Below, in pieces: positions 1 through 64,000 of a stretch of DNA of 64,000 bases. Position 1 is the first letter of the stretch. Each line of letters begins with the position of its first letter. Under the pieces are notes generated by a model that was not told the origin of the DNA, made no database searches, and saw only the letters and a list, made by a program, of their open reading frames with translations. Location: contig JAFKFK010000030.1 of NCBI GenBank assembly GCA_017307275.1, positions 1-64,000 on the forward strand, written 5' to 3'. This DNA is from Alphaproteobacteria bacterium (GTDB lineage Bacteria; Pseudomonadota; Alphaproteobacteria; Reyranellales; Reyranellaceae). The position numbers and the translations under genes were made by a program.

Positions 1-1575
1 GTTGCCGGCGAGGTCACTCATCGCGAAGGGGCCCATCGGGAAGCCGAAATCGTAGACCACCTTGTCGATCTGCTGGGGAAGGGCGCCTTCCTCCATCATG
101 TAGGCCGACTGCACGCCGCGCATGCGCAGCATGCGGTTGCCGACGAAGCCCTCGCAGACGCCGACCAGCACCGGGATCTTGCCGATCTTCTTGGAGAACG
201 ACATCACCGTGGCGATGACGTCCTTCTCGGTCGCCTTGCCGCGCACGTTCTCCAGCAGCTTCATGACATTGGCCGGCGAGAAGAAGTGCATGCCGATCAC
301 GTCGCCGGGCCGCTGCGTGTAGTTGGCGATCTGGTTGACGTCGAGGCCGGAGGTGTTCGTGGCCAGGATGGCGCCGGGCTTGGTGACTTCGTCCAGCTTC
401 TTGAAGACGGTTTCCTTGACTTCCATGGTCTCGAACACCGCCTCAATGACGAGATCGACGTCCTTGAGGTCGTTGTAGTCGAGGGTCGGCGTGATCAGCG
501 CCATGCGCTTCTCGACGTCCTCGGCCTTCATGCCGCCGCGCTTGGCGGTGTTCTCATAGTTGGTGCGGATGGTCTTCAGGCCGCGGTCGAGTGCCTCCTG
601 CGAGGTCTCGAGCAGGGTAACGGGCACGCCTGCATTGGCGAAATTCATGGCGATGCCGCCGCCCATCGTGCCGGCACCGATGATGCCGCCGGTCTTGATC
701 GCCCGCTGCGGCGTGTCCGACGGCACGTCGAGCACCTTGGCCGCCTCGCGTTCGGCGAAGAAGTAGTAACGCTGTGCCGCCGACTCCGACGAGGTCAGCA
801 GTTCGACGAACAGCTCGCGCTCGCGCTTCATGCCCTCGTCGAACGGCAGTTCGACGGCGGCCTGCACGCACTTGATGATGTTCCACGGCGCCTTGAAGCC
901 GCGAGCGCGGCGGGCGATCGCCTTCTCGGTCTCGGCGAAGAGGTCGGGCGATTCCAGCGTCACGCTGAGGTCGCGCACCCGGCGCCGCGGCGCGTTCTGG
1001 GCCACCAGCATCTGGGCGTGGGCGACGGCGCCCTTCAGCAGGTCGTCACCCTCGACGAGAGCATCGACGATGCCCTTGTTCTTGGCCTCGGGGGCGGGGA
1101 TGTGCCGGCCCGAGAGAATGGCGTCGAGTGCGTACTTGGCGCCGGTGAGGCGGGGCAGGCGCTGCGTGCCGCCAGCGCCCGGCAGCAGGCCGAGATGGAC
1201 TTCCGGCAGGCCGAGGCGCGTGCTGGGCAGGGCCACGCGATAGTGGGCGCCGAGCGCCGTCTCAAGGCCGCCACCCAGCGGCGTGCCGTGCAGCGCGGCC
1301 ACGATCAGCTTGGGCGAGTTTTCCATCGTGGCGATGACGTCGTTCAGGTTGGCGCCCTTGGGGGGCTTGCCGAATTCTCGGATATCGGCACCGGCGATGA
1401 AGGTGCGGCCGCCGCCGATCAGCACGATGGCATCGACATTGGGATCCGCGGCAAAAGCGTCGATGCCGTCCTTGATGCCGTCGCGGACGGCGGCCGCCAG
1501 CGCATTCACCGGCGGATTGTTGATGGTGAGAATACCGATACGCCCCTCGGTGGAGCGGATAACAGCGTCAGACAT
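1..1575 (-). CDS. 3-hydroxyacyl-CoA dehydrogenase / enoyl-CoA hydratase (FadB/FadJ-like), 3' end beyond window
   Basis: Bifunctional beta-oxidation enzyme that hydrates trans-2-enoyl-CoA and then oxidises the 3-hydroxyacyl-CoA with NAD. The frame is open from an ATG at 1575 to the left edge, giving 525 codons of a protein normally near 700. Residues about 1-190 are a crotonase domain with the oxyanion-hole motifs [10 protein letters not shown] and [11 protein letters not shown]. The Rossmann dinucleotide motif [10 protein letters not shown] opens the dehydrogenase part near residue 300, followed by the [13 protein letters not shown] motif. A purine-rich GGGAAGAA lies upstream of the start. 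It is divergent from the Bug protein at 1754. The C-terminal part cannot be assessed here. The family is clear; the choice between FadB and FadJ type is not. Confidence 0.93.
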
Positions 1576-1753
1576 GGACGTTCTTCCCTGGTGAATGCCG
1601 ATTTCGGGGCATGGTCTTAGCAATCCTTGCGCGCGCCGCCCAGCGACTACGCGTTTCGCTTTGCGGAGAAAGGTGCAGCTACACAGCCTAGCGGCCAGGA
1701 AATGCGGTCGCTATGCATCGCCGCGAAAAAAATACTCCGGAGGACATGAGGCA

Positions 1754-2749
1754 ATGCCGAGCTTAATCACGAACCGCCGCGGCTTGCTGCGCGTGGGTGC
1801 AGCTGCCGGCCTGACGCTGGCTGCACCGTCGATTGTGCGTGCACAGGGGACATGGCCCAATAAGCCGATCACCATTGTGGTGAATTTTCCTGCCGGCGGC
1901 CTGACCGACGGCATCGCGCGCGCTTTCGGCCAGCATGTGGCCCAGGCGACCGGCCAGCAGGTCATGATCGACAACAAGCCGGGTGCCAGCGGCAATATCG
2001 GTGCGGCCATGGTCGCCCGTGCGCCGGCCGACGGCCACACGTTCCTGCACTCGGTCTCGAGCACGCTCATTCAGAACCGCGTGACGTTCAAGACTCTGGG
2101 CTTCGATCCGGACAAGGACTTCACGATTGTCTCGGGGACACCCTCGGGCGTGCTGCCGGTGGTCGTGCACAAATCGGTGCCGGTGACGAACCTCAAGGAT
2201 TTCATCGGCTACGCCCGCACCAACAAAGTGAACTTCGGTTCCTGGGCCCTCGGCTCGTCGGCGCACATCTTCGCTCAGGCGCTGAACGAGAAGTATGGTC
2301 TCAAGATGGAGATCGTAACCTACAAGGGCGAAGCGCCGATGTGGCAGGACATGGGCGCCGGCTCGCTGCAGGCGGCGATGGGCAGTCCGCAGGCGATGAA
2401 CGCCTTGCTTGTGAAGGGCGATATCCGTGGCATCGTCGCGCCGTCCAAGGTACGCGCTTCGCAGCTGCCCGACGTGCCGACGTCGCGCGAGCAAGGCTTC
2501 GACGACGACTCCTTCACGTTCTGGGGCTGGCTGGCACTGGCGGCGCCGGCCGCCACGCCCAAGGAGGTCGTCAAGAAGATGTCCGACCTCTGGGTTGCTG
2601 CGGCCGATTCTGAGCCCGGCCGCAAGATGATGCAGGGCTTCGGCCTCGTCGAAAAGCCGCTGACGCACGAGGCAGTCATGGTCGACTACGAGAAGCAGAA
2701 GTCGATCCTGATTCCGCGCGTGCAGGCGTTGGGCCTCAAGCCCGAGTAA
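1754..2749 (+). CDS. Bug/TctC-family tripartite tricarboxylate transporter substrate-binding protein (Tat-exported)
   Basis: Periplasmic solute-binding protein of the Bug family, 331 residues. The chosen ATG at 1754 gives an N-terminus with a twin-arginine signal (NRRGLLRVGAAAGLTLA) ending at an Ala-rich cleavage site before the mature fold, and GGAGG lies about 11 bases upstream. The open frame reaches back to 1595, but that extension would bury the signal. Family motifs are VNFPAGGLTDG and IDNKPGASGNIGA. No TctA or TctB membrane genes are nearby, so it is an orphan receptor, as is common in Burkholderiales and some alphaproteobacteria. The ligand cannot be read from sequence. Its 3' end overlaps the convergent amidase by 14 bases. 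Confidence 0.9.
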   Translation: MPSLITNRRGLLRVGAAAGLTLAAPSIVRAQGTWPNKPITIVVNFPAGGLTDGIARAFGQHVAQATGQQVMIDNKPGASGNIGAAMVARAPADGHTFLHSVSSTLIQNRVTFKTLGFDPDKDFTIVSGTPSGVLPVVVHKSVPVTNLKDFIGYARTNKVNFGSWALGSSAHIFAQALNEKYGLKMEIVTYKGEAPMWQDMGAGSLQAAMGSPQAMNALLVKGDIRGIVAPSKVRASQLPDVPTSREQGFDDDSFTFWGWLALAAPAATPKEVVKKMSDLWVAAADSEPGRKMMQGFGLVEKPLTHEAVMVDYEKQKSILIPRVQALGLKPE

Positions 2750-4127
2750 CCACGCGCTTCACGTTTTCGGAGAGCCAGCGCGCGAGGCCGGTCATTCGGG
2801 CGTCCTCGTGTTGCTGGCCCATGAGCTGGACGCCGACGGGCATGCCGTCGACGCTCATCAAAGGCACCGTTACGACTGGTGCGAAGAGCATCGAGCTCGG
2901 CGCATTGAACACGAAATCGCCGGTCGGCCGCGGTGCCAGCGGCTGGCCCGGCACATCGCCCGACCAGAGCGGCGCCGGTCCGGGGCAGGCGAGCGTAATC
3001 GCCGCATCCGCCAGCGACGCCATCAAGGCATGGGTCTGCTGGGCCGTCTGGCGGGCGAGCAGCGCAGCCCGGTAATCGTCGGGTGTCATCGCCTCGGCCT
3101 TGGCGAGCGTTGCCTTGGCGCGCTCACTGACACCGGCCGGATTGTTGTCGACGATGCCGCGCTGACCCCAGCGGTTCTCCCAGCTCGTGACGCCGTTGCA
3201 CACGCCGCGGCCGTTGGCGATCGACCGCTCCAGCGCCTCGACCAGCGGATGGTCCTTGCGTCGGATCAAGGTCACGCCAGCATCATGAAGCTGCTTCAGG
3301 ACAGCCTCGAAGCCGGTTTTCGTCGCCGCGTCGACGTCCGGCCATCCCTCGGTTTCGAGCACGATCAGCCGGTTGGGCTTCGACGAAGCCGGCAGAGTCG
3401 AAGGGCCCATCAGGCCGACGGCTCCGCGATCGCCGCCGGCGCGCTGCGCGATCTCGATGGCGACCTGCCACATATCCTCCAGGCTGTTGGCATGCGGGCC
3501 GTGGGTGCTCTGGCTGGTGGCCTGGCGTTCGCCGCGGTTGATGCCGCCCTGCGTCGGCTTCAGGGCGAAATTCCCACAGTAGGCGGCGGGCCGAATGATC
3601 GAGCCGCCGACCTGGGTGCCGATGGCGGCCGGGACCATGTTGGCGCCGACAGCGGCGGCCGAACCCGAAGAAGAACCGCCGGGCGTGCGAGCCGGATCGA
3701 ACGGGTTGGTGGTGGCGCCGGGGTGCGAACCGCCCAGCTCTGCAGTGACGGCCTTGGCGAGGATGACCGCACCTGCCTGGCGCAGTGCCCAGACGGCCGC
3801 ATTGTCGCGCTTCGGGAAATTTCCTTTGAAAGCGTCGCAACCCATCTCGGTCGGCATGTCTTTGGTTTCGAGCAAATCTTTGATCGCAAGCGGCATGCCA
3901 TCGATCGCCGACAGCGGCTTGCCCTGCTTCCAACGCGCGGTGCTGGCATCGGCAGCTGTGCGGGCGCCGGCTTCGTTGATGGCGGTAAACGCCTTCACCA
4001 CGGGCTCGCGTGCCGCGATGGTCTCCAGGCATCGCTCGAGATAGGCGCGCGGTGTGTCGCTGCCGTCGCTGAAGCGCTGCGTCGCGTCGTGAAAGGTAAG
4101 GGGCTTGTAATCCTGGTACGCGGTCAT
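2736..4127 (-). CDS. Amidase-signature family amidase
   Basis: Amidohydrolase of the amidase-signature (GatA-like) superfamily, 463 residues, predicted cytoplasmic. The Ser-cisSer-Lys triad is recognisable: the Lys in LPLAIKDLLETKD, the Gly/Ser-rich segment GGSSSGSAAAVGANMVPA and the nucleophile segment GTQVGGSIIRPA. In many members the last motif reads DTGGS, so Q-V at that place is a small departure. No GatB or GatC is nearby, so it is not a tRNA amidotransferase; a stand-alone catabolic amidase is more likely. The pairing with the convergent Bug protein may reflect shared substrate supply, but that is inference. Confidence 0.9.
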   Translation of the reverse strand: MTAYQDYKPLTFHDATQRFSDGSDTPRAYLERCLETIAAREPVVKAFTAINEAGARTAADASTARWKQGKPLSAIDGMPLAIKDLLETKDMPTEMGCDAFKGNFPKRDNAAVWALRQAGAVILAKAVTAELGGSHPGATTNPFDPARTPGGSSSGSAAAVGANMVPAAIGTQVGGSIIRPAAYCGNFALKPTQGGINRGERQATSQSTHGPHANSLEDMWQVAIEIAQRAGGDRGAVGLMGPSTLPASSKPNRLIVLETEGWPDVDAATKTGFEAVLKQLHDAGVTLIRRKDHPLVEALERSIANGRGVCNGVTSWENRWGQRGIVDNNPAGVSERAKATLAKAEAMTPDDYRAALLARQTAQQTHALMASLADAAITLACPGPAPLWSGDVPGQPLAPRPTGDFVFNAPSSMLFAPVVTVPLMSVDGMPVGVQLMGQQHEDARMTGLARWLSENVKRVVTRA

Positions 4128-4147
4128 TGTCTCTTTGTCCTCGGTCC

Positions 4148-4169
4148 GTAAGGTCAGGGCAGACCTTAC
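4148..4169. promoter_or_regulatory. Perfect 8-6-8 inverted repeat between divergent genes
   Basis: GTAAGGTC, six bases, GACCTTAC. The arms are exact reverse complements and sit between the amidase start (4127) and the reductase start (4224). Position and symmetry fit an operator for a dimeric regulator. No regulator gene is adjacent, and a transcript hairpin is the alternative. Confidence 0.45.
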
Positions 4170-4223
4170 CTCTACCTCGGGCGTTTGTTCGCGTTAAACT
4201 CCGATAGTTTGAAAGGCGGCTTC

Positions 4224-4790
4224 ATGACGACCAAGCGACCCCGCATCGAAGGATTCGCGATCGTATCCCGCGAAGGCATGATTGCCGGCTCGGACGCCTC
4301 TTTTCCGGAAGGTCTGAAGGTTCCGGGCGACCAGAAATTCTACCAGGACTCGCTCGATCGGGTCTCCGCCGTGGCGAATGGCCGGCATTCGGCCGAAGGC
4401 GGTCCGAAGGAAGCGGCGCGCAAACGTATCGTCCTGACGCGGCGTGTCGAGCGTATCGTACCCGATCCGCGGAACGCCAATGCCGTGCTGTGGAATCCGG
4501 CAACCGCGCCCTTCGAAGAGGCATGGATGAAGCTTGGCGTGCCCGACGGCACGCTCGCGGTGGTGGGCGGAACCGACGTGTTCGGTCTGTTCCTCAATAT
4601 CGGCTACGACGTGTTCTATCTCACCAGAGCGCATGCAAGCGTGCCGCGCGGCCGGCCGGTTTTCCCCGGTGTGGGCCACGGTGTCATGCCGGAAGATGTG
4701 CTGCAGAAGCACGGCATGGTGTTGCGCAGCAGTCGCGTGATCGACGAAGCGACCGAGACCCGCGTCGAGGAGTGGGTCGCCAAGCGTTAG
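4224..4790 (+). CDS. DHFR/RibD C-terminal-fold reductase
   Basis: Predicted NADPH-dependent reductase of the dihydrofolate reductase / RibD C-terminal superfamily, 188 residues. The frame opens at 4185, but the ATG at 4224 follows GAAAGGCGG at normal spacing and yields the typical short lead into the first strand. The nucleotide-binding motif VVGGTDVFGLFL near residue 125 is characteristic. There is no deaminase domain, so it is not a complete RibD. The true substrate of such stand-alone RibD_C-like proteins is usually unknown. Its stop shares the tetranucleotide TTAG with the stop of the convergent MBL gene. Confidence 0.78.
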   Translation: MTTKRPRIEGFAIVSREGMIAGSDASFPEGLKVPGDQKFYQDSLDRVSAVANGRHSAEGGPKEAARKRIVLTRRVERIVPDPRNANAVLWNPATAPFEEAWMKLGVPDGTLAVVGGTDVFGLFLNIGYDVFYLTRAHASVPRGRPVFPGVGHGVMPEDVLQKHGMVLRSSRVIDEATETRVEEWVAKR

Positions 4791-5524
4791 AAGTCGACGA
4801 TCATGCCGTCGTGAGCGGCTTCGAGGGCGAGTTCACCCTGACGACCGAGCAGTTCGGCGCTCATGTGTGTGACGATTGTACGCTTCGCGCCGATGTCCGG
4901 CAGGTGGCGGCTGAGTGTCGTGTAGTCGATGTGGTACTTCATCACCTTGTCGAAGAAGTAGGCTTCGCAGATGAAGAGATCGGCGTCGCGGCCGGCGGGG
5001 ATGAGTTCATCGACCCATTCGGTATCGCCCGAGTAGGTGAGCACCTTGCCTTCGGTCTCGATCCTGAGGGCATAGGACGGCGCGCCACTATAGTGCTTCA
5101 TCAGGTAGGGCGTGACGGCGAGACCATTGAGCTCGACTCGTTCATGCAGGTCGAGTTCGCGAATCTCCAGTGCGAATTTGCGCTCGACCTTGGTGGAGCC
5201 TGCGAACATCGCTTCCATGACGATCATCAGCCGTTCCCGGAAGCCCGGCGGTCCGGCAAGGACGAGCGGCGCGGTGCGGCGGCTGACGAGCTGGGCGTCG
5301 AGCAGGAAAAAAGGCAGGCCGCCGAAATGGTCACCATGCAGATGGCTCACCAGTACGGTCGAGATGCCATTGGGATCGACGCCCCATTTGCGGATCGCCA
5401 CCATCGAGGAGGCGCCGCAATCGACCAGTACGTTGCCCTGTTGCGCGCGTTCGAGGTGGAAGCAGGTGTTGAACCGCCCGCCGCTGCCGAAGGCATCGCC
5501 GGAACCGAGAAACTGGAGACGCAT
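4787..5524 (-). CDS. MBL-fold metal-dependent hydrolase (RNase Z-like)
   Basis: Metallo-beta-lactamase-fold hydrolase of 245 residues, with the zinc motif SHLHGDHFGG near residue 60, a SGDTEW segment supplying the bridging Asp, and a distal THMSAE. The start MRLQFLGSGDAFGSGGR resembles RNase Z / phosphodiesterase-like members, but the long exosite arm of true RNase Z is absent. It probably lies in an operon behind the TauD-like oxygenase, with a 22-base gap. Substrate unknown: a catabolic esterase or lactonase is as plausible as a nuclease. Confidence 0.8.
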   Translation of the reverse strand: MRLQFLGSGDAFGSGGRFNTCFHLERAQQGNVLVDCGASSMVAIRKWGVDPNGISTVLVSHLHGDHFGGLPFFLLDAQLVSRRTAPLVLAGPPGFRERLMIVMEAMFAGSTKVERKFALEIRELDLHERVELNGLAVTPYLMKHYSGAPSYALRIETEGKVLTYSGDTEWVDELIPAGRDADLFICEAYFFDKVMKYHIDYTTLSRHLPDIGAKRTIVTHMSAELLGRQGELALEAAHDGMIVDF

Positions 5525-5546
5525 AGACTACCGACTCTGTTCGTTC

Positions 5547-6437
5547 TTAAGGCGCCTGTTCGAGGCTCGATACTTCATTGGTGAGCGTCGTGCGCCGCAT
5601 GTCGCGAACTTCCTTCGAATTGAAGCGCCGCGCGCGATGCATGGTGACACGATTGTCCCATATCACCAGGTCGAACGGCCGCCAGACATGCGCATAGACG
5701 AACTGCCGTTGCGTCGCGTGCTCGTTGAGGTCGCGCAGGAAGGCACGCGCCTCGGGCACCGGCCAGCCCTCGATCTCGCCGGCATGGCTCGCGAGATAAA
5801 GCGAGAGGCGTCCGGAGTTCGGGTGACGTCGCACGAGGCGCTGACGGACCGGCGCCCATTTCTGCCGTTCGGCCTCGGTGAAGTCCTCGAAGCCCAACAT
5901 GCCGCGCGAGTAGATCTGGCTGTGCCGGCAAACGAGATCGTGAACCTCGCGCTTCGTTGCGTCATCCAGCGCATCGTAGGCCGCCCGCATATCGGCGAAT
6001 TCGGTATTGCCGCCGGCTGCCGGGATCGTACGGGCCGAGAGAAGGGAATACTTGGCGGGCACGTCCTTGAAGGAGCTGTCGGAGTGCCATAGCAGATTGC
6101 CGAGGCTGAAGAGCCGGCGGCGGTCGTCGCGCGCCAGCACGTTGCCGTTCACATCGAGATTGGAGATGTCGTTGAGGTCCATGCTCATGCGCCGCTGCTC
6201 CGGCGGCATGATGTCTCCAGTCGCCTGTTCGAGCGGCCCGAGCTGGCGGCTGAAAGCGAGCTGGCTCTCGTCGTCGAGCCGCTGGTCGTGGAACACCAGC
6301 ACGCCGAACTTGTCCATGCCGGCATGAATGGCCGCCACCTCTTCATTCGAGAGAGGGCGGGTGAGATCGATGCCCGACACCTCGCCGGCGAAGAAGGCGC
6401 GGTTCGCGGGATCGATGGGACGAATGTCGATCGTCAT
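5547..6437 (-). CDS. TauD/TfdA-family 2-oxoglutarate-dependent dioxygenase
   Basis: Non-haem Fe(II)/2-oxoglutarate oxygenase of 296 residues. The iron ligands are visible as the HxD of LLWHSDSSF and the distal His of VTMHRARRF, with an Arg-rich MRRTTLTNEV for 2-oxoglutarate binding. Family members hydroxylate substrates such as taurine, aryloxyacetates or alkyl sulfates next to the leaving group; which one applies here is not readable. It is the first gene of a probable two-gene unit with the MBL hydrolase and is divergent from the ArsR/CDF pair. Confidence 0.88.
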   Translation of the reverse strand: MTIDIRPIDPANRAFFAGEVSGIDLTRPLSNEEVAAIHAGMDKFGVLVFHDQRLDDESQLAFSRQLGPLEQATGDIMPPEQRRMSMDLNDISNLDVNGNVLARDDRRRLFSLGNLLWHSDSSFKDVPAKYSLLSARTIPAAGGNTEFADMRAAYDALDDATKREVHDLVCRHSQIYSRGMLGFEDFTEAERQKWAPVRQRLVRRHPNSGRLSLYLASHAGEIEGWPVPEARAFLRDLNEHATQRQFVYAHVWRPFDLVIWDNRVTMHRARRFNSKEVRDMRRTTLTNEVSSLEQAP

Positions 6438-6520
6438 GATGGGCGGAGCCTAGCAGACGCTCCGGCTGGCTGACAGGGGGCTCCGCCGGAACGGGCTCCG
6501 GCTCCGCTCCTTCATCTGTC

Positions 6521-6568
6521 TTGACGGGAGAGGGGAAGGATAATACATTTGAACAGTTATTCAAATGT
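6521..6568 (+). promoter_or_regulatory. arsR promoter and SmtB/ArsR-type operator overlapping the start codon
   Basis: A -35-like TTGACG (6521-6526) is followed after 17 bases by a -10-like TACATT (6544-6549). The perfect 9-6-9 inverted repeat ACATTTGAA, CAGTTA, TTCAAATGT spans 6545-6568, so it covers the -10, the expected transcription start and the ATG at 6565. The core TGAACA...ATTCA resembles the known SmtB/CzrA/ZiaR operator type. The predicted mRNA would be leaderless or nearly so; no Shine-Dalgarno sequence lies within 20 bases of the ATG. Confidence 0.72.
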
Positions 6569-6873
6569 CTAAAGTCAAGAAAACCATCCTGTCCGACGAC
6601 CATGCCGTGGCGCTGGCCGACCTGTTTCGCCTGCTGGGGGATCCTACGCGGCTCCGGATCGTTGTGTCCTGCCTGCGCACGCCGCTGGCGGTTTCCGATA
6701 TCGCCGACCGGCTCGGCCTCTCGGTATCGCTGGTGAGCCATCATCTGCGACTGCTGAAAGGCGCGCGACTGGTGAAAGCGGAACGGCAGGGCAAGCAGGT
6801 CTACTACGAGGCCGACGATGCCCATGTCCGTCGCATGATTGAAGATATGGTCAGCCACGTCGCCGAGCACTGA
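6565..6873 (+). CDS. ArsR/SmtB-family metal-sensing repressor (alpha-5 site type)
   Basis: Winged-helix repressor of 102 residues. The recognition helix lies in SVSLVSHHLRLLKGA. The C-terminal helix carries a complete alpha-5 metal site, D85-x-H87-x10-H98-x2-E101, the pattern of SmtB and CzrA Zn(II)/Co(II) sensors. The alpha-3 Cys motif of arsenic/cadmium sensors is absent. An in-frame TGA at 6550 rules out an upstream start. It lies 14 bases before the CDF exporter with the operator over its own promoter, so autorepression relieved by zinc or cobalt is expected. Metal identity is inference from the family. Confidence 0.9.
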   Translation: MSKVKKTILSDDHAVALADLFRLLGDPTRLRIVVSCLRTPLAVSDIADRLGLSVSLVSHHLRLLKGARLVKAERQGKQVYYEADDAHVRRMIEDMVSHVAEH

Positions 6874-6887
6874 GAGGGAGCGGAACA

Positions 6888-7544
6888 ATGAGCGCCCATT
6901 GCTGCGATCACGGTCACGAGCACGCTTCTGCCGCAGCGGCGTCGCCGATCTATCGGCGCATCCTCTGGGTGGCGCTGGTGGTGAACCTCGCCATGTTCGT
7001 GGTCGAGATCGGCGCCGGTCTTGCCGCCCAATCAGCGTCGTTGCTGGCCGACTCGCTCGATTTCCTGGGTGATGCCGGCAATTACGGGATCAGCCTCTTC
7101 GTACTGGGTATGGCGCTGCATTGGCGCGCCCGCGCTTCGCTGCTGAAGGCCGCCAGCATGGCTGCCTTTGGCGTCTGGGTCGCCGTGACCACCATCAGCC
7201 ATGCGATGGCCGGCACCGTGCCCGAAGCGCCGGTGATGGGCGTGGTGGGCGCGCTGGCGCTTGCCGCTAACTTCGGCGTGGCGCTGCTCCTCTATCGCTG
7301 GCGCGATGGCGACAGCAACATGCGGTCGGTCTGGATCTGCACGCGCAACGACGCGATCGGCAATCTCGCCGTGCTGGCTGCCGCCCTTGGTGTGTTCGGT
7401 TCGGGAACGGGCTGGCCGGACTATCTCGTCGCTGCGATCATGTCCGGCCTCGCCCTGGTCGGCGCCTTCCAGGTGACGCGCGCGGCCGTAGCCGAGCTGC
7501 GTCACGCCCGGGAAAGCGAGCCTCAGGCCGTCGGGAGCTTGTAG
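6888..7544 (+). CDS. Cation diffusion facilitator family metal exporter
   Basis: Inner-membrane metal/proton antiporter of 218 residues with about six membrane segments and a His/Cys-rich N-terminus (HCCDHGHEH). The TM2 half-site is D58-x3-D62. The TM5 half-site, usually His-x3-Asp, reads C151-x3-D155, so one ligand position is Cys. The large cytoplasmic C-terminal domain of YiiP-like members is missing. An AGGGAGCGG ribosome-binding site precedes the ATG. It is co-transcribed with the alpha-5-type ArsR sensor, which points to efflux of zinc or cobalt. The 3' end overlaps the convergent ligase by 22 bases. Confidence 0.88.
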   Translation: MSAHCCDHGHEHASAAAASPIYRRILWVALVVNLAMFVVEIGAGLAAQSASLLADSLDFLGDAGNYGISLFVLGMALHWRARASLLKAASMAAFGVWVAVTTISHAMAGTVPEAPVMGVVGALALAANFGVALLLYRWRDGDSNMRSVWICTRNDAIGNLAVLAAALGVFGSGTGWPDYLVAAIMSGLALVGAFQVTRAAVAELRHARESEPQAVGSL

Positions 7545-9154
7545 CTCTCGAACTGCTTGCGGAGCGCCGTCTTCAGGATCTTGCCCGTGGCGCCATGCGG
7601 GATGGCGTCGATGAACTGCACGTCGTCGGGCATCCACCACTTGGCGATCTTGCCGTCGAGGTACTTCAGGATATCGCCCTTGGTGACGCTCGCATCGGGG
7701 CGCCGCACCACGATCATCAGCGGCCGCTCGTCCCACTTGGGATGAGCCACGCCGCTCACCGCCGCTACGGCCACGCCGGGGCAGCCCATGGCGGCGTTCT
7801 CGAGATCGATCGAGCTGATCCATTCTCCGCCCGACTTGATGACGTCCTTGGAACGGTCGGTGATGACGACAGAGCCGTCAGTCTCGATCTTGCAGACGTC
7901 GCCGGTGTGGAACCAATCGTCTTCGACGAACTGGTTCTTGCCGTCGCCCTTCATGTAGCCCTTCACGATCCACGGACCGCGCACGACCATGTTGCCGGAG
8001 ACGCTGCCGTCCATGGGCAGGTCGTCGCCGGCATCGTCGACGATCTTCATTTCGCAGCCGAACACGGGGCGGCCTTGCTTGGCCGTGATGGCAAAGCGGT
8101 CGGCCTCCGGCAGGTCGCGCTCGCCCTTGTTGAAGCGCGTCAGCGTGCCGAGCGGGCTCATCTCCGTCATGCCCCAACCCTGCGCCACTTCGACCTCATG
8201 CTCCTTCCAGAAGCGTTCGATCATCGCATAGGGCACGGCCGAGCCGCCGATCAGCGAGCGCTTGACCGACGACATCTTGAGCTTGTTCTGCGCGCAGTAG
8301 TCGAGCAGGGCGAGCCACACCGTCGGCACGCCGGCGCTCAGCGTCACCTGTTCCTTGTCGAGCAGCTCGTAGATGCTGGCGCCATCCAGCTTGAAGCCGG
8401 GGAAGACCAACTTGGTGCCGCAGAAGGGGCCGGCGTAGACGAGGCCCCAGGCATTGGCATGGAACATCGGCACCACCGGCAGGATGGTGGTGTCGGGATC
8501 GAGCGCCAGCACCGGGCCCGACGCCATCATCATCGAATGGATCATCGTCGAGCGGTGCGAATAGAGCACGCCCTTGGGATTGCCCGTCGTGCCCGAGGTG
8601 TAGCAGAGCGACGAAGCGGTCTTCTCGTCGAACTCCGGCCACTTGAGCGTTCCCGGTTTGTCGGCGATCAGCTCTTCGTAGCACAACAGGTTCGGGATCT
8701 TGCTCGACGCCGGCATGTGGGCGCGATCAGTCATGACCACGATGTGCTTTACCGTCTTGAGCTGCTCGAACACGCCTTCCACGACAGGCACGAGGTTCAG
8801 GTCGACGAAGATCACTTTATCTTCGGCGTGGTTGGCGATGTAGGCCACATGCTCGGGCGCGAGGCGCGGGTTGATCGTGTGCAGCACCGCGCCGATGCCG
8901 GAGATGCCGAAATAGAGTTCGAAATGGCGATAGGTGTTCCAGGCGATGGTGCCGACCCGGTCGCCGAGCTTGACCCCCAGCCCCTGCAGCGCCTCGGCGA
9001 CCTGCTTGGCGCGCTTCTGCGCGTCTTTGTAGCCGTAGCGGTGGATCGGGCCCTCGACCGTGCGGGTCACGATCTCGACGTCAGGGTAGGCGGCCGCCGC
9101 AAAGTCGATGATCTGCGAAATCAGCAGCGGACGGTCTTGCATCAATCCCAGCAT
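7523..9154 (-). CDS. Medium/long-chain acyl-CoA ligase (AMP-forming), copy 1
   Basis: ATP-dependent carboxylate-CoA ligase of the ANL superfamily, 543 residues, similar to AlkK/FadD-type enzymes. The P-loop [13 protein letters not shown], the A5 motif GWGMTEMSP, the hinge [15 protein letters not shown] and the terminal catalytic Lys segment [10 protein letters not shown] are all present. The start [13 protein letters not shown], preceded by AGAGGAAA, matches the start of the paralogue at 12862-14493, which has the same length. It lies 13 bases after the enolase-superfamily gene, so it is probably the last gene of that operon and activates the acid produced there. Confidence 0.93.
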
Positions 9155-9167
9155 GGCGTTTCCTCTG

Positions 9168-10316
9168 TTACGCACGCCGCTCGATATGAAGGCTTCGAAG
9201 ATTGATGAGCGGCTTTAGATCTGGTTCTAGACCGAGTCCCTGGCCGCCGGGAAGCGACACAGTGCCCTCGCGGGCCGTCATCAGATCGCCCAGCAGGCCC
9301 TCGCGCAGCGGGTTGGGGTTGGCATCCACTTCCAGGAGGCCAGGGCCGCGGACGGCCGCCAGCAGATGCAGGGAATGCATCAATCCGATGGCACCCCCGA
9401 GGAAGTGGGGGCAATAGCTGCGACCGGCCGCCAGGGCTGCGCGGGCCACGGGAAGGCAGCCGGAATGGCCGCCCCATTTGGCGGCATCGGGCTGGATCAC
9501 GCCGAACAGGCCGCTATCGATCACTTCCTGGAAGGGGCCCGCATTGCGCAAATTTTCACCACCGGCCAGCTGGGTCGGCGCGACCGCTGCGACCTGCGTC
9601 CACTCGGTGACGGGCCGGTCCGCCATCAGCGGTTCCTCGATCCACCCCAGTCCGAACTCGGCGAGTTTCGGCACCGTGGCGCAGGCAGTGCGGAGGTCCC
9701 AGCCCTGGTTGACGTCGACCATCAGCCGTTCACCGCCCTTCAGCTCACGCGCTACCGGCCGCAGCGTGTCCAGGTCGGTTTCTGTGCCGAAACCGACCTT
9801 GATCTTGAAGGCCCGGTAGCCTGCTGCGCGCATGCGGCCGACGGTGTCGTAGGCGGAGCGGCCGGGATTAAGACCGGACGCATAGATCGGGAGAGGTGAA
9901 TCATCCGTCCCACCCAGCGATCGCCACAGGGGCAGGCCGCGCTTGCGCGCCCGCAGATCGTGGATAGCGAGGTCGAGGCCGGCCGCGGCGGCAGACAGGG
10001 CGCCAGCGTCGCCGCTCTGCACGCGCAGCACATGCAGGGCGCGATCGATCTCGGCCCATAGCGCGACCGGGTCGTCGAGCGATTTGCCCAGCGCCCGTGG
10101 CGCCACGATGTCGGCGAACAGCAACGCCCGATGCTCGGCGGCCGCATTGGGGAAATTGCACCAGATTTCGCCCCAGCCGCGCGCGCCGTCCGAATCCTCG
10201 ACACGAACGAACACGGCAACACGCTCCGTCATCGTCCCGAAGGACGTGCGGACCGGTTCTTTGATGGGAGTGCGAAAGACGTGGGCTTCGACGCGGGCAA
10301 GCGTGGCGGTACTCAT
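9168..10316 (-). CDS. Mandelate racemase/muconate lactonizing enzyme family protein
   Basis: Enolase-superfamily enzyme of 382 residues that would abstract a proton alpha to a carboxylate using Mg2+. The capping domain occupies about residues 1-125. The barrel shows the catalytic KIK (AFKIKVGFG), the metal ligands Asp in MVDVNQGW, Glu in WIEEP and Glu in AGGEN, and a late His in CPHFLGG. The start at 10316 overlaps the stop of the preceding Bug gene in an ATGA, so translation is coupled; the longer upstream frame would read into that gene. Whether it is a racemase, dehydratase or cycloisomerase is not decidable here. The Bug, oxygenase and CoA-ligase neighbours suggest catabolism of a hydroxy or sugar-like acid. 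Confidence 0.9.
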   Translation of the reverse strand: MSTATLARVEAHVFRTPIKEPVRTSFGTMTERVAVFVRVEDSDGARGWGEIWCNFPNAAAEHRALLFADIVAPRALGKSLDDPVALWAEIDRALHVLRVQSGDAGALSAAAAGLDLAIHDLRARKRGLPLWRSLGGTDDSPLPIYASGLNPGRSAYDTVGRMRAAGYRAFKIKVGFGTETDLDTLRPVARELKGGERLMVDVNQGWDLRTACATVPKLAEFGLGWIEEPLMADRPVTEWTQVAAVAPTQLAGGENLRNAGPFQEVIDSGLFGVIQPDAAKWGGHSGCLPVARAALAAGRSYCPHFLGGAIGLMHSLHLLAAVRGPGLLEVDANPNPLREGLLGDLMTAREGTVSLPGGQGLGLEPDLKPLINLRSLHIERRA

Positions 10317-11290
10317 TCGAGCTTGATGTCCTTTTCGACGATGATCTTGCCGTAACGGGCGCGGTCGGTGTCGATCAGCGCCTTGAACTGTGCGGGCGTG
10401 CTGCCGACCGGAATGGCGCCCTGGTCGACGAACTGCTGGCGGGTCGCGGGCTCGGTGAGGACGGCGTGAACGTCGGCCGCAATCTTGTCGACGATGGGTT
10501 GAGGCGTACCGGTAGGCGCCAGCAGGCCAATCCACGAGATCGAATTGTAGCCGGGGAGGCCGCTTTCGGCGGCCGTCGGAACGTCCGGCAACGCCGGCGA
10601 ACGCTTGTCGCTGGTGACGGCAATCGGCTTCAGCTTGCCGGCCTTGATCTGGCCGCTCGTCTCCAGAACCGTGGCGAACGACAGGCGAACGTGACCACCG
10701 ATGAGGTCCTGGATCGCCGGCCCGCCGCCCTTGTAGGGCACGTGCGTCAGCTTGAGCCCGGCCTGGTTCTCGAACAGGGCCGCCGCAAGATGCATCGAAC
10801 TGCCGTTGCCTGATGTCGAGTAGGTGAACTCACCCGGCTTGGCCTTGGCGAGCGCGATCAGGTCTGCCGTTGTCTTGGCATCGGTCGACGGATTGACCAC
10901 GAGGACGAGGGGCAATTCCGCCACCAGCGTGATTGGCGTGAACGCCGCGTCGGCGTTGTAGGGCAGCTTCTTGTAAAGCGATGGGTTGATCGCCTGCGTG
11001 CCGATGTTGCCCATGACGATGGTGTAGCCATCGGGCTTGGCCTTGGAGGCGATCTCCAGTCCGACGATGCCGGCGGCCCCCGGCTTGTTGTCGACGATGA
11101 CCTGCTGCCCCCACTTCTCGGACAGTTTCTGGGCTAGCAGACGAGCGCCAGTATCCGTCCCGCCGCCGGGCGGGAACGGCACGATCATCGTCACGGCCTG
11201 CTGCGGATAGTTCTGCGCACTGGCGGCGGGAGCGCAGAGCAGTGCAGCGAAGCCGGCGAGTATCAGCCGGCGGCTCCAGGTAGCTTTCAT
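10313..11290 (-). CDS. Bug/TctC-family substrate-binding protein
   Basis: Periplasmic receptor of 325 residues with a Sec signal peptide (SRRLILAGFAALLCAPAASA, cleavage near residue 25) and the Bug motifs VPFPPGGGTD and VDNKPGAAG. A GGGGAGG ribosome-binding site precedes the ATG. It sits between the isopenicillin-N-synthase-like oxygenase and the enolase-superfamily gene, coupled to the latter by a 4-base overlap, so its ligand is probably the substrate of that pathway. No membrane TctA/TctB partner is encoded nearby. Confidence 0.92.
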   Translation of the reverse strand: MKATWSRRLILAGFAALLCAPAASAQNYPQQAVTMIVPFPPGGGTDTGARLLAQKLSEKWGQQVIVDNKPGAAGIVGLEIASKAKPDGYTIVMGNIGTQAINPSLYKKLPYNADAAFTPITLVAELPLVLVVNPSTDAKTTADLIALAKAKPGEFTYSTSGNGSSMHLAAALFENQAGLKLTHVPYKGGGPAIQDLIGGHVRLSFATVLETSGQIKAGKLKPIAVTSDKRSPALPDVPTAAESGLPGYNSISWIGLLAPTGTPQPIVDKIAADVHAVLTEPATRQQFVDQGAIPVGSTPAQFKALIDTDRARYGKIIVEKDIKLE

Positions 11291-11332
11291 GTTCCTCCCC
11301 TTTGTCTTGTTTTCTTGTCGGGCGCGTCGAGT

Positions 11333-12316
11333 TTATTCGGCGGCCTGCTGGCTGGTGTTCAGCACGTCATAGTTTCGCTTGAGGTACCAGGTCATGTAAT
11401 CCGAATACCAGGTCGTCGGGTACTTCGGCGGCTTGTCGGGCCCCACGGTGGTGGGTACCGCAGCGACCGGCCAGTCGATGCCGCTGTCGCAGAAGAAGGG
11501 CAAGGCATAGCGCTCACCGCCGCTCTTGTTGATTGCGCGATGCGGCGTCGCCAGGAACAGGTCGTTGGTGTAGCGCTGCAGCATCTGGCCGCCGTTCACG
11601 ACGTAGGCATTGTCGATCGCCGGCGCCTCAAGCCAGTTGCCACTTTGGGTGCGGATCGACAGGCCCGGCACTTCGTTGGGCGCCAGGAGAGTGAGAAAGC
11701 TGGTGTCGGTGTGCGGCGCCAATCCAAATTCGTCGTCCACCGGACCGTCCTGCGGCGGATAGTGCGTCATGCGCATGGAGAACATCGGTTCGGCGAAGGC
11801 CGTGTCGAACCAGTTGGCCGGCAGGTCGAGGGCGCGGGCGTAGAGCCGTACCAGCTTCTGGACCAGCCGCTCCATCTCGTTGCAGTAGTCGACGACGGTG
11901 TCCCGGAAGCCCGGCAGGTCGGGCCAGCGATTGAGGCCGCGGAAACGCCGGCCCGACAGCACGTCGGGATGGTCGGGGGCCAGCTCGCGCTTCACGAAGA
12001 AGGCTTCGTTGAGATTGGCCTTGGTGCCGGTCTGCACGGTCGAGGTGCGCAGCGTGTTGCCGCGCATCGGCAGATAGCCGGTGTTGTGCTGATCGAGTTT
12101 CAGTTCGAGCTTCTTCTCGACCGGCTGGGCGTGGAAGCGCTTCACCTCGGCAAACATTGCAGCGATCTTCTCGCGCGCGATGCCATGGTTCACGATGAAG
12201 TAGAAGCCGATCTCGGTGAGCGCAAAGCGCAGCTCGGCGGCCGTGCGATCCATCGCACCTGCCTCGCCGGCAAGATAGGGGCCGAGGTCGATGACTGGAA
12301 TCGTCTCCGTCGCCAT
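11333..12316 (-). CDS. Isopenicillin N synthase-like 2-oxoglutarate/Fe(II) oxygenase
   Basis: Non-haem iron oxygenase of 327 residues with an N-terminal DIOX_N segment (IPVIDLGPYLAG) and a double-stranded beta-helix core. Fe ligands are H and D in APHTDTSFLT and the distal His in ATPHRAINKSGG. The usual RxS cosubstrate motif appears as ERYALPFF, with Ala in place of Ser. CAGGAGGAAC precedes the ATG. It is the first gene of a four-gene unit (oxygenase, Bug protein, enolase-superfamily enzyme, acyl-CoA ligase), which makes it the likely entry oxidation step. Substrate unknown. Confidence 0.88.
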   Translation of the reverse strand: MATETIPVIDLGPYLAGEAGAMDRTAAELRFALTEIGFYFIVNHGIAREKIAAMFAEVKRFHAQPVEKKLELKLDQHNTGYLPMRGNTLRTSTVQTGTKANLNEAFFVKRELAPDHPDVLSGRRFRGLNRWPDLPGFRDTVVDYCNEMERLVQKLVRLYARALDLPANWFDTAFAEPMFSMRMTHYPPQDGPVDDEFGLAPHTDTSFLTLLAPNEVPGLSIRTQSGNWLEAPAIDNAYVVNGGQMLQRYTNDLFLATPHRAINKSGGERYALPFFCDSGIDWPVAAVPTTVGPDKPPKYPTTWYSDYMTWYLKRNYDVLNTSQQAAE

Positions 12317-12392
12317 GGCTTGTTCCTCCTGACGTGACGATAATGCCCGCGAAGTGCCGCGGTCCAGCGGCGCGGGCGGTGGAGGAGAAGCA

Positions 12393-12839
12393 TTGATCCT
12401 GGGTATCCTGGCTCTGACCGTAGCGGCGCTTTTTGCGGGGGCCGCCTTCTACATCAGTTTCGCAGAGCATCCGGCGCGACTAGGTCTCGACGATCGGGCG
12501 CAGCTCCAACAATGGAAGCCGGCCTATGAACGCGGCGCGAAAATGCAAGCCTCGCTTGCCGTGATCGGCTTCCTGTTGGGTGTCGGCGCCTGGTGGCAGA
12601 CGCGCGACGAACTCTGGATTGCGGGCGCCGTCGTGTTGGTGGCCAACTGGCCTTTCACGATGCTGATGATCATGCCGGTGAACAACGCGCTCAAGGCGAT
12701 ATCGCTCGACGAGGCGGGAGAGGAGAGCCACACCCTGCTGCAGCGCTGGGGCCGCCTGCACGCGCGGCGCACCATGCTGGGCATCATCGCGACCTTGCTC
12801 TTTCTCTGGGCGGCCACGATGCCTCTCCGCCCCGCATGA
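12393..12839 (+). CDS. DUF1772 (anthrone oxygenase-like) membrane protein
   Basis: Small integral membrane protein of 148 residues with about four hydrophobic segments. The family motif region NWPFTMLMIMPVNNAL and the terminal segment RWGRLHARRTMLGI are typical of DUF1772. I chose a TTG start at 12393 because a strong GGAGGAG lies directly upstream (12381-12387); the frame stays open to 12354 but without that signal. Some fungal relatives are anthrone oxygenases; no bacterial function is established. It is isolated between the oxygenase operon and the second ligase. Confidence 0.75.
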   Translation: MILGILALTVAALFAGAAFYISFAEHPARLGLDDRAQLQQWKPAYERGAKMQASLAVIGFLLGVGAWWQTRDELWIAGAVVLVANWPFTMLMIMPVNNALKAISLDEAGEESHTLLQRWGRLHARRTMLGIIATLLFLWAATMPLRPA

Positions 12840-12861
12840 CGGGGCGGAGGGCCGAAGCAGG

Positions 12862-14493
12862 TTAGGCCGACGGCAGCTTGTAGTCCTTGAAGGTCTCGCG
12901 CAGCTTGGTCTTCAGGATCTTGCCGGTCGCCGTGTGGGGGATGGCGTCGACGAACTGGATGTCGTCGGGCAGCCACCACTTCGCGACCTTGGAGCTCAGG
13001 AACTCGATCAGCTCCGCCTTGTCGATCTCGGTGTTGGGCTTGCGGTGGACGATCAGGAGCGGCCGCTCGTCCCACTTCGGATGGGCGATCCCGATCACCG
13101 CGGCCTCGGCGACGCCAGGATGCGCCATGGCAGCGTTCTCGAGGTCGATCGAGCTGATCCACTCGCCGCCCGATTTGATCACGTCCTTGGAACGGTCGGT
13201 GATCTGCATGTAGCCATCCTCGTCGAGGGTCGCCACATCGCCGGTGGCGAACCAGCCATCCTTGTCGAGGATCTCGCCACCTTCACCCTTGAAGTAGCCC
13301 GAGGTGATCCAGGGGCCGCGCACCAGGAGGTCGCCAAACGCCTTGCCGTCGCGCGGCAATTCCTTGCCGGTATCGTCGACGATCTTCATGTCGACGCCGA
13401 AGGGCGGGCGACCCTGCTTCAGCCGCACTGCGAGCATCTCGCTGGCCGACAGCTTGGCATGCTTGGCCTTGGGGTGGTTTACCGAGCCAAGCGGGCTCAT
13501 CTCGCTCATGCCCCAGGCGTGCAGCACCTCGACATTGAACTCCTTGTCGAAGGCTTCGATCATCGCCGGCGGCGCGGCCGAACCACCGATCACGGCATAC
13601 TTCAGCGTCGAGAGTTTGAGCTTGTTGGCCTGCATGTGATTGAGCAGGGCCAGCCAGACCGTGGGCACGCCGGCGGTGAAAGTAACGCCCTCTTTCTCGA
13701 AGAGTTCGTAGAGGCTCGCACCATCGAGAGCGACGCCGGGGAACACCAGCTTGGCGCCGACCAGCGGGCCGGAGTAGGGCAGGCCCCAGGCATTGACGTG
13801 GAACATCGGCACGACCGGCAGCACGACCGCGCGCGCCGAAATGCCCAGCGTATCGGGCAGCGCGCTGCCATAGGCATGCAGGACCGTCGAGCGATGATGG
13901 TAGAGCACGCCCTTCGGGTTGCCGGTCGTTCCCGAGGTGTAGCAAAGCGACGAGGCTGTACGTTCGTCGAACTCCGGCCATTCGTAAGTACCGGGCTTGT
14001 CGGCAATCAGCTCCTCGTAGACCAGCAGGTTGGGAATCTTGCAGTCCTTTGGGAGATGGGCGCGGTCGGTCATGGCGACGACGTGGCGCACGCCCTTCAT
14101 CTGCGGCAGCAGCTTCTCGACGGCCGGCAGCAGATTGAGGTCGACGAAGAGGAGCTGATCCTCGGCGTGGTTGACGATGTAGACGATCTGCTCCGGGAAG
14201 AGCCGCGGATTGATCGTGTGGCAGACGGCGCCCATGCCGGAGATGCCGTAGTAGAGCTCAAAGTGCCGATATCCGTTCCAGGCGAGCGTGCCGATGCGAT
14301 CGCCCGGCTTGATGCCCAGCGAAATCAGTGCCTCTGCGACCTTCTTCGCCCGCAGCCGGGCATCGCGATAGGTGTAGCGATGGATCGGGCCTTCGACGGT
14401 TCGCGAGACGATTTCCGTGTCGCCGTGATTGAGGGCGGCATGCTCGATAAGCTGCGAAATCAGCAACGGGCGATCCTGCATCAGGCCGAACAT
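12862..14493 (-). CDS. Medium/long-chain acyl-CoA ligase (AMP-forming), copy 2
   Basis: Paralogue of the ligase at 7523-9154: 543 residues, the same start pattern [13 protein letters not shown] and the same motifs (P-loop [22 protein letters not shown], hinge [15 protein letters not shown], terminal [10 protein letters not shown]). AGGAGAAA lies upstream. It stands alone, divergent from the MscS gene. Two closely similar ligases within 7 kb imply a duplication followed by substrate specialisation; chain length or aromatic preference cannot be read from sequence. Confidence 0.93.
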
Positions 14494-14536
14494 CTGGGCA
14501 TTTCTCCTAGTCTCTGAAGGCGTGTCGTCTGGCGGC

Positions 14537-14566
14537 TTGGCGGTATTTGGCCTAGGCTCCTATCAT
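14537..14566 (+). promoter_or_regulatory. Probable sigma-70-type promoter of the MscS gene
   Basis: TTGGCG at 14537-14542 and TATCAT at 14561-14566 are separated by 18 bases and match the -35 and -10 consensus at 4 and 5 of 6 positions. The predicted start would leave a leader of about 11 bases carrying the GGGGGAG ribosome-binding site just before the ATG at 14584. Confidence 0.45.
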
Positions 14567-14583
14567 CATCCATTGGGGGAGAA

Positions 14584-16614
14584 ATGATGATGCGGTCAAG
14601 ATACGGTATGGCCATAGCGACCGGCACCATTGCGGCCGTGTGGACTATCCCGGCCGCGGCGCAGGCGGTAACGGGCGGACAGGGAGCTGCTGCAAATTTT
14701 CTGAGCCTGCTGACCGAGCGCTTCGAGTTCACGTTCGCCCAGCTGCCTGCGCTCGGCGATCATTTGATGATTTTGCTTCGCGACCTCGACGGTCATGCGG
14801 CCATCTGGATGGCTGGCATCGTCGTTGCAGGCCTCCTGGCGGAATTCGTTGCGCGGCTTGCCTTGAGCCGGGCTCGTAGCAAAGCATTCGACCGGCTTGT
14901 GGCCAATTCGCCGCTCAGAGCCTTCTTCCGTACCCTGCTGCTCGATGTCCTGGCGCTGGTTGCTCTGGCTGTTGCCGGCCGGATCGTTCTGGGCCGTATG
15001 GGAGGCGACGCGGGCAGCGTCGGCCATCAGCTCGGCCAGATGGTTCTGCATGCTCTGGTCTACTGGCGCGGCTTCAATGTCATCTTCCGGGCGTTCCTGC
15101 GGCCCGGCGCCCCCGAAGGCCGCATTGCGCCGGTCGAGAGCGACACGGCGCGGCGGTTGCTGGTCGCCCTCAATCTGGTGGTCCTGTTGCCGCTGGTCGC
15201 CGGTCTGTTGGCGCGAGGGTTGCCGATCACCGGTGCAACCCGCGAGATGACGGGCGCTGCCATCATCCTCTACGTGCCGTTCTTCGCGGCAGCGCTTGTC
15301 TATGTCGTCTGGCATTGGCGGCTCGACATGGCGGCGTGGCTGACGGCCATGGTTGCGCCGAAGGGTCTGATGCGCAAACTCAAGCTCGACGCTGCCCGCA
15401 ACTGGTGGATGGCGGGCCTCGCCTTCTACACCTTGATGGGCGTTGCGGCCGTTTACGCCGCCCTGACGGAGAGCAGCACCGCATCGCGCGGCATGGCGTT
15501 GATCGAATCGACGTTGATCGCGCTCCTGCTGTTCGAAACGCTCATGCATCGCGTCACGCGGCATATCGTTTCCGAACTGCCGATGGCGGGCGACGTGGTG
15601 GCGGATTGTGTCCGCCTTTTCGTGCGGCTCTATGCGTTGATCATCATCGCCGAGGCAGGGATGGTGCGGGTGCTGGCTGCGGCCACGCCGGAGGAATGGC
15701 TGGTGCACGATCGCGGCGCCAAGCTTGCCGCGGCGAGCGCTGTGGCAATCTATGCCTTCTGGCGGTTCCTGAAGTACCGCATGGACTCCTACATCGCCGC
15801 CAATCCGCTGCCGTCAGCCGACGTCAGCGGCGATCAGGAGGATGAAGTGCGGGTGGCTGCATCGCGGCTGCGGACGCTGATGCCGCTGCTGCGGGCGATT
15901 GCCGGCGTTGCCATCGCCGTGACCGGCGGCCTGCTGGTTCTGTCGGAACTCGGTATCAATATCACGCCGTTGATTGCAGCCTTCTCCGTCTTCGGCCTGG
16001 CCGTGTCCTTCGGCAGCCAGGCGCTGGTGCGCGACGTGGTGTCGGGCATCTTCTTCCTCGCCGAAGACTCTTTCCGCATCGGCGAGTATGTCGATTGCAG
16101 CAAGGTCAAAGGCGTCGTGGAAGGCTTCAGCGTCCGGTCGCTGAAGCTGCGGCATCAGAACGGCCAGCTCCATATCGTGCCGTTCGGCCAGGTTGGCCAT
16201 ATCACCAACTTCAGCCGTGACTGGACGGTGGTGAAGTTCAACATCGCCTTCGCCAACGGCACCGACGTCGAGCTGCTGCGCAAGACGGTGAAGAAGATCG
16301 GCCTGGAGATGATGGAGGAGCCGCAGTTCAAGCCGATCCTGATGCAGCCCCTCAAGATGCAGGGCGTTGTCGACATCAAGGACAATTCGCTGATCATCCG
16401 CTTCAAGTTCATGGCCCGGCCGAAGAATCCGAGCATGATCCAGCGTATGGCGGTCCGGCGGATGTACGATGCCTTCCCCGCCCTCGGTATCAAGTTCGCG
16501 ACACCGATGTATCCGTTCCCCATTCCGGCAACACCGCCCGTACCGCCGGCCGCTGCAGCAGCACCCGCTGCCGCAGCCCCGGCCCCCGCAGCGCCTCCAA
16601 AGGCGGCGGAATAA
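14584..16614 (+). CDS. MscS-family mechanosensitive ion channel
   Basis: Large MscS-like channel of 676 residues. An N-terminal signal or anchor segment is followed by several predicted membrane spans to about residue 430. The conserved pore helix and beta domain come next (VSFGSQALVRDVVSGIFF and DSFRIGEYVDC, about 475-520) and then the cytoplasmic vestibule (HIVPFGQVGHITNFSRDW). The tail from about 645 is almost pure Ala/Pro, an unusual low-complexity end. The extra N-terminal spans place it with the larger MscM-like members rather than E. coli MscS itself. It would open under hypo-osmotic shock. Next to the aldo/keto reductase, but no functional link is evident. Confidence 0.9.
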   Translation: MMMRSRYGMAIATGTIAAVWTIPAAAQAVTGGQGAAANFLSLLTERFEFTFAQLPALGDHLMILLRDLDGHAAIWMAGIVVAGLLAEFVARLALSRARSKAFDRLVANSPLRAFFRTLLLDVLALVALAVAGRIVLGRMGGDAGSVGHQLGQMVLHALVYWRGFNVIFRAFLRPGAPEGRIAPVESDTARRLLVALNLVVLLPLVAGLLARGLPITGATREMTGAAIILYVPFFAAALVYVVWHWRLDMAAWLTAMVAPKGLMRKLKLDAARNWWMAGLAFYTLMGVAAVYAALTESSTASRGMALIESTLIALLLFETLMHRVTRHIVSELPMAGDVVADCVRLFVRLYALIIIAEAGMVRVLAAATPEEWLVHDRGAKLAAASAVAIYAFWRFLKYRMDSYIAANPLPSADVSGDQEDEVRVAASRLRTLMPLLRAIAGVAIAVTGGLLVLSELGINITPLIAAFSVFGLAVSFGSQALVRDVVSGIFFLAEDSFRIGEYVDCSKVKGVVEGFSVRSLKLRHQNGQLHIVPFGQVGHITNFSRDWTVVKFNIAFANGTDVELLRKTVKKIGLEMMEEPQFKPILMQPLKMQGVVDIKDNSLIIRFKFMARPKNPSMIQRMAVRRMYDAFPALGIKFATPMYPFPIPATPPVPPAAAAAPAAAAPAPAAPPKAAE

Positions 16615-16637
16615 CAATCGCTCTAGAGGAGTACGAG

Positions 16638-17594
16638 ATGCAGAAGCGTAAACTCGGTAAGTCGGACCTCGAATTCGCCCCCATTGCCTTCGGCGGCAAT
16701 GTCTTCGGCTGGACGGCCGACGAGGCCATTTCGCACAAGCTGCTCGACGCCTTCGTCGATGCCGGCTTTTCCTTCGTCGATACCGCGGACGTCTATTCGC
16801 GTTGGGCGGAAGGGCACAAGGGCGGAGAGTCCGAAACCGTCATCGGAAGCTGGCTGCGGAAGGATCCGGCCAAGCGCGACAAGGTGCTGATCGCCACCAA
16901 ATGCGGCATGGACATGCCCGACGGCAAAGGCCTGTCGCGCGCCCATATCGTGAAGTCGGTCGACGCCTCGCTGAAGCGGCTCAACACCGACCGCATCGAT
17001 CTCTTCCAGTCTCACCAGGACGACAAGGACACGCCACAGGAGGAAACGCTTTCGGCCTATGGCGAGCTGGTCAAGGCGGGCAAGCTCCGGGCCATCGGCG
17101 CCTCCAACTTCGAGGCGCCACGCCTCGCCGAAGCCGCGAAGATCTCGAAGGAGAAGGGGCTGCCGGCCTATGTCAGCTTGCAGCCGCATTACAATCTGGT
17201 GGAGCGCGGGTTGTTCGAGGGGCCGCTCGAGAACGAGTGCCTCAAGGAAGACCTGGGCGTCATTCCTTACTGGTCGCTGGCCAGCGGCTTCCTGACCGGC
17301 AAGTACCGGTCGGAGGCCGATCTCGGCAAGAGCGTGCGTGGGCCGCGCGGCGTCAAGAAGTACCTCAACGACAAGGGCTTCGCGGTGTTGAAGGCGGTCG
17401 ACGAAGCGGCGAAGAAGCACAACACCAGCAACACGACCGTGGCGCTGGCGTGGCTGCTGCAGCGGAAAGCCATCACCGCACCGATCGTCAGTGCCACCAA
17501 CCTGAACCAGCTCAAGGACCTGCTCGCGGCGCCTCAGCTCAAGCTCGATGGCGACTCGGTCGCCGCGATCGACAAGGCCAGCGCACCTGCTTGA
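16638..17594 (+). CDS. Aldo/keto reductase
   Basis: NADPH-dependent oxidoreductase of 318 residues with a (beta/alpha)8 barrel. The catalytic tetrad is visible: Asp and Tyr in FVDTADVYSRW, Lys in IATKCGMD and His in FQSHQDD. The class resembles YdhF/Tas-like bacterial AKRs. GAGGAG precedes the ATG with good spacing. It follows the MscS gene by 23 bases and precedes the MBL-rhodanese gene by 13, so the three could share a transcript. Substrate not predictable. Confidence 0.92.
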   Translation: MQKRKLGKSDLEFAPIAFGGNVFGWTADEAISHKLLDAFVDAGFSFVDTADVYSRWAEGHKGGESETVIGSWLRKDPAKRDKVLIATKCGMDMPDGKGLSRAHIVKSVDASLKRLNTDRIDLFQSHQDDKDTPQEETLSAYGELVKAGKLRAIGASNFEAPRLAEAAKISKEKGLPAYVSLQPHYNLVERGLFEGPLENECLKEDLGVIPYWSLASGFLTGKYRSEADLGKSVRGPRGVKKYLNDKGFAVLKAVDEAAKKHNTSNTTVALAWLLQRKAITAPIVSATNLNQLKDLLAAPQLKLDGDSVAAIDKASAPA

Positions 17595-17607
17595 GGATCT
17601 GTGAACG

Positions 17608-18681
17608 ATGCTCGTCTTTCGCCAGCTCTTCGATCCGACATCGTCGACCTACACCTACCTGCTGGGGTGCAGCAGCACGCGCGAGGCGTTGCTGATCGAC
17701 CCCGTTTTCGAGCAGGTGCGGCGCGATGGTGCTCTGGTCGCGGAGCTGGGGCTGACGCTTGCCTGGACATTGGATACCCACGTCCATGCCGATCACGTGA
17801 CGGGGGCCTGGCTGCTGAAGCAGCGGCTGGGCAGCCAGATCGCGCTGTCGGCGGCGTCGGGCGCGAGCGGGGCCGACCAGTTCTTGCAGGACGGTGACAG
17901 GATCGAGTTTGGCCGCCGTGCCCTCGAGGTGCGTGCGACGCCTGGGCATACCTCGGGCTGCGTCACGTATGTGCTCGACGACGAGAGCATGGCTTTCACC
18001 GGCGACTGCCTGATGATCCGAGGCTCGGGCCGCACGGATTTCCAGCAGGGCGATCCGCGAGCGCTCTATCGCTCGGTGCGTTCGCGCATCTTCGCATTGC
18101 CCGAAAGCTGCCTGCTCTATCCGGCGCACGATTACCGCGGCCTCACGGTCAGCAGCGTCGTCGAAGAAAGGAAGTTCAATCCGCGGCTGGGCGGCGAGAT
18201 CGCCGAGAACGACTACGTCGGCTACATGAAGAATCTCGATCTGCCGCACCCCAAGAAGATCGACGAGGCGGTCCCCGCCAACCTGCGCTGTGGTCAGCCC
18301 GGCAACGAAGCGAAGGCGCCGAGCGAGCCGACCTGGGCGCCGCTGCGCTTTACCTTCGGTGGGATCTGGGAAGTCGAGCCGCCGTGGCTCGAAGAGAATC
18401 TAGCGAAGGTGCGCGTCGTCGACGTGCGTGAACCATCCGAGTTCACCGGCCCCCTGGGACACATTCAGGGAGCTACTCTTGTGCCATTGGGAGAGCTGGC
18501 CGCCCGCGCCAAGGAACTGCCGAAGGACAAGCCGATCGTTGCGGTATGCCGCGCCGGTAGCCGCTCGGCTCAGGCGACGACGATCCTGCAGAAGGCGGGC
18601 TTTACCGATATCGCCAATCTGCCCGGTGGCATGCTGCGCTGGCGGGCCGAAGGCCGCGGCGTCGAGGGAGGCGCAGTCTGA
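17608..18681 (+). CDS. ETHE1-like MBL persulfide dioxygenase fused to rhodanese
   Basis: Fusion of 357 residues. The N-terminal metallo-beta-lactamase domain (about 1-230) carries THVHADHVTG, PGHTSGC and TGDCLMIRGSGRTD, the last being typical of glutathione-persulfide dioxygenases (ETHE1/Blh). The C-terminal rhodanese domain (about 265-355) has the active-site loop VCRAGSRSAQ with Cys near residue 314. The joined activities would oxidise sulfane sulfur to sulfite and exchange it with thiosulfate, a sulfide-detoxification role known for similar natural fusions. It follows the aldo/keto reductase by 13 bases. No CstR-type repressor is adjacent. Confidence 0.9.
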   Translation: MLVFRQLFDPTSSTYTYLLGCSSTREALLIDPVFEQVRRDGALVAELGLTLAWTLDTHVHADHVTGAWLLKQRLGSQIALSAASGASGADQFLQDGDRIEFGRRALEVRATPGHTSGCVTYVLDDESMAFTGDCLMIRGSGRTDFQQGDPRALYRSVRSRIFALPESCLLYPAHDYRGLTVSSVVEERKFNPRLGGEIAENDYVGYMKNLDLPHPKKIDEAVPANLRCGQPGNEAKAPSEPTWAPLRFTFGGIWEVEPPWLEENLAKVRVVDVREPSEFTGPLGHIQGATLVPLGELAARAKELPKDKPIVAVCRAGSRSAQATTILQKAGFTDIANLPGGMLRWRAEGRGVEGGAV

Positions 18682-18690
18682 AGCCGAGCG

Positions 18691-19560
18691 TCAGAAGCCG
18701 TAGAGCTTCGACGGGGTGTCCATCAGGATGGTGCGCCGCACCTTTTCTTCGGGCACCCATTCTTCGAACCACTTGAGAGTCAGGGGATAGGTCTTGACCC
18801 GGTCGAGGTCGGTGTCGGTATGTGGCCAGTCGCTGCCCCACATCAGCCTCGCTGGGCCGAAGGCGTCGAGCAGCATCGGTGTCGCCGCCCGTGCGCGCTC
18901 CGGCCCGACACGATAAGCACCGCACATCACGACCCAGACGCGCTCGGTCTTGGCACTATCCAGCAGTGTCTTGAACCCGGGATCGCGCATCGGCCCCAAG
19001 GTACGGTCGAACATACCGTAGTGCGGGATCACCACCTTGTGGCCGCCGTCGAGCAGGACCGGAAGAATCTCCGGCAGACGTTGGCTCTCGACATAGAGAT
19101 GGATCGGCCAGTCGCGCTTCAGTGCCTCGGCCAGCATCTCGCGGTAGGCAGACCATTGCGGAGTGGGCAGGCCGTAGATCGGAAAGCGCAGCCCGCGCAC
19201 GCCGATCTGCGCCAGGTTCTCCCAGTCGCCGGCGGTCACTTCGATCGACGGCGACACCCAGGGCACGCCCCGAAAACGGCTGGGCTCGGCCCTCAGCGCT
19301 TCGAACAGATAGGAATTGTCGAAGCCCAGGAATGACGGCTGCAGGAGTACAGCATGGCCGACACTGTTCTTCTCGGCCAGCGCGAGCAGGGTCTGCCAAG
19401 AGGCGTCGTAGGTCGGCACATAGCGGGCATCGATTGTGGTCTTCAGTCCCCGCACGAAGGCATGCGTATGAGCGTCTACTGTAACGGGTCCGGCCGCACT
19501 GAGCGGTGTCGCAACAGTGGCCAGAGCGGAGGCGGTAAAGGTGCGGCGAGAAATCTTCAT
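18691..19560 (-). CDS. Tat-exported amidohydrolase-2 family protein
   Basis: TIM-barrel metal-dependent hydrolase of 289 residues. The N-terminus SRRTFTASALATVATPLSA is a twin-arginine signal, so the enzyme should act in the periplasm. The metal motif HTH (VDAHTHAF) opens the mature domain and GSDWPHTD near residue 245 supplies the late Asp. Close families hydrolyse lactones or decarboxylate 2-pyrone dicarboxylate-like acids. It begins 3 bases after the AroM-LuxR regulator stops, so the two are co-transcribed and it belongs to the same regulon as the divergent DUF917 operon. A periplasmic pre-processing step on the substrate is an inference. Confidence 0.82.
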   Translation of the reverse strand: MKISRRTFTASALATVATPLSAAGPVTVDAHTHAFVRGLKTTIDARYVPTYDASWQTLLALAEKNSVGHAVLLQPSFLGFDNSYLFEALRAEPSRFRGVPWVSPSIEVTAGDWENLAQIGVRGLRFPIYGLPTPQWSAYREMLAEALKRDWPIHLYVESQRLPEILPVLLDGGHKVVIPHYGMFDRTLGPMRDPGFKTLLDSAKTERVWVVMCGAYRVGPERARAATPMLLDAFGPARLMWGSDWPHTDTDLDRVKTYPLTLKWFEEWVPEEKVRRTILMDTPSKLYGF

Positions 19561-19563
19561 CGT

Positions 19564-20508
19564 TCAACGCTCCGGCTCTGCCAACGCCCGCCAGATCAGC
19601 TCCGTGACCGACGTCGCGCCAAGCTTGAGCATGGCGCGGGAGCGATGGATCTCGACAGTGCGATGACTGATGCCGAGCGTGCGGCCGATGAACTTGTTGG
19701 CGGCCCCTTCGAGGGCATGAACCAGCACCTCGCTTTCGCGTTGAGTGAGAGGCTCGCCAGCCGGTAGCAGCCGCTTCAGCAACTCGGTGCCGCTATAGGT
19801 CTTCGCGACGGCGTCCAGGGGATTCCGGGCAATCTCTGCAAGCCTCAACCGTGCAGTGCTGGCGATGATCCGGCAGGCGGTGACGACCGGTTTGCCGCTC
19901 GCTTCGGCGACCTGCTCGGCCATCTCCTCGGTATAGCCAATCGAGTTCATGATGATGAGGTCGGCGCCGGAGACGCGGCCGATGGCATCCATCAGATGCG
20001 TGGCATGGCTGCCGGCCGTCGTCGCGTGGGAGCTTTGCAACATCGTGCCATAGCCCGCCTCGGCGAGGAGGGATCCTTGGCCCGACAAGGGAATGATGAT
20101 GCCGATTCGCGAGTTGCCGGCGGTAAGCGCCGAAACCCAGGCTTCGACGGCGTACTGGCCATGGATCAAAGGCGTGCGGGTCGACAGCCGAGCCCGTATT
20201 CCGGTCATTGCCAGGATCAGCAGATCGTACCCCAGCCCGTCGACCTGCTCGACCAGGGCTGCCGTCCGCCTTGCTACAGCCTCGGCCTCGAGGATGACAT
20301 GCCTGCCGTCGCGCAGTCGGGTGAAGAAGCTTAGCTCGTCGGCGCTCGGCGTCATGCCGTCGATCTCTTGCTGCGGTACGTCGTCCAGCACCCCGAACTC
20401 GACGTAAGACAGGTCGCCAAGGGCGACGCGAAGCTCATTCATCACGTCGGCGCGTGGCGTCTGCCCCATGGTAATGACTGCGATGCGCGGCTGACGCCGA
20501 TCTCCCAC
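19564..20508 (-). CDS. AroM domain-LuxR HTH fusion, putative one-component regulator
   Basis: Protein of 314 residues. Residues 6-225 form an AroM-family domain, clearly homologous to the stand-alone AroM at 28147-28818: shared MGQTPRAD, FTRLRDGR and the PLSGQG segment. Residues about 252-310 are a LuxR/GerE helix-turn-helix (LTQRESEVLVHAL, ISHRTVEIHRSRAMLKLGA). The two conserved Cys positions of the stand-alone protein (C98 and C188) are Met101 (LAMTG) and Ser189 (MNSIGY) here, so the domain is probably a ligand sensor without catalysis. No receiver, PAS or autoinducer domain is present. It is divergent from the DUF917 operon across a palindrome and followed by the amidohydrolase. Regulatory direction is unknown. 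Confidence 0.85.
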   Translation of the reverse strand: MGDRRQPRIAVITMGQTPRADVMNELRVALGDLSYVEFGVLDDVPQQEIDGMTPSADELSFFTRLRDGRHVILEAEAVARRTAALVEQVDGLGYDLLILAMTGIRARLSTRTPLIHGQYAVEAWVSALTAGNSRIGIIIPLSGQGSLLAEAGYGTMLQSSHATTAGSHATHLMDAIGRVSGADLIIMNSIGYTEEMAEQVAEASGKPVVTACRIIASTARLRLAEIARNPLDAVAKTYSGTELLKRLLPAGEPLTQRESEVLVHALEGAANKFIGRTLGISHRTVEIHRSRAMLKLGATSVTELIWRALAEPER

Positions 20509-20519
20509 TTATCCCTCCG

Positions 20520-20539
20520 CATACGTGTCCGCACGTATG
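20520..20539. promoter_or_regulatory. Perfect 8-4-8 palindrome, candidate operator of the AroM-LuxR regulator
   Basis: CATACGTG, four bases, CACGTATG, with exact reverse-complementary arms. A 20-base symmetric site is the usual size for a LuxR-type dimer. It begins 12 bases upstream of the regulator start codon (20508) and lies about 150 bases upstream of the first DUF917 ATG. It could therefore repress the regulator and activate the operon from upstream. A smaller CGGCT, six bases, AGCCG repeat lies at 20553-20568. Confidence 0.6.
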
Positions 20540-20691
20540 GATTACACCCCGGCGGCTCTCTAAAGCCGATAGACCATACGCTTGGAGTGCCATGCTGCGA
20601 AGGACGGTTCGCTGGTCCCGATCTTGCAAAGGCGCCGAGGGGAAGGTCCTGCGCCGCTCCAGGACGAGGGCGGCCGCTGGAAACGGAAGCA

Positions 20692-21771
20692 ATGCCCTTA
20701 AGAGACATCACTCTCGACGACATTGAATCGCTGGCCGTGGGTGCCTGGGTGCTGGGCACCGGTGGTGGCGGCAGCCCTTATCTTGGCCTCCTGAACATGC
20801 GGGCCCTCTACAAGGAGGGTTATCGCGTTCAGCTTCTGCCATCCGACGAACTGGCCGACGACGACTGGATTGCCGCCGTGTCCAACATGGGTGCACCCTT
20901 GGTCGGGCAGGAGCGGCTGACCGACAGCCGTACCATCGCCCGTGCCGTCGACCTGATGGAGCGGCATACGGGCTACAGGTTCCGCGGGATCATGGCCCTC
21001 GAGATCGGTGGTGGGAATTCGATCCAGCCACTGATGGCGGCAGCACATCTCAAGCGCCCGGTGATCGACTCCGACATGATGGGCCGCGCCTATCCCGAGG
21101 CGCAGATGACCTCCGTGGCCGTTGGCGATCTGGCGCCGTGCCCGCTGACCACGGTCGATGTCCGCGGCCTCGAGTCGGTAGTGGAGAAGGTGCCGACCTG
21201 GAAGTGGATGGAGCGGGTCAGCCGCAAGATCTGCGTCGAGTACGGCTCGATTGCTTCGACCTGCAAGGCGCCACGTTCCGGAGCCGAGGTGAAGAAGTGG
21301 GGCATCCATGGCACCACCACCAAGGCCATTGCCATCGGTCACGCAGTGCGCGAGGCACAGCGCAACCATACCGATCCCATTGCCGCGATTCTCTCGGTGG
21401 AGCCTGGGAAAGTCCTCTACCGCGGCAAGGTCGTTGACGTGGAGCGCCGGGCGACGGAAGGCTTCCTGCGCGGGCGCACGCGCCTCGACGGCGTCGACGA
21501 CTGGCGCGGCGCGGGAATGGAGATCAACTTCCAGAACGAATGGATCGTAGCCTGGCTCGACGGCAAGCCTGTCGCCATGTCACCCGACCTGATCTGCGTC
21601 CTCGACTCCGTGTCGGGAGAAGCGGTCGGCACTGAAACCATTCGCTATGGCCAGCGGGTCACCGTCATTGCCTTGCCGCCGCCGCCAGTCTTCCTGTCGG
21701 AGAAGGGGCTGCAGCATGTCGGGCCCCGTGCGTTTGGTTACGACATCGAGTTCAAGAGCATCTTCGCGTGA
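20692..21771 (+). CDS. DUF917 family protein, copy 1
   Basis: Protein of 359 residues of the family PF06032, formerly DUF917; from memory some members are described as thiohydantoin desulfurases. It starts MPLRDITLDDIESLAVGAW at an ATG preceded by GGAAG; the open frame runs back to 20368, across the regulatory region, and is not coding there. The glycine-rich LGTGGGGSPYL near residue 20 is the family hallmark, followed by EIGGGNSIQP and PVIDSDMMGRAYPE. No signal peptide or membrane segment is present. It is the first gene of an eight-gene operon and overlaps copy 2 by four bases. The exact reaction is not established here. Confidence 0.9.
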   Translation: MPLRDITLDDIESLAVGAWVLGTGGGGSPYLGLLNMRALYKEGYRVQLLPSDELADDDWIAAVSNMGAPLVGQERLTDSRTIARAVDLMERHTGYRFRGIMALEIGGGNSIQPLMAAAHLKRPVIDSDMMGRAYPEAQMTSVAVGDLAPCPLTTVDVRGLESVVEKVPTWKWMERVSRKICVEYGSIASTCKAPRSGAEVKKWGIHGTTTKAIAIGHAVREAQRNHTDPIAAILSVEPGKVLYRGKVVDVERRATEGFLRGRTRLDGVDDWRGAGMEINFQNEWIVAWLDGKPVAMSPDLICVLDSVSGEAVGTETIRYGQRVTVIALPPPPVFLSEKGLQHVGPRAFGYDIEFKSIFA

Positions 21772-22850
21772 GCGTACGCGAGATCACCGCTGACGACATC
21801 GAATCGCTGGCCGTTGGCGCCTGGATTTTGGGCACTGGAGGCGGAGGCAGCCCCTATCTGCCTTTGTTGAATATGCGGCGCCTCTATCGCGAAGGCTATC
21901 GCGTGCAGCTCATGGATGCGGCGGACCTGGACGACGACGATCTGGTCGGCACGGTCGCCAATATGGGCGCGCCGCTGGTGGGGCAGGAGAGGCTGACCGA
22001 CAGTCTCACCCTGGCGCGCGCCGTCGAGGTGATGGAGAAGCATCTCGGCCACCGCTTCGCTGCCCTCATGAGCATGGAAATCGGCGGTGCCAACGGCGTG
22101 CGGCCGTTCATGGCGGCGGCGCACCTTGGCCGGCCGGTGATTGACAGCGACACGATGGGGCGCGCCTATCCTGAAGCGCAAATGACCTCCGTATCGGTTG
22201 GTGGCCTCACGCCGTATCCACTGACGGCCGTGGATGTGCGCGGTCTGGAAAGCGTCGTGCACAAGGTTCCGACCTGGAAGTGGGCGGAACGGGTCATGCG
22301 CAAGATCTGCGTTGAATACGGCTCTGTCGCCGCGACCTGTCAGCCGCCTCGGACCGGCGCCGAGGTGAAGAAGTGGGGCATCCATGGCACCACCACCAAG
22401 GCCATTGCCATCGGCGCCGCTGTGCGCGAGGCGCAGCGCACGCATGCCGATCCCATCGCGGCAATCCTGTCGGTCGAGCCGGGCAAGCTCCTCTACAGGG
22501 GCAAGGTGGTCGATGTCGCCCGCCGGACCACAGAGGGCTTCCTGCGCGGTGTTGTGCGCTTCGATGGCCTCGACGATTGGCGCGGCGAAAAGTTGGAGAT
22601 CAATTTCCAGAACGAATGGATCGTGGCTCTGCGAGAGCGCGAAGCGGTCGCCATGACGCCGGACCTCATCTGCGTACTCAACTCGGATACGGGCGAGGCG
22701 GTCGGGTCGGAAACCATCCGGTACGGCCAGCGCGTCACCGTGATTGCCCTGCCATCCCCGCCGGTCTTCCTCTCGGAGGACGGCCTGAAACATGTCGGCC
22801 CCCGGGCCTTCGGCTATGATCTCGACTTCAGGAGCGTGTTTTCGTCATGA
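21768..22850 (+). CDS. DUF917 family protein, copy 2
   Basis: Tandem paralogue of the preceding gene, 360 residues, starting with GTG inside a GTGA overlap. It keeps LGTGGGGSPYL, EIGGANGVRP and PVIDSDTMGRAYPE, and is similar to copy 1 over its full length. A 56-base tract (22359-22414) is identical at DNA level to 21283-21338 although the flanks differ. Both copies look intact, which argues for a hetero-oligomer or two related substrates and not a decaying duplicate. It overlaps the hydantoinase/oxoprolinase gene by an ATGA. Confidence 0.9.
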   Translation: MSVREITADDIESLAVGAWILGTGGGGSPYLPLLNMRRLYREGYRVQLMDAADLDDDDLVGTVANMGAPLVGQERLTDSLTLARAVEVMEKHLGHRFAALMSMEIGGANGVRPFMAAAHLGRPVIDSDTMGRAYPEAQMTSVSVGGLTPYPLTAVDVRGLESVVHKVPTWKWAERVMRKICVEYGSVAATCQPPRTGAEVKKWGIHGTTTKAIAIGAAVREAQRTHADPIAAILSVEPGKLLYRGKVVDVARRTTEGFLRGVVRFDGLDDWRGEKLEINFQNEWIVALREREAVAMTPDLICVLNSDTGEAVGSETIRYGQRVTVIALPSPPVFLSEDGLKHVGPRAFGYDLDFRSVFSS

Positions 22851-24388
22851 GGCGCATCGGTATCGACGTCGGCGGCACCAACACGGACGCTGTCCTGATC
22901 GAGGACGGCAAGGTCATTCGCGCGGTCAAGGCACCGACCAGCGAGGATGTCACCGCCGGCATCCTGGATTCTCTGAAGAGTCTCGGCTCGACTGGCGTTC
23001 TCGAGGGCAAGCGCATCGATGGCGTGATGATCGGCACCACGCATTTCATCAACGCCGTGGTGCAGCGTCGTCACCTCACCAAGGTTGGGGCGCTGCGGCT
23101 GGGCATGCCAGCTTCCGCCTCGTTGCCGCCGTTCTGCGACTGGCCAGAAGACCTTGCGGCTTTGGTGTGCGGTGGCGTTTGGATGGTCGAAGGCGGCCAT
23201 GAGTATGACGGGCGGCCGTTCATGCCGCTCGATGAGGCGGCGGTTACCAAGGCAGCCCATGAAATGAAGGCGGCGGGACTGAAGTCCGTCGGTATTTCGT
23301 CGATCTTCTCGCCGCTGGACCCCAGCCATGAAAAGCGTGCGGTGGAACTGGTCGCCGCCGTGATCCCCGACGTTGCCATTACCTGCTCGTCCGATCTTGG
23401 CCGCATCGGCCTGTTGGAGCGCGAGAATGCCGGCCTGCTGAATGCGGCGTTGGCCGATCTGTCACGTGACACGATCGCTGCCTTCGAGAAAGCGATCCGT
23501 GATTCCGGCCTCGACGCGCCGCTCTTCATTACCCAGAACGACGGCACGGTGGCCGAGGCTGCCCAAGCGCGTCGGTTGCCGGTCTACAGTTTCGCCTCTG
23601 GCGCCACCAACTCGATGCGCGGCGCCGCCTATCTCTCCGGTTTGGCCGACGCCATGGTAATCGACGTCGGCGGGACCACGGCCGATGTCGGCCAACTCAA
23701 GAATGGCTTTCCGCGTGAAGCCAATTCGGTCGTGAAGATCGGTGGCGTGCGTACGCTCTTCCGCATGCCCGATTTGCTGTCGATTGGTCTCGGCGGCGGC
23801 AGCCACGTGTCCCTCGATCCTCTCAAGGTCGGACCGGTGTCGGTGGGATATCGCCTGTTGAAGGACGGCATCGCCTTCGGCGGCAAGCAGCTCACGACCA
23901 CGGACGTTGCTGTCGCTGCTGGCATCCTGGACCTCGGTGACAGGTCCAAGGTGGCCTATCTCGACGAGGCGACCTGCCAGAAAGTCTTCGGCGAGGCAGC
24001 ACGTCTCGCCGAGGAAGCGATCGACCGGATGAAGACCGAGGCCGCCGACGTGCCGCTGATTGCCGTCGGGGGCGGCGCCTTTCTTATCCCGGAGAAGCTA
24101 CCGGGCGTGAGCCAGGTAATTCATGTGGAACATGGCGATTGCGCCAATGCCGTGGGGGCTGCGATCGCCCAGGTGGCGGGCGAATGCGACCAGATCTTCA
24201 AGGATCTGACGCGCAGGGATGCGATTTCGGCGGCGAGCGATATCGCGAACGACCGTGCCGTGGCGGCGGGCGCGGATCGCGCGACCCTGCAGACGATCGA
24301 AAGCGAAGACATGCCGCTTGCCTATCTGCCGGGCAACTCGGTACGCGTCCGCGTGCGCGTCGTGGGCGACGTCAAGGCCACCGCATGA
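22847..24388 (+). CDS. Short hydantoinase/oxoprolinase (HyuA-like) family protein
   Basis: ATP-binding actin-like-fold enzyme of 513 residues. The N-terminal phosphate-binding motif GIDVGGTNTDAVL and the second motif VIDVGGTTADVGQL near residue 273 are clear, as is the GLGGGSHVSLDP segment. HyuA and the oxoprolinase A domain usually reach about 690 residues, so the C-terminal portion is lacking; no HyuB partner is present. The family hydrolyses cyclic amides such as hydantoins and 5-oxoproline in an ATP-dependent way. Overlaps on both sides with DUF917 copy 2 and the permease gene imply coupled translation and probably a complex with DUF917. Confidence 0.9.
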   Translation: MRRIGIDVGGTNTDAVLIEDGKVIRAVKAPTSEDVTAGILDSLKSLGSTGVLEGKRIDGVMIGTTHFINAVVQRRHLTKVGALRLGMPASASLPPFCDWPEDLAALVCGGVWMVEGGHEYDGRPFMPLDEAAVTKAAHEMKAAGLKSVGISSIFSPLDPSHEKRAVELVAAVIPDVAITCSSDLGRIGLLERENAGLLNAALADLSRDTIAAFEKAIRDSGLDAPLFITQNDGTVAEAAQARRLPVYSFASGATNSMRGAAYLSGLADAMVIDVGGTTADVGQLKNGFPREANSVVKIGGVRTLFRMPDLLSIGLGGGSHVSLDPLKVGPVSVGYRLLKDGIAFGGKQLTTTDVAVAAGILDLGDRSKVAYLDEATCQKVFGEAARLAEEAIDRMKTEAADVPLIAVGGGAFLIPEKLPGVSQVIHVEHGDCANAVGAAIAQVAGECDQIFKDLTRRDAISAASDIANDRAVAAGADRATLQTIESEDMPLAYLPGNSVRVRVRVVGDVKATA

Positions 24389-25257
24389 AAGCGGGCCAGC
24401 CATCGCCTATTGCGTGGCTGGTCGCTCCGGCCGCACTGCTCTTTGTCCTCTTCTTCGTCATGCCGCTTGGCGTCATGGCGGCGATGTCGTTCTTCTCCGG
24501 CAATCCGGTCACCAATCCCAACGCCTTCCTGACGACGCGCCACTACGAGCGTTTCATCTTCGATTCGGCGGGAATCTTCCACGACGCCCTGTGGTCGACC
24601 CTGCGCATCGGCCTGATCACGACAATCGTCTCGTTGCTGATCGGCTATCCGCTGGCCCACTGGATGGCGCGCATGCAGTCGCGGCTCGGCCACGCACTCG
24701 TGCTGATCGCGGTGATTGCGCCGATGCTGACCGGCATCGTCGTGCGTACCTTCGCCTGGATGACAATTCTGCAGGACAAAGGCGTCATCAACACGCTGCT
24801 GATGCAATGGGGCCTCACCGACAAGCCCGTGCCGTTGATGTACAACGAGTTCGGTACGGTCGTGGCGCTGGTCCACATCTACGTCCCCTTCATGGTGCTG
24901 ACGCTGACCGGCGTGATCGGCCGCATCGACGAGCGTTTGGAGCAAGCCGCCCGCAGCCTGGGGGCTGGCCGAGCGAGGGCCTTCGTCGAGGTGACCCTTC
25001 CGCTGAGCCTTCCCGGCATCCTGGCGGGCTCCCTGTTGGTCTTTGCCCTGTCGATCAGTGCCTACGTCACACCCTCTCTGATGGGCGGCACGAATGTACT
25101 GACCCTGCCCATGCTGATCGCTCAGCAGGTCGGCACCAGCTTCAACCCCAACTTCGCTGGGGCCCTGGGGATGATCCTTCTGCTGGTCTCGCTGGTGATC
25201 GTCTTCGCCTACAATCGCATCCTGGCCCGACTGTCGGGCGAGCAGGGGCTGGCATGA
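24385..25257 (+). CDS. ABC transporter permease, PotB-like
   Basis: Inner-membrane permease of 290 residues with six predicted spans and the EAA loop EQAARSLGAGRARAFVEVTLP near residue 190, as in spermidine/putrescine-type importers. The ATG at 24385 overlaps the upstream stop in an ATGA; the longer open frame overlaps the hydantoinase gene and is a shadow. It pairs with the next permease, the binding protein at 26108 and the ATPase at 27163 to form a complete importer. The ligand is probably the substrate of the DUF917/HyuA enzymes. Confidence 0.94.
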   Translation: MKAGQPSPIAWLVAPAALLFVLFFVMPLGVMAAMSFFSGNPVTNPNAFLTTRHYERFIFDSAGIFHDALWSTLRIGLITTIVSLLIGYPLAHWMARMQSRLGHALVLIAVIAPMLTGIVVRTFAWMTILQDKGVINTLLMQWGLTDKPVPLMYNEFGTVVALVHIYVPFMVLTLTGVIGRIDERLEQAARSLGAGRARAFVEVTLPLSLPGILAGSLLVFALSISAYVTPSLMGGTNVLTLPMLIAQQVGTSFNPNFAGALGMILLLVSLVIVFAYNRILARLSGEQGLA

Positions 25258-26084
25258 GCGCGCCCGCAAACCACCCGCCGGCCAATCGCCGGCCCTTCGA
25301 TGCCGGCCGCGCCGCCTACCTGGCACTCAATATCGCCTTGCTGACCTTCCTGCTGGCGCCCATCGCCATCGTGCTCGTGTTCGCCCTCAACCCGACGCCC
25401 TATATTTCCTTCCCGCCGGTCGGCATCAGCCTTCGCTGGTTTGCCAAGTTCTTCTCCAGCGCAGAGTTCATGAATGCACTCTGGCTGTCGCTCTGGATTG
25501 CAGCCGTTGTGCTGGTCCTGTCGGTCGTGATCGGCGGCGCTTGTGCGCTGGCCCTCGCTCGCGGCAACTTGCCGGGACGCGGCTTCCTCACCGCGTTCTT
25601 CATGTCACCGTTGATGCTGCCCGCCATTCTGACGGGCCTGGCGCTGTTCCAAGCCTATCTGCTGGCGGGCATTGGCCGCCCGGTCTGGGGCCTGATCCTG
25701 GCCCATACTTTGGTAGCGGTGCCCTATGTCATACGCACGACGTTGGCCGTCCTGCATAACTTCGACCGACGTATCGAGGAGGCCGCAGCCGTGCTCGGCG
25801 CCAGCCCCGTGCGGGTCTTCTTCGAGGTCACGCTGCCCTTGATCCGGCCGGGCGTCTTTGCCGGTGGAGTCTTTGCCTTCATCGTCTCGTTCGATCAGTT
25901 CCCGGTTTCGCTGTTCCTGGTCGTGCCCAAGGGCGAAACCCTGCCGGTCGTGCTGTTCAACTACATGAAATTCGACCTCGACGGCGCCATTGCCGCCGCC
26001 TCGATGGTCTCGATCTTGCTGGCGCTTGCCGTCGTGCTGGTGCTGGAGAGGCTGATTGGCCTCAAGGCGTACGTTAAGCTTTAA
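25254..26084 (+). CDS. ABC transporter permease, PotC-like
   Basis: Second permease of the importer, 276 residues, starting at the ATG at 25254 inside another ATGA overlap. Six hydrophobic spans and an EAA loop (EEAAAVLGASPVRVFFEVTLP) are visible. It has the PotC-type ending with a long last span and a short basic tail. A long in-frame extension back to 24219 lies wholly inside the upstream genes and is not coding. A 23-base gap with AAAAAGGG separates it from the binding-protein gene. Confidence 0.94.
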   Translation: MSAPANHPPANRRPFDAGRAAYLALNIALLTFLLAPIAIVLVFALNPTPYISFPPVGISLRWFAKFFSSAEFMNALWLSLWIAAVVLVLSVVIGGACALALARGNLPGRGFLTAFFMSPLMLPAILTGLALFQAYLLAGIGRPVWGLILAHTLVAVPYVIRTTLAVLHNFDRRIEEAAAVLGASPVRVFFEVTLPLIRPGVFAGGVFAFIVSFDQFPVSLFLVVPKGETLPVVLFNYMKFDLDGAIAAASMVSILLALAVVLVLERLIGLKAYVKL

Positions 26085-26107
26085 AAAGGGAACAGAGGGG
26101 GTCAATC

Positions 26108-27154
26108 ATGATTTCACGTCGTCAGGCTCTCCGGACAGGTGCCGGCCTCGCCGCTGCCGCAACTCTTGGCGCACCCGCTATCCTTCATGCCCAGACCAAG
26201 ACGCTCAAGATTACCACCTGGGGCGGCAAGTGGGGCGATGTCATGAAGAGCACGGTGCTGCCGGCCTTCGAGAAGGAGTTCAAGTGCACCGTGCAGGCCG
26301 ACCAGGCCTTTCCGTTCGTGCCGAAGCTGCAGGCCAGCCCGCGGAACGATCCGATCTACGACGTGCTGCACACCAACTCGAACGAGCAGTGGAGCTCGCT
26401 CTCCGAAGGGCTGGTGATGCCGAAGATCACGGCCAAGGAAGTGCCCAACGTCGCCAATGTTTATCCCTATGCGGTCAGCGACAAGATTGTTGGCGTCACG
26501 ATCTTCACCAGTGCGATCGGGCTCGGATTCCGCACCGACAAGGGTCTGGCCAAGCCGACGTCGTGGAAGGACCTTGCTGATCCCAAGCTGGCCGGCGCGC
26601 GCGGCGGCTATCTCATTCCGGTGAACAGCCTCGGTCAGGCGCATCTGATGATGCTGGGCAAGATCTACGGCAAGGGCCTTACGGACCTCGACGCAGCGTA
26701 CAAGGCGCTGGAAGCGCTGAAGCCCATCAAGCTCGTGGATTTCACCGGACAGATGGAAAAGATGCTTCTCTCGGCCGAGGTGTCGATGGGCATCATCCAT
26801 GATTCGGGTGTCTATCGCTATGAAGGAACGAATGCCCAGCCGGTCGACTTCGCCAGCCCGTCGGAGGGCGTGCTGGCGCTGGAGCAGGTGCTGAACGTGA
26901 CGCCGGGCTCGAAGGTAAAGGAGCTCGCTTTCGGTTACATCGACTACATGCTGCGTCCGGATGTGCAGAAGCTGCTCGGCGAAGCCGTGTGGTACTCGCC
27001 GGCCAACAAGACGGTGAAGCTCGATCCCAAGTACGACGAGAAGCTGCTCACCACCGAAGCCAAGGTGGCGACCCTCATCCAGCCGGACTGGAAGTGGTAC
27101 AACTCGCACAAGGAAGACATCGACGCCCGCGTAACGAAGATCCTGCGAGGCTAA
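26108..27154 (+). CDS. ABC transporter substrate-binding protein, PotD/PotF-like, Tat signal
   Basis: Extracytoplasmic receptor of 348 residues with a twin-arginine signal ([20 protein letters not shown]) and cleavage near residue 29. The mature part begins [13 protein letters not shown], typical of the spermidine/putrescine receptor class. Polyamine receptors use acidic and aromatic pocket residues; I cannot establish that pocket here, so the ligand may be a different small organic compound. A GGGAACAGAGGGGG stretch precedes the ATG. Translation is less tightly coupled here than upstream, as expected for a receptor needed in excess. Confidence 0.92.
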
Positions 27155-27162
27155 GGGCGTTC

Positions 27163-28143
27163 ATGACCTCCGCTGCGATCAAGCTCGACAAGGTGACCAA
27201 GCGGTTCGACGGCAAGGTATTGGCCGTCGACGAGGTGACCTTGGATATTGCCGCCGGCGAGTTCTTCTCCCTGTTGGGGCCGTCGGGCTGTGGCAAGACC
27301 ACGTCCTTGCGCATGATCGCGGGCTTCGAGCATCCGGACTCCGGCCGTGTCCAGGTCGGCGGTCGCGACATCACGGACCTGCCGGTGCACCGGCGCGACA
27401 TGGGCATGGTGTTCCAGTCTTATGCCCTGTTCCCGCACCGCACGGTGGCCGAGAATGTGGCTTTCGGGTTGCGTATGCGCGAGGTGCCGAAGCACGAGAT
27501 CGCTCGCCGGGTACAGGCGGCGCTGAGCCAGGTGGCCCTTACCGGGATGGAGGATCGCAAGCCCGGCCAGCTTTCGGGTGGCCAGCAACAGCGGGTGGCA
27601 TTGGCGCGCGCCCTGGTCGTCGAGCCACCGGTGCTGCTCTGCGACGAGCCGTTGGGCGCGCTCGATCGCAAGCTGCGCCAGCAGATGCAGTTCGAATTGA
27701 AGGAGCTTCAGAAGCGGTTGGGCGTGACCCTGGTCTTCGTGACTCACGATCAGGAAGAAGCGCTCGCCATGAGCGACCGCATCGCCGTCATGAACAAGGG
27801 CAAGGTCGAGCAGGTCGGATCACCGACCGAGATCTACGAGCGCCCGCGCACGCGCTTCGTGGCCGACTTCATCGGTGAGATCAACATCCTGGAAGGCGGT
27901 CCGCGTGCCCGCGCCTTGCGGCCGGAAAAGATCCGCCTGGTATCGGCGCCCGAGGCGCGCACGACCGGCAAGGTCGAAACGGCAAACTATCTCGGCGGAT
28001 CGACGCTGCTCCGGGTGCGTGGGGCAGATGGGCAATCGCTGTTGGTGCGCGAGACCCACGCTGGTGAGCGCGCTTCGCGAGTGCCAGGTGATGCCGTTGG
28101 GCTGGCCTGGAACGACCAGGATGCCGTGATGCTGGAGGGTTGA
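27163..28143 (+). CDS. ABC transporter ATP-binding protein, PotA-like
   Basis: Importer ATPase of 326 residues: Walker [12 protein letters not shown]-loop [11 protein letters not shown], signature [15 protein letters not shown], Walker [12 protein letters not shown] and the H-loop His in [13 protein letters not shown]-terminal TOBE-like domain (about 240-326) carries [10 protein letters not shown]. The ATG at 27163 is 8 bases after the receptor gene; the longer frame back to 26989 is inside that gene. It completes the ABC importer of the DUF917 operon and is followed by aroM after 3 bases. Confidence 0.94.
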
Positions 28144-28146
28144 GGC

Positions 28147-28818
28147 ATGTCGCGTACTTTAGGCATCGTCACCATCGGCCAGGCGCCGCGCGACGATATC
28201 GTCGAGCTGTTCGCGGCCCAGGCGCCGGCCGGCACCAAAGTGATCCTGCGCGGGGCGCTCGATGGATTGAGTGACGCGGAGGTCGATGCGCTGCCGCCGC
28301 AGAGCGGCGCCGACACGCTCTATACGCGGCTCCGCGGCGGCCGCGATGTGAAGATTTCCAAGCAGGCTGTCATCGACCGTTCGCCGGCGGCCCTTGCGCG
28401 CCTGCGCGCAGATGGATGCGACGCGATCGTCTATGCCTGCACCGGCGAGTTTCCGCCGATGGAAGGTGACGCAGGCGTGCTGTTTCCTTCGCGCGTGCTG
28501 AGCGGCCTTGCGGAAGGGCTGTTGCCGCGTGGGCGGCTGGGGCTCCTCGTTCCTTTTGCCGAGCAAGGAGAGAAGCTGAAGGCCAAATGGGCGCGGGTCG
28601 GGGTCGAGGTCATCGTCGAGGCACTGGTGCCGAGTGCCGACCCGTTGGAAACGAAGGCTGTTGCTGACCGGTTGGCGGCCGCGAAGCCGGATCTGATTGC
28701 ACTTGATTGCATGAGCTACACGCCGGCTACGAAAGCGGCCGTGAAGGAGCGGGTGCCGGCACCGACTTTGCTCGCCATTACGGCAACAGGGCGCGTCTTG
28801 CGCGAGCTGCTCGATTAG
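28147..28818 (+). CDS. AroM family protein (Asp/Glu/hydantoin racemase-like)
   Basis: Stand-alone AroM domain of 223 residues, last gene of the DUF917 operon. It has IGQAPRDD near residue 14, C98 in YACTGEF and C188 in LDCMSY. Two conserved Cys at these places match the acid/base pair of the Asp/Glu/hydantoin racemase superfamily, to which AroM is distantly related. The best-known AroM (E. coli, beside aroL) has no settled function. In a hydantoinase-like operon a racemase acting on the cyclic substrate or its product is attractive but unproven. Its stop TAG shares the TTAG with the convergent DedA gene. Confidence 0.88.
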   Translation: MSRTLGIVTIGQAPRDDIVELFAAQAPAGTKVILRGALDGLSDAEVDALPPQSGADTLYTRLRGGRDVKISKQAVIDRSPAALARLRADGCDAIVYACTGEFPPMEGDAGVLFPSRVLSGLAEGLLPRGRLGLLVPFAEQGEKLKAKWARVGVEVIVEALVPSADPLETKAVADRLAAAKPDLIALDCMSYTPATKAAVKERVPAPTLLAITATGRVLRELLD

Positions 28819-29411
28819 TCTGCCGGCTTGCGTTCGATCACCCGCTCCAGACGTCGGGTGAGGAACCAGGTGAGCGCGAGGAAGGCCACCAGCATGACGA
28901 TGCCGAAGACCTGGAGAGCGTCGTTCATCGTCTTCTCGGAGGCGTAGCCGAAGCCGTAGCCGATCGACACGGCGGCGCTCGCCCACAATCCGGCGGCAAT
29001 GAAATTCAGGACAAGAAAGCGTGGCCAGCCGAGCGAGGAGGCGCCGTAGGCGAAGCCGGCGACGTTACGGATGATGCGGGGATAGCGATGGATCAGGATC
29101 ATCCAGACATGGTGGCGGTCGGCAAGTCGCGCTGCTCCGTCGACGGCGCGTTGCAGGCGCGGGAACCGTCCTAGCCAGCCCGTTCCGAAGCGCCGGCCGA
29201 CCCAGAAGCGTATGACATCGCCTGCGAAGGTGCCGACCCAGCAGGCCGCCACGGCATACTCGTAGCTCAGGGCGCCGGCCTGGGCTGCATAGCCCGAGAA
29301 AAGGGCGAGCAGCAGGCTGTTCGCCATCGAGTAGGTGGCGAGGAAGCTATAGGCCACATCGCCGTGCTGGCGGATGAGGTCGAGGAAGGACGCGACGTCG
29401 CTGGGAAACAC
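28815..29411 (-). CDS. DedA/VTT-family membrane protein
   Basis: Membrane protein of 198 residues with about five hydrophobic segments. Family features are the FAGDVIRFWVGRRFG segment, corresponding to the conserved G-x-x-x-D-x-x-x-[FY] region, and RYPRIIRNVAGFAYG. DedA proteins act in undecaprenyl-phosphate or phospholipid translocation and envelope homeostasis. The start is GTG at 29411. Its Shine-Dalgarno region (GGGAGAGG) is partly inside a hairpin placed right after the stop of the upstream protease gene, so its translation may depend on the ribosome leaving that gene. Confidence 0.87.
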   Translation of the reverse strand: MFPSDVASFLDLIRQHGDVAYSFLATYSMANSLLLALFSGYAAQAGALSYEYAVAACWVGTFAGDVIRFWVGRRFGTGWLGRFPRLQRAVDGAARLADRHHVWMILIHRYPRIIRNVAGFAYGASSLGWPRFLVLNFIAAGLWASAAVSIGYGFGYASEKTMNDALQVFGIVMLVAFLALTWFLTRRLERVIERKPAD

Positions 29412-29434
29412 CGCCTCTCCCTATAGAAGAGGCG
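29412..29434 (-). promoter_or_regulatory. Hairpin masking the DedA ribosome-binding site
   Basis: CGCCTCT and AGAGGCG are perfect 7-base arms with a 9-base loop. On the minus strand it starts 4 bases after the protease stop codon. Its 3' arm and loop contain the GGGAGAGG ribosome-binding region, and the GTG of DedA follows immediately. There is no U-tract, so an ordinary terminator is less likely than translational coupling. Confidence 0.45.
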
Positions 29435-29438
29435 ACCC

Positions 29439-32400
29439 TTAGACCAGCCAGCCGTTGCCGTAGGTGCTGGTGAAGTCGAGCTGGACGATGAGGTCGTTGA
29501 AGTCGTAGTCGCCGCCGCCGCGCGTATCTTCCCAACCCCAGGTATTGGTGCCGTAGTTGAAGAGGTGGGCGGTATTGTCGCCGTTGGCCTGGCCGAAGGC
29601 GAAGAAGGTGTCGCCGCTCGACTGGTTGGTGAGCTGCATGGCGATCATGTCGCCTGAGTTCACGTTGGTGATCTGGGTCTGGGCGTAGAGGCCGTAGCCC
29701 GGACCCTGCAAAGCCGTGCCACCACCTTGCAGGCTGTAGGCTCGGCCGGCCGCCGCTGCGGCGTAGCCGGCGTCGCCAGGATTGAGCGTACCGATCGTGC
29801 CGCTGAGGTTGTCGACCTTGTAGAAGGAGAGGGACAGGCTGTCCTCGCCGTTCTGGCGGACGCGGACGGCGGCGTTCTGGTCGTTGGCGGTGCCGACGGT
29901 CTCGGCCACCGCGACAGCACGTGCCAGGTGGACGGTGCCACCGGTGACGAAGCTCGTGACACCCGTGTCTTCATTCTTCGAGGAGAAGGGCTGGGTCGAG
30001 AAGTCGACGATGCCATAGGGACTGGTGAGGGTGGCCTGCGGGGCCGAGGCCTGGCCCTGTCCGATGGTGGCCGAGACGGCCTGGCCGGTGGTGGCGTCCT
30101 GCCAGCCAACCCAGCCCTGGGCCTGCTTGTCGAACATGCGCACCAGGTTGGCGTCGAAGTCCGACTGCAGCGACTGTTGAGCGAACTGGGCGGTCCAGGC
30201 GAACTGGCCGGCGACGGGAGTGCCGAGATCGATGGTCTGGGTACCGATGGTGAGCTTGGTGTCGATCCCCGCCGCGATGGTGTTGGCCTGGATCAGCAGG
30301 GTCTGGGTGGCGCCAATATTCCAACCGCCCGCCCCGTTGGAGACGACGAGGCCGGGGGAATCGGCATACGAGGTCTGGTGATGGGCGATCTCGGTCAGGG
30401 CGCGCGCCAGCAAGGTGCCGTTGGGCGTGCCGAGGCCGCTCACCAGGTCATAGCCCGGGCCGGCCGAATAGCCGTAGCCGGTCGGCGTGATCTGCTGGCC
30501 GTCGCTGGTGTAGTTGCCGCCCAGCACGAACGACGAAGTGTTGTTGCCGGTGGTGATGTCGTTGAACGAAGCCGGCTTGATCGCCGCGGCGATGTAGAGC
30601 AGGTCGTTCATGTAGCCGAGCTGCGGCAGGTTCTGGTCGGCGAAGATCGCGTTGACCTGCGAGGCGAAGGCAGCCCAGAGCGGCGTCGCTGCGCTGGTGC
30701 CGTCGTCGTTCTGCAGGCCCAGCATGTCGGCGCCGGGCACCTTGTAGAGCATGTTGCCGCCGGCATTGGCCGAGACGTCGGGCGTACCGCGGCCAGGCAG
30801 TAGGCTGGGATCGCTCGTCACCGGCACGAGGCCATAGGCGGTCTGGTACCAGGGGGCGGGCTGGCTGGGATCGACGCCGCCCGAGCCGGTATTGTTGTGG
30901 ATGTAGCCCGTGCCGCCCGGATTGGCGATGGTGGTGCCGTCCACGTAGTAGCGATTCCAGATCGTTTCGATCAGGGTAGCGGCACTGCCGCTTGCATCGA
31001 CAGGCGACGTCTTCAAACCGCCGGAGATCAAGGACCAGATCGTCGCCAGGTCACCGCCCAAGGCGTTGTTGACGATGGTGCCCAACGTGGCGTCGGCCTG
31101 CGCCGATCCGACAGTGCTGAGCGAGGTGCCGCCGACCATGACCGCATAAGGGCTGGCGCGGCTGGTGCTGACGTTGGTGACACCGTTACCGGTCTGGTTG
31201 CCCGACCCGCCGTCGCCATTGTCGTTGAACACCGAGATGTTGCGCAGAGCCGCGTCGACGAAGAGTTCGCGCGAGGCATTGTAGAAAGGCGAACCCGGGG
31301 CGGTCTGCGGCGAGTAGCCGAAGGACGAGGTGATGACTGCCGGATTGTTCGCGGTGTCCCAGAAAGCAGCCTGATAGGCCGTGTAGGCGTTGGTCTGCGG
31401 ACCGGCGCCCGCATAGATGATGAGCGGGCTTTGCGGGTTGATCGACGTGACGACGCCGACATCGAGCGAACGCTCCCCGGCCGGATTGAAGGCGGGCGGC
31501 GTTACGGTGGGATAGGCCTGGCCGCCCGGCGCCACGAGCGTGACGTTGGCGCTGGTCGCGATACCCGCAGCTGCGCGATAGGCATCGATGGCCGCCTGGA
31601 AGCCTGCGCCGGCGTTGTCGCCGGGCAGTGCCGTGCCGACACCGGGCTCGACGAGGCCGATGGCGCCGGTCGCCACGCCGGCCGGCAGCGGGAAGTTGTA
31701 GTAGGTATTCGCGATCTCGCCGGGGAAGGGGCTGGTCTTCGCCGTGGAGGCATTGCCGGGGCTCTGCCAGCCCTGTTCGAGCGTTACGCTCTGGCTGGCA
31801 GTGCCGGGATTGGCCAGTACGGGGTGGAACTTGTCGGTATCGAACCAGAGGTTGGAGACGCCGCTGCTCGTGAGCGCGGTCGGCAACGACAGGCTGCCGG
31901 ACCAGTACCAGGACTCGCTGCTGCCGCTGCCCCGCGTCATCCATTGGGCCTGCGGGCCGAACAGGGTCGAGAAGTTCTCGGCCGTCACCTCGACCCAGAT
32001 GGTGCGAGACTCGGCCGAGGAGACATAACCGCTGCCAGAAGCGACAACATCGATACCGAGCTTTCCAAGCTCGGTCAGGGCGTTGTTGTACTGCGTCTGG
32101 TCGGCACCGTAGGTCGACCACAGAGTGCCGTTGTCATTGAGTGTCTTCAGTTCCTTCTGGCGATCTGCCCAGCTCATGTTCAGCAGGGCAGTTGGGTCGT
32201 TGGCGCGGTCGAGCACCAGCGCGACATTCATCTTGATTCCGGCAGCCAGCGTGCCGCCGCTCGGCCCCTCGCTGGCATTGCTGCGCCAGCTCCCGAAGTC
32301 CATGTAGTTCGAATTGGCGAGCGAGCTGTAGGCCGGGTGGAAGGAGAAGTCGCCAGGATCGATCGTGGCGCCGTTGGCGATGGTGATCGTGTCCTCGATC

Positions 32401-33899
32401 AGGCCGTCGGCCGAGGTCACCTTCCAGTGCGTGTCGTCGACCTTGGTGAAAGTGGCGCCATCGGCCGCCGTGCCGTAACCGAAGAACTGGAAGATATCGC
32501 CTTGGCCACCAGAGCCGTTGCCGGAGAAGTCGGTCACGATGTCGCCGTTGGCTTGACCCGCGACGAACTGGAAGATGTCGGCGCCAGGACCGCCGATCAG
32601 CGTGTCGATGCCGGCGCCGCCGTCCAATACGTCGTTGCCGTCGCCGCCCGCCAGCATGTCGTTGCCGTTGCCGCCCTGCAGCGTGTCGTTGCCTGCCACG
32701 CCATAGAGCTGGTCGTCGCCGTTGCCACCCTGGAGCAGGTCGTTGCCATTGCCGCCGTTCAAGGTGTCGTTGCCGTTGCCACCGATCAGGATGTCGTTGC
32801 CGTTGCCGCCGCTCAGGCTGGAGGCGACGTTGGAGGCTTTGATCGTGTCGTTGCCGGCGCCGCCGTAGGCCGTCTCGACCACAGTCTCGAAGGCAATGCC
32901 GATATTGTTCACCTTGCCGCCGGCCGAGGAGAAGGTGCCGGGGTTGAGATCGACATAGGCGTTCTGGCTGAACCCCGAAAGATCGAGCGCGTTGTTGGTG
33001 CCATGACTCCAGAGGGTGACGATGGCGGCCGGATTGTTGCCGGTGCCGAAGTCGTAGATGCTCTTGAAGTAGCCGTTGAAGCTCGAATTGAAGCCGAACG
33101 TCTGGTTGCCGCCGAACGTATCGTTGGTCGAGACGCCGTAGAGACGCTGGATGGCGAGGATATCCATCATTTGCGGCGTCAATGGCTGATATTGAGAGCC
33201 GTCGGCCGTTTTGCCCCAGCTCGCATACACCGGATAGTTCCCGTAGTACGTCGTGCCGGTGTCGCCCGGATTGATGTACGACATGATCGACCACAGGGAC
33301 GTGTCGTAGACGCCGAACTGCTGCTGCCGGGCGTTGACTTCGCCGTTGTAAGGGCCGGAGTGGCCGAGGCCGATGATGTGGCCTAGTTCGTGGATGACCG
33401 TCGAATAGGGGTAGCCGCCGACGGCATTGGAATTGCCGTCGAGAGGGCCGTAGCCGTTCCAGGTCGTGTCGATGGTGACGATCGCGCCGCTGTCCGGCGC
33501 CTTGACGATCGTGTTGCTGCCAACGGGAACGTTGGCGCTCGTGTTGAAGTTTGCGTACGCCTGCTTGTTGGCGAGCCGCTGGATGGTGACATTAGCGGCG
33601 GCCGCATCGTCGGCCAGCACAAAGGAAATATTGGCGATCCCCGACCATTGGGCGAACGCGCCTTCCCAGATGGTCTTCTCCGTATTGTTCCAGTTTGCCG
33701 CCGCGTCGAACCAGTATTTGACCGTACCGCCGCCTGTTCCTGGCGTCGCGTCGCCCCACTTGATTGCGTTCGATGTCGGACCGTAGGTCGGCGGAACATT
33801 GCCGGTATAGGTATAATACGAGGTGGCGGCGGCCTGGTTGGCGTCATTCACGCCCGAGAGGAACGTAACCTCGGACTCGTACGGACCGAAATTCGGCAT
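29439..33899 (-). CDS. Giant secreted protease: M10 metalloprotease-RTX repeats-S53 sedolisin-DUF4114
   Basis: Protein of 1486 residues from ATG 33899; a TTG at 33914 is also possible. Residues about 25-255 are a serralysin/matrixin-like domain with [11 protein letters not shown] near 170-180 and the Met-turn SIMSY. Residues about 345-445 hold Ca-binding nonapeptides (GGNGNDxLx). Residues about 550-690 resemble a pro-kumamolisin propeptide. A sedolisin domain follows, with E809 and D813 (ERSLD), D896 (NGDGG) and S1069 (DGTSAATP) and the terminal [11 protein letters not shown]. The end (about 1385-1475) is DUF4114 ([17 protein letters not shown]). There is no N-terminal signal; RTX repeats imply type I secretion, but no ABC/HlyD genes are nearby. 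Two complete catalytic sites in one chain is unusual. Confidence 0.92.
32565..32866 (-). repeat. RTX (hemolysin-type calcium-binding) nonapeptide repeat block inside the protease gene
   Basis: About nine to ten copies of a GGxGxDxLx-encoding unit, seen as repeated 27-base blocks such as those giving [18 protein letters not shown] and GGDGNDVLD. They form a parallel beta-roll that binds Ca2+ after secretion. The DNA looks tandemly repetitive but is coding. Confidence 0.88.
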
Positions 33900-33918
33900 G
33901 GGCTCACGACTCAAAAAA

Positions 33919-33924
33919 ACTATA
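33919..33924 (-). promoter_or_regulatory. Candidate -10 element of the protease gene
   Basis: TATAGT on the minus strand matches the -10 consensus at 5 of 6 positions. It would start transcription about 12 bases before the ATG at 33899, excluding the upstream TTG. A good -35 hexamer at the right distance is not evident, so an activator or alternative sigma factor may be needed. Confidence 0.3.
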
Positions 33925-34010
33925 CGGGTCGCCGCAAGATATCAGTCGATGTGAATCGAGCAAGCCGAATAGGCGAGCTTGTCATTCTGCTGGTTCTCTC
34001 TCGCGCGCTT

Positions 34011-34577
34011 CTAGCGCAGTGCTGGATCAAGCTCCGCGAAGCGGCGCTGCTGATCGCTGAAGATCACCATGAACAATTCACGAAAGAGCTGTTCTATCCG
34101 TGGATCGGCCGGACCGGTGGCCGGTGTCCACGCCGTGGTGAAGGACATCGCCTGATCGTTTCGACAGTAGATCGCGTAGACATAGAAGAGGCCGGGCCGG
34201 CCCTGACGGAAGCGCGGCGTCGTGCCGGCGCAGACCGGATCGGCATTCAGGTTGTTGGCCGGATCGAAAATCAGCACCAGCCTGTAGTCGGGGCTGGGCG
34301 GCGGCTGGGGGCGGTCGTAGGTGAAGGTGAGCGCTGGTCTCGGCTTGGCTGCTTGCATGGCAGGCAGCAAGTCCCTTGCCACTACCGCCGGATCGACACC
34401 GGGAAAAGCATCGCCGGCGAGAATGACCTGGAACTTCTTGCCATCGGTCGCCGCGAAGAAATCACGATAGTCGTACTGCGGGGCGTAGTAGTTGCCGCCG
34501 ATCGAACCAGCAAGGGCGATCGCCGGCAGGACGATCGTGGCAGATAACGTAGCGACAATACGATGAACGATACGCAT
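34011..34577 (-). CDS. Secreted hypothetical protein
   Basis: Protein of 188 residues with a Sec signal peptide (HRIVATLSATIVLPAIALA, cleavage near residue 23) and an excellent GCAGGAGGG ribosome-binding site. I do not recognise a family. The mature part has a Pro-rich turn (RPQPPPSPDY), two Cys (VCAGTT and IYCRND) that could form a disulfide, and a charged C-terminus. It lies upstream of the giant protease on the same strand with a 111-base gap, so a link to its export or activity is possible but unsupported. Confidence 0.72.
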   Translation of the reverse strand: MRIVHRIVATLSATIVLPAIALAGSIGGNYYAPQYDYRDFFAATDGKKFQVILAGDAFPGVDPAVVARDLLPAMQAAKPRPALTFTYDRPQPPPSPDYRLVLIFDPANNLNADPVCAGTTPRFRQGRPGLFYVYAIYCRNDQAMSFTTAWTPATGPADPRIEQLFRELFMVIFSDQQRRFAELDPALR

Positions 34578-34681
34578 CGAACCCTCCTGCAGAAGGCCAA
34601 GCTAGCCCCTTGGATTCGGCACGGGCAATTCACGCTTCCTTGACGACGCGGCCGTTCCGCGAGCCGGCTTTGGGGCATGGC

Positions 34682-34717
34682 GACCGGACAGTTCCGGTCC
34701 ACCTGGCACGCGATAAT
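34682..34717 (+). promoter_or_regulatory. Inverted repeat next to a -10-like element upstream of the SDR gene
   Basis: GACCGGA, four bases, TCCGGTC (34682-34699) is a perfect 7-4-7 repeat. A GATAAT at 34712-34717 matches the -10 consensus at 5 of 6 positions, so the repeat would overlap the -35 region, as for a TetR-like operator. No regulator gene is adjacent. Confidence 0.42.
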
Positions 34718-34756
34718 TTGCTAGCTTCCCCCTTTCACTGGATCGGAGGACTTTTC

Positions 34757-35527
34757 ATGGCATCGCCGCTTTTCGACCTCACCGGCAAGGTCGCCGTTGT
34801 CACCGGCTCGAGCAAGGGCATCGGCAAATCGATTGCCCTGCACCTCGCGCTGCAGGGCGCCAAGGTCGTGGTGTCGAGCCGCAAGGCGCCGGCGTGCGAA
34901 GAGGCAGCCGCCGAAATCAAGAAGGCGGGCGGCCACGCGACCGTCATTCCCTGCAACATCTCCGACAAGGACCAGTGCATCAACCTGATCGCCCAGACAA
35001 AGAAGCAGGTCGGGCCGGTCGATATCCTGGTCTGCAACGCCGCGTCGAACCCCTATTACGGGCCGACCGAGAAGATGCCGGACGATGCCTTCATGAAGAT
35101 CATGCAGAACAACATTCTGTCCAACATCTGGCTGATTACCAATTGCATCCCCGACATGCGGGCCAAGAAGGACGGCTCGATCATCATCGTCTCGTCGATC
35201 GGCGGCGTGCGCGGCACGCCGGTGATCGGCGCCTACGGCATCTCCAAGGCCGCCGACATGCAGCTCGCGCGTAACCTGGCGACGGAACTCGGCCCCGACA
35301 ATATCCGCATCAACACCATCGCCCCCGGCCTGGTGAAGACCGACTTCGCCAAGGCGCTGTGGGACAACCCCGAATACCTCGACAAGCGGCTGCAGAGCGC
35401 CCCGCTGCGTCGTATCGGCGAGCCGGACGACATCGGCGGTATCGCCGTCATGCTGGCCGGAAAGGCCGGTGCCTTTATTACCGGCCAGACCATCATTGCC
35501 GATGCGGGCGTGACGATCGGCAGCTAG
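34757..35527 (+). CDS. SDR-family oxidoreductase
   Basis: Classical short-chain dehydrogenase/reductase of 256 residues. The cofactor motif is TGSSKGIGKS and the catalytic Tyr-x3-Lys lies in AYGISKAA, with the Ser in VSSIGG. The NNAG motif is replaced by CNAAS. The ATG at 34757 follows GGAGGA; the frame reaches 34610 without a signal. A hairpin follows the stop, so it may be only partly co-transcribed with the Bug/LigAB genes downstream. Alcohol substrate unknown. Confidence 0.9.
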   Translation: MASPLFDLTGKVAVVTGSSKGIGKSIALHLALQGAKVVVSSRKAPACEEAAAEIKKAGGHATVIPCNISDKDQCINLIAQTKKQVGPVDILVCNAASNPYYGPTEKMPDDAFMKIMQNNILSNIWLITNCIPDMRAKKDGSIIIVSSIGGVRGTPVIGAYGISKAADMQLARNLATELGPDNIRINTIAPGLVKTDFAKALWDNPEYLDKRLQSAPLRRIGEPDDIGGIAVMLAGKAGAFITGQTIIADAGVTIGS

Positions 35528-35540
35528 CATCCCTCCCAGG

Positions 35541-35580
35541 ACCTCCCCCTCCGCACCCTTGCGGAAGAGGGGAGGCCTTT
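35541..35580 (+). terminator. Probable transcription terminator or attenuator after the SDR gene
   Basis: A C-rich arm (CCTCCCC at 35542-35548, continuing to CCGC) pairs with GCGG...GGGGAGG to 35575, followed by CTTTA. The stem is GC-rich with some mismatches and the T tract is short, so readthrough into the Bug gene is likely. Confidence 0.45.
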
Positions 35581-35594
35581 AGGGAGGAGCAACA

Positions 35595-36563
35595 ATGAAG
35601 CGCTGCACAGGCGTTCTTCTCGCCGCCCTCGGGATGCTCATGGCAGCTCCCGTCTGGGCCCAATCCTATCCGACCAAGCCCGTGCGCATCGTGGCGCCAT
35701 TTCCACCCGGCGGTGTCGCCGACGTGCTGGCGCGCGCACTTGCTCCGGAGCTGCAGGCAGCCCTCGGCCAGCAGGTGATCGTCGACAACAAGCCGGGGGC
35801 GGGCGGTAACATCGGTGCGGAGATCGTGGCCAAGGCAGAGCCCGACGGCCATACGCTGCTGCTGGCTTCGGCCGGCATTCTGACGATCAACGAATTCCTC
35901 TACGCCAAGATGCCGTTCGATCCGGCCAAGGCCTTTGCGCCCATCACGGTCGTGGGCGACATGCCCAACATCGTGGTCGTCCATCCGCGCGCTGGCGTGG
36001 CGACACTGAAGGAGCTGATCGACAAGGCCAAGGCACAGCCGGGCAAGCTCGATTTCGGTTCTGCCGGTAATGGCACGACCACTCACCTGGCCATCGTACT
36101 GTTGGAGCAGGCGGCCAAGGTCAAACTCGCCCACGTGCCTTACAAGGGCGCAGCGCCTGCAGTGCAGGATCTGGTCGCCGGGCAGATCGATGGGCTGGTC
36201 GACAATCCGCCGTTGGTGCTGCCCCACATCAAGAGCGGTGCCATCAAGGCGCTGGCCTGGGCGGCGCCCCAGCGTATGGCGATCCTGCCCGATGTGCCGA
36301 CGGCAGCGGAAGCCGGTCTGCCGGGCTTCGAAGCCTCGTCCTGGTTCGCACTGGTCGCGCCTGCCGGCACGCCCAAGGAAATCGTTGCCCGGTTGAATGC
36401 CGAGGCAGCGAAGATCCTGAAGGATCCCAAGATGGCCGAGCAGTTCGCCCAGCGCGGTATCCGTCTGGTCGGCAACTCTGCCGAAGAGTTTGCCGTTTTC
36501 ATCCCCAAGGAGCGGGCGCGATGGGGAGAGATCGTGAAAGCTTCAGGCGTGAAGCTGGAGTAG
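35595..36563 (+). CDS. Bug/TctC-family substrate-binding protein
   Basis: Periplasmic receptor of 322 residues with a Sec signal (VLLAALGMLMAAPVWAQ) and the motifs APFPPGGVADVLARAL and VDNKPGAGGNIGAE. AGGGAGGAG lies upstream. It is followed after 10 bases by the LigA-like gene, which suggests the ligand is an aromatic acid degraded by the LigAB dioxygenase. No TctAB genes are nearby. Confidence 0.92.
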   Translation: MKRCTGVLLAALGMLMAAPVWAQSYPTKPVRIVAPFPPGGVADVLARALAPELQAALGQQVIVDNKPGAGGNIGAEIVAKAEPDGHTLLLASAGILTINEFLYAKMPFDPAKAFAPITVVGDMPNIVVVHPRAGVATLKELIDKAKAQPGKLDFGSAGNGTTTHLAIVLLEQAAKVKLAHVPYKGAAPAVQDLVAGQIDGLVDNPPLVLPHIKSGAIKALAWAAPQRMAILPDVPTAAEAGLPGFEASSWFALVAPAGTPKEIVARLNAEAAKILKDPKMAEQFAQRGIRLVGNSAEEFAVFIPKERARWGEIVKASGVKLE

Positions 36564-36573
36564 GTGCTGCTCC

Positions 36574-36927
36574 ATGAGCCTCTATCAGGTCCAGAAGTTG
36601 ATCTATCAGCTCAACCGCGATCCGCGGACGCGCGAGCGCTATGCTGCGGAGCGCGACGCGGTATTGGCCGAGTACGAGCTCACGGCTGAAGAGGAAGGCG
36701 CGCTCACCAAGCCCGATATCGGGCTGCTCTATGTGCTGGGGGTCAACGGCCAGCTCCTCATGCACTTTGCCGCCCTCCACAAGATCGAGTGGACCGACTA
36801 TCTCGACCGGATGCGGCATGGGCTGCGGGAGCACGGCCAGGTGCGTGAAGGCGTCTATGCCGCGACCGGTTATGAGGGTGTCGAGGCGCACGACGCCCGG
36901 CTGAAGCGCGACAGAGAAAACAGGTAA
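36574..36927 (+). CDS. LigA-like alpha subunit of an extradiol dioxygenase
   Basis: Small helical protein of 117 residues matching the protocatechuate 4,5-dioxygenase alpha-subunit family (LigA). The conserved helix segment around YVLGVNGQLLMHFAAL forms the lid over the active site of the beta subunit. The beta gene follows 13 bases downstream. In known enzymes the alpha subunit is required for activity and has no metal itself. Substrate could be protocatechuate, gallate or a relative. Confidence 0.85.
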   Translation: MSLYQVQKLIYQLNRDPRTRERYAAERDAVLAEYELTAEEEGALTKPDIGLLYVLGVNGQLLMHFAALHKIEWTDYLDRMRHGLREHGQVREGVYAATGYEGVEAHDARLKRDRENR

Positions 36928-36940
36928 CGGGAGAAGGTCG

Positions 36941-37765
36941 ATGCCTCTGGTCTATTGCGGTGCGTGCAGCCACGCCCCTGGCATCACCGCCCGCGCCGAA
37001 CGGGCCGACACCCAGACACGGCAGGCGCTCGAAAGTGCGTTTCGGCGCATGGGCGACGACATCCGCGCGACGCGGCCGGATGCGTTGGTGGTCATTGCCG
37101 CCGAGCATTTCGCCAACTTCTTCATGAACAACATGCCGGCCTTTGCAATGGGCATGGCCGATTCCTACGAAGGGCCGATCGAGGACGAGGCGTTCCTGCG
37201 CATCAAGCGGACAACGGTCCCCGGCAACAAGGCCCTGTCCCGTAGGCTGATCGAGAAGGTCATGCAGACGGTCGACGTCGCCTATGCCGAGGAATGGAAG
37301 TTCGATCACGGCATCTCGGTGCCGCTGCATTTCCTGACGCCGGACTACGACCTTCCGATCATCCCCGCCAACATCAACTGCCAGGGCCCGCCGCTGACGC
37401 CATTGGCCCGCGCCTGGGCTTTCGGGGAAGCGCTGCGCCAGGCGGCCGACTCCGTGCCGGAGCGGATCGCGCTGGTCGGCACCGGCGGCATCTCGCATTG
37501 GCCGGCGACGCCCGACTCGGGGAAGATCAACGAGAAATGGGATCGGGAGTTTCTTGCCCGCTGGGCCGCCAACGACCGCGAGGCGATGCTGTCCTACAGC
37601 GACGCCGAAACCTATCGCGATGCCGGGCAGGGGGGATTCGAGATCAGGACCTTCATCGCCGCCGCTGCCGCGGCCAAGGGCGCGAAGGGAAAGATCGAGT
37701 TCTGCGAGCCCGTGCCGATCTTCGCCGTGAGCTGCACGATCGCCCGGATGACGATCGCTGCCTGA
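36941..37765 (+). CDS. LigB-like catalytic subunit of a class III extradiol dioxygenase
   Basis: Ring-cleavage dioxygenase subunit of 274 residues. Putative Fe(II) ligands are H11 in CSHAPG and H56 in AAEHFANFF, with a third acidic ligand likely in the C-terminal part; a catalytic His lies in TGGISHWP. LigB of protocatechuate 4,5-dioxygenase has the same order of motifs. Together with LigA and the Bug receptor it suggests uptake and meta-cleavage of a dihydroxylated aromatic acid. The next gene is convergent, 6 bases away. Confidence 0.88.
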   Translation: MPLVYCGACSHAPGITARAERADTQTRQALESAFRRMGDDIRATRPDALVVIAAEHFANFFMNNMPAFAMGMADSYEGPIEDEAFLRIKRTTVPGNKALSRRLIEKVMQTVDVAYAEEWKFDHGISVPLHFLTPDYDLPIIPANINCQGPPLTPLARAWAFGEALRQAADSVPERIALVGTGGISHWPATPDSGKINEKWDREFLARWAANDREAMLSYSDAETYRDAGQGGFEIRTFIAAAAAAKGAKGKIEFCEPVPIFAVSCTIARMTIAA

Positions 37766-37771
37766 AAGTGG

Positions 37772-38512
37772 TCAGCTCTTCTTCTTGAAGGTGACGACCA
37801 GCACGTCGCGATAGGCAGGCAGGGCGGGATTCTCCGCCTCGACCGGCGTGACGCCATGATAGCGGCGGGCATCGTCGACCAGGGCGGCGTCGAGCGGGTC
37901 GGTCAGGGTGAAGCTGCCCAGCTCGCGCTTGTCGAGATCGTGGACGGTCGTCGTGCCGCTCGCGATGTTGCGGCGGGCAATCAGCAGCACCAGCACATAG
38001 TCGACGCCGTCGCGATGCATGCCCTCGGGCGTCGGCTTGCCGTGTTCGCCCTGCTTGGCCTCGATCCGGAACTGGTGCGCCTCGACATGCCATTCGGCAG
38101 TTTCCGGCGCGAGTCGACCAAAAAGGGCCCGGCAGTATTCGAGGATGGTGCGCATGGAGGCGCCTGCCCCGATCTCCTCGGTGATCGGCTTGAACCAGCG
38201 CTCGATGCCGCCATTCAGGGTGTTGTAGTTGACGCCCTGATAATGCGGCTGATGAGGGCCGCGCGCGATCGGGCCCTGACGACCGGCCCGCCAGACGCCA
38301 AAGCGGCGCTTCCGATAGCGCCCGCCATCACCCATGTAGGTATCGACGTCGAGATCGTTCCAACTCTCGGCGAAGGCCGGCCAGTCAGCCAGGGTACCGA
38401 AGCGCGCAAAAGCAGTTCGCATATCTGAAGCTTCGACGAAGGCATAACCCGCCCGCGCGATGGCGGTGCGGATGCCCGTGGCGTTCTGTAGGCCTGTGCC
38501 GATTTCGCTCAT
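37772..38512 (-). CDS. 2OG-Fe dioxygenase (L-isoleucine 4-hydroxylase/BsmA-type, PF10014)
   Basis: Fe(II)/2-oxoglutarate oxygenase of 246 residues. The HxD motif is in PEGMHRDGVDYV and the distal His in RRYHGVTPV, with a following basic segment for 2-oxoglutarate. The family includes free L-amino-acid hydroxylases such as Bacillus isoleucine dioxygenase. An N-terminal part rich in aromatic residues (HQPHYQGVNYN) could shape the pocket. It is monocistronic and divergent from the alpha/beta hydrolase. Amino-acid specificity cannot be read. Confidence 0.82.
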   Translation of the reverse strand: MSEIGTGLQNATGIRTAIARAGYAFVEASDMRTAFARFGTLADWPAFAESWNDLDVDTYMGDGGRYRKRRFGVWRAGRQGPIARGPHQPHYQGVNYNTLNGGIERWFKPITEEIGAGASMRTILEYCRALFGRLAPETAEWHVEAHQFRIEAKQGEHGKPTPEGMHRDGVDYVLVLLIARRNIASGTTTVHDLDKRELGSFTLTDPLDAALVDDARRYHGVTPVEAENPALPAYRDVLVVTFKKKS

Positions 38513-38583
38513 GTTCCGAAGCCTATCACTCCGTCACGGGACTGCCATATGATCTAAACTCTGGGCCGACCCGGAGAAAAACG

Positions 38584-39468
38584 ATGCCTTATGCGACGAC
38601 CGACGATGGGGTGAAGCTCTACTTCGAGGAGGTCGGGGCCGGTACGCCCATCGTGTTCGTCCACGAGTTCGCTGCCGACTACCGGTCCTGGGAGGCGCAG
38701 ATGCGCCATTTCGGCCAGCGCAACCGCTGCATCACCTACAGTGCTCGTGGGTATCCGCCGTCGGACGTGCCGGAGAGGGCCGCGAGCTACAGCCAGAACC
38801 GCGCCACCGACGATATCCTGGCGGTTCTCGACCATCTCGAGATTAAGAAAGCGCATGTTGTCGGCCTTTCCATGGGAGGCTTCGCCAGCTTGCACTTCGG
38901 CTTCCGCCATCCCGCTCGCGCGCTTTCCCTCGTCGTGGCTGGGGTGGGCTACGGTGCCGAAAAGGAGCAGCAATCCCGGTTCAAGACCGAGGTTGCGGTG
39001 GTGGCGAAATCGCTGCTGGAAGAGGGGATGGCCGCCTTCGCCGAAAAGTACGCCTATGGCCCGACCCGCGTGCAGTTCGAGAACAAGGATCCGCGCGGTT
39101 TCGCGGAGTTCAAGCAGGCGCTGGCGGCGCATTCGGCGCTGGGTTCCGCAAACACGCAGATCGGGTGCCAGGGGGAAAGGCCCTCGCTCTACGACCTGGT
39201 CGCCGAGATGCGGGCGATGACGGTGCCGACCCTGGTACTGACCGGCGACGAGGATTGGCCCTGCCTTGCACCTGCACTCCTGATGAAGCGCGAGATCCCG
39301 TCGGCGGCGTTGGCGGTGATGCCGAACTGCGGGCACACGATCAACCTCGAGGATCCCGATCAGTTCAACCGGATCGTCGGCGACTTCATCGTGCAGGTCG
39401 ACGCCGGCCGCTGGCCCAAGCGTGACCCGCGTGCGGTGAGCACGTCGATCACCGGGATGAAGAGTTAG
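38584..39468 (+). CDS. Alpha/beta hydrolase
   Basis: Serine hydrolase of 294 residues. The oxyanion-hole motif is VHEFAADYRSW, the nucleophile elbow GLSMGGFASLH, the acid in LTGDEDWPC and the His in CGHTINLED. The fold resembles 3-oxoadipate enol-lactonase and meta-cleavage-product hydrolases, which fits the LigAB dioxygenase 1 kb upstream, but the lid region is not diagnostic. CCGGAG precedes the ATG. The stop shares TTAG with the convergent SDR gene. Confidence 0.88.
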   Translation: MPYATTDDGVKLYFEEVGAGTPIVFVHEFAADYRSWEAQMRHFGQRNRCITYSARGYPPSDVPERAASYSQNRATDDILAVLDHLEIKKAHVVGLSMGGFASLHFGFRHPARALSLVVAGVGYGAEKEQQSRFKTEVAVVAKSLLEEGMAAFAEKYAYGPTRVQFENKDPRGFAEFKQALAAHSALGSANTQIGCQGERPSLYDLVAEMRAMTVPTLVLTGDEDWPCLAPALLMKREIPSAALAVMPNCGHTINLEDPDQFNRIVGDFIVQVDAGRWPKRDPRAVSTSITGMKS

Positions 39469-40223
39469 GCCGTAAGGCCGCCGTCGCAGACGAACTCGGA
39501 GCCGGTCGAGAAGGTCGATTCATCCGACAGCAGGAACAGGATCATGCTGGCAACCTCGTCGGCGCGGCCGAGGCGGCCGATCGGGTGCATGTCCTCCAGA
39601 GACTGGCGGCCGCTCATGTTGCCGTCGCTCTGCTCCAGCCGCGGTGCGATCATCGGCGTATCGATGTAGCCCGGATGCACGGAGTTGCAGCGGATGTTGT
39701 ATTTCATCTGCGCGCAATGCAGTGCCACGTTCTTGGTCAGGGTACGGACGGCGCCCTTGCTGGCGCAGTAGGCCATAGCGTAGGCGGCGCCGCGCAGGCC
39801 GAGCACCGAAGAGATGTTCACGATCGAGCCGCCGCCAGCTTCCTTCATGGCAGGGATTGCGGTCTTGCAGCCGAGGAAGGTGCCCAGCGAGTTGATGTCG
39901 TTGACGCGGCGGTATTCCTCCAGCGTGCAGTCCTCGATCGAATTGCGGACACCGATACCGGCCGCGTTCAGGAGCCCGTGCAGGTGCCCGAACTTCTCGA
40001 CGGTCGTGGCGACGGCGGCTTGCCAACTCGCCTCCTGGACAACGTCGAGCGCCACGAAATGCGCTGCCGGGCCCAGCTCGGCGGCGAGCGCACGACCCTT
40101 GGCCTCGTCGCGGTCCGCCAGCACGGCCTTGCCGCCCTCGCGCACGACCTGACGCGCGGTTTCCGCACCGATACCCGACGCGCCGCCGCTCAGCAGTACG
40201 ACCTTGTTCTCAAGACGGGGCAA
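39465..40223 (-). CDS. SDR-family oxidoreductase (TTG start)
   Basis: Short-chain dehydrogenase of 252 residues with GGASGIGAETA, the NAAG motif and the active-site SSVLGLRGAAYAMAYCASK. The start is TTG at 40223, supported by a perfect AGGAGG seven bases upstream. It overlaps the end of the upstream SDR gene by 14 bases, so the two are translationally coupled. The C-terminal CDGGLTA is typical. Two neighbouring SDRs of this type often act on stereo-isomeric hydroxy acids or steroids; specificity unknown. Confidence 0.9.
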   Translation of the reverse strand: MPRLENKVVLLSGGASGIGAETARQVVREGGKAVLADRDEAKGRALAAELGPAAHFVALDVVQEASWQAAVATTVEKFGHLHGLLNAAGIGVRNSIEDCTLEEYRRVNDINSLGTFLGCKTAIPAMKEAGGGSIVNISSVLGLRGAAYAMAYCASKGAVRTLTKNVALHCAQMKYNIRCNSVHPGYIDTPMIAPRLEQSDGNMSGRQSLEDMHPIGRLGRADEVASMILFLLSDESTFSTGSEFVCDGGLTA

Positions 40224-41004
40224 AGAGGGACCTCCTGAGCAGACCGGCGGTCAGACCGCCATCGGCCGTGAACTCCGCGCCGGTGACGAAGCGCGAGCGA
40301 TCCGAGGCCAGCCACAGAACCAGCTCGCCGAGGTCCTCGGGTTCGGCCATGCGGCCGATCGGATGACGCGAGCCGATGAAGGCCTTGCCCTGTTCGTGGC
40401 CGACGGCCTGCCACAGCGGATTGAAGATCGCCGTGTCGACACCGCCCGGATGCACCGAGTTGCAGCGGATGCCATTCTTCTGCTCCGCGCAGTAGAGCGC
40501 GACGCTCTTGCTGAGCAGTCGCACGGCGCCTTTGCTCGCGGTATAGGCGGTCGGGCCGGCACCACCGACGAGGCCTGCGACCGACGATATGTTGACGATG
40601 GAGCCTCCGGATTCGGGCTTGTCCGTGCCGGTCTGCTTCATGCCCTTGATCGCATACTTGCAGCCGAGAAAGACGCCTTCCGAATTGATGGCCTGTACGT
40701 GCTGCCAGTTCTCGACGGTCGTGGTCTCGGGCGTGCCCGAGCCGCCTGAGATGCCGGCATTGTTCACGACGATATCGAGCCGGCCGTCATGCTTGAGCAC
40801 ATCTGCCAGCAGGGCCTGCCAGGAGGCTTCGGAGGCGACATCGTGGGTGACGAAACGGCCGGGCCCCTCGGTATGAGAGCCTTTTTGGAGATCGGCGACG
40901 ATCACTGTCGCGCCTTCGCCGGCGAGGAGGGCCGCTGACGCCGCACCGATCCCCGATGCGCCGCCGGTCACGATTGCGACCTGACCTGAAAGTTCGTTGC
41001 TCAT
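40210..41004 (-). CDS. SDR-family oxidoreductase
   Basis: Short-chain dehydrogenase of 264 residues with TGGASGIGAAS, VVNNAGISGG and the active site ISSVAGLVGGAGPTAYTASK. It has a short insertion around SGGSGTPETT and an extra C-terminal tail after DGGLTAG. It is first of the two-gene SDR unit. A clear ribosome-binding site is not obvious upstream of its ATG. Confidence 0.9.
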   Translation of the reverse strand: MSNELSGQVAIVTGGASGIGAASAALLAGEGATVIVADLQKGSHTEGPGRFVTHDVASEASWQALLADVLKHDGRLDIVVNNAGISGGSGTPETTTVENWQHVQAINSEGVFLGCKYAIKGMKQTGTDKPESGGSIVNISSVAGLVGGAGPTAYTASKGAVRLLSKSVALYCAEQKNGIRCNSVHPGGVDTAIFNPLWQAVGHEQGKAFIGSRHPIGRMAEPEDLGELVLWLASDRSRFVTGAEFTADGGLTAGLLRRSLFAPS

Positions 41005-41065
41005 CTAAGCGGAACCATAGCGGACCAAAGGCAAGTGCAGTAGCGTATCGACAAGGGAGGATCGC

Positions 41066-41386
41066 ATGGCGAAGCTCGTTGGCAGTGTAGGTTTGATGAC
41101 GGTGTCTCTGTTGGTCGTCGGTTGCACGCAGACCGCAGGGGGGCCGCCGCCCGGCATGACGGCCGCGCAGGGGCAGGCCTACTGCACGAAGCTCACCACG
41201 ACCTACGCCGAGTATGTCGCGGGTGTCAGCACGGCGATGGGCGGCGTCGGCGTCGGTGGCGCTCAGCCCGATATCGATGCCCGAGTGGCAATCGCCCAGT
41301 GCCAGGATGGCAATACCGCGGCCGGCATCCCCGTGCTGCAGCGCGAGCTGCGCAACAACAAGGTCGCCGTGCCGCCGCCGGGCTGA
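41066..41386 (+). CDS. Small lipoprotein of unknown function
   Basis: Protein of 106 residues with a lipoprotein signal and lipobox LVVGC (Cys near residue 20), preceded by GGGAGGATC. The mature part has a Gly-rich stretch (MGGVGVGGAQ), two further Cys (AYCTKL and AQCQDG) and ends VAVPPPG. No named domain recognised. It is probably anchored in the outer membrane. A strong hairpin terminator follows. Confidence 0.75.
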   Translation: MAKLVGSVGLMTVSLLVVGCTQTAGGPPPGMTAAQGQAYCTKLTTTYAEYVAGVSTAMGGVGVGGAQPDIDARVAIAQCQDGNTAAGIPVLQRELRNNKVAVPPPG

Positions 41387-41410
41387 TCGGGGATAGAGGA
41401 AGTACAGAAA

Positions 41411-41440
41411 AGCCCGGACGGTTTCCCGCCCGGGCTTCTT
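41411..41440. terminator. Bidirectional terminator between convergent genes
   Basis: AAGCCCGG at 41411-41418 pairs with CCGGGCTT at 41431-41438, with further CGG/CCG pairing inside. The plus strand continues CTTTGTTTTC and the minus strand TTTTCTG, so it can stop transcription of both the lipoprotein and the binding-protein gene. Confidence 0.82.
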
Positions 41441-41463
41441 TGTTTTCATCGGGCCTGCGAGAC

Positions 41464-42663
41464 TTAGAAGGACAGGCCGTCCTTCACCAGAACCCAGCGG
41501 CCATTCTTGACTTCCTGCACCTGGGTGATGGTGGTCGCCAGGTGATTGGTCTTGGAGAACTTGGTGATCGGCGAGTTGAAGATGTCCTGGAACTCCTTGC
41601 CGGACTCCAGCGCGTCAAGGAACTTCTGTCCCGTCAGGTCCTTGCCGGCGAGCTGGGCATAGAACGCGAAGGTCATGATCGCGTTGTAGCCGATGACCGC
41701 CTGTGTATTGGGCTCGGAATTGAACATCTTGAAGTAGGCCTCGGCCCACTCCTTGACCGGACCCTTGGCCGTATCGCGATAGGGGATCTCGAAGCCTGCG
41801 GCGGAGTAGAGGCCTTCGACCAGTTCCTTGCCGAGGGCAGGAATTTCGAGAACGTTGACCGGTGTGGCCCCGAGCCAGATCGGGTTGAAACCGATCTTCT
41901 TGGACTCGGCCATCAGGCCGATCGTCTCGCGGATAACCGTACCCAGCACGACGAGGTCGCAACCGTCGGACTTCATCTTGGCAGCCTGGGCTGCGAAGTC
42001 GGAAGCGCCGCGCTTGTAGGTGGTGACCGACACCGGCTTCATCTTCATGGCGTCGAGCTGTTGCGTATAGCCGTCGAAGACGTTCTTACCGTACTCGTCG
42101 TCCTGGTACATGATGCAGACCGACTTCGGCTTCTTCCAGTCGATCATGTACTTCAGTGCCGCTCGCGTGCTCTCGACATAGGGCAGCAGGTTGTTGAACT
42201 TGAGCCGCTCCTGCGCCTTCGACGGATCGAACTTGTAGGTGAACTCCGCGGCTGTCAGCGGGAAGAGCTGCGGCACGCCGGCCTCGAACAGGATGTCCTG
42301 CGCGGCCAGCACCGTCGGCGAGCCCATCGGTCCGATCATCGCGAAGACCTTGTCCTTCTCGACCATCTTCTGGCTGGCGAGCACGGCCTTCTTCGGGTCG
42401 TAGCCCGAGTCTTCGGCGATCATACGGATCTTTCGACCGTTGATGCCGCCCTTGGCGTTGACGTCCTCGACCGCGAGCTTCATGCCGTTGAGAACCGGTA
42501 CGCCCCATACCTTGATGGGACCACTGAGGTCCTGATGGGTGCCGATCACGATCTCGGTTGGCGTCACGCCCTGATTGGTGACTTTGGTCTGGGCGAACGC
42601 CGGTAGCATCGCCAGCGTTGCCGCCGCGCCGACCAAGGGCGCGACGAATGACTTGATGTGCAT
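41464..42663 (-). CDS. Branched-chain amino acid-type ABC transporter substrate-binding protein, copy 2
   Basis: LivJ/LivK-type periplasmic receptor (Peripla_BP_6), 399 residues. The Sec signal runs to AMLPAFAQ. The mature N-terminus EIVIGTHQDLSGPIK is typical of receptors in Liv operons that import aromatic acids or fatty-acid-like compounds. The ATG at 42663 is preceded by GGAGGAAA; the frame extends to 42690 without support. It is a tandem paralogue of 42857-44059 but is separated from it by a terminator and so has its own promoter. Confidence 0.92.
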   Translation of the reverse strand: MHIKSFVAPLVGAAATLAMLPAFAQTKVTNQGVTPTEIVIGTHQDLSGPIKVWGVPVLNGMKLAVEDVNAKGGINGRKIRMIAEDSGYDPKKAVLASQKMVEKDKVFAMIGPMGSPTVLAAQDILFEAGVPQLFPLTAAEFTYKFDPSKAQERLKFNNLLPYVESTRAALKYMIDWKKPKSVCIMYQDDEYGKNVFDGYTQQLDAMKMKPVSVTTYKRGASDFAAQAAKMKSDGCDLVVLGTVIRETIGLMAESKKIGFNPIWLGATPVNVLEIPALGKELVEGLYSAAGFEIPYRDTAKGPVKEWAEAYFKMFNSEPNTQAVIGYNAIMTFAFYAQLAGKDLTGQKFLDALESGKEFQDIFNSPITKFSKTNHLATTITQVQEVKNGRWVLVKDGLSF

Positions 42664-42803
42664 TGCGCATTTCCTCCACTGCGGCGCCAATCTTGTACCG
42701 GCGGGTGGCGCCTACCCGACGTCGTCGCTTCAGCGACTTGGCCGAATTAAAGCAGTTTCGCAGAGATTGTGCACGGCGAAACGCGAGATTCCGGGCAGCA
42801 AAA

Positions 42804-42833
42804 AGGGCCCGGACAGCAACCCGCCCGGGCCCT
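42804..42833 (-). terminator. Terminator between the two Liv-type receptor genes
   Basis: AGGGCCCGG (42804-42812) and CCGGGCCCT (42825-42833) form a perfect stem. On the minus strand it is followed by TTTTTGCTG, a proper U-tract, so it ends the upstream receptor transcript. Confidence 0.85.
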
Positions 42834-42856
42834 CTTTACTGCCTTGTCAGGCGAAA

Positions 42857-44059
42857 TTAGTTCGTGAGGTCGCGCTTCAGCACGACCCAGCGGCCGTCCT
42901 TGATCTGCTGCAGCAGGAACACCGTCGACGACAGATGCTGCGTCGACGAGAACTTCACCGGAGGCGACCCGAACATGTCCTGGAAGACATCACCGGACTC
43001 CATCGCTGCCAGGAACTTCTGGCCGGTCAGGTCCTTGCCCGCGAGCTTGGCGTAGTGGGCGAATGTCATGATGTCGTTGTAGCCCAGCGCCGATTGGGTG
43101 TTCGGCTCCATGTTGTAGGTCTTGAAGTAGGTTTCCGCCCACTCCTTGGCCTTGCCGGTCGCGGTGTCGCGATAGGGGATCTCCATGCCGCCCACGGCAT
43201 AGAAGCCTTCGGTCAGTTCCTTGCCGAGCGCTGGCACTTCGACGACGTTGGTTGCGGTGCTGCCGAAGTAGACCGGGTTGAAGCCGATCTTCTTGGCCTC
43301 GGCCATGACGCCGACAGTCTCGCGCACCACGGTGCCGAGCACGACGAAGTCGCAGCCATCGGACTTGAGCTTGGCGACCTGCGAGCTGAAGTCGGAAGCG
43401 CCGCGCTTGTAGCTCGTGGTCGCGGCCACCGTCAGCTTGGCGTCGGCCACAGCCTGGGTAAAGCCGTCGAGCACGTTCTTGCCGAACTCGTCATCCTGAT
43501 AGAGGACGCAGGGCTTCTTCAGGCCCTTTTCCTGAATCAGATGGCGGGCGCCGGCGCGCACGCTCTCGGTGTAGGGCGGCACGTTGTTGAACTTGAGCCG
43601 GTCCTGCGGGTTCTTCGGGTCCATCTTGTAGGTGAACTCGGCCGAAGTGACCGGGAAGAGCTGGGGCACGCCGGCTTCGAGCAGGATGTCTTGCGCCGCC
43701 AGCACCGTGGGCGAGCCGAGCGGCCCGACCATGGCGAAGATCTTGTCCTTCTCGACGAGCTTCTGGCTCGCCAGCACCGCCCGCTTGGGATCGTAGCCGA
43801 CGTCCTCGACGATCAGCTTGAGCTTGCGGCCGTTGATGCCGCCGGCGGCGTTGATCTCCTCGACGGCAAGCTTCATGCCGTTGGTCACCGGAACGCCCCA
43901 CGACTTGATCGGACCGGAAAGGTCCTGGTGGGTGCCGAGCACGATCTCGGTCGGTGTGATGCCCTGGTTGGTGACCTTTGTCTGCTGGGCTGCCGTCGGC
44001 AGCGCGGCCAGTCCGAACACGCCGCCCAACAAGGCGGCTTTTACGCCAAACGAACGCAT
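42857..44059 (-). CDS. Branched-chain amino acid-type ABC transporter substrate-binding protein, copy 1
   Basis: Receptor of 400 residues with a Sec signal (LLGGVFGLAALPTAAQ) and the same mature start EIVLGTHQDLSGPIK as copy 2. A GGAGGAAG lies upstream. The gap of 44 bases from the acyl-CoA ligase places it at the end of the liv operon; the hairpin at 42804-42833 stops transcription after it. Two receptors for one membrane complex would broaden the ligand range. Confidence 0.93.
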   Translation of the reverse strand: MRSFGVKAALLGGVFGLAALPTAAQQTKVTNQGITPTEIVLGTHQDLSGPIKSWGVPVTNGMKLAVEEINAAGGINGRKLKLIVEDVGYDPKRAVLASQKLVEKDKIFAMVGPLGSPTVLAAQDILLEAGVPQLFPVTSAEFTYKMDPKNPQDRLKFNNVPPYTESVRAGARHLIQEKGLKKPCVLYQDDEFGKNVLDGFTQAVADAKLTVAATTSYKRGASDFSSQVAKLKSDGCDFVVLGTVVRETVGVMAEAKKIGFNPVYFGSTATNVVEVPALGKELTEGFYAVGGMEIPYRDTATGKAKEWAETYFKTYNMEPNTQSALGYNDIMTFAHYAKLAGKDLTGQKFLAAMESGDVFQDMFGSPPVKFSSTQHLSSTVFLLQQIKDGRWVVLKRDLTN

Positions 44060-44103
44060 AACTACACTTCCTCCACTACTCCCACGGAACTCTACATTCT
44101 TAC

Positions 44104-45948
44104 TTATGCCGCCTGAGGGCGGTACATCGCGTCGATTTCGTTCTTGTACTTCTTGTTCACGAAGCTGCGCTTCAGCTTCATGGTCGGCGTCAGCTCCTCG
44201 TCCTCGGGCGTAAGCTGCTGCTCGATCAGGAAGAAGCGCTTGATGGTTTCGACACGGGCGAGGTTTGTGTTGACCCGCTCGATCTCGGCCCAGATCAGGT
44301 CCTGCACTTCCTTGCTGCGGCAGAGGCTCGCGTAGTTCGTAAAGGGCACGTCGAGGTCCTGCGCATACTTCTCGACCGTCTCGCGTTCGATCATGACGAG
44401 GCAGGTGAGATACGCCCGCTTGTCGCCGATCACGACGGCGTCGCTGATATAGGGCGAGAACTTGAGCTGGTTCTCGATTTCGGAAGGCGTGACGTTCTTG
44501 CCGCCGGCCGTAATGATGATGTCCTTCATCCGGTCGGTGATCTTGATGTAGCCCTCATTATCGATCGAGCCGACATCGCCGGTGTGCAGCCATCCGTCCT
44601 TGTCGACCGTCTCCGCCGTCTTTTCCGGCTGGTTGAGATAGCCCATGAAGACGAAATCGCCTTTGATCAGGATCTCGCCCTGCGGTGAGATTTTCACTTC
44701 GCCATAAGGCACCGACTTGCCGACCGTACCGAGCTTGACGGCATTGGCCGGCATCGCCGTCGCCAGTCCGCAATTCTCCGTCTGGCCATAGACCTCGTAC
44801 ATGTCGAGGCCCATCGCCAGGTACCAGCGGATCAACTCGGGCGAGATCGGGGCCGCGCCGGTGAACAGCCAGCGGCAGCGATCCAGGCCGATCATCTTGC
44901 GCATGTTCTTCAGCACCAGCCAGTAGGCGGCCTCGAACTTGAGCTTTTGGATCGCCGACGGCTCGCGCCGTTCGAGGCGGGCGTCGGCCACGGCATATCC
45001 GGCATCGATCGCCTTCTTGTAGGCCCATTGCTGCAGCGGCGTGGCGTCCTTCAGAGCGATCATCATGCCGGCGTAGAACTTCTCCCACACGCGCGGCACT
45101 GCGCCGAACAAGGTCGGCTGCACTTCCCGGATATTGTCCGGCACCGTCTCGGGGCTCTCGGCGAAATTGCTGCAGACGCCGGTGGCGACGGAGTAGTAGC
45201 TGCCGGCAACGCGCTCGGCGACATGGCACATTGGCAGGAAGGCCAGCCGTTCGTCACCTTCGTACCAGGACAGCGACAGCTCGGGATGCATACAGTTCTG
45301 CATCGTGAAGACGATGTTGCGATGGCTGTGCATCGCGCCCTTGGGCGGCCCGGTCGTGCCCGAAGTGTAAACCAGCACCGCGAGATCGTCGGGCTTGCGC
45401 GAGGCGACCAGTTCGTCGAACAGCGCTTCCTTACCCTGGGCGTAGTTGCGCCCGGTTGCCATGAACTCGTCGAGCGAGACGACCATGGGGTCGTTGAAGG
45501 CGGAGAGACCTTCCATGTCGAAGATGACGATCTTCTTCAGGGTCGGGCAGCGTTCGCGGACCTCCAGTGCCTTGTCGAGTTGTTCGTCGTCCTCGACGAA
45601 CAGCACCGAAGTGCTGGAGTCGTTGATCAGATATTCGACCTGTTTGGCCGAGTCGGTGGGGTAGATACCGGAAGAGACGCCGCCGGCGCAGAGGATGCCG
45701 AAGTCGGCGTAGTTCCATGCCGGTACGGTGTTGGCCAGCACCGAAGCGACATCGCCCGGCCGGAAGCCGATCGAGTGCAGGGCGTAGCTGACCGCACGGG
45801 AGCGCTCCAGCCACTCGTTCCACGAGATCGCGTTCCAGATCCCGAGCAACTTCTCGCGCATCGCGGGCTTGTCGCCGCGCGTCTTGCACGACAGCACGAA
45901 GCTTCGGGGCAGAGTTTCTGCAACAGTCAGGGTCGCTTGCTGGGCCAT
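44104..45948 (-). CDS. Long-chain acyl-CoA ligase (AMP-forming) in the liv operon
   Basis: ANL-superfamily ligase of 614 residues, a longer subtype than the two ligases at 7.5 and 12.9 kb. Motifs are VYTSGTTGPPKGAMHSH, EVYGQTENCG, the hinge ITDRMKDIIITAGGKN and a terminal LTPTMKLKRSFV segment. This resembles bacterial FadD15-type ligases. It lies 15 bases after livF and before the receptor gene, an arrangement seen in clusters importing and activating aromatic or fatty acids. That gives this Liv system a likely carboxylic-acid ligand and not a branched-chain amino acid. Confidence 0.93.
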   Translation of the reverse strand: MAQQATLTVAETLPRSFVLSCKTRGDKPAMREKLLGIWNAISWNEWLERSRAVSYALHSIGFRPGDVASVLANTVPAWNYADFGILCAGGVSSGIYPTDSAKQVEYLINDSSTSVLFVEDDEQLDKALEVRERCPTLKKIVIFDMEGLSAFNDPMVVSLDEFMATGRNYAQGKEALFDELVASRKPDDLAVLVYTSGTTGPPKGAMHSHRNIVFTMQNCMHPELSLSWYEGDERLAFLPMCHVAERVAGSYYSVATGVCSNFAESPETVPDNIREVQPTLFGAVPRVWEKFYAGMMIALKDATPLQQWAYKKAIDAGYAVADARLERREPSAIQKLKFEAAYWLVLKNMRKMIGLDRCRWLFTGAAPISPELIRWYLAMGLDMYEVYGQTENCGLATAMPANAVKLGTVGKSVPYGEVKISPQGEILIKGDFVFMGYLNQPEKTAETVDKDGWLHTGDVGSIDNEGYIKITDRMKDIIITAGGKNVTPSEIENQLKFSPYISDAVVIGDKRAYLTCLVMIERETVEKYAQDLDVPFTNYASLCRSKEVQDLIWAEIERVNTNLARVETIKRFFLIEQQLTPEDEELTPTMKLKRSFVNKKYKNEIDAMYRPQAA

Positions 45949-45963
45949 GCCTTTGCCTCCCGG

Positions 45964-46749
45964 TCAGCGCCAGTTCTTCTTGCGCTTCCAGCGGCGTTCG
46001 CCGCGCGCGCTTTCTTCCTTGGCGCCGAGATAGAACTCCTGGATGTCCTTGCTGCTCATCAGCCGCTCGCAGGTATCGTCCATCACCACGCGGCCGACTT
46101 CGAGCACATAACCGTAGTGCGCCGTTTCCAGCGCCATTTTGGCGTTCTGTTCGACCAGCAGGATCGACACACCCTGTTCGGCATTGACGCGCTTGATGAT
46201 GTTGAAGATTTCCTTCACCAGCAGCGGCGAGAGACCGAGCGACGGTTCGTCGAGCAACAGGAGCTTGGGCCGGTTCATCAGCGCGCGGCTGATGGCGAGC
46301 ATCTGCTGTTCGCCGCCCGACAGCGAGCCGGCGGGCTGGTCGATGCGCTCCTTGAGGCGGGGGAAGTAGCCAAAGACGCGTTCCAGATCCTGGGCGACGC
46401 CGTCCTTGTCGGTGCGCAGGAAGGCACCCATCGCGAGATTTTCGCGAATCGACAGAAACGGGAAGACCTCGCGGCCTTCCGGCACGTGGCTGAGACCGAG
46501 TCGGACGATCTTGTCGGCATCCATGCGCTGGATCGGCTTGCCTTCGAATTCGATCGCGCCCTTCTGCGGATCGAGCACGCCCGAGATCGTCTTCAGGATC
46601 GTCGTCTTGCCGGCGCCGTTGGCGCCGAGCACGGTGATGATCTTGCCGCGTGGCACGGCAAGGCTCACACCGCGGATCGCCATGATCGGGCCGTAGTAGC
46701 TCTCGATGTTGGAGACCTTGAGGATGTCGTCGCTGGCGTCGGGGGGCAT
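45964..46749 (-). CDS. livF: Liv-type ABC transporter ATP-binding protein LivF
   Basis: ATPase of 261 residues: Walker A GANGAGKTT, signature LSGGEQQMLAISRAL, Walker B LLLLDEPSLGLSP, H-loop preceded by VSILLVEQN. The C-terminus has an unusually basic tail (RGERRWKRKKNWR) beyond the normal LivF end. It follows livG by 12 bases and pairs with it as a heterodimer under the LivHM channel. Confidence 0.93.
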   Translation of the reverse strand: MPPDASDDILKVSNIESYYGPIMAIRGVSLAVPRGKIITVLGANGAGKTTILKTISGVLDPQKGAIEFEGKPIQRMDADKIVRLGLSHVPEGREVFPFLSIRENLAMGAFLRTDKDGVAQDLERVFGYFPRLKERIDQPAGSLSGGEQQMLAISRALMNRPKLLLLDEPSLGLSPLLVKEIFNIIKRVNAEQGVSILLVEQNAKMALETAHYGYVLEVGRVVMDDTCERLMSSKDIQEFYLGAKEESARGERRWKRKKNWR

Positions 46750-46761
46750 CGGGAACTCCGC

Positions 46762-47520
46762 TCAGGCGCCGAGATAGGCTGCAATGACGTCGGGGTGCGC
46801 CTGCACTTCGGCGGGCGTGCCGGTGGCCAGCACCTTGCCGTAGTTGAGCGCCAGCACTCGGTCAGAGACACGGTTCACCAGCGACATGTCGTGTTCGACC
46901 ATGAGCACGGTGATCCCGAGTTCGCTCCGGATGTCGCGGATCCAGAACGACATGTCGTCGGTTTCCTCGACGTTGAGGCCCGAGGAGGGCTCGTCGAGCA
47001 GGATCAGTTTGGGCTCCGAGCACAGGGCGCGGGCGACCTCGATCACCTTGCGCACGCCGTAGGGCAGGCCGGCGATCAGCTTCTCGCGGTAAGCCTGCAG
47101 ATCGAGGAACTCGATGACCTCCTCGACCTTGTGGCGATGCTCCTTCTCGGCGCGACGCACCGAGGGAAGGAAGAGCATCTCTTGCCAGAGCTGCGTCGTG
47201 GCGTGGCAGTGCCGGCCGACCAGCAGGTTGGCCAGCATCGTCGCATTCTCGAACAGTTCGATGTTCTGGAAGGTGCGCGCGATGCCGAGCTTGGCGATCT
47301 GATGCGGCGGCACCTCGGTGATGTCGCGGCCCTCGAAGAAAAGCTTGCCCGACGTCGGGTTATAGAGCCGCGAGATCAGGTTGAAGATCGACGTCTTGCC
47401 GGCGCCGTTGGGGCCGATGATGGTGAAGATCTCGCCCTTGGCGACGCTGAAGCTCACGCTGTCGACGGCCTTCAGGCCACCGAACTGCAGCGAGATGCTG
47501 TCTACCGTGAAGAAGCTCAT
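46762..47520 (-). CDS. livG: Liv-type ABC transporter ATP-binding protein LivG
   Basis: ATPase of 252 residues with Walker A GPNGAGKTS, the degenerate signature LPYGVRKVIEVARAL typical of LivG, Walker B LILLDEPSSGLN and VEHDMSLV. Its start overlaps the livM stop by 4 bases, so translation is coupled. Part of a complete importer with livH, livM and livF. Confidence 0.94.
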   Translation of the reverse strand: MSFFTVDSISLQFGGLKAVDSVSFSVAKGEIFTIIGPNGAGKTSIFNLISRLYNPTSGKLFFEGRDITEVPPHQIAKLGIARTFQNIELFENATMLANLLVGRHCHATTQLWQEMLFLPSVRRAEKEHRHKVEEVIEFLDLQAYREKLIAGLPYGVRKVIEVARALCSEPKLILLDEPSSGLNVEETDDMSFWIRDIRSELGITVLMVEHDMSLVNRVSDRVLALNYGKVLATGTPAEVQAHPDVIAAYLGA

Positions 47521-48668
47521 CGATTGCGCTCCGACTTCACGTAGGTCTTCTGTCGCTTGAAGGTCGCCTTCTTGTAGAGCGGGAAGAGCTGGAAGAAGAG
47601 TTTCACCTTGAGCCAGCGCCCGTAGAGCCCGTAAGGCTCGAACAGGATGAACATCATGATGATAAGACCGTAGATCGCGCCCTTGAGGCCGGCAGCCGAC
47701 CCGATCGAGGACATCGTGTCGCGCAGCTTGCCGGCTGCGTCCGAGGCCATGCCGAGCGAGGAAGCGATACCTGCGGCAAGAACCGGAACGTCGTCCTTCA
47801 GCGCCGTCAGGAAAGGATCGACCATGACGATGAAGATCGCGCCGAACACGGCACCGTGGACGCCGAAGGCGCCGCCGATGATGATCACCATGATGAACTC
47901 GATCGAGAGCAGCAGGGTGAACATCTCCGGCGAGATGAAGGTCATCTTGTGGGCGAAGAGCACGCCCGCCAGGCCGGTGATTGCCGCGCTGATCGCGAAC
48001 GACTTCACCTTGTAGGCTGCGAGATCAATGCCCATCGACTTGCCGGCGGTCTCGGAATCACGGATGGCGATGAAGGCGCGGCCGGTCGGCGAACGCAGCA
48101 GGTTCAGCGCCAGCAGGATGCACCCGACCAGGGTAAACAGGCAGAGGAAATAGAAAGCCTCGCCATCGCGCGGCAAGGGGATGCCGACGATGTCGAGCGT
48201 CCTGACACGCATGCCTTCGTTGCCGTGAGTTACCGACTCCCAGCGTGCCAGGATCTCCTCGACGATGAAGGCGAAGGCGATGGTGGCGATCACGAGGTAG
48301 ATGCCTGTCAATCGCAAGGCCGGGAAGCCGACCATAGCGCCGACTATACCGGTGAGAATGGCGGCCGCCGGGAAATAGACGATGAACGGCACGCCGAGCT
48401 TCTGGAGATAGGCTGCCGTATAGGCGCCGATCGCCAGGAAGGCGGCGTGGCCCAGCGACGCCTGGCCGGTGAAACCGGTCAGGATCATCAGCGCGACACC
48501 GACGATCGCATAGATCAGGACAAAGACGACCTGGCTCTGGAGGTAGCTGCCGACCACGAAGGGCAGGGCCGCCAGCACGGCGAGCAGGATGCCGTAGGAC
48601 CACCAATAGCCGCTGTGCTTCAGGATGCGGATATCCTGGTCGTAGTCGGTCTTGAAGATGAAACGCAT
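47517..48668 (-). CDS. livM: Liv-type ABC transporter permease LivM
   Basis: Membrane permease of 383 residues with about eight to ten hydrophobic spans. The conserved GFTGQASLGHAAFLAIGAY is the LivM hallmark, and GRAFIAIRDSETAGKSMGI is the coupling loop. A long soluble N-terminal leader (FKTDYDQDIRILKHSG) and a basic tail of about 40 residues flank the core. It follows livH by 3 bases. Confidence 0.93.
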   Translation of the reverse strand: MRFIFKTDYDQDIRILKHSGYWWSYGILLAVLAALPFVVGSYLQSQVVFVLIYAIVGVALMILTGFTGQASLGHAAFLAIGAYTAAYLQKLGVPFIVYFPAAAILTGIVGAMVGFPALRLTGIYLVIATIAFAFIVEEILARWESVTHGNEGMRVRTLDIVGIPLPRDGEAFYFLCLFTLVGCILLALNLLRSPTGRAFIAIRDSETAGKSMGIDLAAYKVKSFAISAAITGLAGVLFAHKMTFISPEMFTLLLSIEFIMVIIIGGAFGVHGAVFGAIFIVMVDPFLTALKDDVPVLAAGIASSLGMASDAAGKLRDTMSSIGSAAGLKGAIYGLIIMMFILFEPYGLYGRWLKVKLFFQLFPLYKKATFKRQKTYVKSERNR

Positions 48669-48671
48669 GGC

Positions 48672-49547
48672 TCAGACCTTCTTGCGCATGCTGGGGCCAA
48701 ACAGACCCTGCGGCCGGACCAGCAGCACGACCAGGAGCACGATGTAAGGCGCGACGTCTTTCCAGCCCTGGGGCAGGTAGAAGCCAGCCAACGTCTCGAT
48801 GACCCCGATGATCAGCCCGCCGACCAATGCCCCGGGGATCGAGCCGAAGCCGCCCAGGACGGCCGCCGGGAACGCCTTGAGGCCGAGTGCCAGGCCGACG
48901 TTGGAGTGGATGAAGGTGATGGGCGCCAGCAGCACGCCGGCAGTCGCGGCGACCGCGGCACTGATCGCCCAGATCAGCGAGACCACACGCTTCACCGGAA
49001 TGCCCATGTAATAGGCAGCCAGCATGTTCTCGGAAGTTGCGCGCATGGCAGTGCCCATGCGCGTGTAGTTGAAGAAGGCGTACAGCACGGCGCAGAGGAT
49101 CACGGTGGCGACGATCACCGAGAGCTTGTCGTGGGCCAGGACGAGATCGCCGATCTTGAAGACGCCGTTCGAGAAGGGCGTGTCGATCTTGAGATCGTCC
49201 GTGCCCCAGATCATGCCGGCAATGGAGCGCAGGAAATAGCCGAGCCCGATCGTCGCCATGACGATGGAGAACTGTGGATAGCCGAGGATTGGCCGTACCA
49301 GGACGCGTTCGGTCGCCATGCCGAACACCGCCATGCCGCAGACGGCGAACAGGAAGCCGAGCCAGTAGTCTAGGCCGAGCAGGCCGATGAAGGTGAAGAC
49401 GAAGAACCCGCCCATCATCATCAGGTCGCCTTGGGCGAAGTTCACCACCTCGGTCGCTTTGTAGATGAGCACGAAGCCCAAAGCGATCAGGCCATAGACG
49501 CAGCCGAGCGCAATTCCGCTCACGAGCTGCTGGATGAAATCGAGCAT
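48672..49547 (-). CDS. livH: Liv-type ABC transporter permease LivH
   Basis: Membrane permease of 291 residues, first gene of the liv operon. The start region IALGCVYGLIALGFVLIYKA and NFAQGDLMMMGGF are characteristic, and MRATSENMLAAYYMGI is the coupling loop. It is divergent from the acyl-CoA dehydrogenase across a 164-base intergenic region in which I see no clear operator. Confidence 0.94.
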   Translation of the reverse strand: MLDFIQQLVSGIALGCVYGLIALGFVLIYKATEVVNFAQGDLMMMGGFFVFTFIGLLGLDYWLGFLFAVCGMAVFGMATERVLVRPILGYPQFSIVMATIGLGYFLRSIAGMIWGTDDLKIDTPFSNGVFKIGDLVLAHDKLSVIVATVILCAVLYAFFNYTRMGTAMRATSENMLAAYYMGIPVKRVVSLIWAISAAVAATAGVLLAPITFIHSNVGLALGLKAFPAAVLGGFGSIPGALVGGLIIGVIETLAGFYLPQGWKDVAPYIVLLVVLLVRPQGLFGPSMRKKV

Positions 49548-49711
49548 TCTCCCTACCCTGTACTACGGCCGACCAACCTCGCTTTTGTTGCTTGCGGCTC
49601 TAGATTTCGCGAGGCGCGGCAATAAGACTTGTCGGCCATTCGGGAGTCAATGGATTTTCATCCCGGGTGCGCTAGTGTCGATCAATCACACGTTGAGTCG
49701 CGGAGATTTCC

Positions 49712-50884
49712 ATGTCGCTCGCTGAGCTGGTGCGTCCGTCGGGCGGGCCGCCGTCGCCGTTCTATACCGAGGAACACGAGGCGTTTCGGAATACCGTCCG
49801 GCGCTTCGTCGAGCGCGAGATCATGCCCCATGTCGATCAATGGGACGAAGCCGAGGAGTTTCCGCGCGAACTTTATCGCAAAGCCTCTGCTGCAGGGTTG
49901 CTGCAGCTTGGTTTTCCCGAAGCCTATGGCGGCGTGCCGACCGATCCCTTCTTCGGCATCATAAAGGCCGAGGAGATGGCGCGTCACGGCAGCGGCGGGC
50001 TGAACGCCAGCCTCAACAGCCATACGATCGGCTCGCCGCCGATTGCGGCGTTGGGGCCGGAGTGGATGAAGCGCAAGGTGCTGCCCGAGGTCCTTGCCGG
50101 CGAAAAGATCAGCGCGCTCGCCATCACCGAGCCGAGCGGCGGTTCCGATGTCGCCAACCTCAAGACCACCGCGCGGCGCGAGGGCGACCACTATGTGGTC
50201 AACGGCAGCAAGATGTTCATCACCTCCGGCATGCGCGCCGACTACTACACGGTCGCCGTTCGGACCGGCGGCCCTGGCGCCGGCGGTGTTTCGCTGCTGC
50301 TGATCGAGCGCGACCGCGAGGGCTTCCAGCGCACCAAGCTCAAGAAGATGGGGTGGTGGGCGTCGGACACCGCGCAGCTCTTCTTCGACAATGTGAAGGT
50401 TCCGGTCGAGAACCTGATCGGCGAGGAGAATCGCGGCTTCATTGGCATCATGCTGAACTTCAACTCGGAGCGGCTGGGCATGTCGGCCGGCGCCTGTGGC
50501 TTCGCCAAGGTCTGCCTCGACGAGGCAATCGCCTATGCCCGCGAGCGCCATACCTTCGGCAAGCCGCTAATCGCCAATCAGGTGGTCCGCCATCGGCTGG
50601 TCGATATGGCGATGCGGATCAACGCCGTGAAGTCGACTCTCGAGTTGCTGGCATGGCGGGTCGGGCAGGGCGAGAAGCCCGTCGCCGAGATCTGCATGCT
50701 GAAGAATCTCGCGACCTCGACCATGGAGTTCTGCGCCAACGAGGCGATGCAGGTTTTCGGCGGTGCGGGTTACTTGCGTGGCTCCAAGGTCGAGCGCATC
50801 TATCGTGAGACCAAGGTGATGTCGATCGGCGGCGGCTCGGTCGAGATCATGAAGGATCTCGCCGCGCGCCAGATGGGCTTCTGA
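49712..50884 (+). CDS. Acyl-CoA dehydrogenase
   Basis: FAD-dependent alpha,beta-dehydrogenase of an acyl-CoA, 390 residues. The N-terminal helical domain is followed by ALAITEPSGGSDVANLKTTA, the family FAD/substrate motif. The C-terminal motif EAMQVFGGAGYLRGSKVERIYRE is split by me as QVFGGAGYLRG; the residue corresponding to the catalytic Glu is probably in ERIYRETK. GGAGAT precedes the ATG. Two PaaI-type thioesterase genes follow with overlaps, making a three-gene unit that oxidises an acyl-CoA and releases the free acid. Confidence 0.93.
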   Translation: MSLAELVRPSGGPPSPFYTEEHEAFRNTVRRFVEREIMPHVDQWDEAEEFPRELYRKASAAGLLQLGFPEAYGGVPTDPFFGIIKAEEMARHGSGGLNASLNSHTIGSPPIAALGPEWMKRKVLPEVLAGEKISALAITEPSGGSDVANLKTTARREGDHYVVNGSKMFITSGMRADYYTVAVRTGGPGAGGVSLLLIERDREGFQRTKLKKMGWWASDTAQLFFDNVKVPVENLIGEENRGFIGIMLNFNSERLGMSAGACGFAKVCLDEAIAYARERHTFGKPLIANQVVRHRLVDMAMRINAVKSTLELLAWRVGQGEKPVAEICMLKNLATSTMEFCANEAMQVFGGAGYLRGSKVERIYRETKVMSIGGGSVEIMKDLAARQMGF

Positions 50885-51348
50885 TGGCTAAAGACGACCG
50901 CATCGCGCTTTTCCAGCAATGGTTTTCCGACGCGATTCCGCACAACAAGGCGCTGGGACTGAAGGTGATCGGCGTACGCCAGGGCTTTGCGTCGATGGAA
51001 CTGGGCTGGCGTGAGGAATTCGTCGGCAACCCCGAGACCGGCGTGCTGGCGGGCGGTCCGCTGACCGCAATGCTCGACGGCTGCTGTGGCATGGCCGTCG
51101 CCACCATGCTGAAGAAGCCCGAGCCTTTCGCGACGCTCGACCTGCGCATCGACTATGTGCGGCCCGCCGATCCGGGCAAGCCGGTGATCGCCGAGGCCGA
51201 GTGCTATCGCATCACCCGGTCCGTCGCCTTCACGCGCGCCGTTGCCCACCATGGCGACGCCAAGGATCCGATCGCGGCGGCTGCAGGCACCTTCATGCTG
51301 GGCACTAAGGGCAAGGCGACTCGGCCGGCAATGGCGGACAAGAAATGA
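50884..51348 (+). CDS. PaaI-family (hotdog) acyl-CoA thioesterase 1
   Basis: Hotdog-fold thioesterase of 154 residues. The catalytic region GVLAGGPLTAMLDGCCGMA corresponds to the PaaI HGG...D segment; the His before GG is replaced (AGG), so activity may be altered. The RIDYVRPADPGKPVIAEAE stretch forms the typical beta-bulge. The ATG overlaps the preceding stop by one base (TGATG). Confidence 0.85.
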   Translation: MAKDDRIALFQQWFSDAIPHNKALGLKVIGVRQGFASMELGWREEFVGNPETGVLAGGPLTAMLDGCCGMAVATMLKKPEPFATLDLRIDYVRPADPGKPVIAEAECYRITRSVAFTRAVAHHGDAKDPIAAAAGTFMLGTKGKATRPAMADKK

Positions 51349-51806
51349 GCGCTCTCCTCGAACGCCTCGCCGAGGCTCGCAAGGCCGGCGATGTCGGCCG
51401 GCTGGCGGAAGCGATCCCCTATGCGCGCTGGATGCAGATCGCACCGGAGAACGGCACGGGCGAGCTGCTGACCCGCATGCGCTTTCACGATGAGCTGATC
51501 GGCAACACCTTCCTGCCGGCGATCCATGGCGGCACGTTGGGCGCCATGCTGGAGATGGCCGCGATCTTCCATCTCCTGTGGGAGACGGAAACCGAGACGG
51601 TGCCGAAGATCGTCAACATCACGGTGGATTATCTGCGGTCGGCGCGGCCGATGGACGTCATTGCCTGTGCGAAGGTGACCAAGCAGGGCCGCCGCATGGT
51701 GAATGTCTTCGCCGAGGCCTGGCAGGATGATCGCTCCAAGCCGGTCGCTACGGCCAACGCGCACTTCCTGGTGAAGTCCGACGCCGACGCCCCGCCGTCG
51801 CTTTAG
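51345..51806 (+). CDS. PaaI-family (hotdog) acyl-CoA thioesterase 2
   Basis: Second hotdog thioesterase, 153 residues, overlapping the first by an ATGA. Here the classical motif is intact (PAIHGGTLGAMLEMAA) and is followed by ITVDYLRSARPMDVIACAK. A degenerate copy beside an intact one suggests a heteromeric hotdog enzyme. The convergent SRPBCC gene ends 3 bases away. Confidence 0.87.
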   Translation: MSALLERLAEARKAGDVGRLAEAIPYARWMQIAPENGTGELLTRMRFHDELIGNTFLPAIHGGTLGAMLEMAAIFHLLWETETETVPKIVNITVDYLRSARPMDVIACAKVTKQGRRMVNVFAEAWQDDRSKPVATANAHFLVKSDADAPPSL

Positions 51807-51809
51807 GCG

Positions 51810-52307
51810 TCAGCCTAAAGGATTCGCGAGGTCGACGTTGTAACGCCTGGCGTTGGCCTTCATGTAGATGTCGCGGCCCTCGACCGGTCCGCCTCGAACG
51901 GCGGCCGTCACCATATCGAGATAGGTGTGCCATCCCACGGCGTTCAGGCGCACGAACTGCTCCAGCACCGGCAGATGTTCGAGCGTCAGCACGGTGCCGT
52001 CGCCGACGGCGGTGACGGTGAATGTCACATAGGACTCGGGATAGGGAGAAACGGCGTCGCCGGGGTTGTAGACATTCCAGGTGTAGGCGAGCCGTTCCGC
52101 TGGTCGCCATTGGGTCACGATGCCCTTGATATGACCTCCCATCAGCTCGACGGCGCCTCCGGCGTGCGGTTCGATATGGCCGGTGCCATACCAGCCGGGC
52201 AGGCTGCCGGCATCGGCAAGCACCGCCCAGGTCCGCTCCGGCGGCCCGGACATCACACGGTCGAAGCGTACCATCTGCGCATGGGTGAATTGCGCATCGT
52301 CACTCAT
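51810..52307 (-). CDS. SRPBCC-family (START/polyketide cyclase-like) protein
   Basis: Small ligand-binding fold of 165 residues. The start region FDRVMSGPPERTWAVLADAG and IEPHAGGAVELMGGHIKG are typical of AHSA1/SRPBCC proteins. I chose the ATG at 52307, behind GGGAAAG, over upstream ATGs that would collide with the divergent transglutaminase gene. Function unknown; such proteins bind hydrophobic ligands. Confidence 0.78.
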   Translation of the reverse strand: MSDDAQFTHAQMVRFDRVMSGPPERTWAVLADAGSLPGWYGTGHIEPHAGGAVELMGGHIKGIVTQWRPAERLAYTWNVYNPGDAVSPYPESYVTFTVTAVGDGTVLTLEHLPVLEQFVRLNAVGWHTYLDMVTAAVRGGPVEGRDIYMKANARRYNVDLANPLG

Positions 52308-52343
52308 GGACTTTCCCAGCTCTTGCATTAAACAACCCAGCAT

Positions 52344-53072
52344 ATGGATTTCGATTCCCTCAGGACCACCCAGGACGACGTCGTCCGCGATGGCGCCGGC
52401 GTAGAGGCCTATCGCCAGCCGGCAGACCTGATCGATTCAGGACACCCCGAGATCGTTGCCTATGCAAGACGAGTTGCAGGCGAGGGCGGTGACAAAGAAA
52501 GGGCATTGCGCCTCTACTACGCCGTTCGCGACGATCTGCGTTACGACCCCTACAACACGCCAATGAAGCGCGAGGCCTATCGGGCCAGCGCGACGCTCGC
52601 GTCCGGGCACGGCTACTGCGTGAACAAGGCCGGCGTGCTGGCGGCAGTTTGTCGGGCTGCAGGGATCCCGGCGCGGGTCGGCTATGCCGACGTGCGCAAC
52701 CACATGACGACCCAGCGGCTGGCCGAGCTGATGGGCTGCGATGTCTTCTACTATCACGGCTACACCGACGTCTGGCTCGACGGGCGCTGGGTCAAGGCGA
52801 CACCGGCCTTCAATCGCGAGCTGACCGAGAAGTTCGGTCTGAAGCCGCTCGATTGGGATGCTGTGGGCGACTCGATCTATCACCCGTTCGATCTCAGCGG
52901 CCGGCGGCATATGGAGTACCTCGCCTATCGTGGCGTGTTCGCCGATATTCCGTTCGACGAGATCCGCGACGCTTTCCGCCACTACTACCCGCGCATGACT
53001 CGAGCACAGGAAGAAATGCCGTTGGGCGGCGATTTCGGCGCCGAGGGTGCTGCGGAAGCCAAGCCAAAGTGA
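52344..53072 (+). CDS. Transglutaminase-like cysteine protease family protein
   Basis: Protein of 242 residues. The catalytic Cys lies in ASGHGYCVNKAGVLAA near residue 94 and the His in YYHGYTDVWLDGRW near 135. The usual third residue, Asp, is not obvious in WVKATPAFN, where family members often have a D-x-T-x pattern. Predicted cytoplasmic, as no signal is present. It may be a peptidase or amidase and not a crosslinker. The MFS gene begins just after it. Confidence 0.82.
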   Translation: MDFDSLRTTQDDVVRDGAGVEAYRQPADLIDSGHPEIVAYARRVAGEGGDKERALRLYYAVRDDLRYDPYNTPMKREAYRASATLASGHGYCVNKAGVLAAVCRAAGIPARVGYADVRNHMTTQRLAELMGCDVFYYHGYTDVWLDGRWVKATPAFNRELTEKFGLKPLDWDAVGDSIYHPFDLSGRRHMEYLAYRGVFADIPFDEIRDAFRHYYPRMTRAQEEMPLGGDFGAEGAAEAKPK

Positions 53073-53079
53073 CGCCGAC

Positions 53080-54294
53080 GTGACGTTGAAGCCGCGGTCG
53101 GCCGCATATATCGCCCTGCTGGTGGCGCTGGGCAGCTTCGGCCCGCTCACCATGAGCATCTACACACCGGTCATGCCGTCGGTCGGGCATGACCTCGTGG
53201 CGACTCCTGACAGTGTAAAGCTGACGCTGACGACCTACATGATCGGCTTCGCAGTGGGGCAGCTTTTCTACGGGCCCTTGAGCGATCGCTACGGCCGGCG
53301 GCCGGTCCTGCTGGGCGGACTTCTTTTCTTTACGCTGACTACATTCGCCTGCTCGTTTGCCCCCTCCATCGGCGGGCTGATTGGCCTGCGTATCCTGCAG
53401 GGGTTGGGGGCGGCCTCCGGGTCGGTGCTCGGCCGGGCGCTGACGCGCGATGCCTACACGTTCAAGGAAATGCCCCTGGTGATGAGCTGGATCTCGCTCG
53501 CGCAGAACATCGCTCCGTCGCTGGCCCCCATGATCGGCGGCTTCCTGGGCGAATGGGCGAGCTGGCGGGCGACTTTCTGGTTCGTCGGCGGCTTCGGCAC
53601 GATCCTGTTCCTGGTCGTTCTCGCGGGCCTCGGCGAGACCAACAAGTTCCGGAGCGAACGGGTCGATCTCAAGAGCCTGTTGCGAGGGTCGGGCGAGATG
53701 CTGCGCGACCGCCGCTTCCTCGGCCACATCCTGCCCCTGGGTTTCGCCTTTGCCATGAACTTCGGCATGCTGGCCGGCGTTCCATTCATCCTGCAGGAGA
53801 GCCTGGGATTCAGCCCGCGTGAGTTCGGGCTGATCGTGTTGCTCTCGGTGGGCGGCTTCACCGCGGGCACCTTTGTGAACAACCGACTGGTGGGGCGCGT
53901 TGCGCCAGCAACCATCATCCAGTTCTCGGGCTGGTTCCACGTGGCGGCACTCGTAGGCATGGCCGCACTTTCGCTCTCCGAAGTTGTGACCTGGTGGGCG
54001 ATCGTAGGGCCTCACATGGTGTTGAGCTTCGGCACGGGCATGATCGTGGCTAACGCCAATGCGGGTGCCGTCGGCATGTTTCCCAAGCTTGCCGGTACGG
54101 CATCGTCGCTGGCAGGGCTCGCGCAGATGGGCATGGGCGCCATGGGCACCGTGACGGTGGCGGGACTGGCGATTGTGGGCAGCCGCTACGTTGCGATGCC
54201 GCTGGTGATCGGCCTTGCGCCCTTCGCCATTGCGACGCTCTGGAGCGCACGCTTGCTGAAACACGGCTCCACGAGCGTCACACTGCCCGACTGA
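53080..54294 (+). CDS. Bcr/CflA-family drug resistance MFS exporter
   Basis: Twelve-span major facilitator of 404 residues. The motif A segment is GPLSDRYGRRPVLLGG and the family start reads SIYTPVMPSVGHDL. I prefer the GTG at 53080; the frame stays open to a GTG at 53047 inside the upstream gene, and neither has a strong ribosome-binding site, which suggests translational re-initiation after the transglutaminase-like gene. Exports unknown small molecules by proton antiport. Its 3' end overlaps the convergent methyltransferase by 17 bases. Confidence 0.88.
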   Translation: MTLKPRSAAYIALLVALGSFGPLTMSIYTPVMPSVGHDLVATPDSVKLTLTTYMIGFAVGQLFYGPLSDRYGRRPVLLGGLLFFTLTTFACSFAPSIGGLIGLRILQGLGAASGSVLGRALTRDAYTFKEMPLVMSWISLAQNIAPSLAPMIGGFLGEWASWRATFWFVGGFGTILFLVVLAGLGETNKFRSERVDLKSLLRGSGEMLRDRRFLGHILPLGFAFAMNFGMLAGVPFILQESLGFSPREFGLIVLLSVGGFTAGTFVNNRLVGRVAPATIIQFSGWFHVAALVGMAALSLSEVVTWWAIVGPHMVLSFGTGMIVANANAGAVGMFPKLAGTASSLAGLAQMGMGAMGTVTVAGLAIVGSRYVAMPLVIGLAPFAIATLWSARLLKHGSTSVTLPD

Positions 54295-55096
54295 CTATTT
54301 CCGTCGGCGCAAAGATGCCGCGCTCGACCATGGCAGCCATGTTGGCGAGCTTCTGAGACGCCGTCGGACCCATGACAATCGGCAGCCCCAGACCCGGCGG
54401 ACCAGCCTGTGCAGCTCGCCGTCGCATCGACTCGAGAGCGAACTCCCGGCGACTGCGCTTTTTGACGACCGTGAAGCCGGCCGTACGAAGCATCGTTTCG
54501 TACGACGCTGCACTCTCGAGATGGCTGGTCGCCGGCTCGGACGCCCACGGCACGGGATAGCTGATCTCGCCTTTGCCTTCGCGCATGACATCGTAGATGG
54601 CGAAAATGCCGCCTGGCTTCAGGACACGATGGACTTCCGCAAAGACTGCCGCTTTGTCCGGAATGTTCATGCCGACATGCAGCATGTAGGCGCCGTCAAA
54701 AGTCGCGTCTGCAAAGGCCAGGGCGGTGGCGCTTCCCTGCCGGTAGGTGACCGAATCCCCGATGCCGACGCGCTGCGAAAGCCGCTGAGCGATCTCCACG
54801 TACTCAGGTGTCAGGTCGATGCCGTCGATCCTCCAGCCACGCTCAGACGAAAAGTAACGCGAAGGGCCGCCGATGCCACTGCCGATGTCGAGGCAGCGGG
54901 AGCCCGGCGGCAAATCGATCTGGTCACCGAGGTCCTTGGTCGCCGGCCGGCCACCGATATGGAACTCGTCGACGAGGGCCAGATCAGTGTGGCTGAGACG
55001 GTCCAGATCCTTGCCGGCTGCCTTCAAGGCATCGAGGATCGCGCGCTCCAGCGATCCGTGCTCGTAATGTCGGGCGACGTCTTGCTCATGCGTCAT
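54278..55096 (-). CDS. SAM-dependent methyltransferase
   Basis: Class I methyltransferase of 272 residues. Motif I is CLDIGSGIGGPSRYF near residue 73, the acidic loop IDGIDLTPEYVE, and the post-I motif ATFDGAYMLHVGMNI. It resembles the sarcosine/dimethylglycine and phosphoethanolamine methyltransferase group, but the substrate is not fixed by sequence. The ATG at 55096 follows GGAGGA; the extension to 55420 overlaps the divergent SDR gene and is not coding. Confidence 0.88.
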   Translation of the reverse strand: MTHEQDVARHYEHGSLERAILDALKAAGKDLDRLSHTDLALVDEFHIGGRPATKDLGDQIDLPPGSRCLDIGSGIGGPSRYFSSERGWRIDGIDLTPEYVEIAQRLSQRVGIGDSVTYRQGSATALAFADATFDGAYMLHVGMNIPDKAAVFAEVHRVLKPGGIFAIYDVMREGKGEISYPVPWASEPATSHLESAASYETMLRTAGFTVVKKRSRREFALESMRRRAAQAGPPGLGLPIVMGPTASQKLANMAAMVERGIFAPTEIVSRAV

Positions 55097-55229
55097 GACG
55101 ATCCTCCGCTGAGCGAAAGCCTGAAGGAGTGGATGAAAGCGCGACAGCGACCTTTTCTCGGGTAACGACGAGACTTCCCGCCGCCGACCCTCTTGGGGTA
55201 CATCCTGCGCTGCATCAGGAAGAGAGGAA

Positions 55230-56153
55230 ATGTCGATGGCGAACATGCTGAAGGACAAGGTCGTGCTGGTCACCGGCGCGGGCGGTGGTATCGGCCGTGA
55301 GATGGCAATCCTGGCGGCCAAGGAAGGCGCCAAGGTGGTGGTCAACGATCTTGGTGGCGCGGTCGACGGCGAGGGCAGCGGTAACGTCAGCCCGGCGCAG
55401 AAGGTCTGCGACGAGATCAAGGCGTTCGGCGGTCAGGCCGTTCCCAATGGCGACAGCGTTGCCGATCCGGCCGGCGCGGAGCGCATGATCAAGGCTGGCG
55501 TCGAGAACTTTGGCCGCATCGACGGCGTCATCAACAATGCCGGCATCCTGCGCGACCGCATTTTCCATCGCATGAGCCACATGGATTGGAAGATGGTGAT
55601 CGACGTGCATCTGAACGGCTCGTTCAACACCAGCCGCGCTGCCGCCAACTATTTCAAGGAGCAGAAGTCGGGTGCCTTCGTGCACTTCACCTCGACGTCG
55701 GGTCTCGTCGGCAACTTCGGCCAGGCCAACTATTCGGCGGCCAAGATGGGCGTCATCGGCCTGTCGCGTTCGATTGCGCTCGACATGGCGGCCTTCAATG
55801 TCCGTTCCAACTGCATCTCGCCGTTCGCCTGGACACGCATGATCGGCACTATTCCTGCCGACACCGAAGCGCAGAAGGTGCGGCTCGAGCGGTCCAAGCG
55901 CATGACGCCGGCCAAGATCGCGCCGATGGCAGTGTTCCTGCTCTCCGATGCAGCTGAGGGAATCTCTTCGCAGATCTTCGGCGTGCGCATGAACGAGATC
56001 ATGCTGTTCAATGCCAACCGCCCGGTGCGCTCGGTGCACAACTCCGACGGCTGGACCCTCGAAGCGATTGCCGAGCACGCAGTGCCGTCGATGAAGCCCT
56101 TCTTCACCGACCTCAAGCGCTCGCCGGAATACTTCACCTGGGATCCGATCTGA
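55230..56153 (+). CDS. SDR-family 3-hydroxyacyl-CoA dehydrogenase (MFE-2-like)
   Basis: Short-chain dehydrogenase of 307 residues, longer than classical members. TGAGGGIGREMA binds the cofactor and VVVNDLGGAVDGEG is the signature of peroxisomal multifunctional enzyme-2-type 3-hydroxyacyl-CoA dehydrogenases. The active site is STSGLVGNFGQANYSAAK. AGAGAGGAAA precedes the ATG. The M20 peptidase gene follows after 15 bases. Confidence 0.9.
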   Translation: MSMANMLKDKVVLVTGAGGGIGREMAILAAKEGAKVVVNDLGGAVDGEGSGNVSPAQKVCDEIKAFGGQAVPNGDSVADPAGAERMIKAGVENFGRIDGVINNAGILRDRIFHRMSHMDWKMVIDVHLNGSFNTSRAAANYFKEQKSGAFVHFTSTSGLVGNFGQANYSAAKMGVIGLSRSIALDMAAFNVRSNCISPFAWTRMIGTIPADTEAQKVRLERSKRMTPAKIAPMAVFLLSDAAEGISSQIFGVRMNEIMLFNANRPVRSVHNSDGWTLEAIAEHAVPSMKPFFTDLKRSPEYFTWDPI

Positions 56154-56168
56154 GAGAGGCTTAGACCA

Positions 56169-57329
56169 ATGGCCGCCGAGAGGATGAAGAACGAACCCAA
56201 GATCGATGCCGATGAAGTTCTCGGCGGCATCGTTGAATGGGTGAGCATCGAAAGCCCGAGCCACGACGCCAAGTCGGTCAACAAGGTCGTTGATCACGTC
56301 GAAGGCCAGTTCCGCGACCTCGGGCTGAAGCTCGAGCGTATCCCGGGACGGGACGGGTTCGGTGATATCCTCGAGGCGAAGACTCCTGCAGGGTGGAGCC
56401 AGGGCGAGGGCAAGGGCATCCTGATCCTCGCCCATCTCGATACCGTGCATCCCATCGGCATGATCGAGAAGGAGCTGAAGGTGCGTCGCGAAGGCGACAG
56501 CATCTTCGGTCCCGGCATCTACGACATGAAGGCAGGCGGCTACATCGCCTATTACGCGCTGCGCCACCTGATCCGGCAGGGCAAGCGCACCAAGCTGCCC
56601 GTTACTTTCCTGTTCATCCCCGAGGAAGAGGTCGGCAGCCCGACGTCGCGGGCGCGCATCGAGGAGGCCGCCAAGGGCCACAAGTACGCCCTGGTCATGG
56701 AGCCGGGCCGCGATGGCGACAAGGTCGTGACCTCACGCAAGGGCGTCGGCCGCTTCACGCTGACGGTGAAAGGCCGCGCCGCGCATTCCGGTGTTCGTCA
56801 TCAGGACGGGCGCAGCGCCATTCTCGAAATGGCGCGGCAGATCGAGCGCATTGAAGGCAAGACCGACTATGCCCGCGGCATCACCTGCAACGTTGGTCTG
56901 ATCCGTGGCGGCACCGGTGTGAACGTGACGCCGGCCGAGTGCGTGGCCGATGTCGACCTGCGCGTGCCGAGCCAGCAGCTTGCCGAGGAAATGACCCACT
57001 GGTTCCTGAACCTGGAGCCGATCGGCAAGGATGTCGAACTCTCGGTCGAAGGTGGCATGAATCGGCCGCCCTACCAGAAGGACGCCGGTATCACGGCGCT
57101 CTTCGAGAAGGCGCAGGCGATCTACCGCGAGATCGGCAAGGAGCTGAACGACGTACCGCTTACCGGTGGTGGCAGCGACGGCAACTTCACGGCAGCGCTG
57201 GGCATCCCGACCCTCGACGGCCTTGGTGCCGACGGCAAGGGCGCCCATGCCATCGACGAGCAGATCTACTATTCGTCGCTGGTCCCGCGGACCTATCTCT
57301 GCGCGCGACTGCTGGAGACGCTGGACTGA
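56169..57329 (+). CDS. M20-family metallopeptidase (glutamate carboxypeptidase-like)
   Basis: Zinc aminoacylase/carboxypeptidase of 386 residues. Metal ligands are visible in LAHLDTVHPIG, GPGIYDMKAGG and PEEEVGSPTS; a dimerisation lid lies at about 185-295 and the terminal His in GKGAHAIDEQ. The class resembles carboxypeptidase G2 and other glutamate carboxypeptidases. No signal peptide is visible, so it acts in the cytoplasm. Co-transcription with the MFE-like SDR suggests handling of an N-acyl amino acid, which is inference. Confidence 0.9.
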   Translation: MAAERMKNEPKIDADEVLGGIVEWVSIESPSHDAKSVNKVVDHVEGQFRDLGLKLERIPGRDGFGDILEAKTPAGWSQGEGKGILILAHLDTVHPIGMIEKELKVRREGDSIFGPGIYDMKAGGYIAYYALRHLIRQGKRTKLPVTFLFIPEEEVGSPTSRARIEEAAKGHKYALVMEPGRDGDKVVTSRKGVGRFTLTVKGRAAHSGVRHQDGRSAILEMARQIERIEGKTDYARGITCNVGLIRGGTGVNVTPAECVADVDLRVPSQQLAEEMTHWFLNLEPIGKDVELSVEGGMNRPPYQKDAGITALFEKAQAIYREIGKELNDVPLTGGGSDGNFTAALGIPTLDGLGADGKGAHAIDEQIYYSSLVPRTYLCARLLETLD

Positions 57330-57440
57330 CTTCGCCGTTCACGGAGAGGTGAACACCGGTTGCAGCTTTCCTGCGAATTCTCTTTCTCATAGGCTACACT
57401 TCATAGTTGAATTGCCCGCATCAACTGTGAGGCAAGCGCT

Positions 57441-58937
57441 ATGTCGATGCCATTCGTTGATCGTGAGTTTACCTTTACGCAGCCTGATGGCTCCAAGCTT
57501 CAGGTTCGTGGCACCGGTAACCAGCACCAAGCTACCTTTACAACGCTCGACGGCTATACAGTCGTGCGGGAGCCCGTATCCGGCTTCTATCAGTATGCGC
57601 GGGAAGTAGGTATCGCTCACCCGCAGCCCACGGGTATCCGAGCCGGGGCCACGGCGCCGTCGGCTTTGGGGCTGCCTCCTGCCGTAAAGCCACCATCCAC
57701 GTCCTCGGGAGGCCAAGCCTTCGTTTCTGCTGGCTTGCCGCGATCACGCTCGCGCTGGCAGGTGAGGCGAGAACAATTTCGCCTTCAATCCTTGGCGGCG
57801 ATTGCGAACGGGGTCGCGGCACCTGCACCACCACAGCGGCAAACTGTGGGTACCTTCGTCGGCCTGTGTCTGCTGGTTCAGTTTCCTGACGAGCCAGGCA
57901 CGATCAGCGAAGCTGAGGTTGACGATTTCTGCAACAAGCCGGGCTACTCTGGGTTCGGCAACAACGGTTCGATGCGCGACTACTTCTTCGACGTATCCGA
58001 CGGAAAGCTCACTTACACGAATATCGTCGCCCCCTGGTACACGGCAACAAAGCCGAAGACGTACTACACCGACGAAGCAGTCGAGTATCCTTTGCGGGCT
58101 CGTGAGCTCATTCTCGAAACCCTTGCCTTCCATCGTGCCCAGGGCTTTGACTTCAGCAGTTTGACGGTCGATAGCCAGCGCTTCATCTATGCGATCAATG
58201 TGTTCTATGCGGGCATGCGCACGAATAATTGGTCGAAGGGCCTTTGGCCGCACGCCTATCATTTGCAGGCTCCGGTGCAGCTTGCACCAGGCAAGCTCGC
58301 CAACGACTATCAGATTACAGATATGTCGTCGGAACTTACCCTTGGGACGTTCTGCCACGAGAACGGCCACATGATTTGCGATTTTCCCGATCTCTATGAC
58401 TATGGAAACGAATCAAACGGTGTCGGCCACTACTGTCTGATGTGTGGTGGGGCGAATGCCAACCCGAAGAATCCGACGCGCGTCGGGGCGTATCTCAGGC
58501 ACGCAGCCGGCTGGGCAACGAAGGTGTCCGGTATGCCTGCTGGCGCCAGTATCAGCTTGGCTGCTGACAGAAACGAGTTCGGGTTGCTTCGACGGAACAG
58601 GACTCAATACTTTATCGTCGAGAATCGCGCTCAGGTCGGTCGTGATGCCAGCATTCCCGATGCTGGCCTGGCGATCTGGAAGATCGACGAGACGGGCAAC
58701 AACAGCAATGAGGCGATGACGGCCGACTCGCACTATGAATGTTCGCTAGTGCAGGCCGATGGCCTGACCGATCTCGAGATGGGCGCCAACAACGGCGGCC
58801 CCGGCGATCTCTACGGTCAGGGGGCTGTCTTCTCCTCGCAAAGTCGACCTGGCAGTACCTGGTGGGATGGTACCGCCTCAGGTCTCAATATCCGGAACAT
58901 CAGTGCTCCGGGACCAGTCATTACCTTCTCGACCTGA
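57441..58937 (+). CDS. M6-family metalloprotease domain protein
   Basis: Protein of 498 residues. The zinc motif CHENGHMICDFPDLYDYG near residue 305 matches the immune-inhibitor-A (M6) pattern HExxHxxxxxPDLYD. The N-terminal 110 residues look like the usual M6 prodomain (PDGSKLQVRGTGNQHQATF). No Sec or Tat signal is recognisable, which is odd for a secreted class. The gene is visibly richer in A and T than its neighbours, compatible with transfer. GAGG lies 9 bases before the ATG. Monocistronic; a GTTCAC/GTGAAC hairpin sits at 57337-57354. Confidence 0.86.
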   Translation: MSMPFVDREFTFTQPDGSKLQVRGTGNQHQATFTTLDGYTVVREPVSGFYQYAREVGIAHPQPTGIRAGATAPSALGLPPAVKPPSTSSGGQAFVSAGLPRSRSRWQVRREQFRLQSLAAIANGVAAPAPPQRQTVGTFVGLCLLVQFPDEPGTISEAEVDDFCNKPGYSGFGNNGSMRDYFFDVSDGKLTYTNIVAPWYTATKPKTYYTDEAVEYPLRARELILETLAFHRAQGFDFSSLTVDSQRFIYAINVFYAGMRTNNWSKGLWPHAYHLQAPVQLAPGKLANDYQITDMSSELTLGTFCHENGHMICDFPDLYDYGNESNGVGHYCLMCGGANANPKNPTRVGAYLRHAAGWATKVSGMPAGASISLAADRNEFGLLRRNRTQYFIVENRAQVGRDASIPDAGLAIWKIDETGNNSNEAMTADSHYECSLVQADGLTDLEMGANNGGPGDLYGQGAVFSSQSRPGSTWWDGTASGLNIRNISAPGPVITFST

Positions 58938-58947
58938 GGGCAACCGT

Positions 58948-59562
58948 TCAGTAGGCAGCCGTAAAGCGTCGGCGGAGGTGCCGGGGCTTTTCGATCTCGT
59001 CGACGATGGCGATCGCGAAATCCTCGTAGCTGATCTGGCTTTGACCTTCCTCGTCTTCGAGCAGATCGTCGCCGCCCAGGCGGAATTCGCCGGTGCGCTC
59101 GCCGGCGCGGATCGAGGCGGCAGGCGAAATCGCCGTCCAGTCGAGGTCGGTCACCTTGCGAAGCTCCGCAAGCGCCAGGGACGCGGGCTTGGAGGTCGGC
59201 GGCTGGACTCCTCTGTCGGCCATATGGTCGAGATGCGTGCGGCCGTCGGATCGTAACAGGCTGCCGGCGCCGACCACGAACAGAGCGCGCTTTACGCCAG
59301 AGCGGCGCACGGCGTCGAGGACGTCGCGGATATTGGCTTCGTTCCATTTGACCGAAACGATGATGGCCGCATGGCCCGCGAGAATCGCGGCGAGGTTGGC
59401 GGCATCCGTCGTGCTGCCCTGCCTCACGGTCATGCCAGCGCGGGGTTTCATCTTGGAAGCATCGCGCGTGAGGGCCGTGACCGCGTGGCCACGCGAAAGC
59501 GCCTCGGTGAGAACACGGCTGCCGATATTTCCGGTCGCGCCAATCAATGCAATGTCGGTCAT
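58948..59562 (-). CDS. NAD(P)H-binding NmrA/YwnB-like protein
   Basis: Atypical SDR of 204 residues, with the cofactor motif IGATGNIGSRVLTEAL and the following ALTRDASK. No YxxxK catalytic pair is visible, as in NmrA-like sensor or reductase proteins. The ATG at 59562 overlaps the stop of the upstream alpha/beta hydrolase by four bases, so the two are translationally coupled. Function unknown; relatives bind NADP and act in redox sensing or reduce anthocyanidin-like compounds. Confidence 0.85.
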   Translation of the reverse strand: MTDIALIGATGNIGSRVLTEALSRGHAVTALTRDASKMKPRAGMTVRQGSTTDAANLAAILAGHAAIIVSVKWNEANIRDVLDAVRRSGVKRALFVVGAGSLLRSDGRTHLDHMADRGVQPPTSKPASLALAELRKVTDLDWTAISPAASIRAGERTGEFRLGGDDLLEDEEGQSQISYEDFAIAIVDEIEKPRHLRRRFTAAY

Positions 59563-60458
59563 CTTTGAGTTGCTTTCATAAGATCGCGTAGCGCCGCCAC
59601 CGTATCGGCAGGCGCTTCTTGCGGAACGTTGTGGCCGATCCCGGGAAGGATCCGCCGTTGATAGGGGCCGGTGAAATGACCGGCTTGCTGGTCCATCTTC
59701 GGTGCTGGGCCGACGCCATCGTGGCCGCCGTGCAAGTTGATGGTGGGTACGGAAATCTTCGGTTGTTTGGCGAGCTCGGCTTCGATGGGTTCCAGTGCAG
59801 GATCACCTTTCGCATAAGCGTAGCGATGGCGATAGGACTGGATTACCACGTCGACGAAATCGGGATTGTCGAAGGAAGTCGCTGACCGTTCGAACGTTGC
59901 ATCGTCGAACGTCCATTCGGGCGACCAGAGCTTCCAGAGGAGCTTGCAGATATCGCGGCGGTTCTTGGCAAGTCCAGCCTGTCCGCGCTCCGTATGAAAA
60001 TAATACTGGTACCAGAAGCGATGTTCTGCGGCTGCCGATGCCGGTTCGGCCGAGGTGGCGATGTTCTGGATGTTGTAGCCCGTGCAGCTCACCAGGCAGC
60101 GCGCGCGCTCGGGCCACAGGGCCGCCACGATGCAGGCGGCCCGTCCGCCCCAGTCGTAGCCGGCCAGGGCCGCCCGCTCGATTCCGAGTGCGTCCATCAT
60201 CTGGCGCAGGTCGTGGCCGAGTGCTGCCTGTTCGCCCGAGCGCGGGGTTTCGGACGAGAGAAAACGCGTCGGCCCGTAGCCGCGCAGATAGGGCACCAGC
60301 ACGCGGTGGCCGTCGGCCGCCAATGCCGGCGCCACGTCGTCGAACGAGCGCGCATCGTACGGAAAACCGTGCAGCAGAATGACGGCCGCGCCGTCGGCGG
60401 GGCCATGCTCCTCGTAAGCGAGTTCGAGGACGTCCGTTCGTACCGTCTTGCCTTGCAT
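59559..60458 (-). CDS. Alpha/beta hydrolase with Asp nucleophile (epoxide hydrolase/dehalogenase-like)
   Basis: Hydrolase of 299 residues. The oxyanion motif is HGFPYDARSF and the nucleophile elbow ALAGYDWGGRAA carries Asp where serine esterases have Ser. Terminal His in GIGHNVPQEAP. Asp at the elbow is the mark of soluble epoxide hydrolases and haloalkane/haloacetate dehalogenases. It is first of a two-gene unit with the NmrA-like protein and divergent from the fatty acid desaturase. Confidence 0.88.
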   Translation of the reverse strand: MQGKTVRTDVLELAYEEHGPADGAAVILLHGFPYDARSFDDVAPALAADGHRVLVPYLRGYGPTRFLSSETPRSGEQAALGHDLRQMMDALGIERAALAGYDWGGRAACIVAALWPERARCLVSCTGYNIQNIATSAEPASAAAEHRFWYQYYFHTERGQAGLAKNRRDICKLLWKLWSPEWTFDDATFERSATSFDNPDFVDVVIQSYRHRYAYAKGDPALEPIEAELAKQPKISVPTINLHGGHDGVGPAPKMDQQAGHFTGPYQRRILPGIGHNVPQEAPADTVAALRDLMKATQR

Positions 60459-60487
60459 GGCCGGACGATAGCGGTTCAGGAGCAGCG

Positions 60488-61489
60488 TTGACAGGTGTTA
60501 CGGCCACGCGCAGCCTCGATGCGATGAACGCGGCAAACGAGCTTCTGAGCCTGGAAGAGAAGCGGCGGCTCGGCGCCAAGTCGAACGTCGTCGGCATTTT
60601 GCTTGTGCTGCATGCCTGGGCCTTGATCCTGGGCAGCATGGCGTTTTTCGCCTGGTGGCCCAATCCCTTCACCTTCCTGCTCGGCGTGATGGTGATCGGC
60701 GGTCGCCAGCTCGGTCTCGCGATCTTGATGCATGATGCCGCTCACGGGCTCCTCTTCGCCAATCGGCGTCTCAACGATTGGGTGGGAACCTGGCTTTGCG
60801 CCTATCCGGTGTTCACGAGCCTGACCCTCTACCGGCCCTATCATCTGAAGCACCACCGCTTCACCCAGCAGGCGGAAGATCCCGACCTTGGCCTGTCGGC
60901 ACCGTTTCCGATCAGCCGCACCAGCCTGCGGCGGAAGATCGTGCGCGACCTCACGGGCCAGACGGCCTACCTGCGCCGTGGCGACCAGATCCGCCGCGCC
61001 TTGGGGCCCGCCGACGCACCGCTGATTGTCCGCTTGGGACGGCTTTGGCAGCGTGAGAGAGGTGCCTTGCTGGTGAACGCGGCGATGCTGGTCGCCTGCA
61101 GCGTCGCTGGTTACTGGTGGCTCTATCCGACGCTGTGGCTGCTGCCGCTCGCCACTTGGTATCAGCTTATCAGCCGTATCCGGAACATCGCAGAGCACGC
61201 CGTCGTGCCCGATAACGACGATCTGCTGCGCAATACTCGAACGACCTACGCCAACCCGTTGGTTCGGCTCCTGGTGGCACCCTATTGGGTGAACTACCAC
61301 CTGGAACACCACCTCTTCATGTTCGTGCCCTGTTGGCGGCTTCCAGAGGCGCATCGCGTCCTGCTCGCAGACGGCCGCCGCAACAGCATGGAGATTCAGC
61401 CGGGCTACTTCGCGGTGCTGAAAGCAGCGACGGCGGCATCTCTCGATGCGACGCGCGGCAGCCGGAGCGGCACCGCGCAGCACATTTGA
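60488..61489 (+). CDS. Fatty acid desaturase family di-iron membrane enzyme
   Basis: Membrane desaturase/hydroxylase of 333 residues with all three His boxes: HDAAH, HLKHH and HLEHH, plus four or more hydrophobic spans. A TTG start at 60488 is preferred because CAGGAG lies five bases upstream; the next ATG (60524) lacks a signal. The spacing of boxes also fits carotenoid ketolase/hydroxylase-like and CrtW-like enzymes, so an acyl-lipid substrate is not certain. A very strong terminator follows. Confidence 0.86.
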   Translation: MTGVTATRSLDAMNAANELLSLEEKRRLGAKSNVVGILLVLHAWALILGSMAFFAWWPNPFTFLLGVMVIGGRQLGLAILMHDAAHGLLFANRRLNDWVGTWLCAYPVFTSLTLYRPYHLKHHRFTQQAEDPDLGLSAPFPISRTSLRRKIVRDLTGQTAYLRRGDQIRRALGPADAPLIVRLGRLWQRERGALLVNAAMLVACSVAGYWWLYPTLWLLPLATWYQLISRIRNIAEHAVVPDNDDLLRNTRTTYANPLVRLLVAPYWVNYHLEHHLFMFVPCWRLPEAHRVLLADGRRNSMEIQPGYFAVLKAATAASLDATRGSRSGTAQHI

Positions 61490-61511
61490 GGAGGCCGGCC
61501 ATCCAAAAGAC

Positions 61512-61538
61512 AAAGGCGGCCCGCGGGCCGCCTTTTTT
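61512..61538 (+). terminator. Strong rho-independent terminator after the desaturase
   Basis: GGCGGCCC and GGGCCGCC form an uninterrupted GC stem followed by TTTTTT. It separates two convergent genes and could also work for the minus strand, where the tail is weaker. Confidence 0.9.
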
Positions 61539-61557
61539 GCTGTTTATCTGATGCCGG

Positions 61558-62115
61558 TTACTGAGCCGGGCAGGGCCAGATGTTCATGTCGGCACCGATA
61601 TCGTACGGCGGCGGCACCTGGGCGAGGCTCGTCACCTTGGCATCCAGCGCCCAGTCGAAGGCGCGCTTGCCGCGAGAGCAGAATTCCTTGTCGACCTGGG
61701 CGCGCTGGGCCGTGCGGTTGGCGATTTCGGTCACCAGAGTATCGACGTTGAGCCGCTTGCGGGCTGCCACCTGGGAGAGTGCTCGGGCGTTGGTGGCGAA
61801 CTCGGCGCGGAACTTGCCGACGAAGTCGGCATAGGTGCGCTCGTAGGCACGGGCGCCGCCGCCACTCTGGCACTGCAGGGTGATGACCTGCAGTTCCTGC
61901 TGGACCATGCGGGACCGGACATGGGTGATGTCGGCTTCGTTGTAGCAGATGGCGCGGATCTGACCGGCCGGCGGCGGCGGCGGGGAGGGCGCCTGGTAAT
62001 CAGGGGCAGCCGGCTTGGAGGGCGCCGAGGCCGTACTGGCCTGCCCGAGCGTGCAGGCGCCCAGCGCTAGGGTACATGCCGAGAGAATCGCTACCTGCGT
62101 GAGCACCTTGATCAT
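61558..62115 (-). CDS. Lipoprotein of unknown function
   Basis: Protein of 185 residues starting at the ATG at 62115, behind GGGAGTG; the frame extends upstream but would bury the signal. The lipobox is LALGAC, Cys near residue 20. A Pro-rich linker (PSPPPPPAG) leads to a helical domain with several Cys (RAICYN, LQCQSG, EFCSRG and a final WPCPAQ). No family recognised. Paired cysteines and a helical core suggest a small periplasmic binding or scaffold domain. Confidence 0.75.
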   Translation of the reverse strand: MIKVLTQVAILSACTLALGACTLGQASTASAPSKPAAPDYQAPSPPPPPAGQIRAICYNEADITHVRSRMVQQELQVITLQCQSGGGARAYERTYADFVGKFRAEFATNARALSQVAARKRLNVDTLVTEIANRTAQRAQVDKEFCSRGKRAFDWALDAKVTSLAQVPPPYDIGADMNIWPCPAQ

Positions 62116-62227
62116 CCGCACACTCCCAACACATGGCCCGGAAACCGCCAGCGGGTACAACAGATAGAGGCTCGTTTCAAATGTAAATGCCGTTCCCGAA
62201 GCGAGAAGGTCGGGAAATCTGACGATT

Positions 62228-64000
<1,773 letters not shown>

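Follow-up and report, generated by a model that had tools for sequence, protein, structure and literature searches.

Background

LuxR/NarL-FixJ regulators carry a C-terminal GerE helix-turn-helix (HTH), and textbook examples such as the ROK/NagC, BirA, MocR and UTRA regulators reuse a catalytic fold as a ligand sensor beside the pathway concerned. We know of no regulator that pairs a racemase fold with a GerE HTH. The AroM family is biochemically uncharacterised, and its predicted structures resemble hydantoin and Glu/Asp racemases (PMC11055893). According to the same 2024 paper, cyclodipeptide-oxidase-like genes are found clustered with genes for AroM, DUF917 and hydantoin racemase (PMC11055893).

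In the whole stretch of 64,000 nucleotides analyzed here (the window), an AroM domain is fused to a GerE HTH. The fusion shares the C-terminal HTH of the LuxR/NarL-FixJ regulators, but neither a receiver nor an autoinducer-binding, PAS or GAF domain was found in it, the AroM domain being the sensor. It also shares the AroM domain (PF07302), well above the cut-off, but the fusions lack both cysteines and have an HTH, whereas the AroM of E. coli stands alone. The predicted fold of the AroM domain is that of the superfamily of Asp/Glu/hydantoin/allantoin racemases and arylmalonate decarboxylase, from which the fusion differs in the replacement of both cysteines at the putative catalytic positions and in its DNA-binding domain. 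The idea is the same as in the ROK/NagC, BirA, MocR and UTRA regulators, although fold, HTH class and pathway differ. The 18-bp palindrome of the predicted site and its promoter position resemble, in a textbook comparison, those of the lux/tra box. GerE regulators and enzyme-derived sensors are already known; their pairing is undescribed in the openly licensed part of PMC, where we found no description of an AroM-GerE regulator, in agreement with an earlier note on this DNA that knew of no regulator class with an AroM sensor. Searches of the same literature for thiohydantoin/DUF917 and ergothioneine yielded nothing on regulation.

Domain make-up, cysteine loss, ancestry, linkage and site geometry were established here by sequence comparison. 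We consider it likely that the fusion is a one-component, ligand-responsive LuxR-family activator of the DUF917-HyuA operon with a catalytically dead AroM-type sensor. Such a protein would give the LuxR-family regulators a new type of sensor and provide a clean case of an enzyme-to-sensor change, with one origin, lost cysteines and an intact sister enzyme often adjacent. DUF917, HyuA-like and AroM proteins are widespread and their natural substrates uncertain, so that a dedicated sensor with a defined predicted operator would give a direct handle on them.

Results and Discussion

Domain organization of the fusion protein

The features of the locus are:

19564-20508, minus strand: AroM-GerE fusion regulator, 314 aa, GTG start (Pfam AroM and GerE; conserved family)
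19852-20484, minus strand: AroM (pseudo-racemase) sensor domain, Met101 and Ser189 at the two Cys columns (PF07302, Cys columns, predicted hydantoin-racemase fold)
19591-19752, minus strand: LuxR/GerE HTH, residues 253-306, with R291 as candidate specificity residue (PF00196, covariation with half-site)
20521-20538, no strand: 7-4-7 palindrome ATACGTG-TCCG-CACGTAT, to which the fusion is predicted to bind (conservation, co-occurrence)
20561-20566, plus strand: TAAAGC, predicted -10 element of the DUF917 operon, beginning 22 nt past the palindrome (conserved TA spacing)
20692-21771, plus strand: S-Me-THD-like DUF917 protein a, at the head of the predicted target operon (PF06032/PF20906)
21768-22850, plus strand: DUF917 protein b, tandem duplicate (PF06032/PF20906)
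22847-24388, plus strand: HyuA-like hydantoinase/oxoprolinase (PF05378/PF01968)
24379-28143, plus strand: Pot-like ABC importer, with two permeases, SBP and ATPase (Pfam, NCBIfam)
28147-28818, plus strand: stand-alone AroM with C98 and C188, in a clade distant from the fusion (PF07302, E 4e-61; tree, AU test)

The fusion gene has GGAGG upstream of its start codon. Pfam placed AroM at residues 9-219 of the protein (E 7.9e-41; 140.4 bits, more than 100 bits above the curated cut-off of 23.8) and GerE at residues 253-306 (E 4.8e-16; 58.6 bits against a gathering score of 23.5), in good agreement with the spans of 6-225 and about 252-310 given in the earlier note. No further Pfam domain exceeded its cut-off, Sigma70_r4_2 being sub-threshold; Pfam detected neither a receiver nor an autoinducer-binding domain, indicating that the protein is not of the quorum-sensing receptor or response regulator type. 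The GerE part was best matched in NCBIfam by FixJ and the FixJ-like MctR, and no NCBIfam model covers the AroM-GerE combination. The fusion and the stand-alone AroM are the only two AroM genes of this genome.

A chance ORF or an assembly artefact was rejected, since full-length fusions with 66-97% identity are found at the corresponding position in twelve or so other Reyranella genomes; the fusion of R. massiliensis 521 is 97-98% identical to that of the window. The start of an amidohydrolase gene (PF04909; 18691-19560, minus strand), whose product has a twin-arginine-like leader, lies within the terminal part of the fusion gene, an overlap that suggests translational coupling. No close homologue of this amidohydrolase was found beside the fusion in R. 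massiliensis 521.

AlphaFold2 models of the fusion (pLDDT 82) and of the stand-alone AroM (pLDDT 92) were compared with PDB structures, a comparison with Asp/Glu racemases having been suggested in the earlier note. The best neighbour of the modelled sensor domain was the hydantoin racemase 2eq5 (Z 16.5, 187 residues, 3.4 A), and further neighbours were allantoin racemase 5lfd (Z 15.7) and 3ixl (Z 14.9); AroM models also matched maleate isomerase, glutamate racemase and arylmalonate decarboxylase. According to the models, the sensor domain has the two-lobed hydantoin-racemase fold of this superfamily. A PDB sequence search with the stand-alone AroM returned no true relative. When AroM was aligned by hhalign with a Shinella Asp/Glu racemase-family protein, only a short local match was obtained, in which the second AroM cysteine lies opposite a DCM motif.

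Loss of both cysteines in the fusions

Alignment of the fusion with the stand-alone AroM confirmed that C98 and C188 of the latter correspond to M101 and S189, as had been read by eye. To see how general this is, 104 distinct AroM domains were collected, among them 35 distinct fusions and 67 stand-alone proteins with both columns present. The fusions had Ser-Ser (20), Met-Ser (14) or Ser-Ala (1) at these columns, and three plasmid-borne fusions added later likewise lacked both cysteines. None of the 38 fusions keeps either cysteine, and loss of both is the rule among them. The stand-alone proteins were Cys-Cys in 61 of 67 cases and Ser-Cys in six, so that the second column is Cys in all 67 and Ser or Ala in every fusion. 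Methionine at the first column is peculiar to Reyranella, the fusions elsewhere having Ser. The cysteine loss described in the earlier note was therefore found in every fusion, but the methionine is only the Reyranella form and the first cysteine is not universal in stand-alone proteins. Since six of these lack it, the second cysteine is the better catalytic marker. The six Ser-Cys proteins (L072-L077), which are aroM-like, all come from one family, f200, probably Enterobacteriaceae. Their pattern would fit a chemistry with one cysteine, such as that of arylmalonate decarboxylase, as opposed to that of a two-base racemase.

Outside the cysteine columns, G15, P18, R19, D42, G103, G136 and Q144 are invariant in fusions and stand-alone proteins combined, which suggests that the binding pocket was kept in the fusions. 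Of the motifs noted earlier as retained (GQxPR, TRLRxGR and P-x3-QG), the first two are present in the window's fusion, and of the third P-x3-Q is kept, but its G is not conserved across the fusions.

The retained residues, together with the nucleophilic Ser found at most of the Cys columns, would suit a protein that is both enzyme and regulator, in the manner of PutA or BirA, and still catalyzes via Ser or other residues. We regard this as very unlikely: cysteine bases are required for racemisation in this superfamily, fusions of Reyranella, Ketogulonicigenium and G090 have Met or Ala at the Cys columns, and in many genomes an intact Cys-Cys AroM has been retained next to the fusion, which therefore need not catalyze. 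A catalytically dead sensor is the preferred reading, and the proposal of the earlier note that an enzyme was turned into a ligand sensor is supported by the sequences as regards an enzyme-like domain serving as sensor. The AroM pocket would still bind a substrate or product of the pathway, AroM itself being presumably an enzyme.

Distribution and ancestry of the fusions

The 38 distinct fusions come from Reyranella, Sneathiella, Rhizobium, Shinella, Ketogulonicigenium and others. Within the Reyranellales 13 other genomes carry one, mostly about 8 kb from an opposite-strand stand-alone AroM. Full-length relatives with 30-44% identity occur in Sneathiella, Rhizobium sp. LCM 4573, Aliihoeflea and Ferrovibrio, on plasmids of Shinella, Neorhizobium and Ketogulonicigenium vulgare, and in three further alphaproteobacterial genera. 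In public annotation the fusions appear as 'AroM family protein' or 'hypothetical protein'. Outside the Alphaproteobacteria, a phylum sample of 398 genomes, which is small, contained stand-alone AroMs only and no fusion, and the orders of G304 and G090 gave no additional fusions.

A tree was built from AroM domain columns only, after deletion of the two Cys columns. All 29 fusions included formed one clade (support 100/98) nested among stand-alone Cys-Cys AroMs of the MHCMGY type, which are their nearest Cys-bearing relatives. A Cys-Cys AroM of this type lies directly after the fusion, on the same strand, in Rhizobium, Aliihoeflea, Neorhizobium, Ferrovibrio, G304 and G267. On the other hand, the AroM of the window's operon (LDCMSY type) belongs to a distant clade, and joint grouping with the fusions was rejected (AU p 0.00026). 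The operon AroM is thus not the parent of the fusion, contrary to the earlier suggestion that the fusion controls the operon carrying its parent enzyme. The cysteine-loss counts probably trace to about one event that was long maintained; neither these counts nor those of the covariation between HTH and site are independent, since each probably reflects one or few evolutionary events. In an acidobacterial contig (L097) the divergent neighbour of DUF917 is a Cys-Cys AroM that lacks an HTH, which is possibly the arrangement that preceded the gain of the HTH.

Gene neighbourhood

The fusion gene of the window is separated by 183 bp from the divergent DUF917-HyuA operon. The same divergent layout was found at every locus with a readable flank, in Reyranellaceae, Sneathiella, Rhizobium, Aliihoeflea, Shinella, Neorhizobium, Ketogulonicigenium and three further genera, the widest gap to DUF917 being about 2 kb (one locus); the location beside DUF917/HyuA operons expected in the earlier note was borne out at all of these loci. 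M20 peptidase and racemase-family genes are other neighbours. Because the fusions are accompanied by DUF917, HyuA, M20 peptidase and racemase-family genes, the most plausible ligand would be a hydantoin- or cyclic-dipeptide-like ring compound. The ligand activating the regulator is likely to be the substrate or product of the pathway, and the protein could possibly be used as a biosensor for such compounds. Domain checks of the genes near fusion-free AroM/DUF917 loci revealed no obvious substitute regulator.

The tandem DUF917 pair, both members scoring above Pfam cut-offs, is present in most fusion-bearing Reyranella, L035 apparently having a single copy. Sneathiella (L091, L092 and L094) also encodes a second AroM-GerE paralogue, transcribed divergently from a stand-alone AroM and provided with a separate 7-4-7 site (GTAAGGG-CTTT-TACGTAT).

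Predicted binding site

The palindrome at 20521-20538, in the gap between the fusion and DUF917, is perfect over 18 bp. A search of 76 Reyranellales genomes, allowing at most one mismatch, found it in all 14 fusion-bearing genomes, always in the gap and once per genome, whereas the 62 fusion-free genomes had none at that place and only two one-mismatch matches elsewhere, which are chance hits. It was also absent upstream of DUF917a in eight fusion-free Reyranellaceae loci. This conservation and co-occurrence with the fusion support the candidate site of the earlier note (20520-20539) as a predicted site.

Other genera have the same 7-4-7 layout with altered letters, following the pattern TANGKR-N4-YMCNTA; in the Rhizobium/Ketogulonicigenium/G090 group the site has the form ATAGGGG-N4-CCCTTAT. 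The pattern was fixed on a first set and then applied to held-out genomes, and it matched Ketogulonicigenium and three further Sneathiella genomes, with a chance of 0.05-0.3% per region and about 0.1-0.3% for each of the held-out matches. Two outlying loci (G304/L125 and G267/L126) did not match, and in Shinella a single position of one half-site differs. At residue 291, the recognition helix had Arg where the half-site was ACGTAT (11/11) and Asn, His, Lys or Gln where it was CC(C/T)TAT (5/5), the latter group probably being one clade.

Co-location by itself is no proof of binding, and the palindrome might be bound by another regulator, with the fusion a mere neighbour that has another job. 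The strict co-occurrence of site and fusion in the Reyranellales, the lack of the site at the eight fusion-free DUF917 loci and the change of half-site letters along with the recognition helix leave this hardly any likelihood, and the single copy per Reyranella genome led us to reject a global regulator. Binding by the fusion is preferred. We also think it probable that the fusions are a new activator family with a decatalysed racemase-fold sensor, born once by AroM duplication and fusion to a GerE HTH and dedicated to alphaproteobacterial DUF917-HyuA ring-opening operons, in which recognition helix and operator changed together.

Promoter geometry and sign of regulation

In all 19 representative loci a TA, mostly TANNNT, begins 22 (15 loci) or 23 nt (4 loci) past the site on the DUF917 side, against an expectation for TA of about 0.9 per offset. 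The distance from the site to the start of the fusion gene varies from about 0 to 158 nt, indicating that the site is positioned to serve the DUF917 operon. If the hexamer is placed at -12, the predicted span of the palindrome is -52 to -35, with its centre at about -43.5. LuxR-type class II activation involves a comparable site position at the promoter. A ligand-bound dimer of the fusion would occupy the palindrome and bring RNA polymerase to the DUF917-HyuA(-ABC-AroM) operon, as LuxR does from the lux box. Activation as the sign of regulation is suggested by this geometry and by analogy with textbook LuxR class II promoters.

With the same sensor and the same site, the fusion could instead be a repressor released by its ligand. 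Divergent local regulators are often repressors, and self-repression would fit the layout in Reyranella and Ketogulonicigenium, where the start of the regulator gene is overlapped by the site or no more than about 15 nt away from it. A repressor is nevertheless unlikely, since it is the distance to the DUF917 -10 element that is fixed and not that to the fusion start, and since the site replaces the -35 box, a layout typical of activators and not of sites overlapping the core promoter. An activator of the DUF917 operon is therefore preferred, and this activator may also limit its own expression where the site abuts its start.

A sigma54-like element, TGG-N8-TTGCA (TGGTCCCGATCTTGCA), was observed in the window (20613-20628) and at 12 Reyranella loci (e.g. 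L032, L035 and L039). It is conserved at every fusion-bearing Reyranella locus, some 80-95 nt before DUF917a, and in no other genus. A GerE protein alone cannot open a sigma54 promoter. The conservation of this element before DUF917a suggests that another promoter may exist.
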